A DNA stretch of 64,000 nt from Hyphomicrobium album (GTDB taxonomy: Bacteria > Pseudomonadota > Alphaproteobacteria > Rhizobiales > Hyphomicrobiaceae), in assembly GCF_009708035.1 (NCBI RefSeq), contig NZ_WMBQ01000002.1:930001-994000 (forward strand). Direction: 5' to 3'. Positions 1 through 64,000 of the stretch are shown here, piece by piece. Numbering within the stretch: the stretch's first letter is position 1; each line of letters begins with the position of its first letter. The translations under genes were made by a program, and so were the position numbers. Below the pieces are notes generated by a model. It saw only the letters and a program-made list of their open reading frames with translations, searched no databases and had not been told where the DNA came from.

Positions 1-401
1 GAGCTCGGCTTGACGCTGTCGAGGAAAGCTTGGATTTCCCCGAGGCGGAGCTCCTGAACCAGCTCGAGCACTCTGCCGTTGGCCACGCGCCACCGGTGCT
101 GGAAGGTCGTTTCGAGCACCTTGCCGGTTTGCTTGTGGTGGAAGACCCCCTGCGCCTGCGTGTAGGCGAACTCGCCGTCGTAAACGAACTCTCCCGGCTC
201 GAAGACGACGATGTCGTAGGCTTCAAGAAATTTGTGGCAGATCAGCGTGAACTCCGCCCGGCTGCGCGGGCGCGTCGGATCGACCGGGTCGTTGGGCAGG
301 TGTGTCTTGAACTGGAAGTCGTCGCTGAACAGCGCGACGGCCTCGGCGAGGCGCCTCTCGCGATAACATCGATAGAATGCCAGCAGTGCTGCGGTGTCCA
401 T
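1..401 (-). CDS. SnoaL-like / NTF2-fold protein, C-terminus beyond the window edge
   Basis: The frame opens with ATG at 401 and runs off the left edge with no stop, giving about 133 residues. The start MDTAALLAFYRCY, the block LAEAVALFSDDFQF and a later run ending in TFQHRWRVANGRVLELVQELR have the pattern of the SnoaL/ketosteroid-isomerase fold (N-terminal helices, then a curved sheet with a closing GR-x-LELVQE strand). Members act as small-molecule isomerases, cyclases or simple binding proteins, and the substrate cannot be read here. There is no signal peptide, so it is cytosolic. It is transcribed away from the next gene, which starts at 740. Family call likely, function unknown. Confidence 0.7.
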   Translation of the reverse strand, partial: MDTAALLAFYRCYRERRLAEAVALFSDDFQFKTHLPNDPVDPTRPRSRAEFTLICHKFLEAYDIVVFEPGEFVYDGEFAYTQAQGVFHHKQTGKVLETTFQHRWRVANGRVLELVQELRLGEIQAFLDSVKPS

Positions 402-739
402 TAACTTGGCGCCGCGACACGCGTCGGAGCAACCGGGCGTGTCTAGCGACACCCTCCCCAAATTTCAGATTGACGGATTCAACCGACCTGCCGTGCGGAA
501 ATGCGCGTGCGCCTGTCGGTCATCCGATTGTCAGCATACAGCGGCTTTCAATGCCCTATTTGTTGAACGATGAACAGCAAAAAGCGACGGATGTCCGTCA
601 TATATGATCTGACGCGCGGTGGTTCTCCGCAGCAGTCCTGGCAAAACCGAATTCTTCCCTTCAAATCCAAGTGTTGCGTGCAGTTTGTCGACGGGCGCAA
701 GGCACCTGCGCTAGGACTGGCGGCCGGAGAGGGCGAAGA
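402..739. other. Intergenic region between divergent genes
   Basis: This 338-nt gap separates the leftward SnoaL-like gene from the rightward membrane protein gene at 740, so it must carry both promoters. It is more AT-rich than its flanks around 540-680. A short hairpin (GACGGA-TG-TCCGTC, 587-600) is present. I see no convincing ORF, RNA gene or repeat in it. Confidence 0.5.
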
Positions 740-1366
740 ATGACGGGCGGGGACCGCCAAAAGTACGATGCCACCATGCTGGCCGCGCGCCTTGCGTCGG
801 AGGTGCGCAAAAACTGGCGGCTGCTCGTCGGTGCGGTGCTCGCCTTCGGCGCCGTCGCCGTCGCAATCGAGCTGAGTGACCGCCAGGGACGTCACGATCT
901 TCCTGCCGGCTATGCGGCGCGCATGACGTGCGAGCAGGATCCGGAATCGGCGCTTTGGAGCGGCGGCTGTGACCGAGTGGCGGCGGACATCGCCCGCACT
1001 GACAAGCCGTCGTTCATCGAGCTCTATCGGGCCTTCGTAACCGTGCATCACCGGCATATCCCCTCGCCGGCGCTGCAAAGGGATATTCGGGAGGCCGCGT
1101 GCGATGCCGGCTTCGATCTCGACACCGCACTGAAGGGCACGCGCTACGTCTTCATACCCCTGCGCCCGCACTTTGCCGGTGTGTGCACCGCCGCGCACGC
1201 CCGGGCGGTGATGGACGAGCTCGATGCCCGCGACCGTGCGCTGCTGGCCATCGAGCGCGAGGGTCTAAGTCAGGAGGCGCTGATCGCCGGAGCGCTCGCC
1301 AACCTCGCTGAGCCCGTGGCGATCCTGGCCGGCATCTTGGTCATCGCCGCCCTGATCATCCTGTGA
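740..1366 (+). CDS. Hypothetical protein with two membrane segments
   Basis: This encodes 208 residues of no family I recognise. A hydrophobic segment at about residues 29-45 (RLLVGAVLAFGAVAVAIEL) and a second at the extreme C-terminus (AILAGILVIAALIIL) suggest a protein held in the inner membrane at both ends, with the middle domain probably periplasmic. That middle domain has four cysteines (TCEQD, GGCDR, AACDA, GVCTA) that could form two disulfides. The ATG at 740 was chosen because the purine-rich stretch GAGAGGGCGAAG lies just upstream and the longer frame adds an unlikely Arg-rich leader. Function unknown. Confidence 0.65.
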   Translation: MTGGDRQKYDATMLAARLASEVRKNWRLLVGAVLAFGAVAVAIELSDRQGRHDLPAGYAARMTCEQDPESALWSGGCDRVAADIARTDKPSFIELYRAFVTVHHRHIPSPALQRDIREAACDAGFDLDTALKGTRYVFIPLRPHFAGVCTAAHARAVMDELDARDRALLAIEREGLSQEALIAGALANLAEPVAILAGILVIAALIIL

Positions 1367-1489
1367 GATGTCAAACTGCTGATATCACTTTGCTATTGGC
1401 GGTCCCCATTTTGGCAGGGGGGTGCGTCCCGCCGGTCATTGTCGGTGAGGTGATGAATCGCCTACCTTGAGCCCGGTAAGGGGTGCCAC

Positions 1490-1783
1490 ATGCAATTGAA
1501 GACAGCGTTCGCTGCCATCGGTCTGGCTTTGACGGCCGGTCTGTACATGCACGCGCCGGCGACGGCGGGCTGGTTCTGGCGGGACAAGGATCCCGACGCG
1601 CCGGACCGCTACCCCTATGTCTACGAGCCGCCGCGCTACTATCCGTACTACAACTCGGGAGACTGGCGCCCGGCGGCCGAGATGCGCCGTCCGCGGCCGT
1701 ACTACAACCAGCCGCCCTACTATCCGGCCTGGGGCTATCCCATCGGCTGTGGCGACAACTGCGACACCGGTCCGCTGAAGTAG
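1490..1783 (+). CDS. Small exported Tyr/Pro-rich protein
   Basis: This encodes 97 residues with a clear signal peptide (MQLKTAFAAIGLALTAG, cleavage probably after ATA in PATAGW). The mature part is full of Tyr, Pro, Trp and Arg (YPYVYEPPRYYPYYN, PYYNQPPYYPAWGY) and ends with a short Cys pair (GCGDNCD). It is therefore a low-complexity periplasmic or surface protein. Such Tyr/Pro-rich proteins are common in Hyphomicrobiales genomes and have no settled role. No partner gene is apparent: the next gene is on the opposite strand. Confidence 0.65.
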   Translation: MQLKTAFAAIGLALTAGLYMHAPATAGWFWRDKDPDAPDRYPYVYEPPRYYPYYNSGDWRPAAEMRRPRPYYNQPPYYPAWGYPIGCGDNCDTGPLK

Positions 1784-1794
1784 GGTTGACTAGG

Positions 1795-2055
1795 TCAGCC
1801 GCCGCTCGTGCGCGATTCGACGCGCGCGACGAGTATTTTGACGCTCTCGAACGCGAACATGATGCCACCTGCGAACAGCAGCGGGGCGACCGCGTAATGC
1901 CAGCCGGTGGTCGCGTGCATGGCAAGCGCGACGCCTTTCGCCGTCAGGGCCACACCGAATAGCGCGCGCAGAACGAGCCAAGAAGTCGGCCGGCTGGCGA
2001 GGATGGCGTCGGTACGGGCGTTGTCGCGATCGATCCAGTCGATAATGCGGGACAT
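1795..2055 (-). CDS. Small two-helix membrane protein
   Basis: This encodes 86 residues with a charged N-terminus (MSRIIDWIDRDNARTDA) followed by two hydrophobic stretches, about residues 27-47 and 53-71. That predicts a hairpin in the inner membrane with both ends cytosolic. I recognise no family. A hairpin terminator and then the FKBP gene lie just downstream of its promoter side. The ATG at 2055 is preceded on the coding strand by a GAGAGGCCC purine stretch. Confidence 0.6.
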   Translation of the reverse strand: MSRIIDWIDRDNARTDAILASRPTSWLVLRALFGVALTAKGVALAMHATTGWHYAVAPLLFAGGIMFAFESVKILVARVESRTSGG

Positions 2056-2117
2056 GATGGGCCTCTCTATGTGGCTAAGGCCCTTCCGCTAGTCCGACTC
2101 GCGATGCGGTGCTGTCA

Positions 2118-2150
2118 CGGCGGGCACAGCGCCATGCGCCATGCCCGCCG
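2118..2150 (-). terminator. Hairpin downstream of the FKBP gene
   Basis: CGGCGGGCA at 2118-2126 pairs perfectly (9 bp) with TGCCCGCCG at 2142-2150. The loop itself contains a short GCGC/GCGC pairing. It sits 5 nt after the stop of the leftward FKBP gene and has no U-run, so it may be a Rho-assisted or mRNA-stabilising end rather than a classic intrinsic terminator. Confidence 0.45.
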
Positions 2151-2155
2151 GCAGC

Positions 2156-2611
2156 TTACTTAACGTCGAGCAGCTCGACGTCGAACAGCAGCGTTGCGTT
2201 CGGCGGGATGACGCCGCCGGCGCCGCGCGCGCCGTAGCCGAGCTGCGGCGGGATGATCAGCGTGCGCTTGCCGCCGACCTTCATGCCGGCAACGCCTTCG
2301 TCCCAGCCCTTGATGACGCGGCCGGCGCCGAGCGGGAACTCGAAGGGCTCGCCGCGGTCGAGCGATGAGTCGAACTTCGTGCCCTTGGCGCCGTTCTCGT
2401 ACAGCCAGCCCGTGTAGTGCATCACGCAGTTGTTGCCCGGCTTGGCCTCGGCACCCGTGCCGACCTTGGTATCGGCGATGGTGAGGCCGGAGGATGTCGT
2501 CATCGGCTTTCCTTCTTGTGCAAGGGCGGGGGGAGCGGCGTGCGGCAGGACGCCGAGCGAGGCAATGAGCGCGAGGGCCGCAACGGCTCCCCGGCGCGAG
2601 AAAGCGACCAT
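2156..2611 (-). CDS. FKBP-type peptidyl-prolyl cis-trans isomerase, exported
   Basis: This encodes 151 residues. It has an Arg-containing signal peptide ending near APPALAQ (about residues 1-31), followed by one FKBP domain. Family landmarks are visible: VMHYTGWLYENG, KFDSSLDRGEPFEF, VIKGWDEGVAGMKVGGKR, IPPQLGYGARG and IPPNATLLFDVELL. The enzyme speeds prolyl isomerisation during folding of periplasmic proteins. The length is typical of single-domain FKBPs. The upstream neighbour (2651-2929) is a zinc-ribbon protein on the same strand, 39 nt away, so co-transcription is possible. Confidence 0.92.
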   Translation of the reverse strand: MVAFSRRGAVAALALIASLGVLPHAAPPALAQEGKPMTTSSGLTIADTKVGTGAEAKPGNNCVMHYTGWLYENGAKGTKFDSSLDRGEPFEFPLGAGRVIKGWDEGVAGMKVGGKRTLIIPPQLGYGARGAGGVIPPNATLLFDVELLDVK

Positions 2612-2650
2612 ACGATTCCTCCGATGTTTTTTGTCGCGGCTCTAGCGGCG

Positions 2651-2929
2651 CTACTTAACGCGACGCTGGCAGTCGAGCCATTTAGCGACGACCGTGCGGT
2701 CGTGGAACTGAATGGCACCGCAGTTCTGGCAGACGACCATCAGCACGTCCACCGGTGTCGATGCAGTCTGCAAGCTCGTCGATTGCGCGCGCTGGCAGCT
2801 GATCGAGTGCACCTCAAGATCGCACTGGGAGCGGAAGCGTCCGCAGGCCGGGCAGGCGGTGATGTGCTTGCCGTAGAGAAAGCGCTCAACCTCGGCCTTG
2901 GAAATGTCGCGGGTCGAAGTTTCTGTCAT
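2651..2929 (-). CDS. Small zinc-ribbon protein
   Basis: This encodes 92 residues. Two Cys pairs (ACPACG near residue 25 and VCQNCG near residue 68), plus single Cys and His residues between them, form a probable zinc-binding module. No known enzyme domain is seen. The ATG at 2929 (MTETSTRDISK) is preferred to the longer frame, which adds a very basic leader and crosses the likely promoter. It is probably a cytosolic nucleic-acid or protein-binding ribbon, by inference only. It precedes the FKBP gene on the same strand. Confidence 0.6.
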   Translation of the reverse strand: MTETSTRDISKAEVERFLYGKHITACPACGRFRSQCDLEVHSISCQRAQSTSLQTASTPVDVLMVVCQNCGAIQFHDRTVVAKWLDCQRRVK

Positions 2930-3117
2930 TGTCGTCACCTTGAGCGTCTCCTTACCGCTGAGCCTAGGCGGGTGTTCCAACGCTGGCAAGACAAAGAGTC
3001 GCACCCGGCGCCGCTGCCAGGTGATTTCTTCCGTCCTCAAATCTCGGAGTGGAAAGCGGCCTTAACCGGCCGCATGCGAAAGACGCGACGCGGTCGCGGA
3101 CTGGCGAGGAGCAATCG

Positions 3118-3549
3118 ATGCAGCGGATTTTGGGTTGGGCGGCTCTGTTCGCCCTCGTCGGCGCCCAGGCGCATGCATTGATGGCGCCCGAGTATTACCG
3201 GAAGGCACGCGCCGAGGCGCCCTATCATGTGCAGATCGACATCACCAAGGTCGAGGCGCCGCGCACCGGCGCGGGCACCTGCGCCGTCGAAGGACAGGTG
3301 CTCAAGATTTTCAAGGACGCGACCGGCAAGCTGGCGAAGGATCAGATCGTCGGCTTCACGGTGGCCTGTCATCGCAAGGGCGACAAGGTGCCGATCGGCG
3401 GCACGCTCTGGCTCGACACCGACGCGCTGGAGAAGGCCGACTACATGGAGGTCTATCTCACCGACGCGGCCGCCGGTTTCGACGTGGCGCTGTGGAACTA
3501 CAAGCTGATCCCGAAATTGTCGGACACGCCGCAGCTCCCCGTCGACTGA
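3118..3549 (+). CDS. Exported protein of unknown function
   Basis: This encodes 143 residues and is preceded by a strong ribosome-binding site (GCGAGGAGC). A signal peptide (MQRILGWAALFALVGAQAHA) precedes a mature domain that looks all-beta: QIDITKVEAPRTG, CAVEGQVLKIFKDATG, GFTVACHRKGDKVPIGGTLW. Two cysteines (GTCAVE and VACHR) probably form a disulfide. I do not recognise the family. Its stop lies 4 nt from the stop of a convergent gene. Confidence 0.65.
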   Translation: MQRILGWAALFALVGAQAHALMAPEYYRKARAEAPYHVQIDITKVEAPRTGAGTCAVEGQVLKIFKDATGKLAKDQIVGFTVACHRKGDKVPIGGTLWLDTDALEKADYMEVYLTDAAAGFDVALWNYKLIPKLSDTPQLPVD

Positions 3550-3553
3550 GCAC

Positions 3554-4144
3554 TCACGCGTCGGCGTAGCGCGCAATCGCGTTGCGATCGCCGAGCGGCA
3601 CGACATGCCCGCGCGGCCAATCGACGATGAGCAGAGTTGCCGAGAACGGAAGCTGAGCCAGCGCCGCGAGAAGCGCGTCGAGTTCACCGCGACTGCCGTT
3701 CATGACCAGCGCAATCATGGCGACGTGGGCCCGCGTCTTGTCGCCGACGAGCACCGCTCCGGTATTTGCGGCGGGGCCGAAGCCGCGCACGTGCGGCACT
3801 GGCTCCGGTGATGAGAGCGTCCCGCTGCTCACGATCTCGAACGCCGGCAGGCGTGCGCCGATTACATCGGCCGCAGCGTCGAAAGGAATGCGCACGCTCT
3901 CCAGCGGCACCGGAGCGACGGATCGGACGTACATGTCGGTCCAGCCCGTGCCGTCGGGCGAAGCGTGGTCGCGCGCGAAGTGATCGATGCGCGCGATCTC
4001 GGCCTCGCACCACGCTGCGCAGGCGGCTGGAAGCACCTCGATTTGGCCCCAATCGTCCTCGTGCACGAACAACTCGCGCGGGGAACGCCCACGTCGAAGC
4101 ACCCGATTGAACAGTCGCCGCATCATCGTCGCGCCCGTCGTCAT
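3554..4144 (-). CDS. Hypothetical cytosolic protein
   Basis: This encodes 196 residues if translation starts at the ATG at 4144 (MTTGATMMRRLFNRVL). ATGs at 4126 and 4186 are also possible, and none has a clear ribosome-binding site. The body has an acidic, Trp-rich first half (HEDDWGQIEVLP, TGWTDMYVR) and a sandwich-like end with a hydrophobic strand TLLIVDWPRGHVVPLGD. There is no signal peptide or membrane span. No family recognised. It is divergent from the exported protein gene at 4327 and convergent with 3118-3549. Confidence 0.55.
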   Translation of the reverse strand: MTTGATMMRRLFNRVLRRGRSPRELFVHEDDWGQIEVLPAACAAWCEAEIARIDHFARDHASPDGTGWTDMYVRSVAPVPLESVRIPFDAAADVIGARLPAFEIVSSGTLSSPEPVPHVRGFGPAANTGAVLVGDKTRAHVAMIALVMNGSRGELDALLAALAQLPFSATLLIVDWPRGHVVPLGDRNAIARYADA

Positions 4145-4326
4145 TGTCCGTGGGCCCCGTTTTACGGGGATGGAGACGGTCCGCATGACGCTTCGCGGCC
4201 ACACCCCGCACGCCAAACTCACGCAGAGCAAATGCGAGACGTCGCGTCGCGCTCGACGGCCGCTATCGTGCCTTCGGGACAGGGCACGATGCAAGAAGGA
4301 CAGGCAATTCGGGGGAATATCCCAGC

Positions 4327-5316
4327 ATGAGGATCGCATCCTCTGCGCTTTGCCGCTTTGGCTTCGGCCTCGCGGCATCGGCGCTCGTTTTTGCATCGCA
4401 TTCCGCGCACGCCGAGCCGCGCAGCTGCGCCGGCGTCGACTACAACGCGATGATCGTCGACATCATCCATTCGCTGCCGACGGGTGGCGGCTACAGCATC
4501 GGCTCCGATTTCGTCGCGCCGACGATCCAGACGCACAACATCGGCGGTGGCCGGCACGAGCTGCGCGTCTACGACGGGTTCCCCTCGCACTGCACCAGCG
4601 CGACCTACGCGCTCTACAGCCACCTCGTGGCGGTGCTGCACAACAATGGCAGCATCAATCTCAGCGCCGACAATCTTCGCTCGCTCGCCGTCCGCCGCTC
4701 GCTTCCCGACGGCTCGGAGCTCGTCGACGGTCAAGGCCCGTTCTGGATTTTCAACGCCAACGGCGCCGGCGTCGCGGCGTTCCTGAAGCACACCGGCACG
4801 GGACAGAGCTTCCGCGACGACCAGCTCGCCCACGCGCGTCCGGGCGACTTCCTGAAGCTGTTCTGGAACGAGAACGTCGGTGCGTCCGAGCAGGGCCACC
4901 AGGTCGTCTACCTCGGCCATCGCAGCGTCGATGGCCGCGAAATGCTCTGCTTCTGGGGCAGCCAACGGCAGAACAAGAAGAAGCGCGGCAAAGGTACCGA
5001 GGCGCTGTACTTCCCGGCCAGTGGCGGCGGCAAGGTCGTCAACGGCTACGGCGAGGCGTGCCGTCCGCGCGCCGACATCAAGGCGATGATCTTCTCGCGC
5101 GTCACCTGCATGGAAAATCTGGCCGCCGGGCTCGACAGCATGCGGGCGCGGGCGGATGCGCGCGGCCTCGGCCCGATGCGCATGTCGCGGCCGTTCGAGG
5201 ACGAGTTCCTCGTCTCGCTGCGCCGGAAATCGTCCGACCAAGCGACGCTCGATCGGCACTATGACATCCTGCCGGCGCCTTCCGAGTTCGCCAACCTGGG
5301 TCCGCCTGCGCAGTAA
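4327..5316 (+). CDS. Exported protein with NlpC/P60-like cysteine-peptidase features
   Basis: This encodes 329 residues with a signal peptide ending around SHSAHAE (residue 30). The mature part has FPSHCTSATYALYSHL with Cys89, then about 80 residues later RPGDFLKLFWNENV and QGHQVVYLG with His191. That order (Cys at a helix start, a +PGD-hydrophobic strand, then His before a YLG strand) is the arrangement of papain-like NlpC/P60 or CHAP hydrolases that cut peptidoglycan peptides or amides. I infer a periplasmic cell-wall hydrolase or amidase, but the overall sequence is not a family I can name. It has no operon partners. Confidence 0.6.
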   Translation: MRIASSALCRFGFGLAASALVFASHSAHAEPRSCAGVDYNAMIVDIIHSLPTGGGYSIGSDFVAPTIQTHNIGGGRHELRVYDGFPSHCTSATYALYSHLVAVLHNNGSINLSADNLRSLAVRRSLPDGSELVDGQGPFWIFNANGAGVAAFLKHTGTGQSFRDDQLAHARPGDFLKLFWNENVGASEQGHQVVYLGHRSVDGREMLCFWGSQRQNKKKRGKGTEALYFPASGGGKVVNGYGEACRPRADIKAMIFSRVTCMENLAAGLDSMRARADARGLGPMRMSRPFEDEFLVSLRRKSSDQATLDRHYDILPAPSEFANLGPPAQ

Positions 5317-5411
5317 CGGCGCGCTGACGATCCGCGCCGCGAGCCCCGCACCTCGATGGCGTCCGTTGGCATGGGCGCACCCCCTTATGCAGCCGTGCCG
5401 GCGGCTTTTCC

Positions 5412-5449
5412 CCCTCTGCTTCCCTCGCTATAGTCGGGGAAGCAGAGGG
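5412..5449 (+). repeat. Perfect 13-bp hairpin just upstream of a start codon
   Basis: CCCTCTGCTTCCC at 5412-5424 pairs with GGGAAGCAGAGGG at 5437-5449 around a 12-nt loop. The right arm (GCAGAGGG) is the only Shine-Dalgarno-like stretch for the ATG at 5456, so a folded mRNA would hide the ribosome-binding site. There is no U-run after it, so it is a poor intrinsic terminator for the upstream gene. Confidence 0.6.
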
Positions 5450-5455
5450 CGTCGC

Positions 5456-5851
5456 ATGCGTTTCCTCTATGCCACGATCGGCGTGCTCGGCGGGGTGCTC
5501 AGCATCGCCGCCACTTACCTCTTCTTGCTGTTCGCGATGTTCATGGGCGGCGGCGGGCCGAACCTTCAGTCTGTCATCCTGTACGTCATCGGTGCCTTCC
5601 TCCTCGCCTCACTCATCAATCTCGTCGCCGGATTTCTCGACCCGCGCCGGCCCTTGACGCCCCGTCTCCTACTGGCCAGCGCCAGCATCTGGGTGCTGGC
5701 CGGCGCATTTCTCGGCGTCTTCTCCTACTTCGCGTCGACGAGCACGGTCAGCGTCGTCGAGACCCTGAAGTTCGTGGCGGTTCTGCTGGTGCCAGCGTTG
5801 CTGCCGCTTGCCGCCTGGGCCTTTGCCCGGTGGAAGCTCCCCGTCGCATAG
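5456..5851 (+). CDS. Four-helix integral membrane protein, unknown function
   Basis: This encodes 131 residues that are almost all hydrophobic. Predicted helices are at about residues 5-30, 40-61, 70-92 and 104-125, separated by short loops (GGGGPN, DPRRPLTPR, STSTVSVVE). No motif or family is recognised. The ATG at 5456 was chosen because the hydrophobic protein starts there. The longer frame would read through the preceding gene's end and a 13-bp hairpin that overlaps the ribosome-binding site. Confidence 0.6.
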   Translation: MRFLYATIGVLGGVLSIAATYLFLLFAMFMGGGGPNLQSVILYVIGAFLLASLINLVAGFLDPRRPLTPRLLLASASIWVLAGAFLGVFSYFASTSTVSVVETLKFVAVLLVPALLPLAAWAFARWKLPVA

Positions 5852-5959
5852 CTATCGGCCTGCCCATTCAAATCCGCGGCCACAAGGCAATCCCCAACGG
5901 AATGGCGCCACATTTCGGATGTTATACTATCCGGAATGTCTGCGATTGGAGGATTGTGC

Positions 5960-6178
5960 ATGAAGGCGTCCGCCTCTGGACTGATCGGAGCGATGCTCGT
6001 CGGGTGGGTCGGCATGCCCCACGTTACCTTTCCCCAGCCGGAGATCGCGGCTGCGGCGCGTCAAGGCGCGTCAGGGGGTTGGAGCAAGGTAACGCTCGCC
6101 CAGAAGGACCGCGCGACGTGCCATTCGCATTCCGGCACGTGTGGATGTGCGCGCTGCACCACCGCTCGCGGCGAATGA
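5960..6178 (+). CDS. Small exported Cys/His-rich protein
   Basis: This encodes 72 residues from the ATG at 5960, which has a good ribosome-binding site (TTGGAGGA). An in-frame ATG at 5936 has none. A signal-like hydrophobic start (SGLIGAMLVGWVGMP) leads to a short mature chain whose last 20 residues carry four Cys and two His in the pattern CHSHSGTCGCARC. That tail could bind a metal or heme, or form two disulfides. No family recognised. Confidence 0.5.
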   Translation: MKASASGLIGAMLVGWVGMPHVTFPQPEIAAAARQGASGGWSKVTLAQKDRATCHSHSGTCGCARCTTARGE

Positions 6179-6210
6179 TTTTCTCGTGCATCTGCTGAAC
6201 TAGCGAGTGC

Positions 6211-6399
6211 TCACTCGTCGGCGCTGGTCAACGCCATGATGGCCAGCGCGAGTGCACGCGTGTCGTCGTCGCTCGGCTGGATGGCGCGCGGGCGCTCGAT
6301 CCAGCTGAGCACAGACGTGCTGAATTCCTCGGGCGCGCTCGCGGTGCGGCCGCCGTCGTATCCGTCCATCGGGTAGTGGCTAACTTTCGGCGAGGTCAT
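6211..6399 (-). CDS. Small hypothetical protein
   Basis: This encodes 62 residues with an acidic, uncharacterised sequence (PMDGYDGGRTASAPEEF, WIERPRAIQPSDDDTRALALAIMAL). It is preceded on the coding strand by a fair ribosome-binding site (GAAGGGAGAAGCGCC) and followed closely by nothing on its own strand. The frame has sensible amino-acid use and does not overlap another gene. It could be a short regulatory or structural protein, but nothing identifies it. Confidence 0.4.
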   Translation of the reverse strand: MTSPKVSHYPMDGYDGGRTASAPEEFSTSVLSWIERPRAIQPSDDDTRALALAIMALTSADE

Positions 6400-6420
6400 G
6401 GCGCTTCTCCCTTCGTGAGT

Positions 6421-6681
6421 TCAGGTCGCGTGCAGCTGCGCCGGCTTGAGAAGTACGCGCTCCGGCGTATTGGCGATGAGCTCGACGGCGGTGCGCGTCC
6501 CCGGCTGCGGCTTCTGTCCTGCAGGCAGCGTGTGCGACGTCCACAGAAGCGCGGCGCACGAAAACGCCGTCACCCCGTTGGCCACCGCTTGCCACGTATT
6601 GCTCTGAACTTGACCGCACATCGGCTCGGCTCCGTCGCATCTCACGCAGGGAGAGTGGGGCGTCGGGGGTGCTTCAGCCAT
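6421..6681 (-). CDS. Small hypothetical protein
   Basis: This encodes 86 residues. A Cys-containing start (PHSPCVRCDGAEPMCGQ) has a CxxC plus another Cys and may bind a metal. The middle has a weakly hydrophobic stretch (VANGVTAFSCAALLW). It lies 21 nt upstream of the 6211-6399 gene on the same strand, so the two may be co-transcribed. No family recognised, and the coding nature rests on frame length and lack of competition only. Confidence 0.35.
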   Translation of the reverse strand: MAEAPPTPHSPCVRCDGAEPMCGQVQSNTWQAVANGVTAFSCAALLWTSHTLPAGQKPQPGTRTAVELIANTPERVLLKPAQLHAT

Positions 6682-6844
6682 TGCACGTGCGTAGTTGTGG
6701 CCGGCCCATTGGTTGGGCCGGCTAACCCCGTGGGTCGGGGCGACTATCCGATGGTTTAGTGGTCCGCAAGCATAAGCCTGCTGCGCTGCCTAGTTCGACG
6801 GTGGCGTGGGGAAGAGGCTCGGCGCTGCTAGCGCCTCAAACCGC

Positions 6845-7702
6845 CTACTCGATCACGTCGGTGACGATGTTCGCCTGCCGCAACTCGTCGACGGTCGGGA
6901 ACCAGACCTTGTCTCCCGGCGTCGCCAGCATGTGTTGGATGAACTCGTCCGGCACGTTCGCCGTACGCAGCACGCCGGCCATGTGCGCTCCGACGTTGGA
7001 GAGCACTTGATCGGTGTTGCCTGAAGGCGCGTGATACCCCAGCCGCGCTCCGGCTTGCAGCGTCCGGTTATGGCCGCCAAGGTAAGCGAACGTGCAGGCG
7101 CTGGCACACATCTCCGTCGTCAGCGTATCGAGACCGTTCTCGTTGATCAGCACGGCCATTCGGCGACCGACCGCGTAGTGTCCGCCGTTGCTGTTCAGCA
7201 CGATGGTCTGCACCTGGTCGTCGCGCAGCGCCTGCACGAACTGATCGTACAGCCCCCACGACAGTTGGCCTGTGATCACGACCCGATCGCCGTCGACCGT
7301 GAGACTATGACCCTGCTGGCCGATATAGTCGGTGTCGTTCATCTCGGAGTAGAAGCGCGCCATGGCGGGTGGCACCGTCGAGAGCACGAACGCCGTCAGC
7401 GCGAACCCCGCGACGGCCACGAGCCGCCCCATCCAGCGCGTGATCCACCATCGGTCCGGCGCTTTGCTTCTGGAGCTGGCGCGCCACGTGCCCACGAGTT
7501 GCCAGACGCCGACAACGGCGATCAATGAGAAGATGATGGCGCTGGCTATGATGCTGCGCTGGGGCGTGCTTTCGATGGTGTCGGCGCTGAGCCATTGAGT
7601 GCCGCCAACGATCAACGCCCAAGGCAGTATCAAGGAAACGACGAGCACGCTGACCCAGAACGGTGCTTCGCCGCGCCACTGCCGCCCAAAGAACTTCAAC
7701 AT
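6845..7702 (-). CDS. Membrane-anchored ClpP/crotonase-fold serine protease-like protein
   Basis: This encodes 285 residues. Three membrane helices (about 12-34, 50-72, 93-112) come first, then a periplasmic domain of about 160 residues. The domain has a GQLSWGLYDQFVQAL start, the strand-turn IVLNSNGGHYAVGRRMA, a probable nucleophile Ser201 in EMCASACTFAYLGG and a probable His224 in GYHAPSG. This is the ClpP-like order (oxyanion GG, Ser after a helix turn, His later) seen in COG3904-type proteins. Substrate and role are unknown, and envelope protein quality control is a guess. The gene is divergent from 7882. Confidence 0.65.
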   Translation of the reverse strand: MLKFFGRQWRGEAPFWVSVLVVSLILPWALIVGGTQWLSADTIESTPQRSIIASAIIFSLIAVVGVWQLVGTWRASSRSKAPDRWWITRWMGRLVAVAGFALTAFVLSTVPPAMARFYSEMNDTDYIGQQGHSLTVDGDRVVITGQLSWGLYDQFVQALRDDQVQTIVLNSNGGHYAVGRRMAVLINENGLDTLTTEMCASACTFAYLGGHNRTLQAGARLGYHAPSGNTDQVLSNVGAHMAGVLRTANVPDEFIQHMLATPGDKVWFPTVDELRQANIVTDVIE

Positions 7703-7881
7703 TCCGATCTCGCCCTCTGACCCGTGGGCGCCCAAACTAGCGCGCGCAACATTCCCAGTCGACGCGTTCCTGGCTTCGCAGCGCTTGGAACCGGCCGCTC
7801 CACGCGGCGCGACGCCTCTGCTTGCATCGGGTCGCTCGCGGTCGTACCGAAGGAGCGAGCCGCTTTGGCGCGGGGCCCGCG

Positions 7882-8331
7882 ATGCGCGACCGCCTGCTGT
7901 ACCTGATCCTGATGGCCAACGTCCTGGTGGTTGCCGGTCTTGGCGCCAAGGCCGTCTACGACTACCGCGCATTTCGGACGCTCAACGACGAGGGGCGGAT
8001 CGCCTCGGCGATAGTCCGCGACGTGCGGCCCGCGGTACGCAATCGGCTCGCCAGCCGAGGACGCTGGATACTAGACTACAGCTTCACGACGCCCGCCAAC
8101 GCGACGGTCGATGCGAGCCTCAGCGTGCCCCGGGATACGGCGGCGCGGTTCCACGCCGGCCAGCACATCGATGTCGTGTACGCGCCCGACGACCCGTCGC
8201 TGACGGCGCTCAACCCCGAGCAGGCGTGGGCGGTCGTGGTCTACGACGAATGGGTGCTGGTGCCGTACCTGGCCACCTTGATGATGCTCGGCTGGATTGT
8301 GCTCGAGCGCCACCGCAGCCGCGGCAGTTAG
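7882..8331 (+). CDS. DUF3592-type membrane protein
   Basis: This encodes 149 residues. One N-terminal membrane helix (LLYLILMANVLVVAGLGAKAVYD) and one C-terminal helix (YLATLMMLGWIVLE) bracket an extracytoplasmic beta domain with ASAIVRDVRPAVRNR, SFTTPANATVDASLSV and IDVVYAPDDPSLTALNPE. The phrase V-x-Y-x-P-x-DPS is typical of DUF3592 proteins. Function is unknown for the family. It is convergent with the DUF502 gene, with 10 nt between stops. Confidence 0.65.
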   Translation: MRDRLLYLILMANVLVVAGLGAKAVYDYRAFRTLNDEGRIASAIVRDVRPAVRNRLASRGRWILDYSFTTPANATVDASLSVPRDTAARFHAGQHIDVVYAPDDPSLTALNPEQAWAVVVYDEWVLVPYLATLMMLGWIVLERHRSRGS

Positions 8332-8341
8332 CGTGCCGCCG

Positions 8342-8971
8342 CTACGTGGGAGCCTGCCCTGGTGGCGTTATGCCCATCGAAACGTACACGCTCATCAGCT
8401 CGTCGATGCCGCCTTCCGCGGGCTCGACCCACGCGGCGGGAACGTAGACCAGCGCGCCGCCGATCGGCACCGGGGCGGAGGGAATGAGGACGGCGAGATA
8501 GTCCTCGCCGCCGAGGCGGACCGGCGTCTTCGACGGGAGCAGCGCCAGAACGGCGGCGCCGGGCTTGCCACCGAAATAGCACCATGCCGGGCTCATGCCC
8601 TTCACGCTGTCGCCGTTCTTGGTGTCGACGATCGAGACGAAGCGGCTCGAGAGATCGTAGACGCTCGAGATCAGCGGGACGCGGCGGATAAGTCGTTCGA
8701 ACAGTGCGGCGCCCCATGCGCCGAGCCGCGAATGCACGACGAGCCCAAGCGCATAAATGGCAGCGCCGATCAAGCCTAGGCCGATCAGGTAGGACGCGAG
8801 CTCGGAAGGGCCGCCGCCGAGGCCGAGCGATGCGAGGATGCGGCCGAAGCCGCTGCTCGGCCCCAGATATTGGTTGAGCAGCGACAGAAGCCAGGCGACG
8901 ATGAAGATCGTGAGCAGCAGCGGCAGTGCGGCCAGCAGGCCGGTGAGGAAGATGCGCCCGATTCTGCTCAT
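8342..8971 (-). CDS. DUF502 family membrane protein
   Basis: This encodes 209 residues. Two helices (about 7-31 and 57-80) are followed by a conserved cytosolic or periplasmic domain with RRVPLISSVYDLSSRFVSIVD, WCYFGGKPGAAVLALLPS, LIPSAPVPIGGALVYVP and DELMSVYVSMGI. These match the DUF502 signature (IP-x-(V/I)-x-x-IY near the second helix and P-TSPNP-TSG-like turn). Family members are found widely next to DNA-repair or recG-type genes in alphaproteobacteria, but their role is unsettled. The start ATG at 8971 is followed directly by a basic residue and the first helix. Confidence 0.85.
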   Translation of the reverse strand: MSRIGRIFLTGLLAALPLLLTIFIVAWLLSLLNQYLGPSSGFGRILASLGLGGGPSELASYLIGLGLIGAAIYALGLVVHSRLGAWGAALFERLIRRVPLISSVYDLSSRFVSIVDTKNGDSVKGMSPAWCYFGGKPGAAVLALLPSKTPVRLGGEDYLAVLIPSAPVPIGGALVYVPAAWVEPAEGGIDELMSVYVSMGITPPGQAPT

Positions 8972-9080
8972 CGGTTTTTCCCTTGTCGGCAGGAGAATCC
9001 TGCGGTGCGAGAAGCAAGCGTCTGCAACGTTCGCGGCGGCGTCAAGGTCTGTGCCGGGCTACGGTGCGGACCGTTCGGTC

Positions 9081-9162
9081 CTACTGCCCCGGCCAGCCGG
9101 TCTAGCGGGGCGACCGCGGCGGCCCCGCTTCTCCGCTTCGGTTGGCACGTCGACGGTGCGCG
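9081..9162 (-). pseudogene. Decayed second copy of the uvrB 3' end
   Basis: This stretch aligns with the true uvrB end (9717-9799) with about four in five bases identical and a single 1-nt gap. Both begin with the stop-codon complement CTACTGCCC and share the block GGCACGTCGA(C/T)GGTGCGCG. Read leftward it still encodes RTVDVPTEAEKRGRRGRP, matching [18 protein letters not shown] of UvrB, after which the 1-nt deletion shifts the frame. It is cut off from any uvrB body and is not a gene. The toxin-antitoxin pair lies exactly between the two copies. Confidence 0.8.
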
Positions 9163-9198
9163 GCTCGCTCGCTGAGCGTTCGTTCGCGCTAGCCTGTC

Positions 9199-9453
9199 CT
9201 AACCGATGAGCCTGTCATAGTCCGAATGATGGCCGATCCAGAACCAAAGGAAGCCATAAGGCCGCTCGACGGCTAGCGCCCGATAGGAGCGGCCCACGCG
9301 CGCGGACCAGTAACGGCCAACTTTCTTGAACCTGAGTGCCGGATGCTTCGGGTCGTCCTTGAGCAAGCGAAAATTCTTGTCGGCAAGGGCGCGAACGTCA
9401 TCGGGTAGCGCGCGATAGGCTCGCCGGAAGTCTTCGCTCTTCCGGTGTTCCAT
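9199..9453 (-). CDS. RelE/ParE-superfamily toxin-like protein
   Basis: This encodes 84 residues. The pattern FRRAYRALPDDVRALADKNFRLL, then HPALRFKKVGRYWSARVGRSYRALA and a C-terminal WFWIGHHSDYDRLI is that of small RelE/ParE-type toxins (two helices then a four-strand sheet with basic residues). Members cleave mRNA or poison gyrase, and which applies here cannot be told. It lies 21 nt downstream of a 66-residue acidic protein on the same strand, as in a type II toxin-antitoxin operon. The pair sits between two copies of the uvrB 3' end. Confidence 0.75.
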   Translation of the reverse strand: MEHRKSEDFRRAYRALPDDVRALADKNFRLLKDDPKHPALRFKKVGRYWSARVGRSYRALAVERPYGFLWFWIGHHSDYDRLIG

Positions 9454-9474
9454 GGTTGGCTTTCGCAGTGCTGT

Positions 9475-9675
9475 TTAAAGTTCGGACGTCGTGCCCGCAT
9501 CGTCCTCGGCGATCGCCTTGGCGGCAAGCTTGTCGAGCTTGCCCGCCTTCGCATCCCGTTCGATCTTCTCGTCGAACAAGCGCTCATCCAGCTCATCGAG
9601 CCACGCGCGGAGCTTTTTCAGATCCGCGGGCGAGAGCTGGGCAACTGCGGCTTCGATTTCCTCGAGCGATGTCAT
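9475..9675 (-). CDS. Putative antitoxin of the RelE/ParE-type pair
   Basis: This encodes 66 residues, acidic and mostly helical: MTSLEEIEAAVAQLSPADL, then KKLRAWLDELDERLFDEKIE and an Asp/Glu-rich flexible tail. This looks like the short antitoxins of the type that bind ParE/RelE partners with a C-terminal arm. No DNA-binding motif stands out, so autoregulation is uncertain. It precedes the toxin gene, the usual order. Its start is only 41 nt from the uvrB stop, so the pair could be read from the uvrB transcript as well as its own promoter. Confidence 0.7.
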   Translation of the reverse strand: MTSLEEIEAAVAQLSPADLKKLRAWLDELDERLFDEKIERDAKAGKLDKLAAKAIAEDDAGTTSEL

Positions 9676-9716
9676 GCTGTTCTGATAGCACGGGACGCCG
9701 GCCCGCGCGAGATGCC

Positions 9717-12674
<2,958 letters not shown>

Positions 12675-12826
12675 GCGCCGAATATGGCCTCGACCGCCGC
12701 CCCGCTCAAGCGCCCCCGGGGGCGCAGCGCGGGATAGAAGGGGCATTAACCCGCTGCCCCCAAGCTGCCGCATCGAGGCCGCGATTGGGAGGAACACTGC
12801 CGATCTGGGGATAACGAGGATCCTGT

Positions 12827-13576
12827 ATGCGTTGGAATAGATTAGCGCTTGCCGTTCTCACCGTTTGCGCCGGCGCCCATGCCGCCGCGGCCGCGCCGCG
12901 CGCCGTGCTCGAGCTGTTCACCAGCCCGTTCTGCTCGTCGTGCCCGCCGGCTGACGAGCTGTTCGTCAAGCTGGCCAGCCAGCCGGACCTCATCACCCTG
13001 GTGATGCCGGTCGATAGCTGGGACCGCCCCGGCCGCAAGGACGCCCTCGCCAAGCCGGAATTCACCGAGCGCCAGTCCGCCTACGCCGACGTGCGCAACG
13101 AGGACAGCCTCTACACGCCGCAGGCGATGGTCAACGGCGCGGCGGAGGCGATGGGCTCCGATCCCGGCGAGATCAAGGACGCCATCGCCCAGACCGCCGG
13201 CGTGCTCTCGGTCCCGGTCAAGGCCGCTGTGGCGGGAACCGAGATCGTCATCTCTGTCGGTGCGGCCAAGCGCGCCGTCCAGGGTGGCGCGATGATCACC
13301 ATGCTGCCCTTCATGACCTCGCGCGAAATTCCCATGCGCCGCGGGGAGACGCTGCACTATGCCAACCTCGTGCGCGATATCGTGCCGGTCGGCCGCTGGG
13401 ACGGCAAGCCGGTCAGGCAAAAGCTGCAGCTGAGGGACACCGCGCACTACGACGGCGTCGTCGTGCTGCTGCAGGCCGGCACCGCGGAAAAGCCGGGCGC
13501 CATCCTCGGCGCGGCGCGCGTGCTGTTGCGCGCCAAGACGGCGGCATTCCCCAGTGCCGAGAACGCCGATAACTGA
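12827..13576 (+). CDS. Exported DUF1223 thioredoxin-like protein, copy 1
   Basis: This encodes 249 residues. A signal peptide ([19 protein letters not shown]) is followed by the DUF1223 signature: [19 protein letters not shown] with a CxxC pair, the WDRPGRKD turn, [18 protein letters not shown] and a later beta domain ending [11 protein letters not shown]. The fold is thioredoxin-like, so it is a probable periplasmic thiol-active protein whose partner is unknown. A paralogue starts 64 nt downstream on the same strand, and a relic of a third copy lies at 17445-17525. Confidence 0.88.
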
Positions 13577-13639
13577 GCGGCGCAGTAACGAAGGCGCGCG
13601 GCGAGCGTACTATGGGCACCGGAAACCGGGAGCTCGCCT

Positions 13640-14365
13640 ATGCGCTGGATGAAGCACGCCTGCCTGATCGCTGCCTTCACGGCCATTGCCGGTGCCGCCA
13701 CGGCTGCACCCCGCTACGTGCTGGAGCTGTTCACCAGCCAGGGTTGTTCCTCGTGCCCGCCAGCCGATGAACTGCTTGCCAAGCTCGCCGACGATCCACA
13801 GTTCCTCGCCCTGTCTCTGCCCGTGGACTACTGGGACCGGCTCGGCTGGAAGGACACTTTCGCCAAGCACGCCTTCACCGAGCGCCAATACGCCTACGCG
13901 CGCATCCGCGGGGACGGGCAGGTCTACACGCCGCAGGTGGTCGTCAACGGCAGCGAGCACGCCAACGGTGCCAACCGACGCGCCATCGATGCATCGGCGG
14001 AGACCACGACACCTCCGCAGCTGCCGGTGAGCGTCAAACGCTCCGGCGACGAGATCGAAGTTACGGTCGGCGCGACCGGCAGCGGCAGCCCGCGTGCTAC
14101 GGTCGTGCTGCTGCCGTATCTCGGCTCGCGCGCGGTCGCCATCGGCCGCGGCGAGAACGCCAGACGCAAGATCGCCTACACGAACATCGTGCGCGAAATC
14201 ATCCCCGTCGGCGAATGGTCCGGCGCAGGGGCGTCGTTCAAGGCGAAGCTGGCGAACGATCAGGGTTACGACGGTGTCGTGGTGCTCGTGCAGGAAGGCA
14301 CGCCCGCCAACCCAGGCGCCATCCTCGGCACGGCGCTATTGCCGCTGCACGGCCCCCGCGCCTAA
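13640..14365 (+). CDS. Exported DUF1223 thioredoxin-like protein, copy 2
   Basis: This encodes 241 residues and is a close paralogue of the preceding gene, with the same signals in the same order: signal peptide, [49 protein letters not shown] and PGAILGTALLPL. It differs mostly in the linker after residue 120. The pair is a tandem duplication and probably one operon. Its last 30 nt (14336-14365) overlap the end of the convergent nhaA gene, so both genes use the same DNA for their C-termini. Confidence 0.88.
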   Translation: MRWMKHACLIAAFTAIAGAATAAPRYVLELFTSQGCSSCPPADELLAKLADDPQFLALSLPVDYWDRLGWKDTFAKHAFTERQYAYARIRGDGQVYTPQVVVNGSEHANGANRRAIDASAETTTPPQLPVSVKRSGDEIEVTVGATGSGSPRATVVLLPYLGSRAVAIGRGENARRKIAYTNIVREIIPVGEWSGAGASFKAKLANDQGYDGVVVLVQEGTPANPGAILGTALLPLHGPRA

Positions 14366-16201
14366 GCCGTTTGCCTCCGCGGGATTCTGCTGCGGATGCC
14401 ATAGAACCGCAATGCCGATCACCGCCGATATAAGCGATGCCGCGAACACGGCGATCTTGGCCGCCGCGAAGTCGCTCGCCGCCGGGAACGATTGTCCGGC
14501 GATGAACAACGACATGGTGAAGCCGATGCCGGCAAGGGCCCCGGCGCCGGAAAGTTGGCGCCATGTGTACCCCGCGGGCTTCACCGCCATCGCCGTCCAC
14601 ACCGCGGCTCCCGACGCGAGGAGCATCCCCACCGGCTTGCCGACGACCAGTCCGGCCATGATGGCGAGCATCAGCGGCTCATGGGCGGCGATCACGTCCA
14701 TCGTCAGCGGCACGCCGGCGTTGGCCAGGGCGAAGATCGGCAGGATCAGGTAGCTCGAGCGCGCGCCGGCGTGGCGCAGCAGGCGGTCGGCCGGAGATTC
14801 CATACGATCGAAGATCGCATCGATAGCGCGCAACGCAGGCAGCGACGGCCCGTGGCGCAGCACCTCGTCGCCGTGGCGTGCCTCCGCTGTGACGATCGTC
14901 GACAGCTGCGCGGTGAGCGCATCGAGGTTGGCCGGCGGCCGCGTGGGAATGAACAGCGCCAGCACCACGCCGGCGAGCGTCGCGTGCAAGCCGCCCGCAT
15001 GCACGCACGCCCAAAGCACGATGCCGAGCACCACGTAGGGCGCGACGCGATAGACGCGCGCCTTGTTGAGCAGCGCCAGCGCCACCGTGACGGCCAGCGC
15101 ACCGGCGAGATAGACCCAATCGATGCCGTGCGAATAGAACACCGCGACGACGAGGATGGCGCCGATGTCGTCGACGATGGCGGCGGCGGTGAGGAAGATG
15201 CGCAGCTCGACCGGAACCCGGCTCCCCATCATGGCGATGATGGCGACGGCGAACGCCGTATCGGTGGCCATCGGCACGCCCCAGCCGTGCGCCCACGGAC
15301 CCGACGGCAGGATCAGCGCGTAAAGCCCGGCCGGCACGACCATGCCGCCGATTGCCGCCGCGATGGGCAATGCCGCGGAACGGCGGCTCGCCAAATGTCC
15401 GACGGTGAACTCGCGCTTTATCTCCAGTCCCACCACGAGGAAGAAGACGGTCAGCAGTCCGTCGTTTACCCAGTGACGGAGCGACATCTGGAAGCCGCCC
15501 GCGCCGACGGCGAATCCGAACGGCTGTTCCCAGAAGGCCTCGAATCCCGGACCCCATGCGGAGTTGGTGATGGCAATGGCGGCGATGGTCGCGGCGAGAA
15601 GCAGCAAGCCCGCCGAAGGTCCCCAGCTGGCGAAGTCGAGCGCGGCGGTGCGGAAGCGATGGCCGAGGGTGCCCAGCATCGCATCGGAGAACGAGCTTTC
15701 GTCCCAGGCGCCGTCGTAGCGGCGTCCGTTGATGAAGAAGGTAGGCGTGATCATCACGCCGCTGGCGTTGGCGCTGAGTTCATCGGCGTCCACCCGCTCC
15801 TTGGCGTGCTGCTCGAAATCGGGGGAGGCGGTGGCGTAGGGCACGTCGATGCCGAGATCGCTGGCTACGGCCTTGAGATCGTCCTCGGTCAGCGTCTCCG
15901 AGCGCGACATCAGCTTGACGTGCGCATCCCAGAATTTTTCAGCGTCCGGCGCGTGCTCGACGAGTTCGGCGGCGCGGCGGGCCAGGTCGTTGCCGCGCAC
16001 CGGCCGGTGACGGAACACGTAGCGCAGCCGGTCGCCGAGCTCGTCGCGAACTTGCGAGATGCGCTCGTTGGCGGCGCGGCAGTAGGGGCAGGCGTAGCTA
16101 CCGTACTCGACGAGGGTGATGGGCGCGCCGGCCGGTCCGAGGACGTGGTCTTGCGCGCCGACCTGCCGGTCGAGGCGGCTGCTCAGGTTCGATTGCTCCA
16201 C
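14336..16201 (-). CDS. nhaA: Na+/H+ antiporter NhaA fused to an N-terminal DsbA-like thioredoxin domain
   Basis: This encodes 621 residues. Residues 1 to about 180 form a DsbA/thioredoxin domain with VEYGSYACPYC (Cys38 and Cys41), the DsbA-like helical insert and a cis-Pro loop TPTFFINGRRYDG. From about residue 185 comes a complete NhaA antiporter: RHWVNDGLLTVFFLVVGLEIKREF, the unwound-helix MATDTAFAVAII Asp, the ion-binding pair AAIVDDIGAILVV and the GKPVGM Lys. NhaA exchanges Na+ for H+ across the inner membrane. NhaA proteins with DsbA-like domains are known in databases but uncommon. There is no signal peptide ahead of the thioredoxin domain, which suggests it is cytosolic. Confidence 0.93.
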   Translation of the reverse strand: MEQSNLSSRLDRQVGAQDHVLGPAGAPITLVEYGSYACPYCRAANERISQVRDELGDRLRYVFRHRPVRGNDLARRAAELVEHAPDAEKFWDAHVKLMSRSETLTEDDLKAVASDLGIDVPYATASPDFEQHAKERVDADELSANASGVMITPTFFINGRRYDGAWDESSFSDAMLGTLGHRFRTAALDFASWGPSAGLLLLAATIAAIAITNSAWGPGFEAFWEQPFGFAVGAGGFQMSLRHWVNDGLLTVFFLVVGLEIKREFTVGHLASRRSAALPIAAAIGGMVVPAGLYALILPSGPWAHGWGVPMATDTAFAVAIIAMMGSRVPVELRIFLTAAAIVDDIGAILVVAVFYSHGIDWVYLAGALAVTVALALLNKARVYRVAPYVVLGIVLWACVHAGGLHATLAGVVLALFIPTRPPANLDALTAQLSTIVTAEARHGDEVLRHGPSLPALRAIDAIFDRMESPADRLLRHAGARSSYLILPIFALANAGVPLTMDVIAAHEPLMLAIMAGLVVGKPVGMLLASGAAVWTAMAVKPAGYTWRQLSGAGALAGIGFTMSLFIAGQSFPAASDFAAAKIAVFAASLISAVIGIAVLWHPQQNPAEANGLGAGAVQRQ

Positions 16202-16462
16202 TGTCGCGTTTGCTCTCTAGCTGGCGGGAAAGTTCGCGCCGACACTAGCCGAGGACACGACCAAATCAATGTGCGTGCCCGACGCGGGGGGCTGTAGGGT
16301 CGCCCCCCAGTCCGATGTGCCGTCTGCTATTTCCGCCGGAACACGCGTGCAGCCGCTTGGCGTCTTACATCGCCGGTTGCGACACACAATCACCCTTGCC
16401 CTCTCTCCCCGCCGCGGTTAACGACGCCGCCAATCGCATTCTCACCGAGCCAAATCCGTCAC

Positions 16463-17431
16463 ATGCCTTCGCCAATCGAAACGACCCATAGCGTCGAGCA
16501 GCCGCGCGGTGTGCTCGGCAGCGTCGTCGTCCATCTGATCCTCGGCTTCGTGACGCTGATGGGAATCGCAGCATCCTTGGGCGGCATCGCAGCGTTTCAT
16601 CGCGGCGAGACCGAGCTCGCCGGTGCAATCATTTGCGTCGTGGTCGGCGGCGTATTCACCGCTTTTGGCATCGGGCTCTACTACCTATTGTTCTTCGTCG
16701 AGCCCGCACGCGCAGCGCGCAGTGCCCGCATAAGCGCGATGCATCCGGACGCGCCCTGGATGCTCCGGCCGGATTGGGCGGCGCGCAAGGTGACCGATCG
16801 ATCGAGCCTCGCCGTCGCGATCTTCCTGTGGGTCTGGTCGGCCGGCTGGTGCGGCGCCTGCACGTTCATCTGGAGCGTCAACAGTGACAAGATCATCGCC
16901 GCGGCGCGCGAATCGTGGGGCGAGGCGGCGCTCGGCCTGATCTTTCCGATCGGCGGCCTGATCGGCGTCCTCTGCGCCATCGGTGCCACGCGCACGTGGT
17001 GGCGTCACGGCACCTCGACCCTGCGCATCGACACGCTGCCGGGTTACCTAGGCGACGAATTCAGCGGCAGCGTGAGCGTGCGTCTTCCGTATGCGATCGC
17101 TTTGGAGGCTGAGATTGCCTGCGAGCGGCGCACCTATCATTGGGCGCAGGGCTCGAAGGGCCGTCGCAAGGAATGGAGCACCGAGACGCTCTGGTCCGCG
17201 ACGCACAAGATCCCGGCCGACCGCCTGATGCGATTCAAAGACGTCACGACCATCCCGATCGACGTCCCGTTGCCTGGTGACAAATTGCCATTCGCGCTCG
17301 ACGAGGAGGGCGTCGGCATCCAGTGGACGCTCTACGTGCGCACGGACTACGAGGTGAAGCCGCCTCGGCCGGGCGAGCCGCACCCGCGCTACGAGGCGCG
17401 GTTCCTTGTGCCGGTCTTCGCCCGCCGTTAG
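16463..17431 (+). CDS. Multi-span membrane protein with extracytoplasmic domain, paralogue 1
   Basis: This encodes 322 residues. Helices at about 19-43 and 52-77, and a second pair around 115-140 and 150-172, are followed by a beta-rich domain ([64 protein letters not shown]). The overall plan resembles DUF3592/transmembrane proteins with a trailing arrestin-like sheet, but I cannot name the family. A paralogue starts at 17626. A relic of DUF1223 follows its stop directly. Confidence 0.65.
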
Positions 17432-17444
17432 GTCCTGCCTAGGG

Positions 17445-17525
17445 AAGCTGGCGGGGACGCCGGAGCAACCTGGCGCCATCCTCGGCGCTGCGCGCCTGGC
17501 GTTGTCGAAGGCGTCGGTTTCCTGA
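17445..17525 (+). pseudogene. Relic of the C-terminus of a third DUF1223 gene
   Basis: Starting 14 nt after the stop of the preceding gene, this frame reads [19 protein letters not shown] and ends at a TGA. It matches the ends of the two intact DUF1223 proteins ([19 protein letters not shown] and QEGTPANPGAILGTALLPL). The DNA block GGCGCCATCCTCGGCGC is identical to copy 1. Nothing of the CSSCPPAD half remains. It is a gene fragment left by duplication and deletion. Confidence 0.8.
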
Positions 17526-17625
17526 CACGCTCCCATCGATGACCGAAGTGGCGGTTCCCCGGGTTACAGGGCGCGCCCACGCGGACTGCTAGGTCCAGCT
17601 CCCGTTCGAGCTTCATCGAGGTCCC

Positions 17626-18573
17626 ATGTCCACGTCTCCCGCCGATACTCCCGCCGCTGCGCGCCTCGCTAATCTGTTCGGCGCCCTTGTCATGCATTTC
17701 TTCGTCATCCTTGCCACGCTGATGGGCATCATCTCGGTCGTCGCCGGATTGTCCGCCTATGGTCGCGGCGAAGCCGATCTCGTTGGGGCGATATTTTGCG
17801 TCGTCCTCGGCGGCGTGTTCAGCGCCATCGGTCCCGGCTTCTATTACCTCACCTACGTCGCCGCGCCGGTGCACGCCGCCCGCGAGGCGCGCCGCGCCGC
17901 GCTCTACCCCGGCCAGCCGTGGATGCTGCACGACGACTGGGCGGCGCGCAAGGTCGTCGACCGCTCCAGCCTCGCCGTCATGATCTTCCTGTGGATCTGG
18001 TCGGGCGGCTGGTGCGGCGCCTGCGCCTTCCTATGGAGTGTCAACAGCGACAAGATCATCGCCGCCGCGCGCGACTCGTGGGGCGAAGCGGTGCTCATCG
18101 TCTTCCTGCCGCTGGCCGGGCTCATCGGGCTCGTCTGCGCCATCAACGCGACGCGAACCTGGTGGCGCTATGGCACATCGATCCTGCGTATCGACACGCT
18201 GCCCGGTATCCTCGGCGATCGCTTCCGCGGCAGCGTCATCGCCAATATGCCGGAAGTCGTCGCCCTCGAAGCGTTGATCGCCTGCGAGCGTCGCGTCTGG
18301 CGCTGGACCACCGACGAGAAGGGTCGCCGCACCAAGGAGTGGCGCACCGTGACGGTGTGGTCGGAAACGCATGCCATCGGGCGCGACCGCTTGATGCGCA
18401 GCAAGGACGGCGTCAGCATTCCCATCGAAGTGCCATTACCGCCCGATCAGCCGGCGTGTGCGCTGGACGATGACGGCGCCGGCATCCAGTGGAGCCTCTA
18501 CGTCCGCGCCGTCGAGATGATCGGGCCACGCTTTTCTGCGCACTTTCTCATCCCGGTCTACGCGCGCGGTTAG
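17626..18573 (+). CDS. Multi-span membrane protein with extracytoplasmic domain, paralogue 2
   Basis: This encodes 315 residues and is clearly homologous to 16463-17431 along its whole length: [77 protein letters not shown] and [11 protein letters not shown] recur. It has four hydrophobic segments followed by a beta-rich domain of unknown function. The two genes with the DUF1223 relic between them indicate a past block duplication. The last 4 nt overlap the end of the convergent UPF0178 gene. Confidence 0.65.
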
Positions 18574-19046
18574 CCGCGCGCCCGCCGCACGGCGAGCTCG
18601 AGCGCTTCGAGAAAGCGCGAGCGATCCTGCCTGGTGAAGCTGGCGTTGTAGCCTTTGCTCTCGCCGGTTTCGCGCAGGTGCTGCGATAGTTCGCGCATCG
18701 CTAGCGCCATGCCGATGCCGGACTCGGTGAACGGTTTGCCGGTCGGGCCGATGACCTGCGCACCCTTCTTGAGGCTGCGGGCGGCGAGGGGAATATCGGC
18801 GGTGACGGCGATGTCGCGCGCCCCGATGTGCTCGACGATCCAGTCGTCGGCGGCATCGGGGCCTTCAGCAACGACGACGCGGTGGATCAACGGCCCCTCG
18901 GGCAGGCGCATGAAGGCGTTCGACACGAAATGGATGTGCAGGCCGTGCCGCTCGGCGACGCGCACCGCCTCGTCCTTGACGGGGCACGCGTCGGCATCGA
19001 CGTAGATCGTCGGGTCGCCGGTCTCGGGTTTGGCTTCGCTGCTCAC
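18570..19046 (-). CDS. UPF0178 (YaiI/YqxD, DUF188) family protein
   Basis: This encodes 158 residues from a GTG at 19046; a TTG at 19082 is an alternative and neither has a strong ribosome-binding site. The family signature is clear: [14 protein letters not shown] at the start, [38 protein letters not shown] and [21 protein letters not shown]. These proteins have a PIN-like acidic site and are suspected nucleases, but their role is not established. It is cytosolic and overlaps the convergent membrane-protein gene by 4 nt. Confidence 0.9.
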
Positions 19047-19099
19047 GCTGCCGCTGTTTAGCGATTTGTGCCCGGGGCGCAAGCCATCGGCTGCACCGC

Positions 19100-19642
19100 T
19101 CAGGCCATAGGCTCGGAAAGCAGCTTCGCCACACCGTCAGCGTCGAGGACCTTGTCGCCCATGCCGGCAGCCGGCGTGCGCGGATCGGCGTCCATTACCG
19201 GACCGGGTCGGACTGCGGCGATGAGGTGCTCCCAGACCGACGGGCAGATCGACTGCTGCCCCCAAGTCGCCGACAAGAGGTATCGCACCTTGGCGTGTTG
19301 ACGGGCTGCGCGCTCGAGAGGGCCGATCACTTGCGGACCGTGCATCTTGAGCAACGTCTCGAGCGCGCCGGCGCCGAGCAGGGAGACCTGCGCCGACGTT
19401 CTGCACTCATCGAGTGCGGCAAGAATGAAGGTAACGCTCGCCTCGGGCGCAGTCTGCACCATCTCGTCGACGCAGTCGTAGGCGCGCATGCGGTCGCATT
19501 TGTCGTCGGGGGCACCCTCGGCCGGGCCGATCTTCAAGAGGATGCGGGCAAGCCGTTTGGGATCGAAATGGCCGTCGGCGGCAAAGCAGACGGGCTCGGC
19601 GCCGTCGAACTGACAGTCGAAGCAGCTCCACGTGCGTTCCAT
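19100..19642 (-). CDS. Hypothetical protein, possibly DUF6869-like
   Basis: This encodes 180 residues. It starts with a CxxC (MERTWSCFDCQFDG) that may bind zinc, then has a helical repeat-like part: DEMVQTAPEASVTFILAALDE, VSLLGAGALETLLKMHG and IGPLERAARQHAKVRYLLSATWG. The middle block (a cycle of helices with LGAGALE-LL-HG) resembles DUF6869 domains, which are of unknown function, though this assignment is by eye only. Cytosolic. It lies 53 nt upstream of the UPF0178 gene on the same strand. Confidence 0.5.
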   Translation of the reverse strand: MERTWSCFDCQFDGAEPVCFAADGHFDPKRLARILLKIGPAEGAPDDKCDRMRAYDCVDEMVQTAPEASVTFILAALDECRTSAQVSLLGAGALETLLKMHGPQVIGPLERAARQHAKVRYLLSATWGQQSICPSVWEHLIAAVRPGPVMDADPRTPAAGMGDKVLDADGVAKLLSEPMA

Positions 19643-19746
19643 GGCGCAATTCCCTTAGGCCCGAGCGGCGAGCTCGGTGTTCGGAGAATCGAATAATAGC
19701 GGCTTTCCGGCACGGTTATGTAGACGACGAGCATGTGCAGCTTCAC

Positions 19747-19780
19747 GCCATCCGGCCCCCTGATCCGGGGGCCGGATGGC
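19747..19780 (-). terminator. Strong 14-bp hairpin after the methyltransferase gene
   Basis: GCCATCCGGCCCCC at 19747-19760 pairs perfectly with GGGGGCCGGATGGC at 19767-19780 around a 6-nt loop. It lies about 75 nt past the stop of the leftward homocysteine S-methyltransferase gene and before the next leftward gene. There is no U-run on either side, so it may be a Rho-dependent pause or an mRNA end stabiliser. The rest of 19643-19855 shows nothing else. Confidence 0.5.
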
Positions 19781-19855
19781 GGGCGATGCGAGGCAGCTCG
19801 GCAGCCGATAAGTCTAGCTCGCTCAGGCACTTGCCGATAAACCGCCGCGCCGTCC

Positions 19856-20809
19856 TCAGGCCGCCGCCGGGTGCCGGCACGCGGTGCCGATACAGGCGAT
19901 GTGGCGATCGTCGGCGCCGCAGCAACCGCCGACAATGCGAATATGCGGATAGCTGCTCAGCAGGGAGCGGTACTGGGCGCCGAGTTCCTGCGGGTCGCCC
20001 GCATCGAGGTCCGGCGCTTCATTGAGTTCGGCATGGCTGCGTTTCGACGCGTTGGCGCGGATGCCGCGCAGCCGCTTCAGCCACGCGCCGCCTTCGCGCA
20101 ACGTGCTCTCGAAGTGCGTCGGGTGCGCGCAATTGATCATGTAGTAGGCGGCGTAGGAGCCCGTGGCGGCATCGACGCTTCCGATGGCGTCGGCGAGGCG
20201 ATCGCCGGTCGGCAGCTTGCCGTCCGTCTCCAGTGTGAACGACAGCGCGACCGGCATGCCGGCGGCCTTGGCGGTGCGTGCGATGCCGATGGCTTCCGCG
20301 GTGTTGGTCAGAGTGAAGGCGGTCAGCATGTCCGCTTCGGTGTCGGCAAAGACGCCGATCTGCTCGGCATGGTAGGCCTGCGCTTCCTGTGCGCTCATAA
20401 GCTCGCCCGCTACGTAGCCGTCGCCGCGCGGCCCGAGCGTGGCACTCACCACCATGGGCATCGCCGGCGTCTCGTGGGCGTCGCGCAGCTCCAGCGTCAG
20501 GGCCACGGCGTCGCGATTGACGGCGGCGAGAGCTTCTTTCGAGTAGCCGAGCTTCGTGCCCCAGTCCGAACTGGCGCGCCACGTCGGCCCGTCGAGGATG
20601 AAGCCGTAGCCGTTGCTGCGCGCGGCCTCGATGTAGGGAACATGGTAGTCGCGCAGCATCTCGCGCCCCTCGATGGTGCGCAGCAGGTCGAAGGCAGCGA
20701 AGTGCGGCAGCTCCACGCCCTTGTGGAAGATCAGCGTCGTCTCGAGACCGCCGTCGGTGAGGAACAGGCCGCCTTCGAGTTGGGGCAGGCGGTGGCGATA
20801 CTTGGCCAT
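19856..20809 (-). CDS. Homocysteine S-methyltransferase family protein
   Basis: This encodes 317 residues. A barrel of the homocysteine S-methyltransferase family: LEGGLFLTDGGLETTLIFHKGVELP at the start, a substrate-barrel strand MVVSATLGPRGDGY, then the zinc ligands Cys in INCAHP and the pair in IVGGCCGADDRHI near the C-terminus. Such enzymes move a methyl group from S-methylmethionine or a similar donor onto homocysteine to give methionine. The donor here is not known. It is divergent from a TetR regulator whose palindromic operator lies in between, so it may be regulated by it. Confidence 0.88.
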   Translation of the reverse strand: MAKYRHRLPQLEGGLFLTDGGLETTLIFHKGVELPHFAAFDLLRTIEGREMLRDYHVPYIEAARSNGYGFILDGPTWRASSDWGTKLGYSKEALAAVNRDAVALTLELRDAHETPAMPMVVSATLGPRGDGYVAGELMSAQEAQAYHAEQIGVFADTEADMLTAFTLTNTAEAIGIARTAKAAGMPVALSFTLETDGKLPTGDRLADAIGSVDAATGSYAAYYMINCAHPTHFESTLREGGAWLKRLRGIRANASKRSHAELNEAPDLDAGDPQELGAQYRSLLSSYPHIRIVGGCCGADDRHIACIGTACRHPAAA

Positions 20810-20990
20810 GTCATGGTCTCCGGTCGTTCGGTTCGCTCCGACGCCGCGCAAGCTAGCCGAGCGGCGTCAGTGCCGGATAGCGCACCCGTGGTCCAGTCTC
20901 GGCGCCATCTGGTTTGTGAAGTGTTGTCAGCGATTTGCCGGGGACTGCCGGGGCGTGTTCAGCAACACGCGCCCGCGCGCTCCCGCCGCG

Positions 20991-21009
20991 ACTGTACCTA
21001 AGGTACAGT
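20991..21009. promoter_or_regulatory. 19-bp perfect palindrome, probable TetR operator
   Basis: ACTGTACCT, a central A, then AGGTACAGT: a perfect 9+1+9 inverted repeat. It ends 6 nt before the TetR start codon at 21016 and covers the ribosome-binding-site region. It also lies in the 206-nt gap shared with the divergent homocysteine S-methyltransferase gene. Size, symmetry and place are those of a TetR-family operator, so autorepression is likely. Confidence 0.8.
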
Positions 21010-21015
21010 TCGGGC

Positions 21016-21642
21016 ATGGACACTGAAGCACCCCGGCGGCGCGGCGACGCCAAGGAACGCATCCTGCAGTTCGCAGAGACGGCGGTGCTGGAGAAGGGCT
21101 TCGCCGGCACCTCGATCGACGAGCTGATCGCCGCCGCCGGTATCACTAAGAGCGGCTTCTTCTATCACTTCAAGGACAAGACGGAGCTCGCCCGCGCGCT
21201 GCTCGCCCGCTACATCGCCCACGAAGACCAGCTGTTCGACGAGTTGTTCGCGCGCGCCGACGCGCTGAACGAGGACCCCCTGCACGGATTCCTCGTCGGT
21301 TTGAAGATGCTGGCCGAGCTGATGAGCGAGCTGCCGACGGGGCATCCCGGCTGCCTCATCGCCGCCTATTGCTATCAGGACCGGCTGTTCGACCAGCAGG
21401 TGCGCGACCTGAACGCCCAGGCCGTGCTCGCCTGGCGTAAGCGATTTCGCGCTCGCTTGGACCTCATCGGCGCGCGCTATCCCCCGCGCATCGAGGTCGA
21501 TCTCGACGATCTCGCCGACATGCTTTCGGCGGTCGCCGACGGCGGCATCATCCTATCGAAAGTGCTGAAGGATAAGAACGCGTTGCCGCGGCAGATCATG
21601 CTCTACCGCGGCTACGTGCGCGCCGTGTTCTTGGGGGCGTGA
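21016..21642 (+). CDS. TetR/AcrR family transcriptional regulator
   Basis: This encodes 208 residues. The N-terminal helix-turn-helix is typical: RILQFAETAVLEKGFAGTS, then IDELIAAAGITKSGFFYHFKDK, TELARALLARY. The rest is a helical ligand-binding domain with no recognisable effector signature (HPGCLIAAYCYQD). It probably represses itself through the perfect palindrome at 20991-21009, which overlaps its translation start region, and may also control the divergent methyltransferase. Confidence 0.92.
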   Translation: MDTEAPRRRGDAKERILQFAETAVLEKGFAGTSIDELIAAAGITKSGFFYHFKDKTELARALLARYIAHEDQLFDELFARADALNEDPLHGFLVGLKMLAELMSELPTGHPGCLIAAYCYQDRLFDQQVRDLNAQAVLAWRKRFRARLDLIGARYPPRIEVDLDDLADMLSAVADGGIILSKVLKDKNALPRQIMLYRGYVRAVFLGA

Positions 21643-21657
21643 CGGCGGATGGCGCCG

Positions 21658-21852
21658 CTACTTCATGCTTTCGTACCGCTTGTGATGCTTCCAGTGCTTG
21701 CGGTGCTTCCACCCGCGTACTGCCCCGGCATCGGCGGTGCGGTAGCCGTGATAGCCGGCCTTTTTCCACTTGCAGGCGGCGGCCGGTGACGACAGCGCGG
21801 TGGCCATGACGAGAGCGACCGCAGTAGCGGCTGTGAGCGAAGCAAGTTTCAT
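21658..21852 (-). CDS. Small exported His/Lys-rich protein
   Basis: This encodes 64 residues from the ATG at 21852, which has a strong ribosome-binding site (GAGGAGAAC). A signal peptide (LTAATAVALVMATALSSPAAA) is followed by a short, very basic mature chain with a single Cys and many His, Lys and Trp (GWKHRKHWKHHKRYES). It may bind metal or anionic polymers in the periplasm, but this is inference from composition. No family recognised. Confidence 0.6.
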   Translation of the reverse strand: MKLASLTAATAVALVMATALSSPAAACKWKKAGYHGYRTADAGAVRGWKHRKHWKHHKRYESMK

Positions 21853-21982
21853 GATTGTTCTCCTCAACGAGCGGGAAGGAAGGCGCCCGTTGCGGCAACA
21901 ACTTGAGGCGCGATTGGTTCCCCCCCGGGGGGCGCCGCCTGATGTGGCGGGCCGGGCTGGCTAACGCCGATTAGCCCTGCAT

Positions 21983-23479
21983 TTACGACGTTTTGTACGC
22001 TGCCTCGCCACGGGCCATCGCGAATTCCTCCTCTGGCGAGAGGATCAGCTTGTGGCGGCCGATGAGCGCGAAATACACGATGCCCACGGCGAACCACGCC
22101 GCCACCCACGAGACGCCGACGACATACACGGGGTCCTGCAGCTGCATGTAGATCGTGATCAGCGCGATGATCACGGTGAGCGCCGCGCCGACGTTGCCGA
22201 GCGGGCTCTTGTACGGCCGGTCGATGTGCGGAAACTTGCGTTTCAACTGGATGTAGGTGAGGCCCTGCATCACGTACGAGAACATGGCGCCGAACACCGC
22301 CATGTTGAGCAGCGTGCCGCCGATCACCTTGGCGCCCTGGTCGGCGCCCTGGACGAACCACACCGTCAGCATCACCGCGAGGCCCAGCAATGCGCCGACG
22401 ACCATGGCGATATGCGGCGTCTTGCGCGTGCCGTGCGTGATCGACAGCGCACGCGGAAAATAGCCGGCGCGTGACAGCGAGTAGATCTGCCGTCCGTAGG
22501 CAAAGATGATGGCGTGGAACGAGGCGACGAGGCCGGTGACGGCGACGAGCGCCAGCGCGCTGGCAAAGCCCTCGCCATAGATGGCGCGGAAGCCGTCGAG
22601 CAGCGGCTCGCCCGAGGTTCCGAGCTTGAACGAGCCGACGCCGATCACCGAGGGGTTGAGGAACAGCACTAGGAATGCGGAAAGCATGAGCGTGAACATG
22701 CCGAGCATGATGCCTTTGGGCATGTCGCGCTTGGGATCGACGGACTCTTCCGCGGCGAGCGGAAGCTGCTCGATGGCCAGGAACAGCCACACGGCGAAAG
22801 GCAGCGCCGCCAGCACGCCGTAAGCGCCGAACGGGAAGAGAGGTCCGTTGCCCTCGGGCAGCAGGCCACCGCCCTCGCCGATATTCAGCGCCCAGCGGTT
22901 AAAATCGATGTGCGGGATGGCGCTGACGTAGAACACCAAAAGGCACAGCAGCGCCAGGATGGTGATGATCAGCGAGAACTTCAGCGACTGCTCGACGCCC
23001 AGATAATTGAGGCCGACGAACAGCACATAGCCCGCCACCCAGAACAGCGGCTGCATCTCCACTGGTGCACCGACGATGGCGGCTCCATAGGTGCCGATGA
23101 AGAACACGATCACCGCCGCGGTCATCACGTACTCGACGTTTTCGGCAAGGCCGGTGAGGAACCCGCCCCAAGGTCCGAAAGCGGTGCGCGCGAACGAGTA
23201 GGCGCCGCCCGTGTGCGGCATGGCGGGACTCATCTCGGCAAGGGAGAAGGTGAGGCCGAGATACATGATGGCGATGAGGATGGTGGCGACGAGCATGCCG
23301 CCCCAGCCGCCGGACGCGAGGCCAAGGTTCCAACCCGAGAAGTGGCCGGAGATGACGGCGCCGACCCCGAGGGCCCAAAGGAGCCACACGCCGGCGTGGC
23401 GCTTTAGGCCGCGCGCCGCGAAGTACGCGTCATCGACCTTCTGGTAGGTGACGCTGCCCGACGTCGTCTTCTGCTGCAT
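21983..23479 (-). CDS. Ethanolamine-type APC-family permease
   Basis: This encodes 498 residues with about 12 membrane helices. It is an APC-superfamily transporter of the ethanolamine permease type: the soluble N-terminus KVDDAYFAARGLKRHAGVW, GVGAVISGHFSGWNLGLASGGWGG, AEMSPAMPHTGGAYSFAR, LAIEQLPLAAEESVDPKRDMPKG and AYGRQIYSLSRAGYFPRAL are the expected blocks. It would bring in ethanolamine or a small amino acid in exchange for or with protons. No eutBC or other ethanolamine-use genes are in the window, so the substrate stays open. Confidence 0.85.
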   Translation of the reverse strand: MQQKTTSGSVTYQKVDDAYFAARGLKRHAGVWLLWALGVGAVISGHFSGWNLGLASGGWGGMLVATILIAIMYLGLTFSLAEMSPAMPHTGGAYSFARTAFGPWGGFLTGLAENVEYVMTAAVIVFFIGTYGAAIVGAPVEMQPLFWVAGYVLFVGLNYLGVEQSLKFSLIITILALLCLLVFYVSAIPHIDFNRWALNIGEGGGLLPEGNGPLFPFGAYGVLAALPFAVWLFLAIEQLPLAAEESVDPKRDMPKGIMLGMFTLMLSAFLVLFLNPSVIGVGSFKLGTSGEPLLDGFRAIYGEGFASALALVAVTGLVASFHAIIFAYGRQIYSLSRAGYFPRALSITHGTRKTPHIAMVVGALLGLAVMLTVWFVQGADQGAKVIGGTLLNMAVFGAMFSYVMQGLTYIQLKRKFPHIDRPYKSPLGNVGAALTVIIALITIYMQLQDPVYVVGVSWVAAWFAVGIVYFALIGRHKLILSPEEEFAMARGEAAYKTS

Positions 23480-23747
23480 GACATCCCCCGCCCCTGGCGC
23501 CCGCGGCCCTAGACCGGTGCCCGAGCTTATGCCAGGGGCAGCGCACGGTCATGTCCTGCTTTTCGGCGAGCCGCGGGATTTGTGCTTATGTTTCAGGCAG
23601 CGCCGCCAGTCTGGGTCGCCCGAGAGTATCGTTGAGGGGCTGACAGTCCGCCGGCGCACCGTGGCATCTCGCTTTTGCTTGGCGCTCCGAGCGTCTAGAA
23701 CCTGCGTGAATTCCGGTGGCTATGCGAAGTCGTGCAGGGAGCTTGTC

Positions 23748-24188
23748 ATGATTGCCGATGTTCCGGTGACACGATTGGACAGAGCGACCCCGACACAAGT
23801 CGTGGAGCGGTTCAGCGAGGTATGGGCCGGCGGCGACTTCGATCGCGCCATGGAGTTCATTGCCGAGAATTGCGTCTACGCACTCTACATTTCCGAGGAG
23901 CTGTTGCCGGTCGGCGGCGAGACGCGGGGGAAACCGGGGATCGAGGCGGGACTCCGGCAGGTGCGCCGCGACTTCGACTACTTGGTCTACCGGCCGCTGG
24001 AAATGCGGGAAAAGGCCGACGAGGTCCGCTACCAGGTCGAGTTCATGTACCGCCATGTTCGCAGCGGCGAGATACTCAGCGGCCGGTTCCGCATGATCAT
24101 GCGCATCGAGGGCGGCAAGATCGTGCGCGCCGACGAATATCACGACCGCGCCAAGGTCGAAGCGTTCCTCCGCCTGTTCAGCTGTTGA
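23748..24188 (+). CDS. SnoaL-like / NTF2-fold protein
   Basis: This encodes 146 residues from the ATG at 23748, with AGGGAGC upstream. The sequence TQVVERFSEVWAGGDFDRAMEF, then ENCVYALYISEE, a middle helix region and RFRMIMRIEGGKIVRADEYHDRAKVEAFL has the NTF2/SnoaL fold pattern, with the closing GGKIVRADEYHD strand. Function is unknown: these folds serve isomerases, hydrolases and polyketide cyclases. A longer upstream in-frame region (from 23448) reads through an unlikely sequence and was not used. Confidence 0.75.
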   Translation: MIADVPVTRLDRATPTQVVERFSEVWAGGDFDRAMEFIAENCVYALYISEELLPVGGETRGKPGIEAGLRQVRRDFDYLVYRPLEMREKADEVRYQVEFMYRHVRSGEILSGRFRMIMRIEGGKIVRADEYHDRAKVEAFLRLFSC

Positions 24189-24200
24189 GCTAAGCGCGGG

Positions 24201-25088
24201 TCACCGCGCGCGGCGGTGGCGATGCGCCCGACGGCGCGGCGCTACTTGCGTCGGCTCGGCTGCGGCGACGGCCTCCAGGCGCGACTTTGGAACCAAGTGT
24301 ACGACCTTGTAGCTGCGCTTCTTGAGCTCGGCGAGCACGGCCGGGATCGACTTGGCGGTGTTGGCGTGAATGTCATGGAAGAGGATGATGCCGCCGCCCT
24401 TCTTGTCCAGCCCGCTGAACACGTTGTGCATCACCTTCTCGGGCGTGCGGACGCGCCAGTCGAAGCTGTCGACGTCGATGCCGAACACCGCGATGTTGCG
24501 CTTCGCCAGATAGTCGCGCACGCGCTGGGGGTCGGACAGGTAGGGGAAGCGGAAGAAGGGCGCGACGCCGTTCGGCAAGGTCGCCTCGGCGACGTTGAAG
24601 GTGCTCTCGATCTGCTGCTCCGCCTGGCCCATCGAGGTGCCGCCGAGATTGCGATGCGTATAGGTGTGCGTGCCGACCGTGTGGCCTTCGGCCTGCACTT
24701 GACGCGCCATGTCGGGGAAATTCTTGATCATGCGGCCGACGTAGAAGAACGTCGCCTTCGTGCACTCGGCGGCGAGCGCAACGAGGATCTGCGGCGTGAA
24801 TTCGGGATGCGGGCCGTCGTCGAAGGTGATGACGACCTCGCCCTTCTCGAGCAGCGGCCGTGGATGCATGTACTGCTCGCCGTATTCGCCGCCGGCGGTC
24901 GTATCGACCTCGAGCACGCGCGAGACGCCGAGGGCATTCTTGCAGTCGACAGGCGCTTTTGCAGCGGGCGGAGCGGCTTGCTCTGCAGTGGCCGGCTTTT
25001 CTGCCGTCGCGGCGGCGTTAGCGACGCGGTCCTCGGCTAGCGCCACCGTCGGCAGCAGCAGGGCGGCAAAAAGAAGAGCGTTCTTCAT
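24201..25088 (-). CDS. Polysaccharide deacetylase (NodB-type, CE4), exported
   Basis: This encodes 295 residues. A signal peptide (MKNALLFAALLLPTVALA) and an Ala/Pro linker to about residue 50 precede a NodB domain: VITFDDGPHPEFT (metal Asp), HTYTHRNLGG (metal His pair), FFRFPYLSD (catalytic Arg region), IDVDSFDWRV and ILFHDIHA. It would remove acetyl groups from a periplasmic or wall glycan such as peptidoglycan or an exopolysaccharide. The ATG at 25088 has a good upstream GAGGGAC. The C-terminus is basic and short (PRRRAHRHRRAR). Confidence 0.9.
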   Translation of the reverse strand: MKNALLFAALLLPTVALAEDRVANAAATAEKPATAEQAAPPAAKAPVDCKNALGVSRVLEVDTTAGGEYGEQYMHPRPLLEKGEVVITFDDGPHPEFTPQILVALAAECTKATFFYVGRMIKNFPDMARQVQAEGHTVGTHTYTHRNLGGTSMGQAEQQIESTFNVAEATLPNGVAPFFRFPYLSDPQRVRDYLAKRNIAVFGIDVDSFDWRVRTPEKVMHNVFSGLDKKGGGIILFHDIHANTAKSIPAVLAELKKRSYKVVHLVPKSRLEAVAAAEPTQVAPRRRAHRHRRAR

Positions 25089-25228
25089 GGCGCATGTCCC
25101 TCGGCTCATGGTCGACTTCTCACCCGAGCCGCGCGTACGAAGCAAGCCGCAAACCATCGCCTGCCCCGTCTTAATTGCCGGTGAAGCCTTCACGCTACAG
25201 TGGCAAGCGTGTAACGCCGCATATGCGA

Positions 25229-25250
25229 AAGGCCGGCGCGGACCGGCCTT
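25229..25250 (-). terminator. Short GC hairpin after the VOC gene
   Basis: AAGGCCGG at 25229-25236 pairs with CCGGCCTT at 25243-25250 around a 6-nt loop, 27 nt past the stop of the leftward VOC gene. Reading leftward it is followed by only a short TTTC, so it is a weak intrinsic terminator at most. The rest of the 188-nt gap (25089-25276) shows nothing else. Confidence 0.45.
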
Positions 25251-25276
25251 CCACAATGATGCATTGCGAGAAAAAG

Positions 25277-25843
25277 TCAGGCGCGAGCGGCGCCCTGCGA
25301 GTCCTTCGCCGCGTCCGGACAGGATGGATTGCCCATCGTCTTCAGCGCGTCCTGGATCTCGTCGAGCGTCATGTCCTTCTGATGGGTCGCGATCGACCAC
25401 GCGTGGCCGAACGGATCGGTGACGATGCCGTAGCGGTCGCCCCAGAACATGTCGGCGACCGGCATGGTCGCCTTCGCCCCCGCCTTCACGGCGCGCGCGT
25501 ACCACTTGTCGACGTCGGGGACGTTGAGGTGCAGCGTGACCGGCGTGCCCTTGAGGGACAGTGGTGACAGCGCGCCGTGCTCCGGCATCTCGTCATTGAG
25601 CATAACCGTCGCGCCGTTGATGCGCACCGCGGCGTGCATTAGGCGTCCGTCCGGGCCGGGCAGGCGCATCATCTCTTCAGCACCGAATGCCTTCTTGTAG
25701 AAGTCGATGGCCTTGGCGGCATCGCGGCAGGTGATGTGCGGCGCCAGCGTCGGCGCGAACTTGTCGATGCCGTTGGAATTTTTCTCTGCTGCTTTCGACT
25801 TGGCGGCGGGCTTCGTTTTGGTCGACGTTGCTGACTTACTCAT
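25277..25843 (-). CDS. VOC-superfamily (glyoxalase/PhnB-like) protein
   Basis: This encodes 188 residues. A Lys/Ala-rich, disordered N-terminal 30 residues (SATSTKTKPAAKSKAAEKN) are followed by one PhnB-like VOC unit: HITCRDAAKAIDFYKKAFGA, RINGATVMLNDEM, VTLHLNVPDVDKWYARAVKAGA and FWGDRYGIVTDPFGHAWSIA. Such proteins bind or alter small molecules with a divalent metal, and the activity here is unknown. Its start overlaps the TetR stop by 4 nt (ATGA), so the two are one operon, probably under TetR control. Confidence 0.85.
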   Translation of the reverse strand: MSKSATSTKTKPAAKSKAAEKNSNGIDKFAPTLAPHITCRDAAKAIDFYKKAFGAEEMMRLPGPDGRLMHAAVRINGATVMLNDEMPEHGALSPLSLKGTPVTLHLNVPDVDKWYARAVKAGAKATMPVADMFWGDRYGIVTDPFGHAWSIATHQKDMTLDEIQDALKTMGNPSCPDAAKDSQGAARA

Positions 25844-26466
25844 GGCGTCTCCTCCAGAGGCTTCGACGAGTTGAACAACAGTTCGATGTAACGACGCAGG
25901 TGGTCGACACTTTCGGCGGCGACCTGCGCGCCGCCATTGGCTTTCGCGAGAATGAAGGCGCCCTGCAGCACCGCCTGGGTGTGCAGGGCGAGGCCCTTGG
26001 CGCTCCAGCCGGGCCGCATCCCGCGGGCGTCCAGCGCGGCAGCGATGTCAATTTCGACTTTGGCTGCGTGATCGGTGATGGCGCGCGCGCAGGCGTTGCG
26101 GATGGCGGGATTGGTCTCGTACGTCTCCTGCACCATCGTCCCGGCGAGGCAGGTGAAGTCGGGGATGTCGCCGACGAGGATTGCCTTGCGGAAATCGATG
26201 TAGCCGAGAAGGCGCTGCATTGGATCTGGGAGCGCATGGTAGGGGGCAGCGGCAAAGAACGCGCTCGTCGACTCCCCCCAGAACTCGGCCGCCGCGACCG
26301 CGAGGTCTTCCTTGCTTTTGAAGTAATGGAAGAAGGCGCCCTTGGTGACGCCGGCGGCCGCGCACAGATCGTCGACGCTGGTCGCTGCGTAGCCCTTGGT
26401 ACGGATCACGGCGAGCGCCGACCCGAGGATCTTGCTGCGGGCTGACGGCTTCACCGGGGGCGACAT
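25840..26466 (-). CDS. TetR/AcrR family transcriptional regulator
   Basis: This encodes 208 residues. The N-terminal HTH is clear: ARSKILGSALAVIRTKGYAATS, VDDLCAAAGVTKGAFFHYFKSKEDLA. The ligand domain carries the C-terminal TetR_C-like features seen in AefR-type proteins (CLAGTMVQETYETNPAIRNACARAI). The operator 26496-26513 lies 30 nt upstream. It is co-transcribed with the VOC protein (4-nt overlap) and divergent from the DUF486 protein gene, so those are the likely targets. Confidence 0.92.
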   Translation of the reverse strand: MSPPVKPSARSKILGSALAVIRTKGYAATSVDDLCAAAGVTKGAFFHYFKSKEDLAVAAAEFWGESTSAFFAAAPYHALPDPMQRLLGYIDFRKAILVGDIPDFTCLAGTMVQETYETNPAIRNACARAITDHAAKVEIDIAAALDARGMRPGWSAKGLALHTQAVLQGAFILAKANGGAQVAAESVDHLRRYIELLFNSSKPLEETP

Positions 26467-26495
26467 CTGGGCTTCCTTGGGCTGACCCAGAAGAA

Positions 26496-26513
26496 ATACC
26501 AACCGGTTGGTAT
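26496..26513. promoter_or_regulatory. 18-bp perfect palindrome, probable TetR operator
   Basis: ATACCAACC followed directly by GGTTGGTAT: a perfect 9+9 palindrome with an ACCAACCGGTTGGT core. It lies between the divergent TetR-VOC operon (start 26466) and the rightward DUF486 gene (start 26653). Palindromes of the form accaaccggttggt are typical TetR-family operators. Confidence 0.85.
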
Positions 26514-26652
26514 GTTGTCAAGCCGACCATCTCATTCCACGCACGGAGGCGTTCGATCGAACAGGAGAATGCAGGGCGCAATTTCGCTAATAGGCGGGGG
26601 TGCACCGCACCGAAGGGCCTCACCAGCGCGTTCCATCTGGAGACGATCAAAA

Positions 26653-27012
26653 ATGCCGCTTCCGACGATCCCGGCGCATATCCTGCCGATCCTGCTGCTC
26701 TCCCTCTCCAACGTCTTCATGACCTTCGCCTGGTACGGACACCTCCGCTTCAAGGAGCAGCCCCTTGCAGCGGTGGTGCTCGTCTCGTGGCTCATCGCCT
26801 TCTTCGAATACTGCTTGGCGGTGCCGGCCAATCGATACGGAAGTGCCGTCTACTCCGCTGCCGAGCTCAAGACGATGCAGGAGGTGATCACGCTCGCGGT
26901 GTTCGCGATCTTCTCGACGCTCTACCTGAAGGAGCCGATGGGTCTGAACCAGCTCATAGGGTTCGCGTTCATCGCGGTGGGAGCGTTCTTTGTCTTCTCG
27001 GGCCGCGCCTGA
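26653..27012 (+). CDS. DUF486 family small membrane protein
   Basis: This encodes 119 residues. Four hydrophobic segments fill almost the whole chain, with the DUF486 signature: LLLSLSNVFMTFAWYGHLRF near the start, LVSWLIAFFEYCLAVPANR and EPMGLNQLIGFAFIAVGAFFVF at the end. Members resemble halved DMT transporters; the role is unknown. The ATG at 26653 is preceded by a poor ribosome-binding site. It lies 48 nt before the SDR gene, suggesting an operon, and downstream of the TetR operator. Confidence 0.85.
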   Translation: MPLPTIPAHILPILLLSLSNVFMTFAWYGHLRFKEQPLAAVVLVSWLIAFFEYCLAVPANRYGSAVYSAAELKTMQEVITLAVFAIFSTLYLKEPMGLNQLIGFAFIAVGAFFVFSGRA

Positions 27013-27060
27013 GGCAGGTAAGGTCGCCCAAATCAACAAGCGGTCACCTCAGGAGACCTA

Positions 27061-27777
27061 ATGGCCGAAACACGTATTGCGCTGGTAACGGGCGCCAATC
27101 GCGGCATCGGGCTCGAGATCGTGAGGCAGCTGTCGCGCGCCGGCCTCATGGCCGTTCTGGCCTCGCGTGACGTTGCCAAGGGTCGCGAAGCGGCAGCCGA
27201 GCTTGCCTCGGAAGGATTGGAGCCACCCGTGGTGGCGCTCGACGTGACCGACGAGGGCAGCATTCGCGCGGCCGTGGACGAGGTGCTGGGTGTGTTTGGG
27301 CGCATCGACGTGCTGGTCAATAACGCGGGTGTCCTGCACGAGGGGCAGACCCCCGACGTATCCAAAGTCTTGCAGCTGTCGCCCGCAATGGCGCTCGCCA
27401 CCTATGAGACGAACACGCTCGGGCCGCTGCGCACGATGCAGGCGGTCGTGCCGATCATGCAGAAGGGCGGCTATGGCCGCGTGGTCAACTTGTCGTCGGG
27501 AGCGGGCCAGCTCGCCGAGATGGGATCTGGATTCCCCGCGTATCGCATGTCGAAGGCCGCGCTCAACGCGCTGACACGGGTCACGGCCGCCGAATTGGGG
27601 GCGGCGCCGATCAAGGTCAATGCGATGTGCCCCGGATGGGTCCGCACCGACATGGGCGGCCCCGATGCCACGCGCTCAGTCGAGCAGGGCGCTGAGACGG
27701 CGGTGTGGCTGGCGACGCTGCCGGATACCGGCCCGACCGGCGGTTTCTTCCGCGACAAGGCGCCGATCGCTTGGTGA
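27061..27777 (+). CDS. Short-chain dehydrogenase/reductase
   Basis: This encodes 238 residues of a classical SDR. NAD(P)-binding motif VTGANRGIGLEIV at the N-terminus, ALDVTD, the NNAGVL strand, the catalytic Ser in NLSSGAGQ, and Tyr/Lys in AYRMSKAAL are all present, followed by PGWVRTDMGGPDATRSVEQGAE. The substrate cannot be told. The Arg in ASRDVAKGREAA may favour NADP. It follows the DUF486 gene by 48 nt with a good ribosome-binding site (CAGGAGACC). Confidence 0.92.
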   Translation: MAETRIALVTGANRGIGLEIVRQLSRAGLMAVLASRDVAKGREAAAELASEGLEPPVVALDVTDEGSIRAAVDEVLGVFGRIDVLVNNAGVLHEGQTPDVSKVLQLSPAMALATYETNTLGPLRTMQAVVPIMQKGGYGRVVNLSSGAGQLAEMGSGFPAYRMSKAALNALTRVTAAELGAAPIKVNAMCPGWVRTDMGGPDATRSVEQGAETAVWLATLPDTGPTGGFFRDKAPIAW

Positions 27778-27795
27778 TCGAGGGGCCTGCGGCCT

Positions 27796-27975
27796 TCAAA
27801 CTCCGCGCACGAGATTGCCGACCATCAGCGTGACGTAGGCTGTGATCGCCAGCCAGAACTCCTGGTGCGGCAGGTAGCGCGGGACACCCACGAAGCCGAG
27901 CTTGGTGATGAGGGCCAGGATCGCGAGCGTCAGCGAGATGAGGAAGATGGCGATGGTCGGCGGATTGAGACGCAT
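27796..27975 (-). CDS. Small two-helix membrane protein
   Basis: This encodes 59 residues from the ATG at 27975 (MRLNPPTIAIFLISLTLAIL), with hydrophobic stretches at about 7-23 and 41-57 and a short GVPRYLPHQEFW loop. No family recognised. It is transcribed leftward toward the convergent SDR gene. Confidence 0.5.
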   Translation of the reverse strand: MRLNPPTIAIFLISLTLAILALITKLGFVGVPRYLPHQEFWLAITAYVTLMVGNLVRGV

Positions 27976-28087
27976 GGCAAGATCTTCCCCCAATTGGCAC
28001 TCGTCACGGCGCGTCCGGCGCCGCGCGCACGTTCCCTTGCAACAGGGCGACCATATCATGGGGCATAGGCGTTGAGGCAATACGACA

Positions 28088-28120
28088 GCGGCCCCGACGC
28101 GGATTACGCGTCAGGGCCGC
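28088..28120 (-). terminator. Hairpin downstream of the sortase-like gene
   Basis: GCGGCCCCGACGCG at 28088-28101 pairs with CGCGTCAGGGCCGC at 28107-28120 around a 5-nt loop, with one mismatch in 14 pairs. It starts 22 nt past the stop of the leftward sortase-like gene and has no U-run. Confidence 0.5.
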
Positions 28121-28142
28121 CGGTAGGCGCCAACTGTCGAAC

Positions 28143-28628
28143 TTAGAGTGTGCGTGCGGCCTTGGCCGACGACAGGGCCGGTAACTCGTCTCCCGCCTCG
28201 ATCAGGAAGCGGACGGGGCGGCTCTGCGGATCGGCTTCGTCACGGCACGTGACGAGCAATAGCGGCGTCGGCCGCTCCGATGAGATCGGCAGCACCTGGC
28301 TATCGAGCTTATCGACGGTGACCACGTTCAGCACGCGATCGCGTCCGTTGGATGAGATTGTGATTCGGTCACCCACGGTCACGGGCCTGCTCGACGCGGC
28401 ACCGGCGTCGTGCACCAGGTGGGTCAGCCAGAACTCTTCGCTGCCGGCGACGACGGGCGTCGGCTTGCCCGGGGTTGCCTGGCCGTCCATGTCGGCGATC
28501 GCCCGCTTGAAGCCGCGCTCGACCACCGCGTCGCCGTTGCCGAGAGTCACGGCAGCCGCGCCCAGCCCGACAGCCGCCAAACCGACGACGGCGATCGGAA
28601 CATTCTTCCGGATGGCGCCACTACCCAT
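28143..28628 (-). CDS. Sortase-like protein with an altered catalytic triad
   Basis: This encodes 161 residues. A signal anchor (PIAVVGLAAVGLGAAAV) is followed by a small beta domain with sortase landmarks: TVGDRITISSNGRDR (the GD-x-I turn), LLLVTCRD with Cys128 in the TLxTC position, and a following Arg in SRPVRFLIEAG. At the place where sortases carry the GH-R histidine, this protein reads VAGSEEFW, so the His is replaced by Ser. Either the activity is lost or another His (H70, H73) serves. Class unknown; Gram-negative sortases are little studied. Confidence 0.6.
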   Translation of the reverse strand: MGSGAIRKNVPIAVVGLAAVGLGAAAVTLGNGDAVVERGFKRAIADMDGQATPGKPTPVVAGSEEFWLTHLVHDAGAASSRPVTVGDRITISSNGRDRVLNVVTVDKLDSQVLPISSERPTPLLLVTCRDEADPQSRPVRFLIEAGDELPALSSAKAARTL

Positions 28629-28727
28629 TGATCAGCTCCGCTTTGTTGCTGTGCCCGGCCTGCTTAACGCCTATTCGCCGAGTACAATAGCCGTATTACC
28701 GAAATGTTAGGAGTGGAGGAGAGACCG

Positions 28728-29150
28728 TCAAGGGCTCCCAGCAGAGCCGGGCCCCTCCTCCACAGCACCTCGCCGCGGGGAGGCGTACTCGCGACGAAGG
28801 TGTCGGAAAAAGGCGAGGTTAAAGGCGACTATCCCGGAGAAGATGCCGGCCAGAAGCAGCATTCCCGCGCCTTTGGGGATGGTGTGGGGGGTGCTGAAGG
28901 CAGCGGCTTGCGGTACCGGAACGGCGGTCGCTACGACGGCAGCAGCGATCAAGGGGCTGTCATCAATAGAGAATTTGAGAAGATCGCCGGCGTTGGAGCT
29001 GATCGACAGTAGGCCGCCGAGACGGTGGGTCGCAGCCGAGTTGCGCTCATAGGCGCCGACCGCAAGAGCGAAGGTGAGAAAGAGGATCAACCCGACGCAA
29101 GCATCGGCCGTGGTCCGCACGATCAACCTCAAGTGCCCCGCATTGGACAT
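28728..29150 (-). CDS. Two-span membrane protein, hypothetical
   Basis: This encodes 140 residues from the ATG at 29150 (MSNAGHLRLIVRTTADA), preceded by a purine stretch. One hydrophobic helix near 15-33 and a second near 95-113 flank an Ala/Val-rich middle (LIAAAVVATAVPVP) that could be a third span. The C-terminus is basic and hydrophilic. No family recognised. Confidence 0.5.
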   Translation of the reverse strand: MSNAGHLRLIVRTTADACVGLILFLTFALAVGAYERNSAATHRLGGLLSISSNAGDLLKFSIDDSPLIAAAVVATAVPVPQAAAFSTPHTIPKGAGMLLLAGIFSGIVAFNLAFFRHLRREYASPRRGAVEEGPGSAGSP

Positions 29151-30657
<1,507 letters not shown>

Positions 30658-30666
30658 AGCACTGTT

Positions 30667-30774
30667 ATGGCCAGCGCGCGAAAAACGCCATGCAACACCT
30701 GCCTGATCTGGCGGGTGGGGCTCGCGATCGCCGTGCTGGTGCTGATCGCCGTGTGGGTCGTGCCGAGACTGTAG
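30667..30774 (+). CDS. 35-residue single-span membrane microprotein
   Basis: A short frame starts 10 nt after the aminotransferase stop. A basic, Cys-containing head (MASARKTPCNTCLIWRVG) is followed by one hydrophobic helix (LAIAVLVLIAVWVV) and ends PRL. The ribosome-binding site is weak (the AGAGCACTG stretch right after the aminotransferase stop), so translation would depend on coupling. The CxxC in the head could bind a metal or another protein. Real expression is uncertain. Confidence 0.35.
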   Translation: MASARKTPCNTCLIWRVGLAIAVLVLIAVWVVPRL

Positions 30775-30782
30775 CGGGCAAA

Positions 30783-30808
30783 TAAAAAGGGCGCGCCAAG
30801 GCGCGCCC
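30783..30808 (-). terminator. Intrinsic terminator of the leftward small gene
   Basis: GGGCGCGCC at 30789-30797 pairs with GGCGCGCCC at 30800-30808 around AA. On the minus strand it is followed by TTTTTATT (the A-run at 30781-30788). This is a classic intrinsic terminator for the gene at 30831-31052, which ends 22 nt before it. Confidence 0.8.
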
Positions 30809-30830
30809 ATTCGGACGTCGAACGACCCGC

Positions 30831-31052
30831 TTAGGCGGCCGCGCGGTGATCCCAATGGTCCGCGAACCACTGCAACCACATGCGCCGCATCGCGCGCTGT
30901 GCGTTGGCGACGACGCCACGATGCACCGGGCGCACGACGACCGCGGTCGATTGCGGAACGCGTGCAACGATCGTGCGCGGATCCGCGACGTCCTCGGCGG
31001 CCATGGCATAGCCCGCAGCGTGGGCCGCTGAAATCAGCCTATTCATACTCAT
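30831..31052 (-). CDS. Small hypothetical protein
   Basis: This encodes 73 residues, starting at the ATG at 31052 (MSMNRLISAAHAAGYAMAAED), which has GAGG about 10 nt upstream. It is basic with two Trp near the end (MRRMWLQWFADHWDHRAAA). There is no membrane span. It is probably cytosolic. No family recognised, but a matching intrinsic terminator downstream supports a real gene. Confidence 0.5.
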   Translation of the reverse strand: MSMNRLISAAHAAGYAMAAEDVADPRTIVARVPQSTAVVVRPVHRGVVANAQRAMRRMWLQWFADHWDHRAAA

Positions 31053-31403
31053 CGCACGCCTCATTTCTCCGGGTCGGAATGCCCTCAGCGACCCTACCGG
31101 CTCGCTTTCTAGGCTGGACGAACCGGTGAATTCATCATGCGTTAAAAAGGTTCCAAAGCAAGTAATTTCCATTGTGCTGGTGCGAATTGGAAAGTCGAAT
31201 TCTTGTCTCCTGTTGTGCGACGCAATATTCGTTCGAAATCGACTTAGATCAGCAACTCTCGTCAAGCAGCGCGCAAGTTTTCGCGAAGAGGGCTTGCGCG
31301 CGTTCCGTTGCGGCGCGAACATCGAGCAGTCGCGTTCCTCCTAGAGGCGCGAGGCGCGCGACCGACGCGGGTGCGTGCGCCTCCAACCAGAGGAGGAAGA
31401 CAG
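31053..31403. other. Intergenic promoter region of the EF-G-like gene
   Basis: This 351-nt gap is clearly AT-richer than its surroundings at 31130-31260. It must carry the promoters of two divergent genes and a long leader for the EF-G-like gene. The ribosome-binding site AGGAGGAAG at 31391-31399 belongs to the latter. I see no ORF or named motif. Confidence 0.45.
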
Positions 31404-33470
31404 ATGGCCCAGTCCGAAGTTCCTAAAGCGGGAGCCAATGGGAGCGCCCGCTCCCGCTGCATCGCACTCGTCGGGCCCTATCTCAGCGGCAAGACGACCC
31501 TTCTCGAAGCCATACTGGCGCGCACTGGCGCCATTCTGCGGCCAGGCAGCGTCCCCGAGAAGAGTTCGGTCGGTGACGCCAGCCCCGAGGCCCGCGACCA
31601 CGGAATGAGCGTCTCGCTCAACGTCGCCGACGCCACCTTTCTCGACGACCACTTCACCTTCATCGACTGCCCAGGCTCGATCGAATTTCAGTATGAGGGC
31701 GCCCTTGCCCTGACTGCCTGCGACGCCGCCGTCGTTGTGTGCGAGGCGGATGTTCGCCGCGTACCAGCACTGCAAATCATCCTGAAGCAGCTCGAGGACC
31801 GCGGAATCCCGCACTTCCTCTTCCTCAACAAGATCGACGAGTCGAACCTCTCCCTGCGCGAATTGATCCCGATGCTGCAGCCGGCCAGCGCGCGTCCGCT
31901 GGTGCTGCGCCAGATCCCGATTTGGGAGAAGGGCGTCGCCACCGGTTTCGTCGACCTCGCCTCCGAGCGCGCCTTCGTCTACCGGGCGAATGAACCGTCC
32001 GAGATCGTCGATCTGCCCGCGTCGGTTTCCGAGCGTGAAAAGGAAGCCCGCTTCCACATGCTCGAGCAGCTTGCCGATCATGACGACGAGCTAATGGAGC
32101 AACTCCTCACCGACATTCCCACCTCGCGCGACAAGATCTATCAGGACCTGACGCAGGAGTTCCGCGATGGACTGATCTGTCCGGTACTTCTCGGCTCGGC
32201 GCGCGACAACCACGGCATCTTCCGGCTGCTGAAGGCATTGCGCCACGAGGCCCCGACCGTCGATGTGACGGCTCGCCGGCTGAAGCTGGAGAACACCAAG
32301 TCAGCCGCCTACATCATGAAGACGCTGCACACCGCGCACGGCGGCAAGCTCTCTCTGGCCCGGGTGCTGACAGGCGAATTCGGCGACGGCACCGTGGTCA
32401 CCGGCCCAGCAGGTCGCGACGAGCGAGCTGCCGGAGTGTTCGCGCTGCGCGGCGAGGAGCCGACGAAGCGTCCCACCGCGAAGGCTGGTGAGACGGTCGC
32501 GCTGGGCCGCCTGGAAGGCATCAAGACCGGCGATACGATCAGCACCGAGAAAGGCGGCGCGGTACAGGCGAAGGGACCTCCGGCTGCGCCACCGGTATTT
32601 GGCATCGGCCTCGGGTTGAAGGACCGCAAGGATGAGGTGAAGCTCTCCGCGGCGCTGGCCAAGCTACTCGAGGACGATCCATCGCTCCGCGTCGAGATGA
32701 ACAGCGACACGCACCAGATGCTGCTGCTGGGGCAGGGCGAGATGCACTTGCGCGTGTCGCTGGAGCGCCTGCAGCGCAAGTACGGCGTGGCGGTCGAGCG
32801 GCAACCGCGGCTCGTGCCCTATAAGGAGACTATCAAGGGCGCGACGCAGGTGCGCGGCAGGCACAAGAAGCAGTCGGGCGGTCACGGGCAGTTCGGCGAC
32901 GTCGTGCTGGAGATCCAGCCGCGCGCACGCGGCGCCGGCTTCGAGTTCAACGAGAAGATCACCGGCGGCGTCGTCCCCCGGCAGTTCATCCCGTCGGTGG
33001 AGATCGGCGTTAAGGACTACTTGCAGCATGGACCACTCGGATTCCCGGTGGTTGACGTAGCAGTGACTTTGCTCGACGGCAGCTATCACACGGTGGACTC
33101 GTCGGACATGGCATTCCGTCAGGCCGCACGCATCGGCATGACGGATGGATTGCCGAAGTGCTCGCCTGTGCTCTTGGAGCCTGTCATGGCGGTCGAGATT
33201 GCCGTGCCGAGCGAGGCAACCGCGCGCATCAACGGCATCATCGCGCAGCGGCGTGGGCAAATCCTCGGCTTCGACGCGCGCGAAGGCTGGGGCGGCTGGG
33301 ACGTGGTGCAGGCCCAGATGCCCGCGTCCGAGATGGAGAGCCTGATCGTCGATCTGCGGTCGGCGACGTCGGGTGTCGGTACCTACACGGCGCGCTTCGA
33401 TCATCTTGCGGAGCTCACCGGGCGCCTCGCCGACCAGGTGCTCGCCGCGCATCGGCAGGCGGCCGAATAG
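31404..33470 (+). CDS. Elongation factor G paralogue (EF-G-like GTPase)
   Basis: This encodes 688 residues with the EF-G domain order. The G domain has P-loop GPYLSGKTT (24-32), DCPGSIEF, NKIDE; domain II; and domains III-V with LLLGQGEMHLRV, GGHGQFGDV and the closing QAQMPASEMESLIVDLRS. In normal EF-G the G3 motif is DTPGH, with His needed to activate water for GTP hydrolysis. Here it is Ser92. Such EF-G-like paralogues are widespread in alphaproteobacteria with an unclear role. The ATG has a strong ribosome-binding site, AGGAGGAAG. Confidence 0.9.
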   Translation: MAQSEVPKAGANGSARSRCIALVGPYLSGKTTLLEAILARTGAILRPGSVPEKSSVGDASPEARDHGMSVSLNVADATFLDDHFTFIDCPGSIEFQYEGALALTACDAAVVVCEADVRRVPALQIILKQLEDRGIPHFLFLNKIDESNLSLRELIPMLQPASARPLVLRQIPIWEKGVATGFVDLASERAFVYRANEPSEIVDLPASVSEREKEARFHMLEQLADHDDELMEQLLTDIPTSRDKIYQDLTQEFRDGLICPVLLGSARDNHGIFRLLKALRHEAPTVDVTARRLKLENTKSAAYIMKTLHTAHGGKLSLARVLTGEFGDGTVVTGPAGRDERAAGVFALRGEEPTKRPTAKAGETVALGRLEGIKTGDTISTEKGGAVQAKGPPAAPPVFGIGLGLKDRKDEVKLSAALAKLLEDDPSLRVEMNSDTHQMLLLGQGEMHLRVSLERLQRKYGVAVERQPRLVPYKETIKGATQVRGRHKKQSGGHGQFGDVVLEIQPRARGAGFEFNEKITGGVVPRQFIPSVEIGVKDYLQHGPLGFPVVDVAVTLLDGSYHTVDSSDMAFRQAARIGMTDGLPKCSPVLLEPVMAVEIAVPSEATARINGIIAQRRGQILGFDAREGWGGWDVVQAQMPASEMESLIVDLRSATSGVGTYTARFDHLAELTGRLADQVLAAHRQAAE

Positions 33471-33492
33471 GCCTTCTGCCGGGAGAGTGTCG

Positions 33493-33519
33493 CGCCGGCG
33501 GTCGTATAGGCCGCCGGCG
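33493..33519 (+). terminator. Stem-loop after the EF-G-like gene
   Basis: CGCCGGCGG at 33493-33501 pairs perfectly with CCGCCGGCG at 33511-33519 around a 9-nt loop, 23 nt past the stop codon. The following TTCGCGTGTT is not a proper U-run, so termination efficiency is uncertain. Confidence 0.5.
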
Positions 33520-33570
33520 TTCGCGTGTTAAAGTCGGCGCGGACGATTGAATCGCGGCAGCGGAGGACGT

Positions 33571-33960
33571 GTGCAGCCCTATCTTTGGATCGCCGTCGGC
33601 AGCGCGCTCGGCGGCATGGCGCGATATTGGTGCACGGGTGCCGCGACGCGGCTGTTCGGCGAGACGTTTCCGTGGGGGACGCTGCTGATCAACATCTTGG
33701 GCTCGTTCATTATCGGCCTCTTCGTGGCGCTGACCGCCCCCGACGGCCGCTACGTCGTCGATCCGAACATCCGCGCCTTCGTCACCGTCGGGCTGTGCGG
33801 CGGTTACACGACGTTCTCCGCCTTCAGTTTGCAAACGATGGTGCTGATGCAGGAAGGCGAGTGGCTGCACGCCGGCGGCTATATTCTCGGCTCGGTGGTC
33901 CTCTGTCTTGTTTTCGTGTGGCTCGGCCACCTGCTGGCGACGCAACTCAACGCGATATAG
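33571..33960 (+). CDS. crcB: Fluoride channel CrcB/Fluc
   Basis: This encodes 129 residues from a GTG at 33571, chosen because GCGGAGGAC lies just upstream; a TTG at 33547 is in frame but has no such site. Four helices with the Fluc marks: GSALGGMARYW near the start, TLLINILGSFIIGLF (the Asn of the pore), and GLCGGYTTFSAFSLQTM (the Phe-box and TTFS). The protein forms a dual-topology dimer in the inner membrane that lets fluoride leak out. No fluoride riboswitch is seen upstream. Confidence 0.95.
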   Translation: MQPYLWIAVGSALGGMARYWCTGAATRLFGETFPWGTLLINILGSFIIGLFVALTAPDGRYVVDPNIRAFVTVGLCGGYTTFSAFSLQTMVLMQEGEWLHAGGYILGSVVLCLVFVWLGHLLATQLNAI

Positions 33961-34008
33961 CGACGTTCTTGAAGCTTCGTTCTTATTTGAACGTGCAAGG
34001 TAGGGCGC

Positions 34009-35433
34009 ATGACAGGCTCCGACCGCGTATCCTACGCCGCAGGCTTTGTTGACCTCGATAGCGAGGTCGAGCCGACGCGCCTGCCGCTGCAAGGCGAGTT
34101 CCCGGCGTGGCTGACGGGCAGTCTGCTGCGCACCGGGCCGGCCAAGTTCGAAGCCGGCAGCACCAAGCTCAATCACTGGTTCGACGGCCAAGCGATGCTG
34201 CATCGCTTCGCATTCGCGGATGGCGCGGTGACGTACGTCAATCGCTTCCTGCGGGGCGACAGCTACTGCGAGGCAGCGGCAAAGGGCTCATTGGCGCGCG
34301 GCGAGTTCGCCACCGATCCGTGCCGGACGCTGTTCCAGCGCGTCGCCGCGGTTTTCTCGCCGCACCTTACCGACAACTGCAACGTCAACGTCGACATGTT
34401 CGGGGGCGAAACCGTCGCGTTGACCGAGACGACGCTGCCCGTGCGCTTCGACGCGGAGACGCTTGCGACGCTCGGGCACTACGCGGCGAGCGCCGAGGTG
34501 GGCGGCATGGTGTCGATCGCCCATCCGCACCATGACGCGGGGCGCGCCTGCCGTTTTAGCTATGTCGTTGATTTCGGCCGTCGCTCGCACTATCGGCTGT
34601 TCGCGATCCCCGACGATGGGTCGCCGGAGCGCGTCGTCGCCGAGATGCTGGTCGACAAGCCGGCGTACATGCACTCATTCGCGATGACCGAGCGCTATCT
34701 GGTGCTGACCGAGTTTCCTCTGGTCGTCGATCCGCTACGGTTGATGCTGGGATTGGCGCCGTTCATTCTCAATTATCGCTGGACGCCGGAACGCGACCTG
34801 CGCATCCACGTATTCGACAAGGACAGCGGCGCCCTTGTGGCTTCGCGGACATCCGGCGCGCTTTTCGCCTTCCATCACATCAATGCATACGAGGCCGGCG
34901 GAGACATCGTCATCGACGTCGCCACCTACGGCGATGCCGGCATCATCGATCAGCTGTACCTGTCGCGCTTACGTGCGGGCTTGCCGGTGGATGCTACCGG
35001 CAGCTTGACGCGCTTGACCGTGCCGATCGATGGTGCGACCGAGGTTGGTGTCGCCACGCTCTCCGCCGCGATGCTGGAGCTGCCGCGCATCGACTACGAC
35101 CGCTGCGCCGGTAAGCCCTATAGCTACGTCTGGGGCACCGGGCGCCAGACCGGTGCCGACTTCCTCGATAGCATCGTCCGCGTCGATGTGAGGAGCGGAA
35201 AGGCCCAGACTTGGGCCGCCGACGGCTGCTTCCCCGGCGAGCCGGTTTTCGTCGCCACGCCGGGCGCCCAGCAGGAAGGGCAAGGCGTTCTTCTGTCCGT
35301 GGTGCTCGACGCGCGCCGCGGCACGTCCTTCCTCCTAGTCCTCGATGCAACAACGCTTGCCGAAATCGCCCGTGCCGACTGCCCGCATCACATCCCCTTC
35401 AGCTTCCACGGAAACTACTTCCCGGCCACCTAG
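34009..35433 (+). CDS. Carotenoid cleavage oxygenase family protein
   Basis: This encodes 474 residues. The RPE65/CCD seven-blade propeller is shown by GSLLRTGPAKFEAG, NHWFDGQAMLHRFAF, SIAHPHHD (His), PAYMHSFAMTERY (His), FAFHHINAYE (His) and the C-terminal PFSFHGNYFP (His). These are the four iron ligands in their usual order. The enzyme splits a carotenoid or stilbene-like double bond with O2. The true substrate is unknown. No carotenoid synthesis gene lies in this window. The ATG at 34009 has only a weak upstream AAGGTAGGG. Confidence 0.93.
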   Translation: MTGSDRVSYAAGFVDLDSEVEPTRLPLQGEFPAWLTGSLLRTGPAKFEAGSTKLNHWFDGQAMLHRFAFADGAVTYVNRFLRGDSYCEAAAKGSLARGEFATDPCRTLFQRVAAVFSPHLTDNCNVNVDMFGGETVALTETTLPVRFDAETLATLGHYAASAEVGGMVSIAHPHHDAGRACRFSYVVDFGRRSHYRLFAIPDDGSPERVVAEMLVDKPAYMHSFAMTERYLVLTEFPLVVDPLRLMLGLAPFILNYRWTPERDLRIHVFDKDSGALVASRTSGALFAFHHINAYEAGGDIVIDVATYGDAGIIDQLYLSRLRAGLPVDATGSLTRLTVPIDGATEVGVATLSAAMLELPRIDYDRCAGKPYSYVWGTGRQTGADFLDSIVRVDVRSGKAQTWAADGCFPGEPVFVATPGAQQEGQGVLLSVVLDARRGTSFLLVLDATTLAEIARADCPHHIPFSFHGNYFPAT

Positions 35434-35526
35434 CGGCTGCGACGTCGCGGCGCGGCGCTCGTTGACACGAACGTGTCGGCGGCGGCGAATAGCATCCCGA
35501 AGGTTGCCATCAGAGGGAGAACGGGA

Positions 35527-36492
35527 ATGGGAGTGGTAAGAGCGCTAGCCGTCATGGCACTGGTGCCGGCGCTGTTTGCGCTGCCGGCATCGGCGCAGGA
35601 AGCACAGCCGGAAGAGTTGGTCGATGCACTCAATGGCGTGTTTGGCGCGCACGCAAAAATGCGGGCGGCCCATACCAAGGGTATTTGCGTCAAAGGGAAT
35701 TTCACGCCGACACCCGAGGCTGCCGCACTCACCAAGGCGCCTCAGTTCGCGGCGCCTGTGCCCCTCGTCGGTCGCTTTTCACTCGGCGGCGGCAATCCAA
35801 GTGCGTCCGACAGCCAGAAGGACAACGTGCGCGGCATCGCCATGCACTTCCAGTTGCCCGACGGCAGCGTCAGCGACCTCTTGCTGATCTCCGCTCCCAT
35901 CTTCGTGGCCAAGACGCCCGAGGTGTTTCTCGAGCTGCTGCGGACCGTAGCAACGAAGGACAAGGATAAAATCGACGCCTTCTTCAAGGCCAACCCGAAC
36001 TCGACGAAGCAGAAGGCGTGGCTCACCGCCCGCGAGACGCCGGCCAGCTACGCCACGGCCGACTACTTCGGGGTGCATACGTTCTATCTGACCAACGCCA
36101 AGGGTGAGCGGCAGGGCGTCAAGTGGACGGCCGAGCCCGTCGGTGGCTTCAAGGGGCTCAGCGACAAGGACGCGGAGGCGAAGGGCGCCGACTTCTACGC
36201 CAAGGAGCTGAACGACCAGTTCACCAAGGGCCCGGTCGAATACAATCTCTTCGCGGTGCTCGGGCAGCCGGGCGACCAGGACGATGACCCGACCTCCGAG
36301 TGGCCGGCGGACCGCAAGTCGGTGAAGGTCGGAACGATCTCCATCACCGGCCTGGAGAATGCGGAAGCGTGCGACGTCGGCATCTTCGATCCGAACCAGC
36401 TCGCCGATGGCATCGAGCCGTCGCCGAACGACAAGATCCTGCCGATGCGCTCGCAGGACTATGCCGTGTCCTTCGGCCGGCGCACGCAGTGA
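35527..36492 (+). CDS. Exported catalase-related peroxidase
   Basis: This encodes 321 residues. Signal peptide LAVMALVPALFALPASAQ is followed by a reduced catalase barrel: the heme-side His region AHTKGICVKGNF, then FSLGGGNP, DNVRGIAMHFQLPDG, LLISAPIFVAKTPE, and the proximal R-x-x-x-YA-x-S-FGRR at the end (MRSQDYAVSFGRR). Short catalase-like proteins of this type (SrpA-like) act as heme peroxidases rather than full catalases. Exported, and next to two methionine sulfoxide reductases, it fits envelope oxidative defence. The stop is 20 nt from the convergent msrA. Confidence 0.88.
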   Translation: MGVVRALAVMALVPALFALPASAQEAQPEELVDALNGVFGAHAKMRAAHTKGICVKGNFTPTPEAAALTKAPQFAAPVPLVGRFSLGGGNPSASDSQKDNVRGIAMHFQLPDGSVSDLLLISAPIFVAKTPEVFLELLRTVATKDKDKIDAFFKANPNSTKQKAWLTARETPASYATADYFGVHTFYLTNAKGERQGVKWTAEPVGGFKGLSDKDAEAKGADFYAKELNDQFTKGPVEYNLFAVLGQPGDQDDDPTSEWPADRKSVKVGTISITGLENAEACDVGIFDPNQLADGIEPSPNDKILPMRSQDYAVSFGRRTQ

Positions 36493-36512
36493 CGAGCAGG
36501 CGGCGCGCTTAG

Positions 36513-37175
36513 TTAGTGCGCTGCCGCATCGGCTTGTGAGCCCCACAGCTCCTTGAGACGGCGGTCGTGGCCGCAGCCGGCGCGGTAGCGCTTGTAGTGC
36601 GCCGTGTTCGTGTTGTGGAAGTTCTGGTGATAGTCCTCCGCCGGAGTGAACGGTCCGGCGTCGGCGATCGTCACGGCGATGGGCGTCGAGAAGCGATGGC
36701 TGGCGTCGAGCACCGCCTTGCTCTGTTCCGCCGCGCGCCGCTGCTCCGGCGTGCCCACGAAAATCACCGGACGGTATTCCTCGCCGCGATCGCAGAACTG
36801 ACCGCCGGCGTCGAGCAGATCGACGTTGTGCCAGTAGTGGTCGACCAGCTGCGGATAGCTGATCACCTTCGGATCGAACGTCACCTGCACGCTTTCGGCA
36901 TGGCCGGTGTTTCCGTGCGAGACTTGCGCGTAGGTCGGGTTGGGGGTTCGCCCGCCCATGAAGCCGGAGACGGTCTGCACAACGCCGGGCGCCTTGTCGA
37001 AGGCGTACTCCATGGACCAGAAGCAGCCGCCGGCGAACGTTGCGACCTCCATGCCGGGCGGAACGGAAGACTGCTGTGCCGGCGCCGCCGGGGAGGCCGA
37101 GTAGAGCGGCTGCGTCAGCGCCAGGGCGGAGATGGCGACGATCGCAGTGGCGATAGCGACGGCGAGACGTTGCAT
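36513..37175 (-). CDS. msrA: Peptide methionine-S-sulfoxide reductase MsrA, exported
   Basis: This encodes 220 residues. A signal peptide (AIVAISALALTQPLYSA) and a short linker lead to the MsrA domain with the catalytic Cys in TFAGGCFWSMEYAF, GFMGGRTPNPTY, HAESVQVTFDP, QFCDRGEEYRPVIF and EDYHQNFHNTN. It reduces methionine-S-sulfoxide in oxidised proteins. Signal peptides are uncommon on MsrA, which is usually cytosolic. AAAGGAGG precedes its start, and it follows ykvA by 12 nt, so the Msr genes look like one leftward operon. Confidence 0.95.
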   Translation of the reverse strand: MQRLAVAIATAIVAISALALTQPLYSASPAAPAQQSSVPPGMEVATFAGGCFWSMEYAFDKAPGVVQTVSGFMGGRTPNPTYAQVSHGNTGHAESVQVTFDPKVISYPQLVDHYWHNVDLLDAGGQFCDRGEEYRPVIFVGTPEQRRAAEQSKAVLDASHRFSTPIAVTIADAGPFTPAEDYHQNFHNTNTAHYKRYRAGCGHDRRLKELWGSQADAAAH

Positions 37176-37187
37176 GGCAAGCCTCCT

Positions 37188-37598
37188 TTAGGCCGTAGGT
37201 GCAAAATAGCGGATGACGGCACCAAGCGTGACGAGCGCCAGGCCGATCCAGACGGCGATGATGACGAAGGCGGCGGTGCGGCTCGCCTGTAGTGGAACCT
37301 GCAGTGCCGTGGCGCGGTGTTCGGCCAGCACGCCTGGCGGAATGAGTTTCACCGCGACGATGATCCCGAGCGGAACGAGGATCAGGTCGTCGAGGTAGCC
37401 CAGCACCGGAATGAAGTCCGGGATCAGGTCAATGGGCGACAGCGCATAGGCGGCGACGGAGAGCGCAACGGCCTTGGCGTACCAGGGAACGCGTGGATCG
37501 CGCGCCGATAGATAGAGGGCGTGCACATCGCGCTTGATGCTGCGTGCCCAGGTACGCAGGCGTCCCACCATGGAGGCATCGCTCGATGAGGCCGTCAT
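37188..37598 (-). CDS. YkvA family (DUF1232) membrane protein
   Basis: This encodes 136 residues. The DUF1232 core is clear: [46 protein letters not shown], and here I cite only its key parts, [21 protein letters not shown] further hydrophobic helix ([20 protein letters not shown]) is at the C-terminus. The function is unknown. It lies between msrB and msrA on the same strand and shares their operon. Confidence 0.85.
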
Positions 37599-37619
37599 GG
37601 TAGGTCGCTCCGCTGCGGC

Positions 37620-38135
37620 TTAGCCGGTCGCTTTGGGTACGAACTTCAAGGAGACGCCATTCATGCAGTAGCGCAGACCGGTCGGCGGCGGGCCGTCCTC
37701 GAACACGTGGCCGAGGTGGCCGCCGCAGCGGCGGCAGTGCACTTCCGTGCGCGTCATGAAGTAGGTCTTGTCGACGGTATTCCCGACGGCATTGTCGAGC
37801 GGTTTATAGAAGCTCGGCCAGCCGGTACCGCTGTTGAACTTCGTCTCGGAAGAGAACAGCGGCAGGTCGCATCCGGCGCAATCGTACTTGCCGGCGGCGT
37901 AGTTCTTATCCAGCGGGCTCGTCCCGGCGCGCTCGGTGCCATGCTCGCGCAGCACCTGGAACTGCTCGGGGGTCAGGATTTTGCGCCATTCCTCAGGCGT
38001 TTTGGTGATCTCGAACGGGGCCGTGGTTGTTGTTGTCATTGTCTCCTCGTTGGCGATCGCAGACGGGTCGCGCCAACCGGCGGTCGTGGCGGCAAAGGCG
38101 AGGGTGGCGAGACCGAAGTTCCGACGTGTCAGCAT
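37620..38135 (-). CDS. msrB: Peptide methionine-R-sulfoxide reductase MsrB, Tat-type export signal
   Basis: This encodes 171 residues. The N-terminus [20 protein letters not shown] has an RR-x-F pattern and a hydrophobic stretch, so export through the Tat route is likely, unusual for MsrB. The domain has the zinc pairs CAGC and [19 protein letters not shown], and the catalytic [11 protein letters not shown] at the C-terminus. It reduces methionine-R-sulfoxide. Operon with ykvA and msrA. Confidence 0.95.
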
Positions 38136-38240
38136 ATGGCACCTCCGGGGTGCGGACCGTAAAGAGCGCTAAGGCTTCGGTCGGAGATACGTTGCAAGCC
38201 GCCTTTAGTTACATGACGGAAAGTTCATCCGCCAATGCCG

Positions 38241-38954
38241 CTAGCGAACGAGACGCACGGACTTGTCGACCGCGATCTCCTCGGTGCTCATGCGGCAGCT
38301 GTAGGCCAGGGCCTCGACGCCGGCGTCGTGCGCCGCTCGGAAGGCCTCGGCATAGCCGGGATCGAGATCGCCCGAGATCGAAAAGCTCTCGGCGTCGGCG
38401 CGCTGGATGAGATAAACCATAACGGCGCGATGACCCTGCGCCACCATTGCCGCGAGCTCGCGCAGGTGCTTGGCACCGCGCGTCGTCACGCTATCGGGAA
38501 ACTCGGCGCGGCCGGCGCGGCGCATGAGGTGGACGTTCTTGACCTCGACATAGCAGCGACCCTTGCGCGGGTCTTCAAGCAGAAGGTCGATGCGACTCGC
38601 CTCGCCGTACTTCACCTCGCGCCGCAGCGACTCGTATCCGCCAAGCTTCTTGATGCCCCCCGCGGTGATCGTTTCGCCGACGAGGCGGTTGGGGTGTAGC
38701 GGGTTGATGCCGACGAGCGTCGGTCCGCTGCCGAGGTCGGCCTCGACCATCTCCCAGGTATGCGGGTATTTGCGGTTGGCCGCCTCGCTGCGCGACAGCC
38801 ACACGACTGCGCCGGGCGCCGTCAGCCCGAGCATGGCGCCCGTGTTCGGGCAGGCGGCGGTGATCGTCTCGCCGCTGTCCAGCCGCACGTCGGCGAGGAA
38901 GCGCTTGTAGCGCTGGACCAGGCGGCCGCGGACGAGGGGGGAGGGGAATCGCAT
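38241..38954 (-). CDS. sfsA: Sugar fermentation stimulation protein SfsA
   Basis: This encodes 237 residues matching SfsA along its length: [88 protein letters not shown] and [16 protein letters not shown]. SfsA has an OB fold and a PD-(D/E)xK-like core and is a putative DNA-binding nuclease whose real job is uncertain. The start ATG at 38954 is 10 nt from a CTAG palindrome. Confidence 0.96.
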
Positions 38955-38963
38955 GCGGCGAGC

Positions 38964-39039
38964 CTAGTGTGATGATCGAGAAATTCGCAATCATGAGCGG
39001 CTAGGTGCCGAGCGAATTTCTCGATCTGAATCACACTAG
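38964..39039. repeat. CTAG-bounded bulged palindrome, element A
   Basis: 76 bp. Arm CTAGTGTGAT (38964-38973) and arm GATCGAGAAATTCGC (38974-38988) pair with GCGAATTTCTCGATC (39012-39026) and ATCACACTAG (39030-39039). The right side has a 3-nt bulge TGA (39027-39029) between the arms and there is a 23-nt loop. Both ends are CTAG. It is one of four such elements in the window, here immediately after sfsA's start side. Confidence 0.9.
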
Positions 39040-39052
39040 CAAGGGTACGATT

Positions 39053-39129
39053 CTAGTGTCCCTTATGATCCCGAAGTTCGCTCCAGCTCTAGCCACGAAC
39101 ACTGGCGAACTTCGGGATCGGGACACTAG
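39053..39129. repeat. CTAG-bounded bulged palindrome, element B
   Basis: 77 bp. CTAGTGTCCC (39053-39062), a 4-nt bulge TTAT (39063-39066) and GATCCCGAAGTTCGC (39067-39081) pair with GCGAACTTCGGGATC (39105-39119) and GGGACACTAG (39120-39129); loop 23 nt. Thirteen nt separate it from element A. Its bulge is on the left arm, so it faces element A in inverted orientation. Confidence 0.9.
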
Positions 39130-39170
39130 GTGCTAAGAAGCGCACTCGCTAGGACACACGGAGAGAGACG

Positions 39171-39911
39171 TTGAGCGGCGACATCGTCACGGCGGCGGTG
39201 CTGGTCATCGGCGACGAGATCCTTTCCGGCCGTACACCGGATCGGAACGTCAACTATATCGCCGCGCATTGCACGCGCGTGGGCATCCGCCTGCAAGAGG
39301 TGCGCGTCGTTGGCGATGCCGAAGCGGCGATCGTCGAAGCGGTCAACGCACTGCGTGAGCGCTACACGTATCTCTTCACCACCGGCGGTATCGGGCCGAC
39401 GCACGATGACATCACGGCTGATGCGATCGCCAAAGCGATGAGCGTTCCGATCGATCACGATCCACGCGCCGTCGAACTGCTGCACGCTTTCTTCGCGCGC
39501 CGCGGTATTGAAGCGACGCCCGCACGCATGCGGATGGCGCGCATTCCGCGCGGTGCCGAGCTCATTGCGAATACGGTTTCCGTGGCGCCCGGCTTCCTGA
39601 TCGGCAACGTCATCGTGCTCGCCGGCGTGCCCGATATCATGCAAGTGATGCTCGACGACGTGACCGCGAAATTGCGCACCGGCGCCAAAATGCTCACCGC
39701 GACGATCCAACTTTTTCGTCCCGAGGGAGACGTCGCCGATATTTTTGCCACCCATCAAAAAAAGTTTCCCGATGTTGCAATGGGAAGCTATCCGACGTTC
39801 GCCGAAGGTCGCGTCTCTACTCAACTCGTTCTGCGTTCAACAGATTCAGCGCTGCTCGCGCGTGCGAAAGATCAACTGAACGACGCGCTGCGCGCGCGCG
39901 GTTTATTGTGA
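39171..39911 (+). CDS. CinA-type molybdopterin-binding domain protein
   Basis: This encodes 246 residues from a TTG at 39171, chosen for the ribosome-binding site GGAGAGAGACG just before it. The domain has the MoCF-binding signature: AAVLVIGDEILSGRTPDRNV, the TTGGIGPTHDDITADAIAKAM loop, PGFLIGNVIVLAGVPDIM. It is the MoaB/CinA-N type that binds molybdopterin or hydrolyses ADP-ribose. It has no CinA C-terminal amidase domain. Cytosolic. A palindrome pair lies 41 nt upstream. Confidence 0.88.
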   Translation: MSGDIVTAAVLVIGDEILSGRTPDRNVNYIAAHCTRVGIRLQEVRVVGDAEAAIVEAVNALRERYTYLFTTGGIGPTHDDITADAIAKAMSVPIDHDPRAVELLHAFFARRGIEATPARMRMARIPRGAELIANTVSVAPGFLIGNVIVLAGVPDIMQVMLDDVTAKLRTGAKMLTATIQLFRPEGDVADIFATHQKKFPDVAMGSYPTFAEGRVSTQLVLRSTDSALLARAKDQLNDALRARGLL

Positions 39912-40077
39912 ATTTAGCGGCCATCCGTCGCAGCGGCGGCATCACGCAGTGATTTGCCGCGTTATCTCCTCTTCCTGCTGTTTCATGCGGATCGCTCCGG
40001 GGGGCGTCGGCGCGGAACTGATCGTTCTGCACCGGTGTTCTCGCGGTCGCTAAAAGAAACAATCATGGAGTTCTGTA

Positions 40078-41418
40078 ATGGCGTGTAACCGATCCACCTG
40101 GGCGAAGCGCGTTCGCCTGGCGTGCATCGCATCGATCGCGTCGGCGATCGGCGCGGTGGCCATTCCGGCAGCCCTTACGACAGCCGTTGAGGCCAAGACG
40201 CCGGGTAAGACCTATTGTTTCGTTGGCAAGTGCCATCGAGTTAAGACCATTGAAGAGACGCAGGCGCTGGTTGGCGTCGAGCAAGCCGTTGTCGCTTCGC
40301 ATTACGACGACTGCAGCAAGGACCGCTTCAATCCCTGCGGTCTCACTTCATCGGGCGAGCGTTTCCATCCGGATCGTCCTGACAACACTGCGAGCCCGGT
40401 CTTTCCGGACGGTACGCAGATCCTCGTTTGGAATCCGGACAACAAGCGCGCGCTCGTCGTGCGCGTAAACAACGCCGGACCCTACTGGGGCAATCGCACG
40501 CTCGACCTGTCGCGCGCCGCCGCCGAGAAGCTTGGCTTCGAGGGCGAAGGGGTCGCCAAGCTGAAGATGCAGGTCATCAAGGCGCCGGAAGTGGCCGAGA
40601 CGAAGTACGTCAAGAACCGCGAGTATGATCCGGTCCCTGGCGACATCGGCCAGTACGCGAGCCTCGGTGAGGCGCAGCGCGGCATGGCCGTGGTGCTCGC
40701 CTTCAAGGCAACGACCGGTTCGCCGTTCGCTCCGGTTACGACGGCCAACGCCTTCTCCGGTCAGAGCATCGGCTCCAACGATATGCTGGTCGCCGAGGCA
40801 CCGCAGTCGATGGGCCGCACGATGACCATTGCCTACACGCCGCCCAGCACCTCGCTGGCGTTCGGCGGGTTCCGCACGCAGAGCCATCCGGATGAGAACG
40901 CCAGCCTCGCGGGCACGCAGTCGAAGTGGGGCGAGGATCGCGTCACCGATGGCCCGGTGAGACTGTCGGCCGTTACCGAGACGTCCTCCGTGACGGAGAC
41001 ATCCTCCATTACGCAGGCGGCTCCTGACTCCACCGCTAAGGCGGCACCTGAGCCCCGAAATGCGCCGGAGCCGAGAAAGGCACCGGAAGCCGAGAAGGGC
41101 GCGAAGGCGAAGCTTGCCGCCGCCGCTTACGACGATGCCAAGCCGCGCAAGAAGAAGACGGCGCGGAGCGACGACGAGGACGATAAGTCCGAGAAGTCGG
41201 CCAAGTCGAAGAAGTCGACCAAGACGGCGAACAAGTCCGAGCGCCGCCGCTCGCGTCGCGACGTGGCGAGCTACGAAGAGCGTGGCAGCCGCAGCTACCG
41301 CGAGGAGAACCCGCGCGTCGCCTACTCGGAGCGTAGCTACGGTGGCGGTAACGGTTACAGCGAGGGCGGCAGCCGCAGCGCCGGCCAGACGATGTCGGAC
41401 AACCTCCGACCGCTGTAA
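40078..41418 (+). CDS. RlpA-like double-psi beta-barrel protein with a charged tail
   Basis: This encodes 446 residues. Signal peptide to about residue 40. The DPBB domain is near residues 70-170: ASHYDDCSKDRFNPCGLTSS, then FPDGTQILVWNPDNKRALVVRVNN, AGPYWGNRTLDLSRAAAEKLG. In RlpA-type lytic transglycosylases this loop reads RINDRGPF. Here the Asp is Asn and the next residue Ala, so lytic activity may be lost. After residue 280 the chain is Pro/Glu-, then Lys/Asp/Ser-rich and disordered (KSEKSAKSKKSTK). It would be periplasmic, binding glycan or septal partners. Confidence 0.8.
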   Translation: MACNRSTWAKRVRLACIASIASAIGAVAIPAALTTAVEAKTPGKTYCFVGKCHRVKTIEETQALVGVEQAVVASHYDDCSKDRFNPCGLTSSGERFHPDRPDNTASPVFPDGTQILVWNPDNKRALVVRVNNAGPYWGNRTLDLSRAAAEKLGFEGEGVAKLKMQVIKAPEVAETKYVKNREYDPVPGDIGQYASLGEAQRGMAVVLAFKATTGSPFAPVTTANAFSGQSIGSNDMLVAEAPQSMGRTMTIAYTPPSTSLAFGGFRTQSHPDENASLAGTQSKWGEDRVTDGPVRLSAVTETSSVTETSSITQAAPDSTAKAAPEPRNAPEPRKAPEAEKGAKAKLAAAAYDDAKPRKKKTARSDDEDDKSEKSAKSKKSTKTANKSERRRSRRDVASYEERGSRSYREENPRVAYSERSYGGGNGYSEGGSRSAGQTMSDNLRPL

Positions 41419-41433
41419 CGCGCGGCTAGACGT

Positions 41434-42048
41434 TCAACGCAACAGAGCGGCGGGAAGGCTGAAGGCCGACCCGCCGTCTTTGTATGCGAAGAACAGGTCG
41501 TATTCCGCCTCGAGGGTGTCGAGGAATTGCGCGACGAGGTCGAGCAGGGCGCCGAGCGGGAGGCGCCGGGCGACCAGGAAGTTTTCGCCAGCTACCAGCG
41601 GCGCCGTGTCGACGATTCCCGGCGCGTCCGCGGCGATCATCCCGCGGCTTCTCACATAGCCGACTAACCCGTTTCCGGCGTCGAAGTCGGCGGCGCTGAC
41701 GTCGGCGCATTCCTCCACGGCATCGAGCAGGATCAGCGTGCCGGCCAGGTACAGCCGCGCCATCATGGCGAAGCGATCCTCGTTGAGCCCGACCTCCACG
41801 GCCCACTCGCGACCCTTCAGGATGCGTGCGATCAGCGCCAACTCGAAGGTGCGGATGCGCTCGATCGCGGCGCGCTGGCCGGCGCGCAGATCGGCGATCC
41901 GCTCGGGGTCGCGCGGCGGCGCGCCCGGCCAGATGAACAGCACGCTGGTCAGGTCCTCGCCGGCGGCGAGCGCGGCATCCAGATGCTCGGCCAGCAGGTA
42001 GACGCTGGCCGGCGCATCGAGGCGTTTCATCATCGCGTCGTCAGTCAT
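41434..42048 (-). CDS. Hypothetical cytosolic protein
   Basis: This encodes 204 residues from the ATG at 42048 (MTDDAMMKRLDAPASVYLL), preceded by AAGG. It is mostly helical with no span or signal (LTSVLFIWPGAPPRDPERIA, LALIARILKGREWAVEVGL). The C-terminus ends LFFAYKDGGSAFSLPAALL. No family recognised. It follows the ImmA/IrrE-type gene on the same strand, with 51 nt between them. Confidence 0.55.
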   Translation of the reverse strand: MTDDAMMKRLDAPASVYLLAEHLDAALAAGEDLTSVLFIWPGAPPRDPERIADLRAGQRAAIERIRTFELALIARILKGREWAVEVGLNEDRFAMMARLYLAGTLILLDAVEECADVSAADFDAGNGLVGYVRSRGMIAADAPGIVDTAPLVAGENFLVARRLPLGALLDLVAQFLDTLEAEYDLFFAYKDGGSAFSLPAALLR

Positions 42049-42099
42049 TGTCGATGCCTTAGCTGCAGCCCGAGCGATCTTCGAAGTGTTGCGGGCCAA

Positions 42100-42906
42100 C
42101 TACCTGCCGAAGCGAGCGGCGCACATTTCTAAATATGGAACGATCTTCCCGTTCTCTACGGTCCACCCGCATTGGGTCATCATATGAAATTCATTCCAGT
42201 CGATTCGAAATAGACCCGCCAAACGTACTTGTTCGGGAGGTTCTCCGCGGACGGCCGCCAGATTTTTCCAAAGCCTCAGCTTCTCTGCCGCGCGCCCCGC
42301 CGCAAGGAAAGCAGTTACTTCGCCGGGGCATTTCTTCGCGGTTGGGAACTGTGCAAAGCGCAGTGCTGCCTCACGTTGTGGGACGCGACAACACTTAGCC
42401 AGCGCCGACGCCGTGAGACTGCCGCGTACGAGCTTTTCCGGCATTAGGAAAGCACGCGCGCCAACCGTGGCCTGGAGCTCGTGCGAGTCGTCATTGTGGT
42501 AAATTGCTAGCAAGTCGTCTTTGCAGCGGAAATCAAGCTTCGCGTTCCCGTCGACAACGAGAAAGCTTCGCACTTCGGGATGAAGTACGACGTGAAATAG
42601 TTCGTGCGACAGGATGAAGCGAGTCTCTGGATCGTCCGGCTGGTTAAGCCGTGATTCTCTAATCGTGATTTCAGGAGGTGAAGTCGTTGCCCAAGCTTCC
42701 TTGTTGTCCATGTGATCGTCACTACGTGGCGTAATCCGCAGCCCATGAAGTGGGCCTGGAAGTTTCGCCAAGCGCCACAAAGCGCGGATGACATCGAAGT
42801 CAGGGTCGTCATCTGAGACGCCAGCCCGAGCACGGAGCGAGGCCGCTAATTCCTCCAGATGACGAGCTGGGATCGGACGCCCAAGTCTGTCCTCACGATC
42901 GTCCAT
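42100..42906 (-). CDS. ImmA/IrrE-type zinc metallopeptidase
   Basis: This encodes 268 residues from the ATG at 42906 (GGAGAG upstream). The zinc motif FILSHELFHVVLHPE is present, with the later helix HELQATVGARAFLMP supplying the third ligand region. ImmA and IrrE cleave partner repressors to release mobile-element transfer or stress responses. No partner XRE-type repressor is next to it. Its base composition is visibly more AT-rich than both neighbours, which suggests transfer. Sitting between a hypothetical gene and nrdJ, it is an orphan. Confidence 0.88.
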   Translation of the reverse strand: MDDREDRLGRPIPARHLEELAASLRARAGVSDDDPDFDVIRALWRLAKLPGPLHGLRITPRSDDHMDNKEAWATTSPPEITIRESRLNQPDDPETRFILSHELFHVVLHPEVRSFLVVDGNAKLDFRCKDDLLAIYHNDDSHELQATVGARAFLMPEKLVRGSLTASALAKCCRVPQREAALRFAQFPTAKKCPGEVTAFLAAGRAAEKLRLWKNLAAVRGEPPEQVRLAGLFRIDWNEFHMMTQCGWTVENGKIVPYLEMCAARFGR

Positions 42907-42936
42907 TGTGGTTCTCTCCACTACAGCCGCGGGCTC

Positions 42937-46755
<3,819 letters not shown>

Positions 46756-47326
46756 AGAAGTAGTCCCCCGATGTGCATTGCGGGGCGCTAAGCGAGACTG
46801 GAAACGCCGTCTGTTTGTTGTCGGCTGCGTTAGGCGACGGGCACAATTCCGCCGTTGGCGGAAACGCCTTCCAGCGCCTTCGCCTGCCACCTACGCGATG
46901 TTTGGATTGGGTCGACGGACCCGATACTGAACGCGAACCTGAGAGCCACAGCGATGTCCCTTGCGGGACACTCGCGGCAACGTGGACCGCGCTCACTCAA
47001 AGTGGCCGATTCGACGTCCGACGCCAAAGAGTTTGTGTGTTGCGGGTCGCACCCATACTAGATGTAGATAGACACCCCAATAACTCCCGGGAAAAGCCGT
47101 GGATTTCATGTGGGGAGTTTTGTGCGTCGTGCCCGCTTTGCGCCCGGATTTCCGAGGGCTTGCGGGGATGGGAAAACGCATCTCGCCGCAACGGCCGACG
47201 ACAGCAGCCTATGTCGATTCCGTGGCAGCGGACTGTGGCGCATCTGCCGCGCTTCCGCGCCGAGGTGAGCGGATTGCCGTGCCCGGCGATATCGGCGATG
47301 CTGCGGGCGCGAAACAGCGGGCGGGA
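46756..47326. other. Long intergenic region between divergent nrdJ and NDUFA12 genes
   Basis: 571 nt. It holds the promoters of both genes. I find a 7-bp hairpin TTCCGCC-GTT-GGCGGAA (46847-46863), a small palindrome GGGTC/GACCC near 46913-46930, and a tentative NrdR-box pair near 47023-47070. An in-frame open stretch upstream of NDUFA12 (from 47099) exists but lacks family similarity. No riboswitch could be recognised. Confidence 0.45.
47023..47070 (-). promoter_or_regulatory. Tentative pair of NrdR boxes upstream of nrdJ
   Basis: One box, CTAGATGTAG at 47058-47067 (CTACATCTAG on the other strand), matches the inner NrdR-box pattern C-w-A-n-A-T-n-T-w-G. A weaker one, CAAAGAGTTTGTGT around 47025-47038, lies with its centre 32 bp away, the usual helical spacing of NrdR boxes. 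It is 270-315 nt from the nrdJ start. Low confidence. Confidence 0.3.
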
Positions 47327-47731
47327 ATGATGGGCTTTTTCAGCGAGATCTTCTGCTGGTGGGGCGGAAATACCTGGGGTACCCGCCTTACGATCTGGCG
47401 GCAGGGGCACCTCGTCGGGAAGGACGAGTTCGGCAACCGCTACTACGAGCAGAAGAAGGGCGTGGGGCCGCTCGGCAGGCCGCGCCGCTGGGTGACGTAC
47501 ACTGACTTCGCCGACGCCTCGAAGGTCCCGGCCGGCTGGCACGGCTGGCTGCACTACACGGCGGACACCCCGCCTTCGCAGCAGAACTATCTGCCGCGGC
47601 CCTGGCAACGGCCGCATCTGATGAATCAGACGGGGACGCCCGACGCGTACCGGCCGCCGGGGTCGATTCTCGGCCAGGGCGTGCGGTCCAAGGCGACCGG
47701 CGACTACAAGCCCTGGCGTCCAGAGGTGTGA
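47327..47731 (+). CDS. NDUFA12-type complex I accessory protein
   Basis: This encodes 134 residues. The family is clear: WGTRLTIWRQGHLVGKDEFGNRYYE, then GPLGRPRRWVTYTDFADASKVPAGWHGWLHY, of which I cite RRWVTYTDFADASKVPAGW, and a C-terminal KATGDYKPWRPE. NDUFA12 is an accessory subunit of respiratory complex I, present in mitochondria and alphaproteobacteria. It contacts the NADH-dehydrogenase arm. The gene is followed by the DUF2155 gene, as in other alphaproteobacteria. Confidence 0.93.
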   Translation: MMGFFSEIFCWWGGNTWGTRLTIWRQGHLVGKDEFGNRYYEQKKGVGPLGRPRRWVTYTDFADASKVPAGWHGWLHYTADTPPSQQNYLPRPWQRPHLMNQTGTPDAYRPPGSILGQGVRSKATGDYKPWRPEV

Positions 47732-47819
47732 CGCCTAGTCGGCCGCCACTCCCCAATTCGGCCCAACTCGCGGCCCAACGAGGCACGCGGCGCAGAGGTT
47801 CAGAGACATTGCAGTTCGA

Positions 47820-48335
47820 ATGACGAAGATGCGGACGAGTTGGCGCAAATCGCAGGCAGCCTCGGTCGGCGCCATCTTGGCACTCGGCTTGCTCGCGGCG
47901 AGCAGTGCGCGTGCCGATCGCATCGACAACGGCGTCGCCGTGTTCTCCGCGCTCGACAAGGTTACGGCCCGCACGTCGAAGTTCGAGGTGCCGCTCAACT
48001 CCACCGTCCAGTTCGGCGCGCTGAAGGTGACGCCGCGCGTCTGCTATTCGCGGCCACCCGAGGAGCAGCCGAAGACGACATCCTTCGTCGAGGTCGACGA
48101 GATACAGCTCGACGGACAGGAGAAGCGCATCTTCACCGGCTGGATGTTCGCTGAGAGCCCCGGCCTCAACGCAGTCGAGCATCCGGTCTTCGACGTTTGG
48201 CTGACCGACTGCGAGAAGCCGAAGGGCAGCATTGCGCAACATAGCGCCGAGGACCCCGCTGCCGCTGCGAGCGACGCGCCGGCACCGGCGCCCGAAGAAG
48301 ACCCCTTCGCGCAGCGCCGCCGCGTGCGTCGCTAA
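47820..48335 (+). CDS. Exported DUF2155 family protein
   Basis: This encodes 171 residues. Signal peptide SVGAILALGLLAASSARA. The DUF2155 core: VFSALDKVTARTSKFEVPLN, FGALKVTPRVCYSRPPEEQP, FVEVDEI and IFTGWMFAESPGLNAVEHPV, with a Cys pair (VCYSR and LTDCEKP) and an Ala/Pro/Asp-rich tail. Function unknown; conserved next to the NDUFA12 gene in alphaproteobacteria, which suggests an envelope role linked with respiration. An intrinsic terminator follows. Confidence 0.9.
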   Translation: MTKMRTSWRKSQAASVGAILALGLLAASSARADRIDNGVAVFSALDKVTARTSKFEVPLNSTVQFGALKVTPRVCYSRPPEEQPKTTSFVEVDEIQLDGQEKRIFTGWMFAESPGLNAVEHPVFDVWLTDCEKPKGSIAQHSAEDPAAAASDAPAPAPEEDPFAQRRRVRR

Positions 48336-48344
48336 ATAATCCAC

Positions 48345-48375
48345 AGCGCTCGTCGCGCTTGCTCGGGCGCTTTTT
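48345..48375 (+). terminator. Intrinsic terminator after the DUF2155 gene
   Basis: AGCGCTCG at 48345-48352 pairs (one G-U pair) with CGGGCGCT at 48364-48371 and is followed by TTTTTCTC. Position and U-run are typical of an intrinsic terminator for the NDUFA12-DUF2155 operon. Confidence 0.75.
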
Positions 48376-48512
48376 CTCTCAAGTTTTCAGCACATATTCG
48401 CGTCGCGCCTCACGCCGCGCTCACTGAGCCACCTTCGCAAGATGGAACGAATGCCCACGCGTGGCTATTCCAGAACCGTGATAACCAGAAAAAACGGTAT
48501 TGGAGGCTGCCA

Positions 48513-48923
48513 ATGTATCCCAGACTTCTCCTTGCTCTCAGCATGGCGCTTGCGGCAGGTGCGATGGCCACTCAGCCAACATGGGCCGAGACCAAAGTCG
48601 ACGCGGCGTTGATGAAGGTGCTCGATCCAGATGCCGACGGCACCGTTGATCTGGCGGAAGCCAAGGCAGCCGGCGCCGCAACATTCAAAAAGCTCGACCC
48701 CGACAACGACGGCACGCTCGACGCCAAGGAACTCGCGGGTCGCGTCACAGCGGACGAGCTCAAGGCGGCCGATCCCGACAACGACGGCACGCTCGATCTC
48801 AACGAATACAATGCGCTGATCGAGAAGCGCTTCAACGCTGCCAATCCGGACAACGACGGCACGCTCGACGAAGCGGAATTGAAGTCGCCGGCCGGGCAGT
48901 CGCTTCTACTGCTCATCCAGTAA
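48513..48923 (+). CDS. lanM: Lanmodulin homologue (lanthanide-binding EF-hand protein)
   Basis: This encodes 136 residues. A signal peptide (LLLALSMALAAGAMA) is followed by four EF-hand loops: residues 38-49 (DPDADGTVDLAE), 62-73 (DPDNDGTLDAKE), 87-98 (DPDNDGTLDLNE) and 111-122 (NPDNDGTLDEAE). Each has Pro at loop position 2 and the loops are only 24-25 residues apart, the two hallmarks of lanmodulin. Loop 4 begins with Asn, as in the Methylorubrum protein. Lanmodulin binds trivalent lanthanides very tightly in the periplasm and is linked to XoxF-type methanol oxidation; no xoxF is in this window. It precedes a second EF-hand protein. Confidence 0.93.
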   Translation: MYPRLLLALSMALAAGAMATQPTWAETKVDAALMKVLDPDADGTVDLAEAKAAGAATFKKLDPDNDGTLDAKELAGRVTADELKAADPDNDGTLDLNEYNALIEKRFNAANPDNDGTLDEAELKSPAGQSLLLLIQ

Positions 48924-49123
48924 CGTAGCTGTCACACGCTGAAATGCACGCGGCGAGCCTGCGCGGTCGGTTGAACGCCGACGGCGCGGCCCGCCGCAGG
49001 TGTTCGTTCGGCTCGACAGCGGACTAAGGACACGACAGCGGCAAAGGAACACCACCGTCGGCGTGGACGTTCAACTGCGCACACCGGCAAACGCTTGCCG
49101 GCCAATGATAAGGAGAACGTCCA

Positions 49124-49465
49124 ATGAAACGCATTTTGCTCGCTGGATTGCTGTCCAGCGCTGCGGCTTTCGGTGCTTATGCGCAGGCTGCCGATCAGGG
49201 CACGATGAAATTGTCGGCCGCTGAATGTGCGTCGCTGTGGAATCAGGCGAGCCCCGACGGCGGACCCATCACCAAACAGCAGGCCTCGGCCTACGTGACC
49301 GACTTCAAGGCCGCCAATCCCGACGGCGATACCACGATTGAGAAAGCCGAGTTCACCAAGGCCTGCAACAACGGCCTCGTGAAAAGCGGCGCTTCGTCGG
49401 GCGCCGGCACCGGTGAGGGGGGTACCGAAATGAAGTCTGATCAGCCGGCCCCCAAGAAGTATTAG
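49124..49465 (+). CDS. Exported EF-hand protein, possible lanmodulin companion
   Basis: This encodes 113 residues. Signal peptide ILLAGLLSSAAAFGAYA. One clear EF loop at residues 65-76 (NPDGDTTIEKAE), also with Pro at position 2, and one degenerate half loop near 42-50 (ASPDGGPITK). Two Cys (35 and 81) may bridge. The tail is Gly/Ser/Lys-rich. I recognise no named family. Its start has AAGGAGAAC upstream. Position right after lanM, 200 nt away, suggests joint use, but a promoter of its own is likely. Confidence 0.7.
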   Translation: MKRILLAGLLSSAAAFGAYAQAADQGTMKLSAAECASLWNQASPDGGPITKQQASAYVTDFKAANPDGDTTIEKAEFTKACNNGLVKSGASSGAGTGEGGTEMKSDQPAPKKY

Positions 49466-49481
49466 ATGAGGGTTGGTGGAG

Positions 49482-49510
49482 CGGGTGTCGAGCAGAATGC
49501 TCGGCGCCCG
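49482..49510. terminator. Bidirectional-type hairpin between the EF-hand gene and hemB
   Basis: Positions 49482-49493 pair with 49499-49510 (CGGGTGTCGAGC with GCTCGGCGCCCG) as a 12-bp stem with two G-U pairs and a 5-nt loop. It lies between the stops of the rightward EF-hand gene and the leftward hemB, so it could serve both. U-runs are absent. Confidence 0.5.
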
Positions 49511-49534
49511 TTCGCCTGACTGCACGTGGCCGGA

Positions 49535-50653
<1,119 letters not shown>

Positions 50654-50707
50654 TCACCGTAACCACCGGGTATTGCAAGAGGACCAAGTGCGCGGCACCG
50701 CGCGGCG

Positions 50708-51871
50708 TTAGTCGCAGATTTTCTTAATCTTCCGCTCGGCCATGTCGACGTGGAAGTGATTGCGGTGCGCTTCGTTCGCCTCCGGCCCGAGGGTGGTGCC
50801 GAAGATGCGGCAGGCGGCCGCGTGGGCCTCGCGCAGGAAACGGGCGCGCGGTCCGTCCGGCGGCGTTGCTAATGCATCAGTGCTGAGCGGAGCCTTGGCG
50901 CCGGGTTGCTCGCCAACCGACCGCGGCTTCGCGGGCAGGCCGTTGTCGGCGGGGCCGCCAAGCCGGGCTGCAACCTGCTGCTTCTTGCTCCCTCCCGGGA
51001 GGATGACGGTGACCATGTCGACGCCGCGGGACCGCGTCGCTTTGACAGCGCCGGCCGCCGGCGTGCCGAGCGCGCTCGTCGCTGTGGTGGGAGCCCGACC
51101 GGCGCCGGTCTCGGACTTTGCATCTTTCAAGTTGGCGCGCTCGGCGTTGCCGGCCTCGGCCTGCGCCGCCGCCAATGCCTCCTGCTTGATCCTGGCGGCC
51201 TCGGCAGCCGCAATGATGTCCCGCTTGGTGGCGCCCCAGCCGTTGAGCACGGCCACCTGCTCGCCCCTGGCAGTGACGAAGCCGCGTATGTCGAGAGCAT
51301 CGACGTAGGCATGCTGGCTGAGCTTGCGGCCGACCCGCCCGAACGCCGTGCGGCACGAATAGTCGCTCATCACTTCGATCTCGGTGATCTTGGCGCCGAA
51401 CTGGCGCTGAGCGGCCCGCTGAAGGTCCTTGCTGATCCAGGTGTTAAGCGGCTGGAGCATCCCGCAGTTGATCAGCGCGGCGGGCTTGAACGTGACGTTG
51501 CCAAGACGGGAGACGCGAATGGGAGCAGGGGTGCCGCACAATCCCTCTTTGATGGGGGGCTCGTAAGCCAGCTGCACGTTGAGGCCTTTGACCGCTGCGG
51601 CGCATGCGGCCTTGGCGATATCGACCTCGGCCTGCGTCCAGGTCTCCGGCACAGGCGGGACGGGCGAGGCGGCGGCCGTCTTGCGTTCCGGCAGTGGCGG
51701 CACCATCAGCGGTTGTGCGGTGATCACGGCGCGATCCTTGCCGAGTGCGTGGCGCGCCTTTTCCATCTTTGAATCGGAGGGGACGGCCGTTTCGGCCGAC
51801 TGGGCTGGCGCGCAAGCCGCGAGCGCGCCGAGCGCAACCGCCAAGCCAAGTCCGAATCGCAGCATCGTCAC
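50708..51871 (-). CDS. Extensin-like family lipoprotein
   Basis: This encodes 387 residues. Lipobox LAAC near residue 17-20 (LGALAACAPAQ) suggests an outer-membrane lipoprotein. The domain typical of bacterial extensin-like proteins appears as GTPAPIRVSRLGNVTFKPAA, INCGMLQPLNTWI, EVMSDYSCRTAFG, LSQHAYVDALDIRGF and the C-terminal HRNHFHVDMA. The HAYVDALDI and NHFHVD parts resemble the zinc site of LAS-type peptidases. About 110 low-complexity residues (Ala/Gly/Pro/Lys) are inserted between these halves. Probably a cell-wall peptidase or structural protein. Confidence 0.8.
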   Translation of the reverse strand: MTMLRFGLGLAVALGALAACAPAQSAETAVPSDSKMEKARHALGKDRAVITAQPLMVPPLPERKTAAASPVPPVPETWTQAEVDIAKAACAAAVKGLNVQLAYEPPIKEGLCGTPAPIRVSRLGNVTFKPAALINCGMLQPLNTWISKDLQRAAQRQFGAKITEIEVMSDYSCRTAFGRVGRKLSQHAYVDALDIRGFVTARGEQVAVLNGWGATKRDIIAAAEAARIKQEALAAAQAEAGNAERANLKDAKSETGAGRAPTTATSALGTPAAGAVKATRSRGVDMVTVILPGGSKKQQVAARLGGPADNGLPAKPRSVGEQPGAKAPLSTDALATPPDGPRARFLREAHAAACRIFGTTLGPEANEAHRNHFHVDMAERKIKKICD

Positions 51872-52060
51872 ATCTCCACCTTCGGGAAAGTGCGGGGGAA
51901 TGGGGCCTTATCGGCCGGGATCTTGGGCGAATCAGCCCCGCAAGTTTCGTCGCAATCGGCCGCAGTGTATAGGTCCAAATCGGCCCGATTGATGATGCGG
52001 TGCGTCATGGTGCGGGCCTGGGGGCACAAAGCTGTGCAAGGCAATGCAACAGGAGCGTGG

Positions 52061-53161
52061 ATGACGGCCGACGGTTCCAGCGAACAGCCCGCCGACGAGG
52101 TCGTGATCGAGGTGCGAGGCTCGTGTCCGGTGATCACGCTCAACCGGCCTCGGGCGCTCAATGCCCTGACGACGGCTATGCGGGCGCAGCTCTCCGAGGC
52201 GTACCCTCGCTTTGCTCGCGAAGCGCAGACCTATTGCGTCGTCATCCAGTCATCGTCCGAGAAGGCTTTCTCTGTCGGCGGGGACGTGCGCGAGATGACC
52301 ACCTGGGGGCGCGAGGACCGCAAGCGGGCCCGCCGCGCGTTCGCCGACGAGTACGCCCTCAACTGGCTGCACGAGTGCTTCTCCAAGCCGACCATTTCCC
52401 TGATCGACGGGCCGGTCATGGGCTCGGGCGTGGGCATCACCCTGTTCGGCACCCATCGGGTCGCCGGCGAGCGGTACCGCTTTGCAATGCCGGAGACCGC
52501 CATCGGATTGTTCCCGGACGTCGGCACCGCCTGGACGCTGTCGCGCCTGCCCGGCAACGTCGGCATGTACCTCGGGCTCACGGGACGTTCGATTGGCGCG
52601 GCGGATGCCTACGCGCTGGGTCTACTGACACATTGCATTCCGGCCGCGCGCTACGAGGAGATCAAAACGGCGTTTGCCGACACGTGGCCCGTCGATACGA
52701 TCCTCGATGAGCGCCACGTCGATCCTGGCCCCGGCGAGCTTCCGTTCACGGTGCCGATCATCTCCCGCTGCTTTTCAGCGCCGACCGTCGAGGAGATCAT
52801 CGCGCGTCTACGAGCGGTGGGGGGGATTCACGGCGACTGGGCGCAGGGCGTGGTCGCCGATCTGGAGAAGCGTGCGCCGCTTTCGCTCAAAGTCACGCAT
52901 CGGCACATTCGCGATGCGCGGGCGCTCGACCTGCGGCAGACGCTGATCGTCGACTACCGCCTCGCCTGCCGCTTCCTCGACGGGAGCGACTTCTATGAAG
53001 GTGTGCGCGCCGCTCTGGTCGACAAGGATGGCAGCCCGAAGTGGCGCCCCGCAGCACTCGAAGACGTCACCCCTGCGATAGTCGAAGACTATTTTGCGCC
53101 GATGGGTGCAGAGGAGTTGACGCTCTTGACGCGCCAGGAAATGCAGGCGGCGCGCGTCTAG
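52061..53161 (+). CDS. 3-hydroxyisobutyryl-CoA hydrolase / enoyl-CoA hydratase family protein
   Basis: This encodes 366 residues. The crotonase fold is clear: PVITLNRPRALNALTTAM, VIQSSSEKAFSVGGDVREM (oxyanion Gly), ISLIDGPVMGSGVGITL, FAMPETAIGLFPDVGTAW, then the extra C-terminal part PLSLKVTHRHIRDA that marks the 3-hydroxyisobutyryl-CoA hydrolase branch. That enzyme acts in valine breakdown. A related acyl-CoA substrate is possible. ATG chosen by the site AGGAGCGTGG. Cytosolic. Confidence 0.9.
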   Translation: MTADGSSEQPADEVVIEVRGSCPVITLNRPRALNALTTAMRAQLSEAYPRFAREAQTYCVVIQSSSEKAFSVGGDVREMTTWGREDRKRARRAFADEYALNWLHECFSKPTISLIDGPVMGSGVGITLFGTHRVAGERYRFAMPETAIGLFPDVGTAWTLSRLPGNVGMYLGLTGRSIGAADAYALGLLTHCIPAARYEEIKTAFADTWPVDTILDERHVDPGPGELPFTVPIISRCFSAPTVEEIIARLRAVGGIHGDWAQGVVADLEKRAPLSLKVTHRHIRDARALDLRQTLIVDYRLACRFLDGSDFYEGVRAALVDKDGSPKWRPAALEDVTPAIVEDYFAPMGAEELTLLTRQEMQAARV

Positions 53162-53331
53162 TTATGCTCGCTCCGTGCATGCAGCAGCGTGAATGAAGCG
53201 TTTCGCCGACACCCCGATACTATTCATTTACTATGGGTATTTAGGTGACTTTTAGTTTTATGCCTTACCTCTTGGGCTAACCCGGACAAAACAAAAAACC
53301 CGGGACCGGCGTCAAACAGTGTGAGGCAGTT

Positions 53332-53841
53332 ATGAGTGTTGCGCTCGACGTAGCGCGCCATCGTGCGCCAGGGCAATCCGACAGTTTCCGTTCCGAGTAC
53401 CTGCAAGCGTTGCGCCTTGTCGAACGGCTGCATCGTCTGCTGCTCGACGTGATCAAGGACGAGTTCGACCGCCTCGGCGGTGCCGACCTCAACAGCGTGC
53501 AAGCGCTGCTGCTCTACAATATCGGTGACAGCGAGCTGACCGCCGGCGAGCTCAAGACTCGCGGTTACTATCTCGGCTCGAACGTCTCCTACAATCTCAA
53601 GAAGCTCGTCGACATGGGCTACCTGCACTACAAGCGGTCGGAGACCGACCGTCGTAGCGTGCGCGTCAGCCTGACCGACAAGGGCAAGGAAGCTTGCGAG
53701 GTAGTGCAGAAGCTCTACCAGCGCCAGCTCGGCTCGGTCGAGACGGTGGGTGAGGTTTCGGAGGAAGATTTCCGTGGTCTCAACAAGGCGCTCGTCCGTC
53801 TCGAGCGCTTCTGGTCGGACCAGATCCGCTACCGGCTCTAA
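53332..53841 (+). CDS. ldtR: MarR-family regulator LdtR
   Basis: This encodes 169 residues. A winged-helix MarR protein with NSVQALLLYNIGDSELTAGELKTRGYYLGSNVSYNLKKLVDMG, of which I quote TAGELKTRGYYLGSNVSYNL, then the wing SETDRRSVRVSLTDKG. The identity as LdtR is supported by its gene pair: an L,D-transpeptidase gene follows, as described for LdtR and LdtP in Liberibacter and Sinorhizobium. LdtR answers small-molecule ligands to control wall remodelling and osmotic tolerance. A terminator follows at 53873. Confidence 0.88.
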   Translation: MSVALDVARHRAPGQSDSFRSEYLQALRLVERLHRLLLDVIKDEFDRLGGADLNSVQALLLYNIGDSELTAGELKTRGYYLGSNVSYNLKKLVDMGYLHYKRSETDRRSVRVSLTDKGKEACEVVQKLYQRQLGSVETVGEVSEEDFRGLNKALVRLERFWSDQIRYRL

Positions 53842-53872
53842 GCCGCAATTACCACCCACGCACTGGTCGCCT

Positions 53873-53903
53873 AAGGGGCCGCGGTTCGATCCGCGGTCCC
53901 TTT
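53873..53903 (+). terminator. Intrinsic terminator after ldtR
   Basis: AAGGGGCCGCGG at 53873-53884 pairs with CCGCGGTCCCTT at 53891-53902 (one G-U pair) around TTCGAT and is followed by TTTGTCGTTT. The GGTTCGATCC in the middle superficially resembles a tRNA T-loop but no tRNA is there. Confidence 0.7.
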
Positions 53904-54026
53904 GTCGTTTACCACCCCCAGCCAACCCACTGGGAATGCTTGCCTTGACCATAACCGGCGACGTACTTTCCGGGGGTGGGCACGTGCGGGCATTCAACGC
54001 CGTTTACATATGGACGGGAGGGCTGC

Positions 54027-55280
54027 GTGAGCTCTTGGGGTGATCGGACTGCCGTGCCGCTGGCCGGCGTGGTGCTCTTGCTCGGTGGTGCGCTGTCGCC
54101 ATCGACCGCTCAGATCAGCTTTGGGCCGGTCGGTGAGGGGCCATCTACCTACACCAGCGGCTATGACCGCAGCTTCATCCGCGAATGGCAGGCGAACCCA
54201 CCCAAGGGATATCCGACGCTGTCGAAGGCGAACTTGGCGCCGACCAAGGCGGCGATCGCGCGCTATGAGGAGATCGTCGCCAAGGGGGGCTTCCCTCTGG
54301 TGCCCGACGTCGAACTCGAGCCAGGAGCTTCGGACCCGGCGGTCGGCGTGCTCCGCCTTCGTTTGATGCGATCCGGCGACCTCACCGAGGAGTCGGGCTA
54401 TCCGGACCACTTCGGCTCCGACCTCGACGCGGCGGTGAAGCGCTTCCAAGCCTCCAACGGGTTGGCCCCGACCGGCATGGTCGACAAGCGGACCGTCGCC
54501 GCACTCAACGTGCCATCCGAGGTGCGCCTCGCGCAGCTCAAGACCAACTTCGAGCGGCTGACCGATCTCACCAAGATCGTCGCCAAGCGCTACGTGCTGG
54601 TGAACATTCCGGCCGCGCAGGTGGAGACCATCGAGAACAACGCCGTCGTCACGCGTCACTCCGGCGTCGTCGGCAAGCCCGATCGTCCGACGCCGCTCTT
54701 ACGTTCCACCATCACCGACCTCGCCTTCAATCCGATGTGGACGCTGCCGCCGACGGTGATCAAGGAGGACCTGATCCCCAAGGGCCGCGACATGCAGCAG
54801 AAGGGCGAGAGCGTGCTGGTGAAGTTCGGCATCGACGCCTACGAGGGCGGCAAGAAGCTGGATCCTCAATCGATCGATTGGTCGGGTGCGCAACCGACGC
54901 GGCTCTCGTATCGGCAGGCGCCGGGTAAGGAAAACCCGCTCGGATTCTTGAAAATCAATTTCGCCAATTCGAGCTCGGTCTACATGCACGACAGTCCGAA
55001 GGAGTCGCTCTTCGGGCGCAATTTCCGAGCTGCCAGCTCGGGATGTGTGCGCGTGCAAAACATCGAGCAGCTCGCCGCCTGGCTGCTGACCGGGCAGGGC
55101 ACCGCCGACCAGGTCGAGCACATCAAGGAAAGCGGCCAGACAAAAACCGTGCGCCTGAAAAAGCCCGTACCGCTCTATTTTGCTTATGTAACTGCGTGGG
55201 CGACCCCCGACGGCGTCATCCAATTCCGACCTGACATTTACCTAAAGGATGGGGTCGGAGAGGTCGCCGCGGCGTACTAA
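54027..55280 (+). CDS. ldtP: L,D-transpeptidase with peptidoglycan-binding domain
   Basis: This encodes 417 residues from a GTG at 54027 with GGGAGG just upstream. Signal peptide VPLAGVVLLLGGALSPSTA. Peptidoglycan-binding repeat LDAAVKRFQASNGLAPTGMVDKRTVAAL, of which I cite AVKRFQASNGLAPTG; then the YkuD catalytic domain with VYMHDSPKESLFGRNF and SSGCVRVQNIEQLAAWL, holding the His and Cys nucleophile. It makes 3-3 or Lpp-type cross-links in the periplasm. Regulated by LdtR, by analogy. It ends directly at the structured element 55281. Confidence 0.92.
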   Translation: MSSWGDRTAVPLAGVVLLLGGALSPSTAQISFGPVGEGPSTYTSGYDRSFIREWQANPPKGYPTLSKANLAPTKAAIARYEEIVAKGGFPLVPDVELEPGASDPAVGVLRLRLMRSGDLTEESGYPDHFGSDLDAAVKRFQASNGLAPTGMVDKRTVAALNVPSEVRLAQLKTNFERLTDLTKIVAKRYVLVNIPAAQVETIENNAVVTRHSGVVGKPDRPTPLLRSTITDLAFNPMWTLPPTVIKEDLIPKGRDMQQKGESVLVKFGIDAYEGGKKLDPQSIDWSGAQPTRLSYRQAPGKENPLGFLKINFANSSSVYMHDSPKESLFGRNFRAASSGCVRVQNIEQLAAWLLTGQGTADQVEHIKESGQTKTVRLKKPVPLYFAYVTAWATPDGVIQFRPDIYLKDGVGEVAAAY

Positions 55281-55372
55281 ATTGTCGCGCTGCACCGTTG
55301 ACCCGCATCAAGGTCGCAACCACCCGCATCGGCAAAATTCTTTGCTTCGGCCTTGATGGCCGGCGCGACAAT
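55281..55372 (+). other. Candidate structured element between ldtP and hemA
   Basis: ATTGTCGCGC (55281-55290, right after the ldtP stop) pairs perfectly with GCGCGACAAT (55363-55372). Inside, CATCAAGG (55306-55313) pairs with CCTTGATG (55351-55358), and a small inner GCAAA/TTTGC stem lies at 55333-55346. Three nested stems make a branch-like fold of 92 nt. It could be the ldtP 3' end or an RNA leader of hemA. No known RNA family recognised. Confidence 0.5.
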
Positions 55373-55388
55373 AGACACGTTGCTCGCG

Positions 55389-55410
55389 TTATCATGGCGG
55401 GCGATGATAA
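55389..55410. promoter_or_regulatory. Inverted repeat in the hemA promoter region
   Basis: TTATCAT (55389-55395) and ATGATAA (55404-55410) form a perfect 7-bp inverted repeat with an 8-nt GGCGGGCG centre, 41-62 nt before the hemA start. It could be an operator or a hairpin. No known binding motif recognised. Confidence 0.4.
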
Positions 55411-55450
55411 GAAAAAAGCGATAAGGGCCTAGGGGAGTGAAAGCGGGCTG

Positions 55451-56686
55451 ATGGACTACGCTAAGAAGTTCCGGGATGCGCTGGACACTGTCCATCGTGA
55501 AGGACGGTATCGCGTGTTCGCCGACGTCAAGCGTCGGCGCGGGGCGTACCCCTCGGCCGACCACTTCAACAAATCCGAAGCTGCCCGCCCCATCACCGTC
55601 TGGTGCTCGAACGACTACCTCGGCATGGGACAGCACCCGGCCGTTCTCGGCGCCATGCACGAGGCGATCGATTCCGTCGGCGCCGGCTCGGGCGGCACCC
55701 GCAACATCTCCGGCACCACGCACTATCACGTCGAGCTCGAGCACGAGCTGGCCGACCTGCACGGCAAGGAAGCCGCGCTGCTCTTCACCTCGGCCTATGT
55801 CGCCAACGACTCGACGCTCTCGACCTTGGTCCATCTACTTCCGGGCGCCGTCATCTTCTCCGACGAGAAGAACCATGCCTCGATGATCGCCGGCATCCGC
55901 CACGGAGGCGGACCGAAGCACATCTGGCGCCACAACGACATCGAGCACCTCGAGCAGCTCCTCAAGTCCTACGACCGCGCGACGCCGAAGATTATCGCCT
56001 TCGAGAGCGTCTACTCGATGGATGGCCACATCGCCCCCATCGCCGCGATCTGCGACCTGGCTGAGAAGTACGGCGCGCTGACCTATCTCGACGAGGTCCA
56101 CGCCGTCGGCCTCTACGGCCCGCGCGGCGGCGGTATCGCCGAGCGCGACGGCGTCATGCACCGGATCGACATCATCAACGGTACGCTCGCCAAGGGCTTC
56201 GGCGTGATGGGCGGCTACATCGCCGCCTCGCGCGACTGCTGCGACGCCATCCGCTCGTATGCGGCGGGCTTCATCTTCACCACCTCGCTGGCGCCCGCAC
56301 TGGCCGCCGGCGCCCTGGCCAGCATTCGCCATCTGAAGGCGAGCGGCGTGGAGCGCGCCCAGCTGCAGGAGCGGGCTACGGAAGTGAAAGAGCGCCTGAT
56401 CGCCGCCGGCATGCCGGTCGTCATGTCGCCGAGCCACATCGTGCCGGTGAGCATCGGCGATCCCGTCCACTGCAAGGCGGTGACGGATGCCTTGCTCGAG
56501 CACTATGCGATCTACGCGCAGCCCATCAATTATCCGACGGTTCCGCGCGGGACCGAGCGGCTCCGGCTGACGCCTTCGCCCGTGCACACACCGGCGCAGG
56601 TCGACGCCCTCATTGCGGCGATGAGCGAGCTTTGGGAGGCCTGCCCGCTGGCTCATGGACAGTACGTGCGGCTGGCGGCGGAATAG
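55451..56686 (+). CDS. hemA: 5-aminolevulinate synthase
   Basis: This encodes 411 residues. It joins glycine and succinyl-CoA to ALA with PLP, the first tetrapyrrole step in alphaproteobacteria. Features: [95 protein letters not shown], and the PLP lysine in [17 protein letters not shown]. Length is normal. The upstream region has two inverted repeats that may control it. Confidence 0.97.
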
Positions 56687-56781
56687 CTGCCCGCTGCGCT
56701 TCGGCGCACCCCGCAAAAATCGCTAGTTGGAAACCCCAATAAGCTGTACGGGTTGAGCCCGAAGCAGCGGGATCATACTAT

Positions 56782-56799
56782 GGCGGCAGGCTTGCCGCC
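56782..56799 (+). other. Short hairpin in the glyA leader
   Basis: GGCGGCA (56782-56788) pairs with TGCCGCC (56793-56799) around a 4-nt loop, about 60 nt before the glyA start codon. It lies in a 171-nt leader. It may be a simple leader hairpin. No known riboswitch recognised. Confidence 0.35.
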
Positions 56800-56857
56800 C
56801 GACCCGCGCTGGTCATACAACCTCATTCACCTGCCTGAGAACCAAGGACAAAAACCG

Positions 56858-58159
56858 ATGTTGAATGCGAAGGCCGAGCCCAGCTCGACGAGCGGCTTTT
56901 TCAACACCCGCCTGGCCGAGAGCGATCCGGAGATCGCGGACGCCATCGGTAAGGAGCTCGGCCGCCAGCAGCACGAGATCGAGCTGATCGCTTCGGAGAA
57001 CATCGTCTCCAAGGCCGTGCTCGAGGCTGCCGGCAGCGTGCTGACCAACAAGTACGCGGAAGGCTATCCGGGCCGCCGCTACTACGGCGGCTGCCAGTAC
57101 GTCGACATCGTCGAGCAGCTCGCGATCGACCGCGCCAAGAAGCTCTTCGGCTGCGGCTTTGCCAACGTGCAGCCGAACTCGGGCTCGCAGGCCAACCAAG
57201 GCGTGTTCAACGCGCTGGCGCAGCCGGGCGACACCATCCTCGGCCTCAGCCTCGCCGCCGGCGGCCATCTCACGCACGGCTCGCCCGTCAACCAGTCGGG
57301 CAAGTGGTTCAAGCCGGTGTCGTACATGGTGCGTCCCGATACGCACCGCGTCGACATGGACGAGGTCTATAAGCTCGCCCTCGAGCATCGCCCGCGCATC
57401 ATCATCGCCGGCGGCTCGGCCTATCCGCGCCAGTTCGAGTTCGCGGACTTCCGCGCCATCGCCAACGAGGTCGGCGCCATCCTGATGGTCGACATGGCGC
57501 ACTTTGCCGGCCTCGTCGCCGGCGGCCAGCATCCGAGCCCGTTCCCGCATGCACACGTCGTCACCACGACGACGCACAAGACCCTGCGTGGTCCGCGCGG
57601 CGGCATGATCCTCACCAACGACGAGGACATCGCCAAGAAGATCAACTCGGCGATCTTCCCCGGCATCCAGGGCGGCCCGCTGATGCACGTCATCGCCGCC
57701 AAGGCCGTGGCTTTCGGTGAGGCGCTGCGCCCGGACTTCAAGATCTACGCGAAGAATGTCATCGAGAACGCCAAGGCGATGGGCGAGGTGCTGGTGAACT
57801 CCGGTTTCGCGCTGGTCTCCGGCGGCACCGACACGCACCTCATCCTTCTCGACCTGCGGCCGAAGAAGCTCACCGGCAACATCTCCGAGAAGGCGATGGA
57901 GCGCGCCCACATCACCTGCAACAAGAACGGCGTGCCGTTCGATCCCGAGAAGCCGATGGTCACGTCAGGCGTGCGTCTCGGCGCTCCGGCCGGCACGACG
58001 CGCGGTTTCGGCGTCGCCGAGTTCCAAGAGATCGGCCGCTTGATCGCCGAGGTGCTGGACGGTCTCGCCAAGAACGGCGTCGAGGGCAACGGGGCCGTGG
58101 AAGAGAAGGTCAAGGCGCAGGCCATCGACCTCTGCAAGCGTTTTCCGATCTACTCCTGA
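56858..58159 (+). CDS. glyA: Serine hydroxymethyltransferase
   Basis: This encodes 433 residues from the ATG at 56858 ([13 protein letters not shown]), with AAGGAC upstream. The enzyme interconverts serine and glycine and supplies methylene-tetrahydrofolate; in serine-cycle methylotrophs it also takes in C1 units. Landmarks: [55 protein letters not shown], the PLP lysine in [16 protein letters not shown], and [19 protein letters not shown]. An in-frame upstream ATG (56753) lacks family similarity. Confidence 0.97.
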
Positions 58160-58178
58160 TCCTCAGTTACGTACAACG

Positions 58179-58253
58179 CTAGTGTCCTGATCGCGAAATT
58201 CGTCTCAGTGTGCTGCGAGGTTGGAACGAATTTCGCGATCTGAAGGACACTAG
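58179..58253. repeat. CTAG-bounded bulged palindrome, element C
   Basis: 75 bp. CTAGTGTCCT (58179-58188) and GATCGCGAAATTCGT (58189-58203) pair with ACGAATTTCGCGATC (58226-58240) and AGGACACTAG (58244-58253), with a TGA bulge (58241-58243) on the right arm and a 22-nt loop. It begins 19 nt after the glyA stop. Same shape as element A. Confidence 0.9.
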
Positions 58254-58267
58254 CCAACTTGATCAAT

Positions 58268-58346
58268 CTAGTGTGATTCAGATCGAGAGGTCCGCTTCAC
58301 CACCCGGCCGAGCGCGATATAGCGGACATCTCGATCATCACACTAG
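58268..58346. repeat. CTAG-bounded bulged palindrome, element D
   Basis: 79 bp. CTAGTGTGAT (58268-58277), bulge TCA (58278-58280) and GATCGAGAGGTCCGCT (58281-58296) pair with AGCGGACATCTCGATC (58321-58336; one mismatch) and ATCACACTAG (58337-58346); loop 24 nt. It lies 14 nt after element C and faces it in inverted orientation, as B faces A. Confidence 0.88.
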
Positions 58347-58455
58347 AGGCGCGCTTGGGATATCCTGGGCGCGCCTCGTTGCTTCCGGTGTCCACGAACC
58401 GCTAATAATCGTCGACCGCGGCCAGTGCACGAGTCTGCGGGCACAGGAGGCACCG

Positions 58456-58977
58456 ATGCGCTGCCCGTATTGCGCCGGCGAAAACACGCAAGTGAAGGAT
58501 AGCCGCCCCACCGAGGAGAACGCCGCCATCCGGCGTCGGCGGATCTGTCCCGATTGCGGCGGTCGCTTCACGACCTTCGAGCGGGTGCAGCTGCGCGAGC
58601 TGCTGGTCGTCAAGCGCTCGGGGCGCAAGGTTCCCTTCGATCGCGACAAGCTCGTGCGCTCGGTGCAGATCGCCCTGCGTAAGCGCCCCATCGAGGATGA
58701 GCGGGTCGAGCGCATGGTCTCGGGTCTGGTGCGACAGCTCGAAAGCGCCGGCGAGAGCGAGGTCGCCTCGTCGACCATCGGCGGTCTCGTGATGGAGGCG
58801 CTGCGCGGCCTCGACCCCGTCGCCTACGTGCGCTTCGCCTCCGTCTACCGCGATTTCCGCGAGGCGGCCGACTTCCATGAGGTGCTGGGCGAGATTGCCG
58901 CCGAGCCTGCGAACGATGCGCCGCATATTGGTTTCGAGGGCTCCGTTGTGGAGACGGCGCCGCTCAAGAAACACTAG
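58456..58977 (+). CDS. nrdR: Transcriptional repressor NrdR
   Basis: This encodes 173 residues. A zinc ribbon ([20 protein letters not shown] and [17 protein letters not shown]) is followed by an ATP-cone ([34 protein letters not shown]). NrdR senses ATP/dATP and represses ribonucleotide reductase genes; nrdJ at 42937 is a probable target. The ribosome-binding site CAGGAGGCACCG fits. It is the first gene of the rib operon and its stop is 2 nt from the ribD start. Confidence 0.97.
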
Positions 58978-58979
58978 CG

Positions 58980-60131
58980 ATGGCCTCCACGCCGCGCGCC
59001 GCCTTCGATGCCCACATGATGCAGATAGCGCTCGCGGTTGCGGCGCGGGGTCTCGGCCGCACCGCACCCAATCCATCGGTCGGCGCGGTGATCGCCGATG
59101 AGCGCACCGGCGAGGTGATCGCTCGCGGCTGGACGGCGCCGGGTGGGCGCCCGCACGCCGAGACCGAGGCCATTGTCCGCGCCGGTGTGCGGGCGCGCGG
59201 TGCCACCATGTACGTGACGCTCGAGCCCTGCTCGCACCACGGCGTGACGGCGCCGTGCGCCGACGCCATCCTCGAAGCCGGCCTGGCGCGGGTCGTGTGT
59301 GCCATCGAGGATCCCGATCCGCGCGTCGCCGGCCGTGGTCTCGGCCGCTTGCGGCAATCGGGCGTCGCGGTCGAGCGCGGCCTGATGATCGAGGCGGCGC
59401 ACTGGCTGACTGCCGGGCACATCCTGCGGGTCACCGAGCGCCGGCCGCTGGTCACCGCCAAGCTGGCGCTCGACGCCTCAGGAGGGGTGCCGCGCGGCGC
59501 GCTGGGCCGCCCCGTGTGGGTCACGAGCCCCGCGGCGCGCGCCTTGGGGCACCTCCTGCGCGCCCGCGCCGATGCTATACTGGTCGGCCGGCGCACCGTG
59601 ATCGACGACGACCCGCTGCTGACCTGTCGCCTGCCCGGCCTCGAGGCGCGCTCGCCCATACGGATCGTGCTGGCCCGCGACCTGTCGGGCTTGGAGAATT
59701 CGCGGCTGGCCAAATCGGCCGGACAATATCCGCTGTGGGTCGTGTGCCCCGAGGGCGCCGACCCGGCGAAGCTTGCGGCCATCGGCGCGCAGGTGATCAC
59801 CGCGCCGCTGGTCGGCGGCGAGCTGTGGCTGCCGGCGGCGATGGAGGCGCTCGTCGCCCGCGGGATCACCCGGCTGCTCGTCGAAGGCGGCCCGGCGACC
59901 TGGCAGGCCTTCGCGCGCGCCAACCTGGTCGACGAGGTGGCGTTGTTCCATGCGCGCGGAGACGAAGCCGCCGAGCTGTCGCCCGCCGCGACACTGAAGG
60001 CGGCCGGCCGATACATCTCGACCGAAGGCTTCGATCTTTACGATCGGCGAACCATCGGCAGCGACGATATGCTGGTCATGCGCCGGCACTGGCACCGCGG
60101 CATCCGCCGCGGCCAAACCGAAGCGAGTTGA
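58980..60131 (+). CDS. ribD: Bifunctional riboflavin deaminase/reductase RibD
   Basis: This encodes 383 residues. N-terminal deaminase domain with the zinc site RPHAETEAIV and TLEPCSHHGVTAPCADAIL, then the reductase domain (LALDASGGVPRGALG, RADAILVGRRTVIDDDPLLT, LLVEGGPATWQAF). It carries out the second and third steps of riboflavin synthesis. It is translated 2 nt after nrdR, and the riboflavin synthase gene follows at 22 nt. Confidence 0.96.
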   Translation: MASTPRAAFDAHMMQIALAVAARGLGRTAPNPSVGAVIADERTGEVIARGWTAPGGRPHAETEAIVRAGVRARGATMYVTLEPCSHHGVTAPCADAILEAGLARVVCAIEDPDPRVAGRGLGRLRQSGVAVERGLMIEAAHWLTAGHILRVTERRPLVTAKLALDASGGVPRGALGRPVWVTSPAARALGHLLRARADAILVGRRTVIDDDPLLTCRLPGLEARSPIRIVLARDLSGLENSRLAKSAGQYPLWVVCPEGADPAKLAAIGAQVITAPLVGGELWLPAAMEALVARGITRLLVEGGPATWQAFARANLVDEVALFHARGDEAAELSPAATLKAAGRYISTEGFDLYDRRTIGSDDMLVMRRHWHRGIRRGQTEAS

Positions 60132-60152
60132 AGGCAGCGAGGAAGCCTGGCC

Positions 60153-60742
60153 ATGTTCACCGGCATCGTCTCAGACCTCGGCGAGGTCACGGCGGCAGAC
60201 AAGGGTCGCTTCACCATCCGTACGCGCTATCCGGCGACGGAGATGGAAGTCGGCGGCTCGATGTCGTGCGACGGCTGCTGCCTGACGATGACGTCACTGC
60301 GCACCGATGGTCGGGGCAGCCTCTTCACGGTCGACGTTTCGAACGAAACGCGCGGCAAGACGACGCTCGGCGGCTGGCAGCCGGGCCGCAAAGTGAACCT
60401 GGAGCGATCGCTGCGCCTCGGGCAGGAGCTGGGCGGGCACCTGGTGACGGGGCACATCGATGGGCTCGCCCGTATCGTCGATGTCGCCGCCGACGGCGAA
60501 AGCCGCCGCTTCTCCTTCGAGGTCCCCGAGCACCTGGCGCCCTATATTGCGCCCAAGGGCTCCGTGGCGCTCGACGGTGTCTCACTCACGGTGAACGAGG
60601 TGAGCGACAACCGCTTTGGCGTGAACGTGATCCCGCATACCTTGACGGTGACGACCTGGGGGGCGAAAACCCCCGGGCAATCGGTCAACCTCGAAGTTGA
60701 CCTCTTCGCGCGCTACATCGCGCGGCTCCTGGAGTTCAGACC

Positions 60743-60746
<4 letters not shown>
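60153..60746 (+). CDS. ribE: Riboflavin synthase alpha subunit
   Basis: This encodes 197 residues with the two-fold repeated lumazine-binding domain: MFTGIVSDLGEVTAADKGRF and the second copy HLVTGHIDGLARIVDVAADG. NETRGKTTLGGW and GVSLTVNEVSDNRFGVNVIPHTL are the other family marks. It joins two lumazine molecules to make riboflavin. It overlaps the ribBA gene by 4 nt (GTGA). AGCGAGGAAG precedes its start. Confidence 0.97.
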
Positions 60747-61887
<1,141 letters not shown>

Positions 61888-61891
<4 letters not shown>

Positions 61892-62415
61892 GCATGGTCG
61901 TCAAAACTGATCCTCCAGCGCGCAGCATTGGCCGGCCCCCAAGGGCTGAGTTGCGGTCGCGGGTGCTCATCATCGAAGGACGCTTCTACGACCACATTTC
62001 CGATGAGCTGATCAGTGGAGCTGTTGCTGCCCTTGATGCGCAGAGCGTCGCCTATGAGCGCATCACGGTCCCCGGAGCGCTCGAAATACCGCAGGTTCTG
62101 GCGCAAGCTGCCGCATCGGGTCTCATTCCGCGCCGCGCGGAGAACGGCAAGTTCGACGGCGCAATAGTGCTCGGCTGCGTCATTCGCGGCGAGACTTCGC
62201 ACTACGATATCGTCTGCAACAACGCCAACCACTGGCTGATGGAGGTTGCCATCAAGCATGCGATTCCGGTCGGCAACGGCATTCTGACGGTGGATACCGA
62301 GGCGCAGGCGCTGGCGCGCGCGAAGGGCGGCATCAACGGCAAGGGCGGAGATGCGGCGCGGGCTTGTTTGCGGCTGGTCGAGCTGCAGCGCGTGTTCGAG
62401 GGACAAAGCGCATGA
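61888..62415 (+). CDS. ribH: 6,7-dimethyl-8-ribityllumazine synthase
   Basis: This encodes 175 residues, starting at ATG 61888 that overlaps the ribBA stop (ATGA). Family marks: VLIIEGRFYDHISDELISGA, VPGALEIPQVLAQAA, the catalytic His in GCVIRGETSHYDIVCN and VPVGNGILTVDTEAQA-like IPVGNGILTVDT. It forms lumazine from the RibD product and the RibB product, acting in a large shell. The next gene, nusB, overlaps by 4 nt. Confidence 0.96.
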
Positions 62416-62924
62416 CGACGACGAGCAAAGCCACGCCCATTCCAGGCAAGATTGCGCTGCAGCCGCGCACGGCGGCGCGCGTCGCGACCGTGCAGGGCCT
62501 CTATCAGATGGATCTCGCCGGAACCGATCTCAACGACGTCGTCGACGAGTTCGTGCGGCTGAGGTTCCCGCGCGCGCCGGGCGACGAGGCGGCCGCGGGC
62601 GCCGACGCTGCCTTTTTCGCCGAGCTTCTGCGCGGCGTCGTGCGCCGCCAGCGTGACATCGACCCGCTGGTCGACCAGCAGCTTGCCGAAGGCTGGCGGC
62701 TGGTGCGCATCGACGCCATCGTCCGCGCCATCTTGCGCGCCGGTGTGTTCGAGCTGATGGAGCGGCGCGACGTTCCGAGCCGCGTCGTCATCAACGAATA
62801 TATCAATGTCGCGCACTCGTTCTTTTCCGAGGACGAGCCAAAGGTGGTGAACGGCGTGCTCGACAATCTGGCGCGTCAGTTGCGCGCCGCCGAGTTCGAT
62901 CGCGATGCCACGCGCACCAAATGA
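62412..62924 (+). CDS. nusB: Transcription antitermination factor NusB
   Basis: This encodes 170 residues. All-helical NusB: RTAARVATVQGLYQMDLAGTD, FFAELLRGVVRRQRDIDPLVD, VRIDAIVRAILRAGVFELMER, INEYINVAHSFFSEDEPKVVNGVLDNLARQL, of which I cite INEYINVAHSFFSEDE. It binds boxA RNA with NusE for antitermination on rRNA. Its start overlaps the ribH stop by 4 nt (ATGA), and its end overlaps thiL by 20 nt, so all are in one transcript. Confidence 0.96.
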   Translation: MTTTSKATPIPGKIALQPRTAARVATVQGLYQMDLAGTDLNDVVDEFVRLRFPRAPGDEAAAGADAAFFAELLRGVVRRQRDIDPLVDQQLAEGWRLVRIDAIVRAILRAGVFELMERRDVPSRVVINEYINVAHSFFSEDEPKVVNGVLDNLARQLRAAEFDRDATRTK

Positions 62925-63921
62925 GGCGACCGACGAAGAGGCGCTGATAGCCGAGTACTGGGCGCCGCTGGCGGCCGGTTTCGCGGGTGCTTACGGCCTC
63001 AAGGACGACTGCGCCACGATCGAGCCTCCTCCCGGCCACGAGCTCGTCGTCACGACGGATGCGCTTATCGAAGGCGTGCACTTTTTGCCTACGGCCGATG
63101 CAGCCGACGTCGGTTGGAAGGCCTTGGCGGTCAACGTGTCTGACCTCGTCGCCAAAGGCGCCACACCGCTCGCCTACGTCATGAGCATCGCGTTGCCGCG
63201 GCTGGACCGCATCTGGCTGGCCAATTTCACGACTGGGCTAGCTGCCGCGCAGAGCGCCTTTGGGTGCCCGCTTGCCGGCGGGGATACGGATCGCACGCCT
63301 GGTCCGCTATCGGTGTCGATCACCGCGTTCGGCAGCGTGCCTAAGGGGCGCATGGTGCAGCGCGCGACGGCGCGGCCGGACGATCTCGTCTACGTCAGCG
63401 GCACGATCGGCGATGCAACGCTGGGCTTGGCACTCCGCCAGGACCCGCAGCTGCGCGCTTTCTGGAACCTGGACGACGCAGCCTGCCGGTTCCTCGAGGC
63501 GAAGTTCTCCCGGCCGCATCCGCCCGTTGCCCTCGCTCCCGCCCTGCTGGCGTACGCGTCAGCAGCCATGGACGTATCGGACGGGCTGATGAAGGACTTT
63601 GCCCGCCTATGCCGCGCCTCGGAGGTCGGCGGGCGTCTCGAGGCGGCGCAGGTGCCACTCTCCGGCCCAGCAAAGTCCGTTGTTGCCGCGAGCGACAATT
63701 GGCTGGAGCGGTTGATGAGCGGCGGCGAAGACTACGAGATATTGGCATGTGTGCCGCCTGCAAACGCGGCCCAGTTCGAGCAACGGGCCGAGCAGGCGCA
63801 CACACGGGTCACGTGCATTGGGGCCATCGACACTTCTGCCGCTGGCATCGCCGCGATCGGCGCGGCGGGAGCGCCCATGCAATTCACCAAGACGGGATGG
63901 GATCACTTTTCGGCGCGCTGA
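62905..63921 (+). CDS. thiL: Thiamine-monophosphate kinase
   Basis: This encodes 338 residues. ThiL phosphorylates thiamine phosphate to the diphosphate. Visible: GLKDDCATIEPPPGHELVVTTDALIEGVHF (cited part DDCATIEPPPG), VNVSDLVAKGATPL, GGDTDRTPGPLSVSITAFG, YVSGTIGDATLGL, AMDVSDGLMKDFARLC and SGGEDYEIL. Full length. It overlaps nusB by 20 nt, so translation is probably coupled. Confidence 0.96.
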   Translation: MPRAPNEATDEEALIAEYWAPLAAGFAGAYGLKDDCATIEPPPGHELVVTTDALIEGVHFLPTADAADVGWKALAVNVSDLVAKGATPLAYVMSIALPRLDRIWLANFTTGLAAAQSAFGCPLAGGDTDRTPGPLSVSITAFGSVPKGRMVQRATARPDDLVYVSGTIGDATLGLALRQDPQLRAFWNLDDAACRFLEAKFSRPHPPVALAPALLAYASAAMDVSDGLMKDFARLCRASEVGGRLEAAQVPLSGPAKSVVAASDNWLERLMSGGEDYEILACVPPANAAQFEQRAEQAHTRVTCIGAIDTSAAGIAAIGAAGAPMQFTKTGWDHFSAR

Positions 63922-63934
63922 GCGTCTTGCAAGG

Positions 63935-64000
63935 ATGATTCCGATTGCCCAGTTCGCGGCCCGGCAGGTACGCCACGCCGCGGGACAATTTAACAGCATC
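63935..64000 (+). CDS. Possible start of a further gene, cut by the window
   Basis: A frame opening at ATG 63935 (MIPIAQFAARQVRH) runs to the end of the window without a stop. The sequence GCAAGG is close to the start. Too short to judge. Could be the next gene of the nusB-thiL operon or chance. Confidence 0.25.
   Translation, partial: MIPIAQFAARQVRHAAGQFNSI

Follow-up and report, generated by a model that had tools for sequence, protein, structure and literature searches.

The DNA analysed here, a 64,000-nucleotide stretch of the Hyphomicrobium album genome (the window), carries between sfsA and a CinA-like gene a 166-bp unit (38964..39129) that is one member of a family of repeats. The family has a fixed plan, two inverted and bulged hairpins around a 13-nt linker, in which base pairing is kept while the arm sequences change, and the same anatomy is found in other families and orders of the Alphaproteobacteria. 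The reading preferred here, with a probability of about 0.6, is that the roughly 166-bp unit is a non-autonomous transposable element: IHF would bend its centre and so bring the two hairpin ends together, and an enzyme acting in trans would move it.

Hairpin A (38964..39039, 76 bp, GAT class) has a 10-bp outer stem (38964-38973/39030-39039), a 15-bp inner stem (38974-38988/39012-39026), a 23-nt loop and a 3-nt bulge, TGA (39027..39029). Hairpin B (39053..39129, 77 bp, CCC class) likewise has a 10-bp outer stem (39053-39062/39120-39129), a 15-bp inner stem (39067-39081/39105-39119) and a 23-nt loop, with a 4-nt bulge, TTAT (39063..39066). All of these arms are 100% paired, both bulges lie on the inner arm facing the linker (39040..39052), and a CTAG stands at each end of the unit on the target-site side (38964..38967 and 39126..39129). 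To the left, the start codon of sfsA (38241..38954, minus strand; Pfam PF03749 and PF17746) is 9 nt away, and to the right the CinA-like gene (39171..39911, plus strand; MoCF_biosynth and FLAD1_M) begins after 41 nt; gene identities in the window come from a domain scan of five of its proteins. As single-stranded DNA each hairpin folds at -27.2 kcal/mol (z -8.97 for A and -9.29 for B), and since none of 200 shuffles folded equally well the hairpins are not due to chance. The window also holds CTAGTGT 10 times against a mean of 1.24, a count reached in 0 of 100 shuffles, and a second composite (58179..58346, CCT and GAT classes; hairpins 58179-58253 and 58268-58346, 14-nt linker) sits between a glyA gene, coding for SHMT, and an NrdR-like gene. 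The first-pass annotation had described two bulged palindromes at 38964..39129, and these are real and were drawn correctly to the base. However, it had treated them as two separate elements, whereas the near-constant spacing of the hairpins marks them as one unit, and its inner arm beginning with GATC is true of this pair but not of the family, in which many copies begin with GATTCC or otherwise.

When the 166-bp pair was used as a BLAST query against the H. album genome (E up to 10), 85 matches were obtained, among which at least 32 are distinct full-length copies, with 40 of 43 first-look candidates scored. The suspected repeat family is therefore present across the genome, and the case in which only these copies existed does not apply. 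The other matches were partial, weak or on the reverse strand, the unit being nearly palindromic. A whole-hairpin pattern with exact CTAGTGT ends matched 36 times in this genome and its reversed control not at all. By eye the copies fall into two types, one with GAT and CCC hairpins and one with GAT* and CCT hairpins, the composite at 58179-58346 being among the latter, and truncated or fused copies were seen at 541676, 423127, 396953 and 692864. At 166 bp, dispersed in this number and without a protein-coding gene, the unit has the general features of a MITE. Both ends carry CTAGTGT as a terminal inverted repeat, with weaker agreement further in, although CTAGTGT was used in the searches and its constancy is partly selected for.

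The following figures hold for recognisable copies only, since the finder accepted nothing without CTAGTG-like ends and a minimum of 9 of 13 inner pairs. Among 111 distinct composites, 95 have a linker of 13 nt, 9 one of 14 nt, 3 one of 15 nt and 2 one of 12 nt, while 16 nt and 9 nt occur once each. Of 228 distinct hairpins, 221 carry the bulge on the inner arm, which faces the linker, 2 carry it on the outer arm and 5 have none. This agrees with the BIME-like inverted arrangement proposed in the first-pass annotation. Three side observations concern unit structure. Perfect hairpins without a bulge occur at two contig starts of genome G009 (L252 75-148 and L254 68-141), possibly as assembly effects; one copy of the congener G005 (L515 1546) is a bulge-free palindrome that misses the 3-nt bulge of its orthologue (L141 1501); and three hairpins follow one another at L172 1411-1666 with 13 nt between each. 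Rfam gave no matches in the window at gathering scores, and at E up to 1 over seven loci the only matches were two of a single microRNA model to one hairpin of L233, below the cut-off of that model.

By BLAST, with at most 14 candidates scored in each genome, copies were found in at least 19 of 60 genomes, H. album included. All of these are among the 36 family genomes, and none were found in the 24 genomes outside the family. At the level of the order, a pattern for the inner ends matched 17 of 397 genomes, and when one locus per matching genome was inspected both hairpins were seen in 13 of 17, H. album included, seven of them outside its own family. At the level of the class the pattern matched 7 of 385 genomes, again including H. 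album; beyond it both hairpins were seen in G435, G543, G567 and G583, one in G488 and none in G642. Lone pattern matches were left uncounted unless hairpins were seen, because the reversed control pattern also gave single matches in more than 20 of 397 genomes. Two genomes are rich in matches: G405 has 57 for the inner ends, and G009 has 246 for the arms, equal to about 60 copies or more with near-identical ends. Whole composites are present on plasmids of Roseibium algicola and Rhizobium sp. SSA_523, and further plasmid matches to copies other than the one in the window fall in Roseibium/Labrenzia, Sphingopyxis/Sphingobium, Rhizobium, Agrobacterium and Allorhizobium. The window copy matched no named plasmid or phage; the L533 copy gave no match either, and the L271 copy matched no phage.

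The claim that pairing is held while the arms differ was confirmed over 134 distinct stems. Inner-arm pairs agree at 94.7%, a figure that drops to 46.0% when arms are exchanged between copies (at most 52.6% in any of 200 swaps), and as many as four different base pairs are found at one position; outer-arm pairs agree at 95.8%, against 79.3% with swapped arms. In six orthologous pairs from H. album and G005, differences were counted at 26 of 600 stem positions, 35 of 275 loop positions, 16 of 78 linker positions (8 of the 16 from a single pair) and 58 of 477 flank positions (P 2e-5 for stem versus loop, P 3e-6 for stem versus flank), but that stems outlast loops is only suggestive because picking the G005 copies by similarity biases the sample towards intact stems. 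The finder missed a seventh pair (L130/L494), which is outside this count. The faster decay of the linker would fit a role in movement only. Quasi-palindrome correction was considered as the only cause of the pairing, and the stem changes, 22 one-sided and 2 two-sided and paired, argue against it; the bulge-less hairpins (5 of 228) weigh against dismissing such correction.

Comparison with relatives shows that copies are present at some sites in one genome and absent in another, and that CTAG-like tetramers are the preferred target. Fourteen sites have a readable empty allele, with CTAG at 4, CTAA at 2, TTAG at 1 and another sequence at 7, so that a YTAR tetramer stands opposite CTAG-type ends of the filled allele at 7 of 14. 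CTAG was found at L129 (empty in G006), L130 and L153 (both empty in G005) and L501 (empty in H. album), and at these four sites the filled copy has CTAG at both ends. CTAA was found at L140 (G002, right flank weakly aligned) and at the sfsA site itself, where the flanks are joined through a single CTAA in four relatives (G001, G002, G003 and G006) and G005 retains hairpin B alone; TTAG was found at L516 (empty in H. album). At the CTAA and TTAG sites the filled copy does not have the tetramer of the empty allele at both ends, and a target duplication of 2 bp gives the same picture as one of 4 bp at the readable sites. The remaining empty alleles are CTTG (L135/L509), CCAG (L139/L494), GTAG-like and unclear (L510), GTAG in G006 at L496 (in G002 the left junction there is CTAG and the right flank starts some 49 nt later), and three sites without a clear tetramer (L145, L146/L503 and L497). 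Five comparisons with unclean alignments were dropped (L148, L149, L151, L500 and L153 against G004). The first-pass annotation had expected empty sites with a single CTAG and had held sites without it to speak against a mobile family. A single CTAG or CTAA was indeed found at some and no CTAR at others, and for the family as a whole the objection does not hold.

Two of these sites are filled in H. album and empty in G005 (L153 and L130), and two show the reverse (L501 and L516), while nine sites are common to both genomes, one of them only in part. Since copies differ in both directions between congeners, the family has moved after their split. Tandem composites with one common CTAG occur in two genomes of different families (L133 1501-1829 in H. 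album and L247 1432-1764), as insertion into a terminal CTAG would produce. Additionally, a phage-like viral contig with genes for the small and large terminase subunits (L271) holds a complete composite as well as the beginning of a second, the only one of 85 loci, among the matches listed, in which the viral-contig scan saw hairpins. An older common copy has decayed in G003 and G006.

With gene orientations taken from a home-made codon-usage gene caller, the 29 sites in H. album that hold 30 of its 32 full-length copies lie between tandem genes in 23 cases, divergent genes in 6 and convergent genes in none, a lack that stands out when intergenic CTAGs in related genomes serve as the comparison (P 0.014). 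The avoidance is not general: once the sites of four other groups were added, convergent pairs made up 10 of 110, compared with 80 of 521 for intergenic CTAGs (P 0.10). At 11 of the 29 H. album sites the upstream gene terminates at the TAG within a terminal CTAG. In the pooled set, which leaves out copies near contig ends and in which G005 sites common with H. album are not independent, 37 of 110 sites show this overlap, as do 115 of 521 of the relatives' intergenic CTAGs (P 0.014), a pattern that fits insertion into CTAG stop codons. GANTC, the CcrM site, occurs in 110 of 118 composites, mostly in the inner arms; each element has 2.14 on average where shuffles give 1.35, and 7 of the 199 GANTC sites are inside a loop.

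The linker appears to be a candidate IHF-type site at the centre of the element. In one orientation, 72 distinct 13-mers give the consensus AATCATNNNNTTG, which by its letters agrees at 8 of 9 positions with the IHF consensus WATCAANNNNTTR, likewise 13 nt long, as given in PMC5896051. Agreement over the 72 linkers averages 6.54 of the 9 fixed positions, compared with 3.90 for shuffled letters and 2.89 for hairpin loops, and 16 of 20,000 column permutations equalled it; 39 of 72 linkers reach at least 7 of 9. The linker of the window copy, AATCGTACCCTTG on the minus strand, matches at 7 of 9. One steady departure is position 6, where 58 of 72 linkers have T instead of the A of IHF. The orientation of the linker relative to the hairpin classes varies between types, by eye, as would be more natural for a bend than for a coding sequence or a promoter. 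IhfA (L529) and IhfB (L527) are both encoded by H. album with scores exceeding the NCBIfam cut-offs; a composite copy happens to lie some 1.1 kb from the ihfB gene (G000:C1:1647127-1648667; L527, L153).

In the preferred reading IHF would bind the 13-nt core and fold the element double, bringing either the pair of bulged hairpins or the CTAGTG termini together in a synapsis. An enzyme supplied in trans would then cut the ends and join them into a CTAG or CTAA (YTAR) target, leaving CTAG at both ends. Against this reading stand the 7 of 14 empty sites that are not YTAR, three of them lacking a clear tetramer, the T in place of A at IHF position 6, and the lack of a matching transposase among the three families searched. 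Searches of H. album for Y1, IS630 and IS701 transposases detected none, and in the genomes searched no autonomous partner from these families, and none with these ends, was found.

These searches bear on two other ways in which the copies may have been moved. It is possible, if somewhat unlikely, that the unit is an ordinary MITE derived by internal deletion from a DDE insertion sequence (of the IS5 group, with a YTAR target, or IS630, with a TA target), the parent being lost or unsampled and the hairpins a by-product of palindromic ends. IS5, IS701 and IS630 use YTAR and TA targets, and the terminal inverted CTAGTGT, the CTAG-like target, the small size and the intergenic location are all as such an origin predicts. 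However, PF13358 (IS630) was found in 4 of 11 copy-bearing genomes and undetected in 7, H. album included, which tells against the IS630 origin suggested in the first-pass annotation, and PF13546 (IS701) was found in 1 of 11, also not H. album. Among 14 IS630 loci, one (L475 in G032) has a whole composite nearby (1275-1440), which may be chance, and the other 13 have no hairpin. A deleted insertion sequence also leaves unexplained why there are two complete hairpins, each bulged inward and each covarying separately. Movement as a BIME/REPIN-like unit, with a Y1 tyrosine transposase (RAYT/TnpA-REP) working on hairpins of single-stranded DNA, would account for the inverted hairpins, the asymmetric bulge, the tetranucleotide at the foot and the keeping of structure over sequence. 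It is nevertheless very improbable and largely refuted already: the tag at the foot is CTAG and not GTAG, and PF01797 was detected in 1 of 14 genomes (11 of which carry copies; G405 is not among the 14), neither in H. album, where a RAYT had been proposed, nor in G009 despite its 246 arm matches. The sole match (G010, L184 1471-2173) is an IS200/IS605-like reading frame interrupted by an in-frame stop, and a composite-like hairpin pair lies right next to it.

The family might also have been selected in place, as an RNA or DNA element used by the host (intercistronic stem-loops with a role for RNase III or like that of a terminator), and the slower change of stems than of loops and flanks, the two two-sided paired changes and the purely tandem or divergent sites of H. 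album are in line with this. It is an improbable explanation, given that the choice of G005 copies by similarity favours intact stems, that an older common copy has decayed in G003 and G006 and hairpin A is lost from the sfsA site in G005, and that the avoidance of convergent sites is not general. It is rather doubtful, too, that the family is the Caulobacter CIR family (CcrM-associated intergenic repeats, reportedly described by Chen and Shapiro in 2003) in another form. According to the available text on CIR (PMC2229807), those repeats are alphaproteobacterial and intergenic, with two long inverted-repeat arms and a linker, TA termini and GANTC, which most composites also contain here, but they are about 110 bp against 166 bp and carry GANTC at the terminal loop, whereas here it is in the stem or bulge. 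An IHF-type linker, an inner bulge and a CTAG target are not mentioned for CIR in that part of the text, and their means of movement is unknown (PMC2229807). A wider form of the transposable-element reading, tentative and held with considerable doubt, is that of a class-wide alphaproteobacterial element with an IHF hinge, at its exact centre, whose ends would be recognised not by their sequence but by hairpin shape, the stem with its inner bulge, by an enzyme beyond the tested families. The enzyme may be the host's own, because the copy-rich G009, with its near-identical ends, shows no Y1 transposase.

The closest known systems are the Caulobacter CIR repeats, the Correia elements and E. coli RIB/BIME-1. 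RIB/BIME-1 repeats are inverted palindromic units, with short REPs tagged GTAG, and Boccard and Prentki reportedly described in 1993 that they bind IHF and lie at the 3' ends of transcription units; the hairpins here are, by comparison, about 76 nt long and tagged CTAG. The Correia elements (NEMIS, CREE) of Neisseria are, in the available texts, non-autonomous units of 100-160 bp with inverted ends, TA termini, an IHF site in the long form, filled and empty alleles and occurrence in prophage regions (PMC2649163, PMC2229807), and IHF has been proposed to aid the synapsis of their ends (PMC2649163). However, they form one stem from both ends, have conserved ends and belong to another bacterial class (PMC2649163, PMC2229807), whereas the element here has two separate hairpins with freely covarying stems. 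REPIN/RAYT systems and the GTAG and CGTC REPs are likewise high-copy palindromes, often dimers, known from Bradyrhizobium and Rhodopseudomonas, but their units are 20-40 bp with another tag and linker, and CTAG does not appear in the available text (PMC3733652); GTAG stands at the palindrome foot there and CTAG here, where the H. album genome has no detected Y1. Br-REP1 and Br-REP2 of Bradyrhizobium are extragenic palindromes from the same order with a consensus that by eye is unlike the element here, as far as the available text goes (PMC5082802). Among the literature matches listed, as available in part, no description of a CTAG-bounded double hairpin was found. How MITE-like repeats of bacteria move without a visible transposase is described as an open question (PMC2229807). 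This family supplies a defined 166-bp unit whose insertions vary between congeners and for which empty sites are at hand, together with a candidate IHF hinge and genomes in which near-identical copies are numerous, so that both the mobilising enzyme and recognition by shape or by sequence become directly testable. It combines a plan near that of CIR with a hinge near those of Correia elements and RIB, and none of these three matches it in all the features tested.
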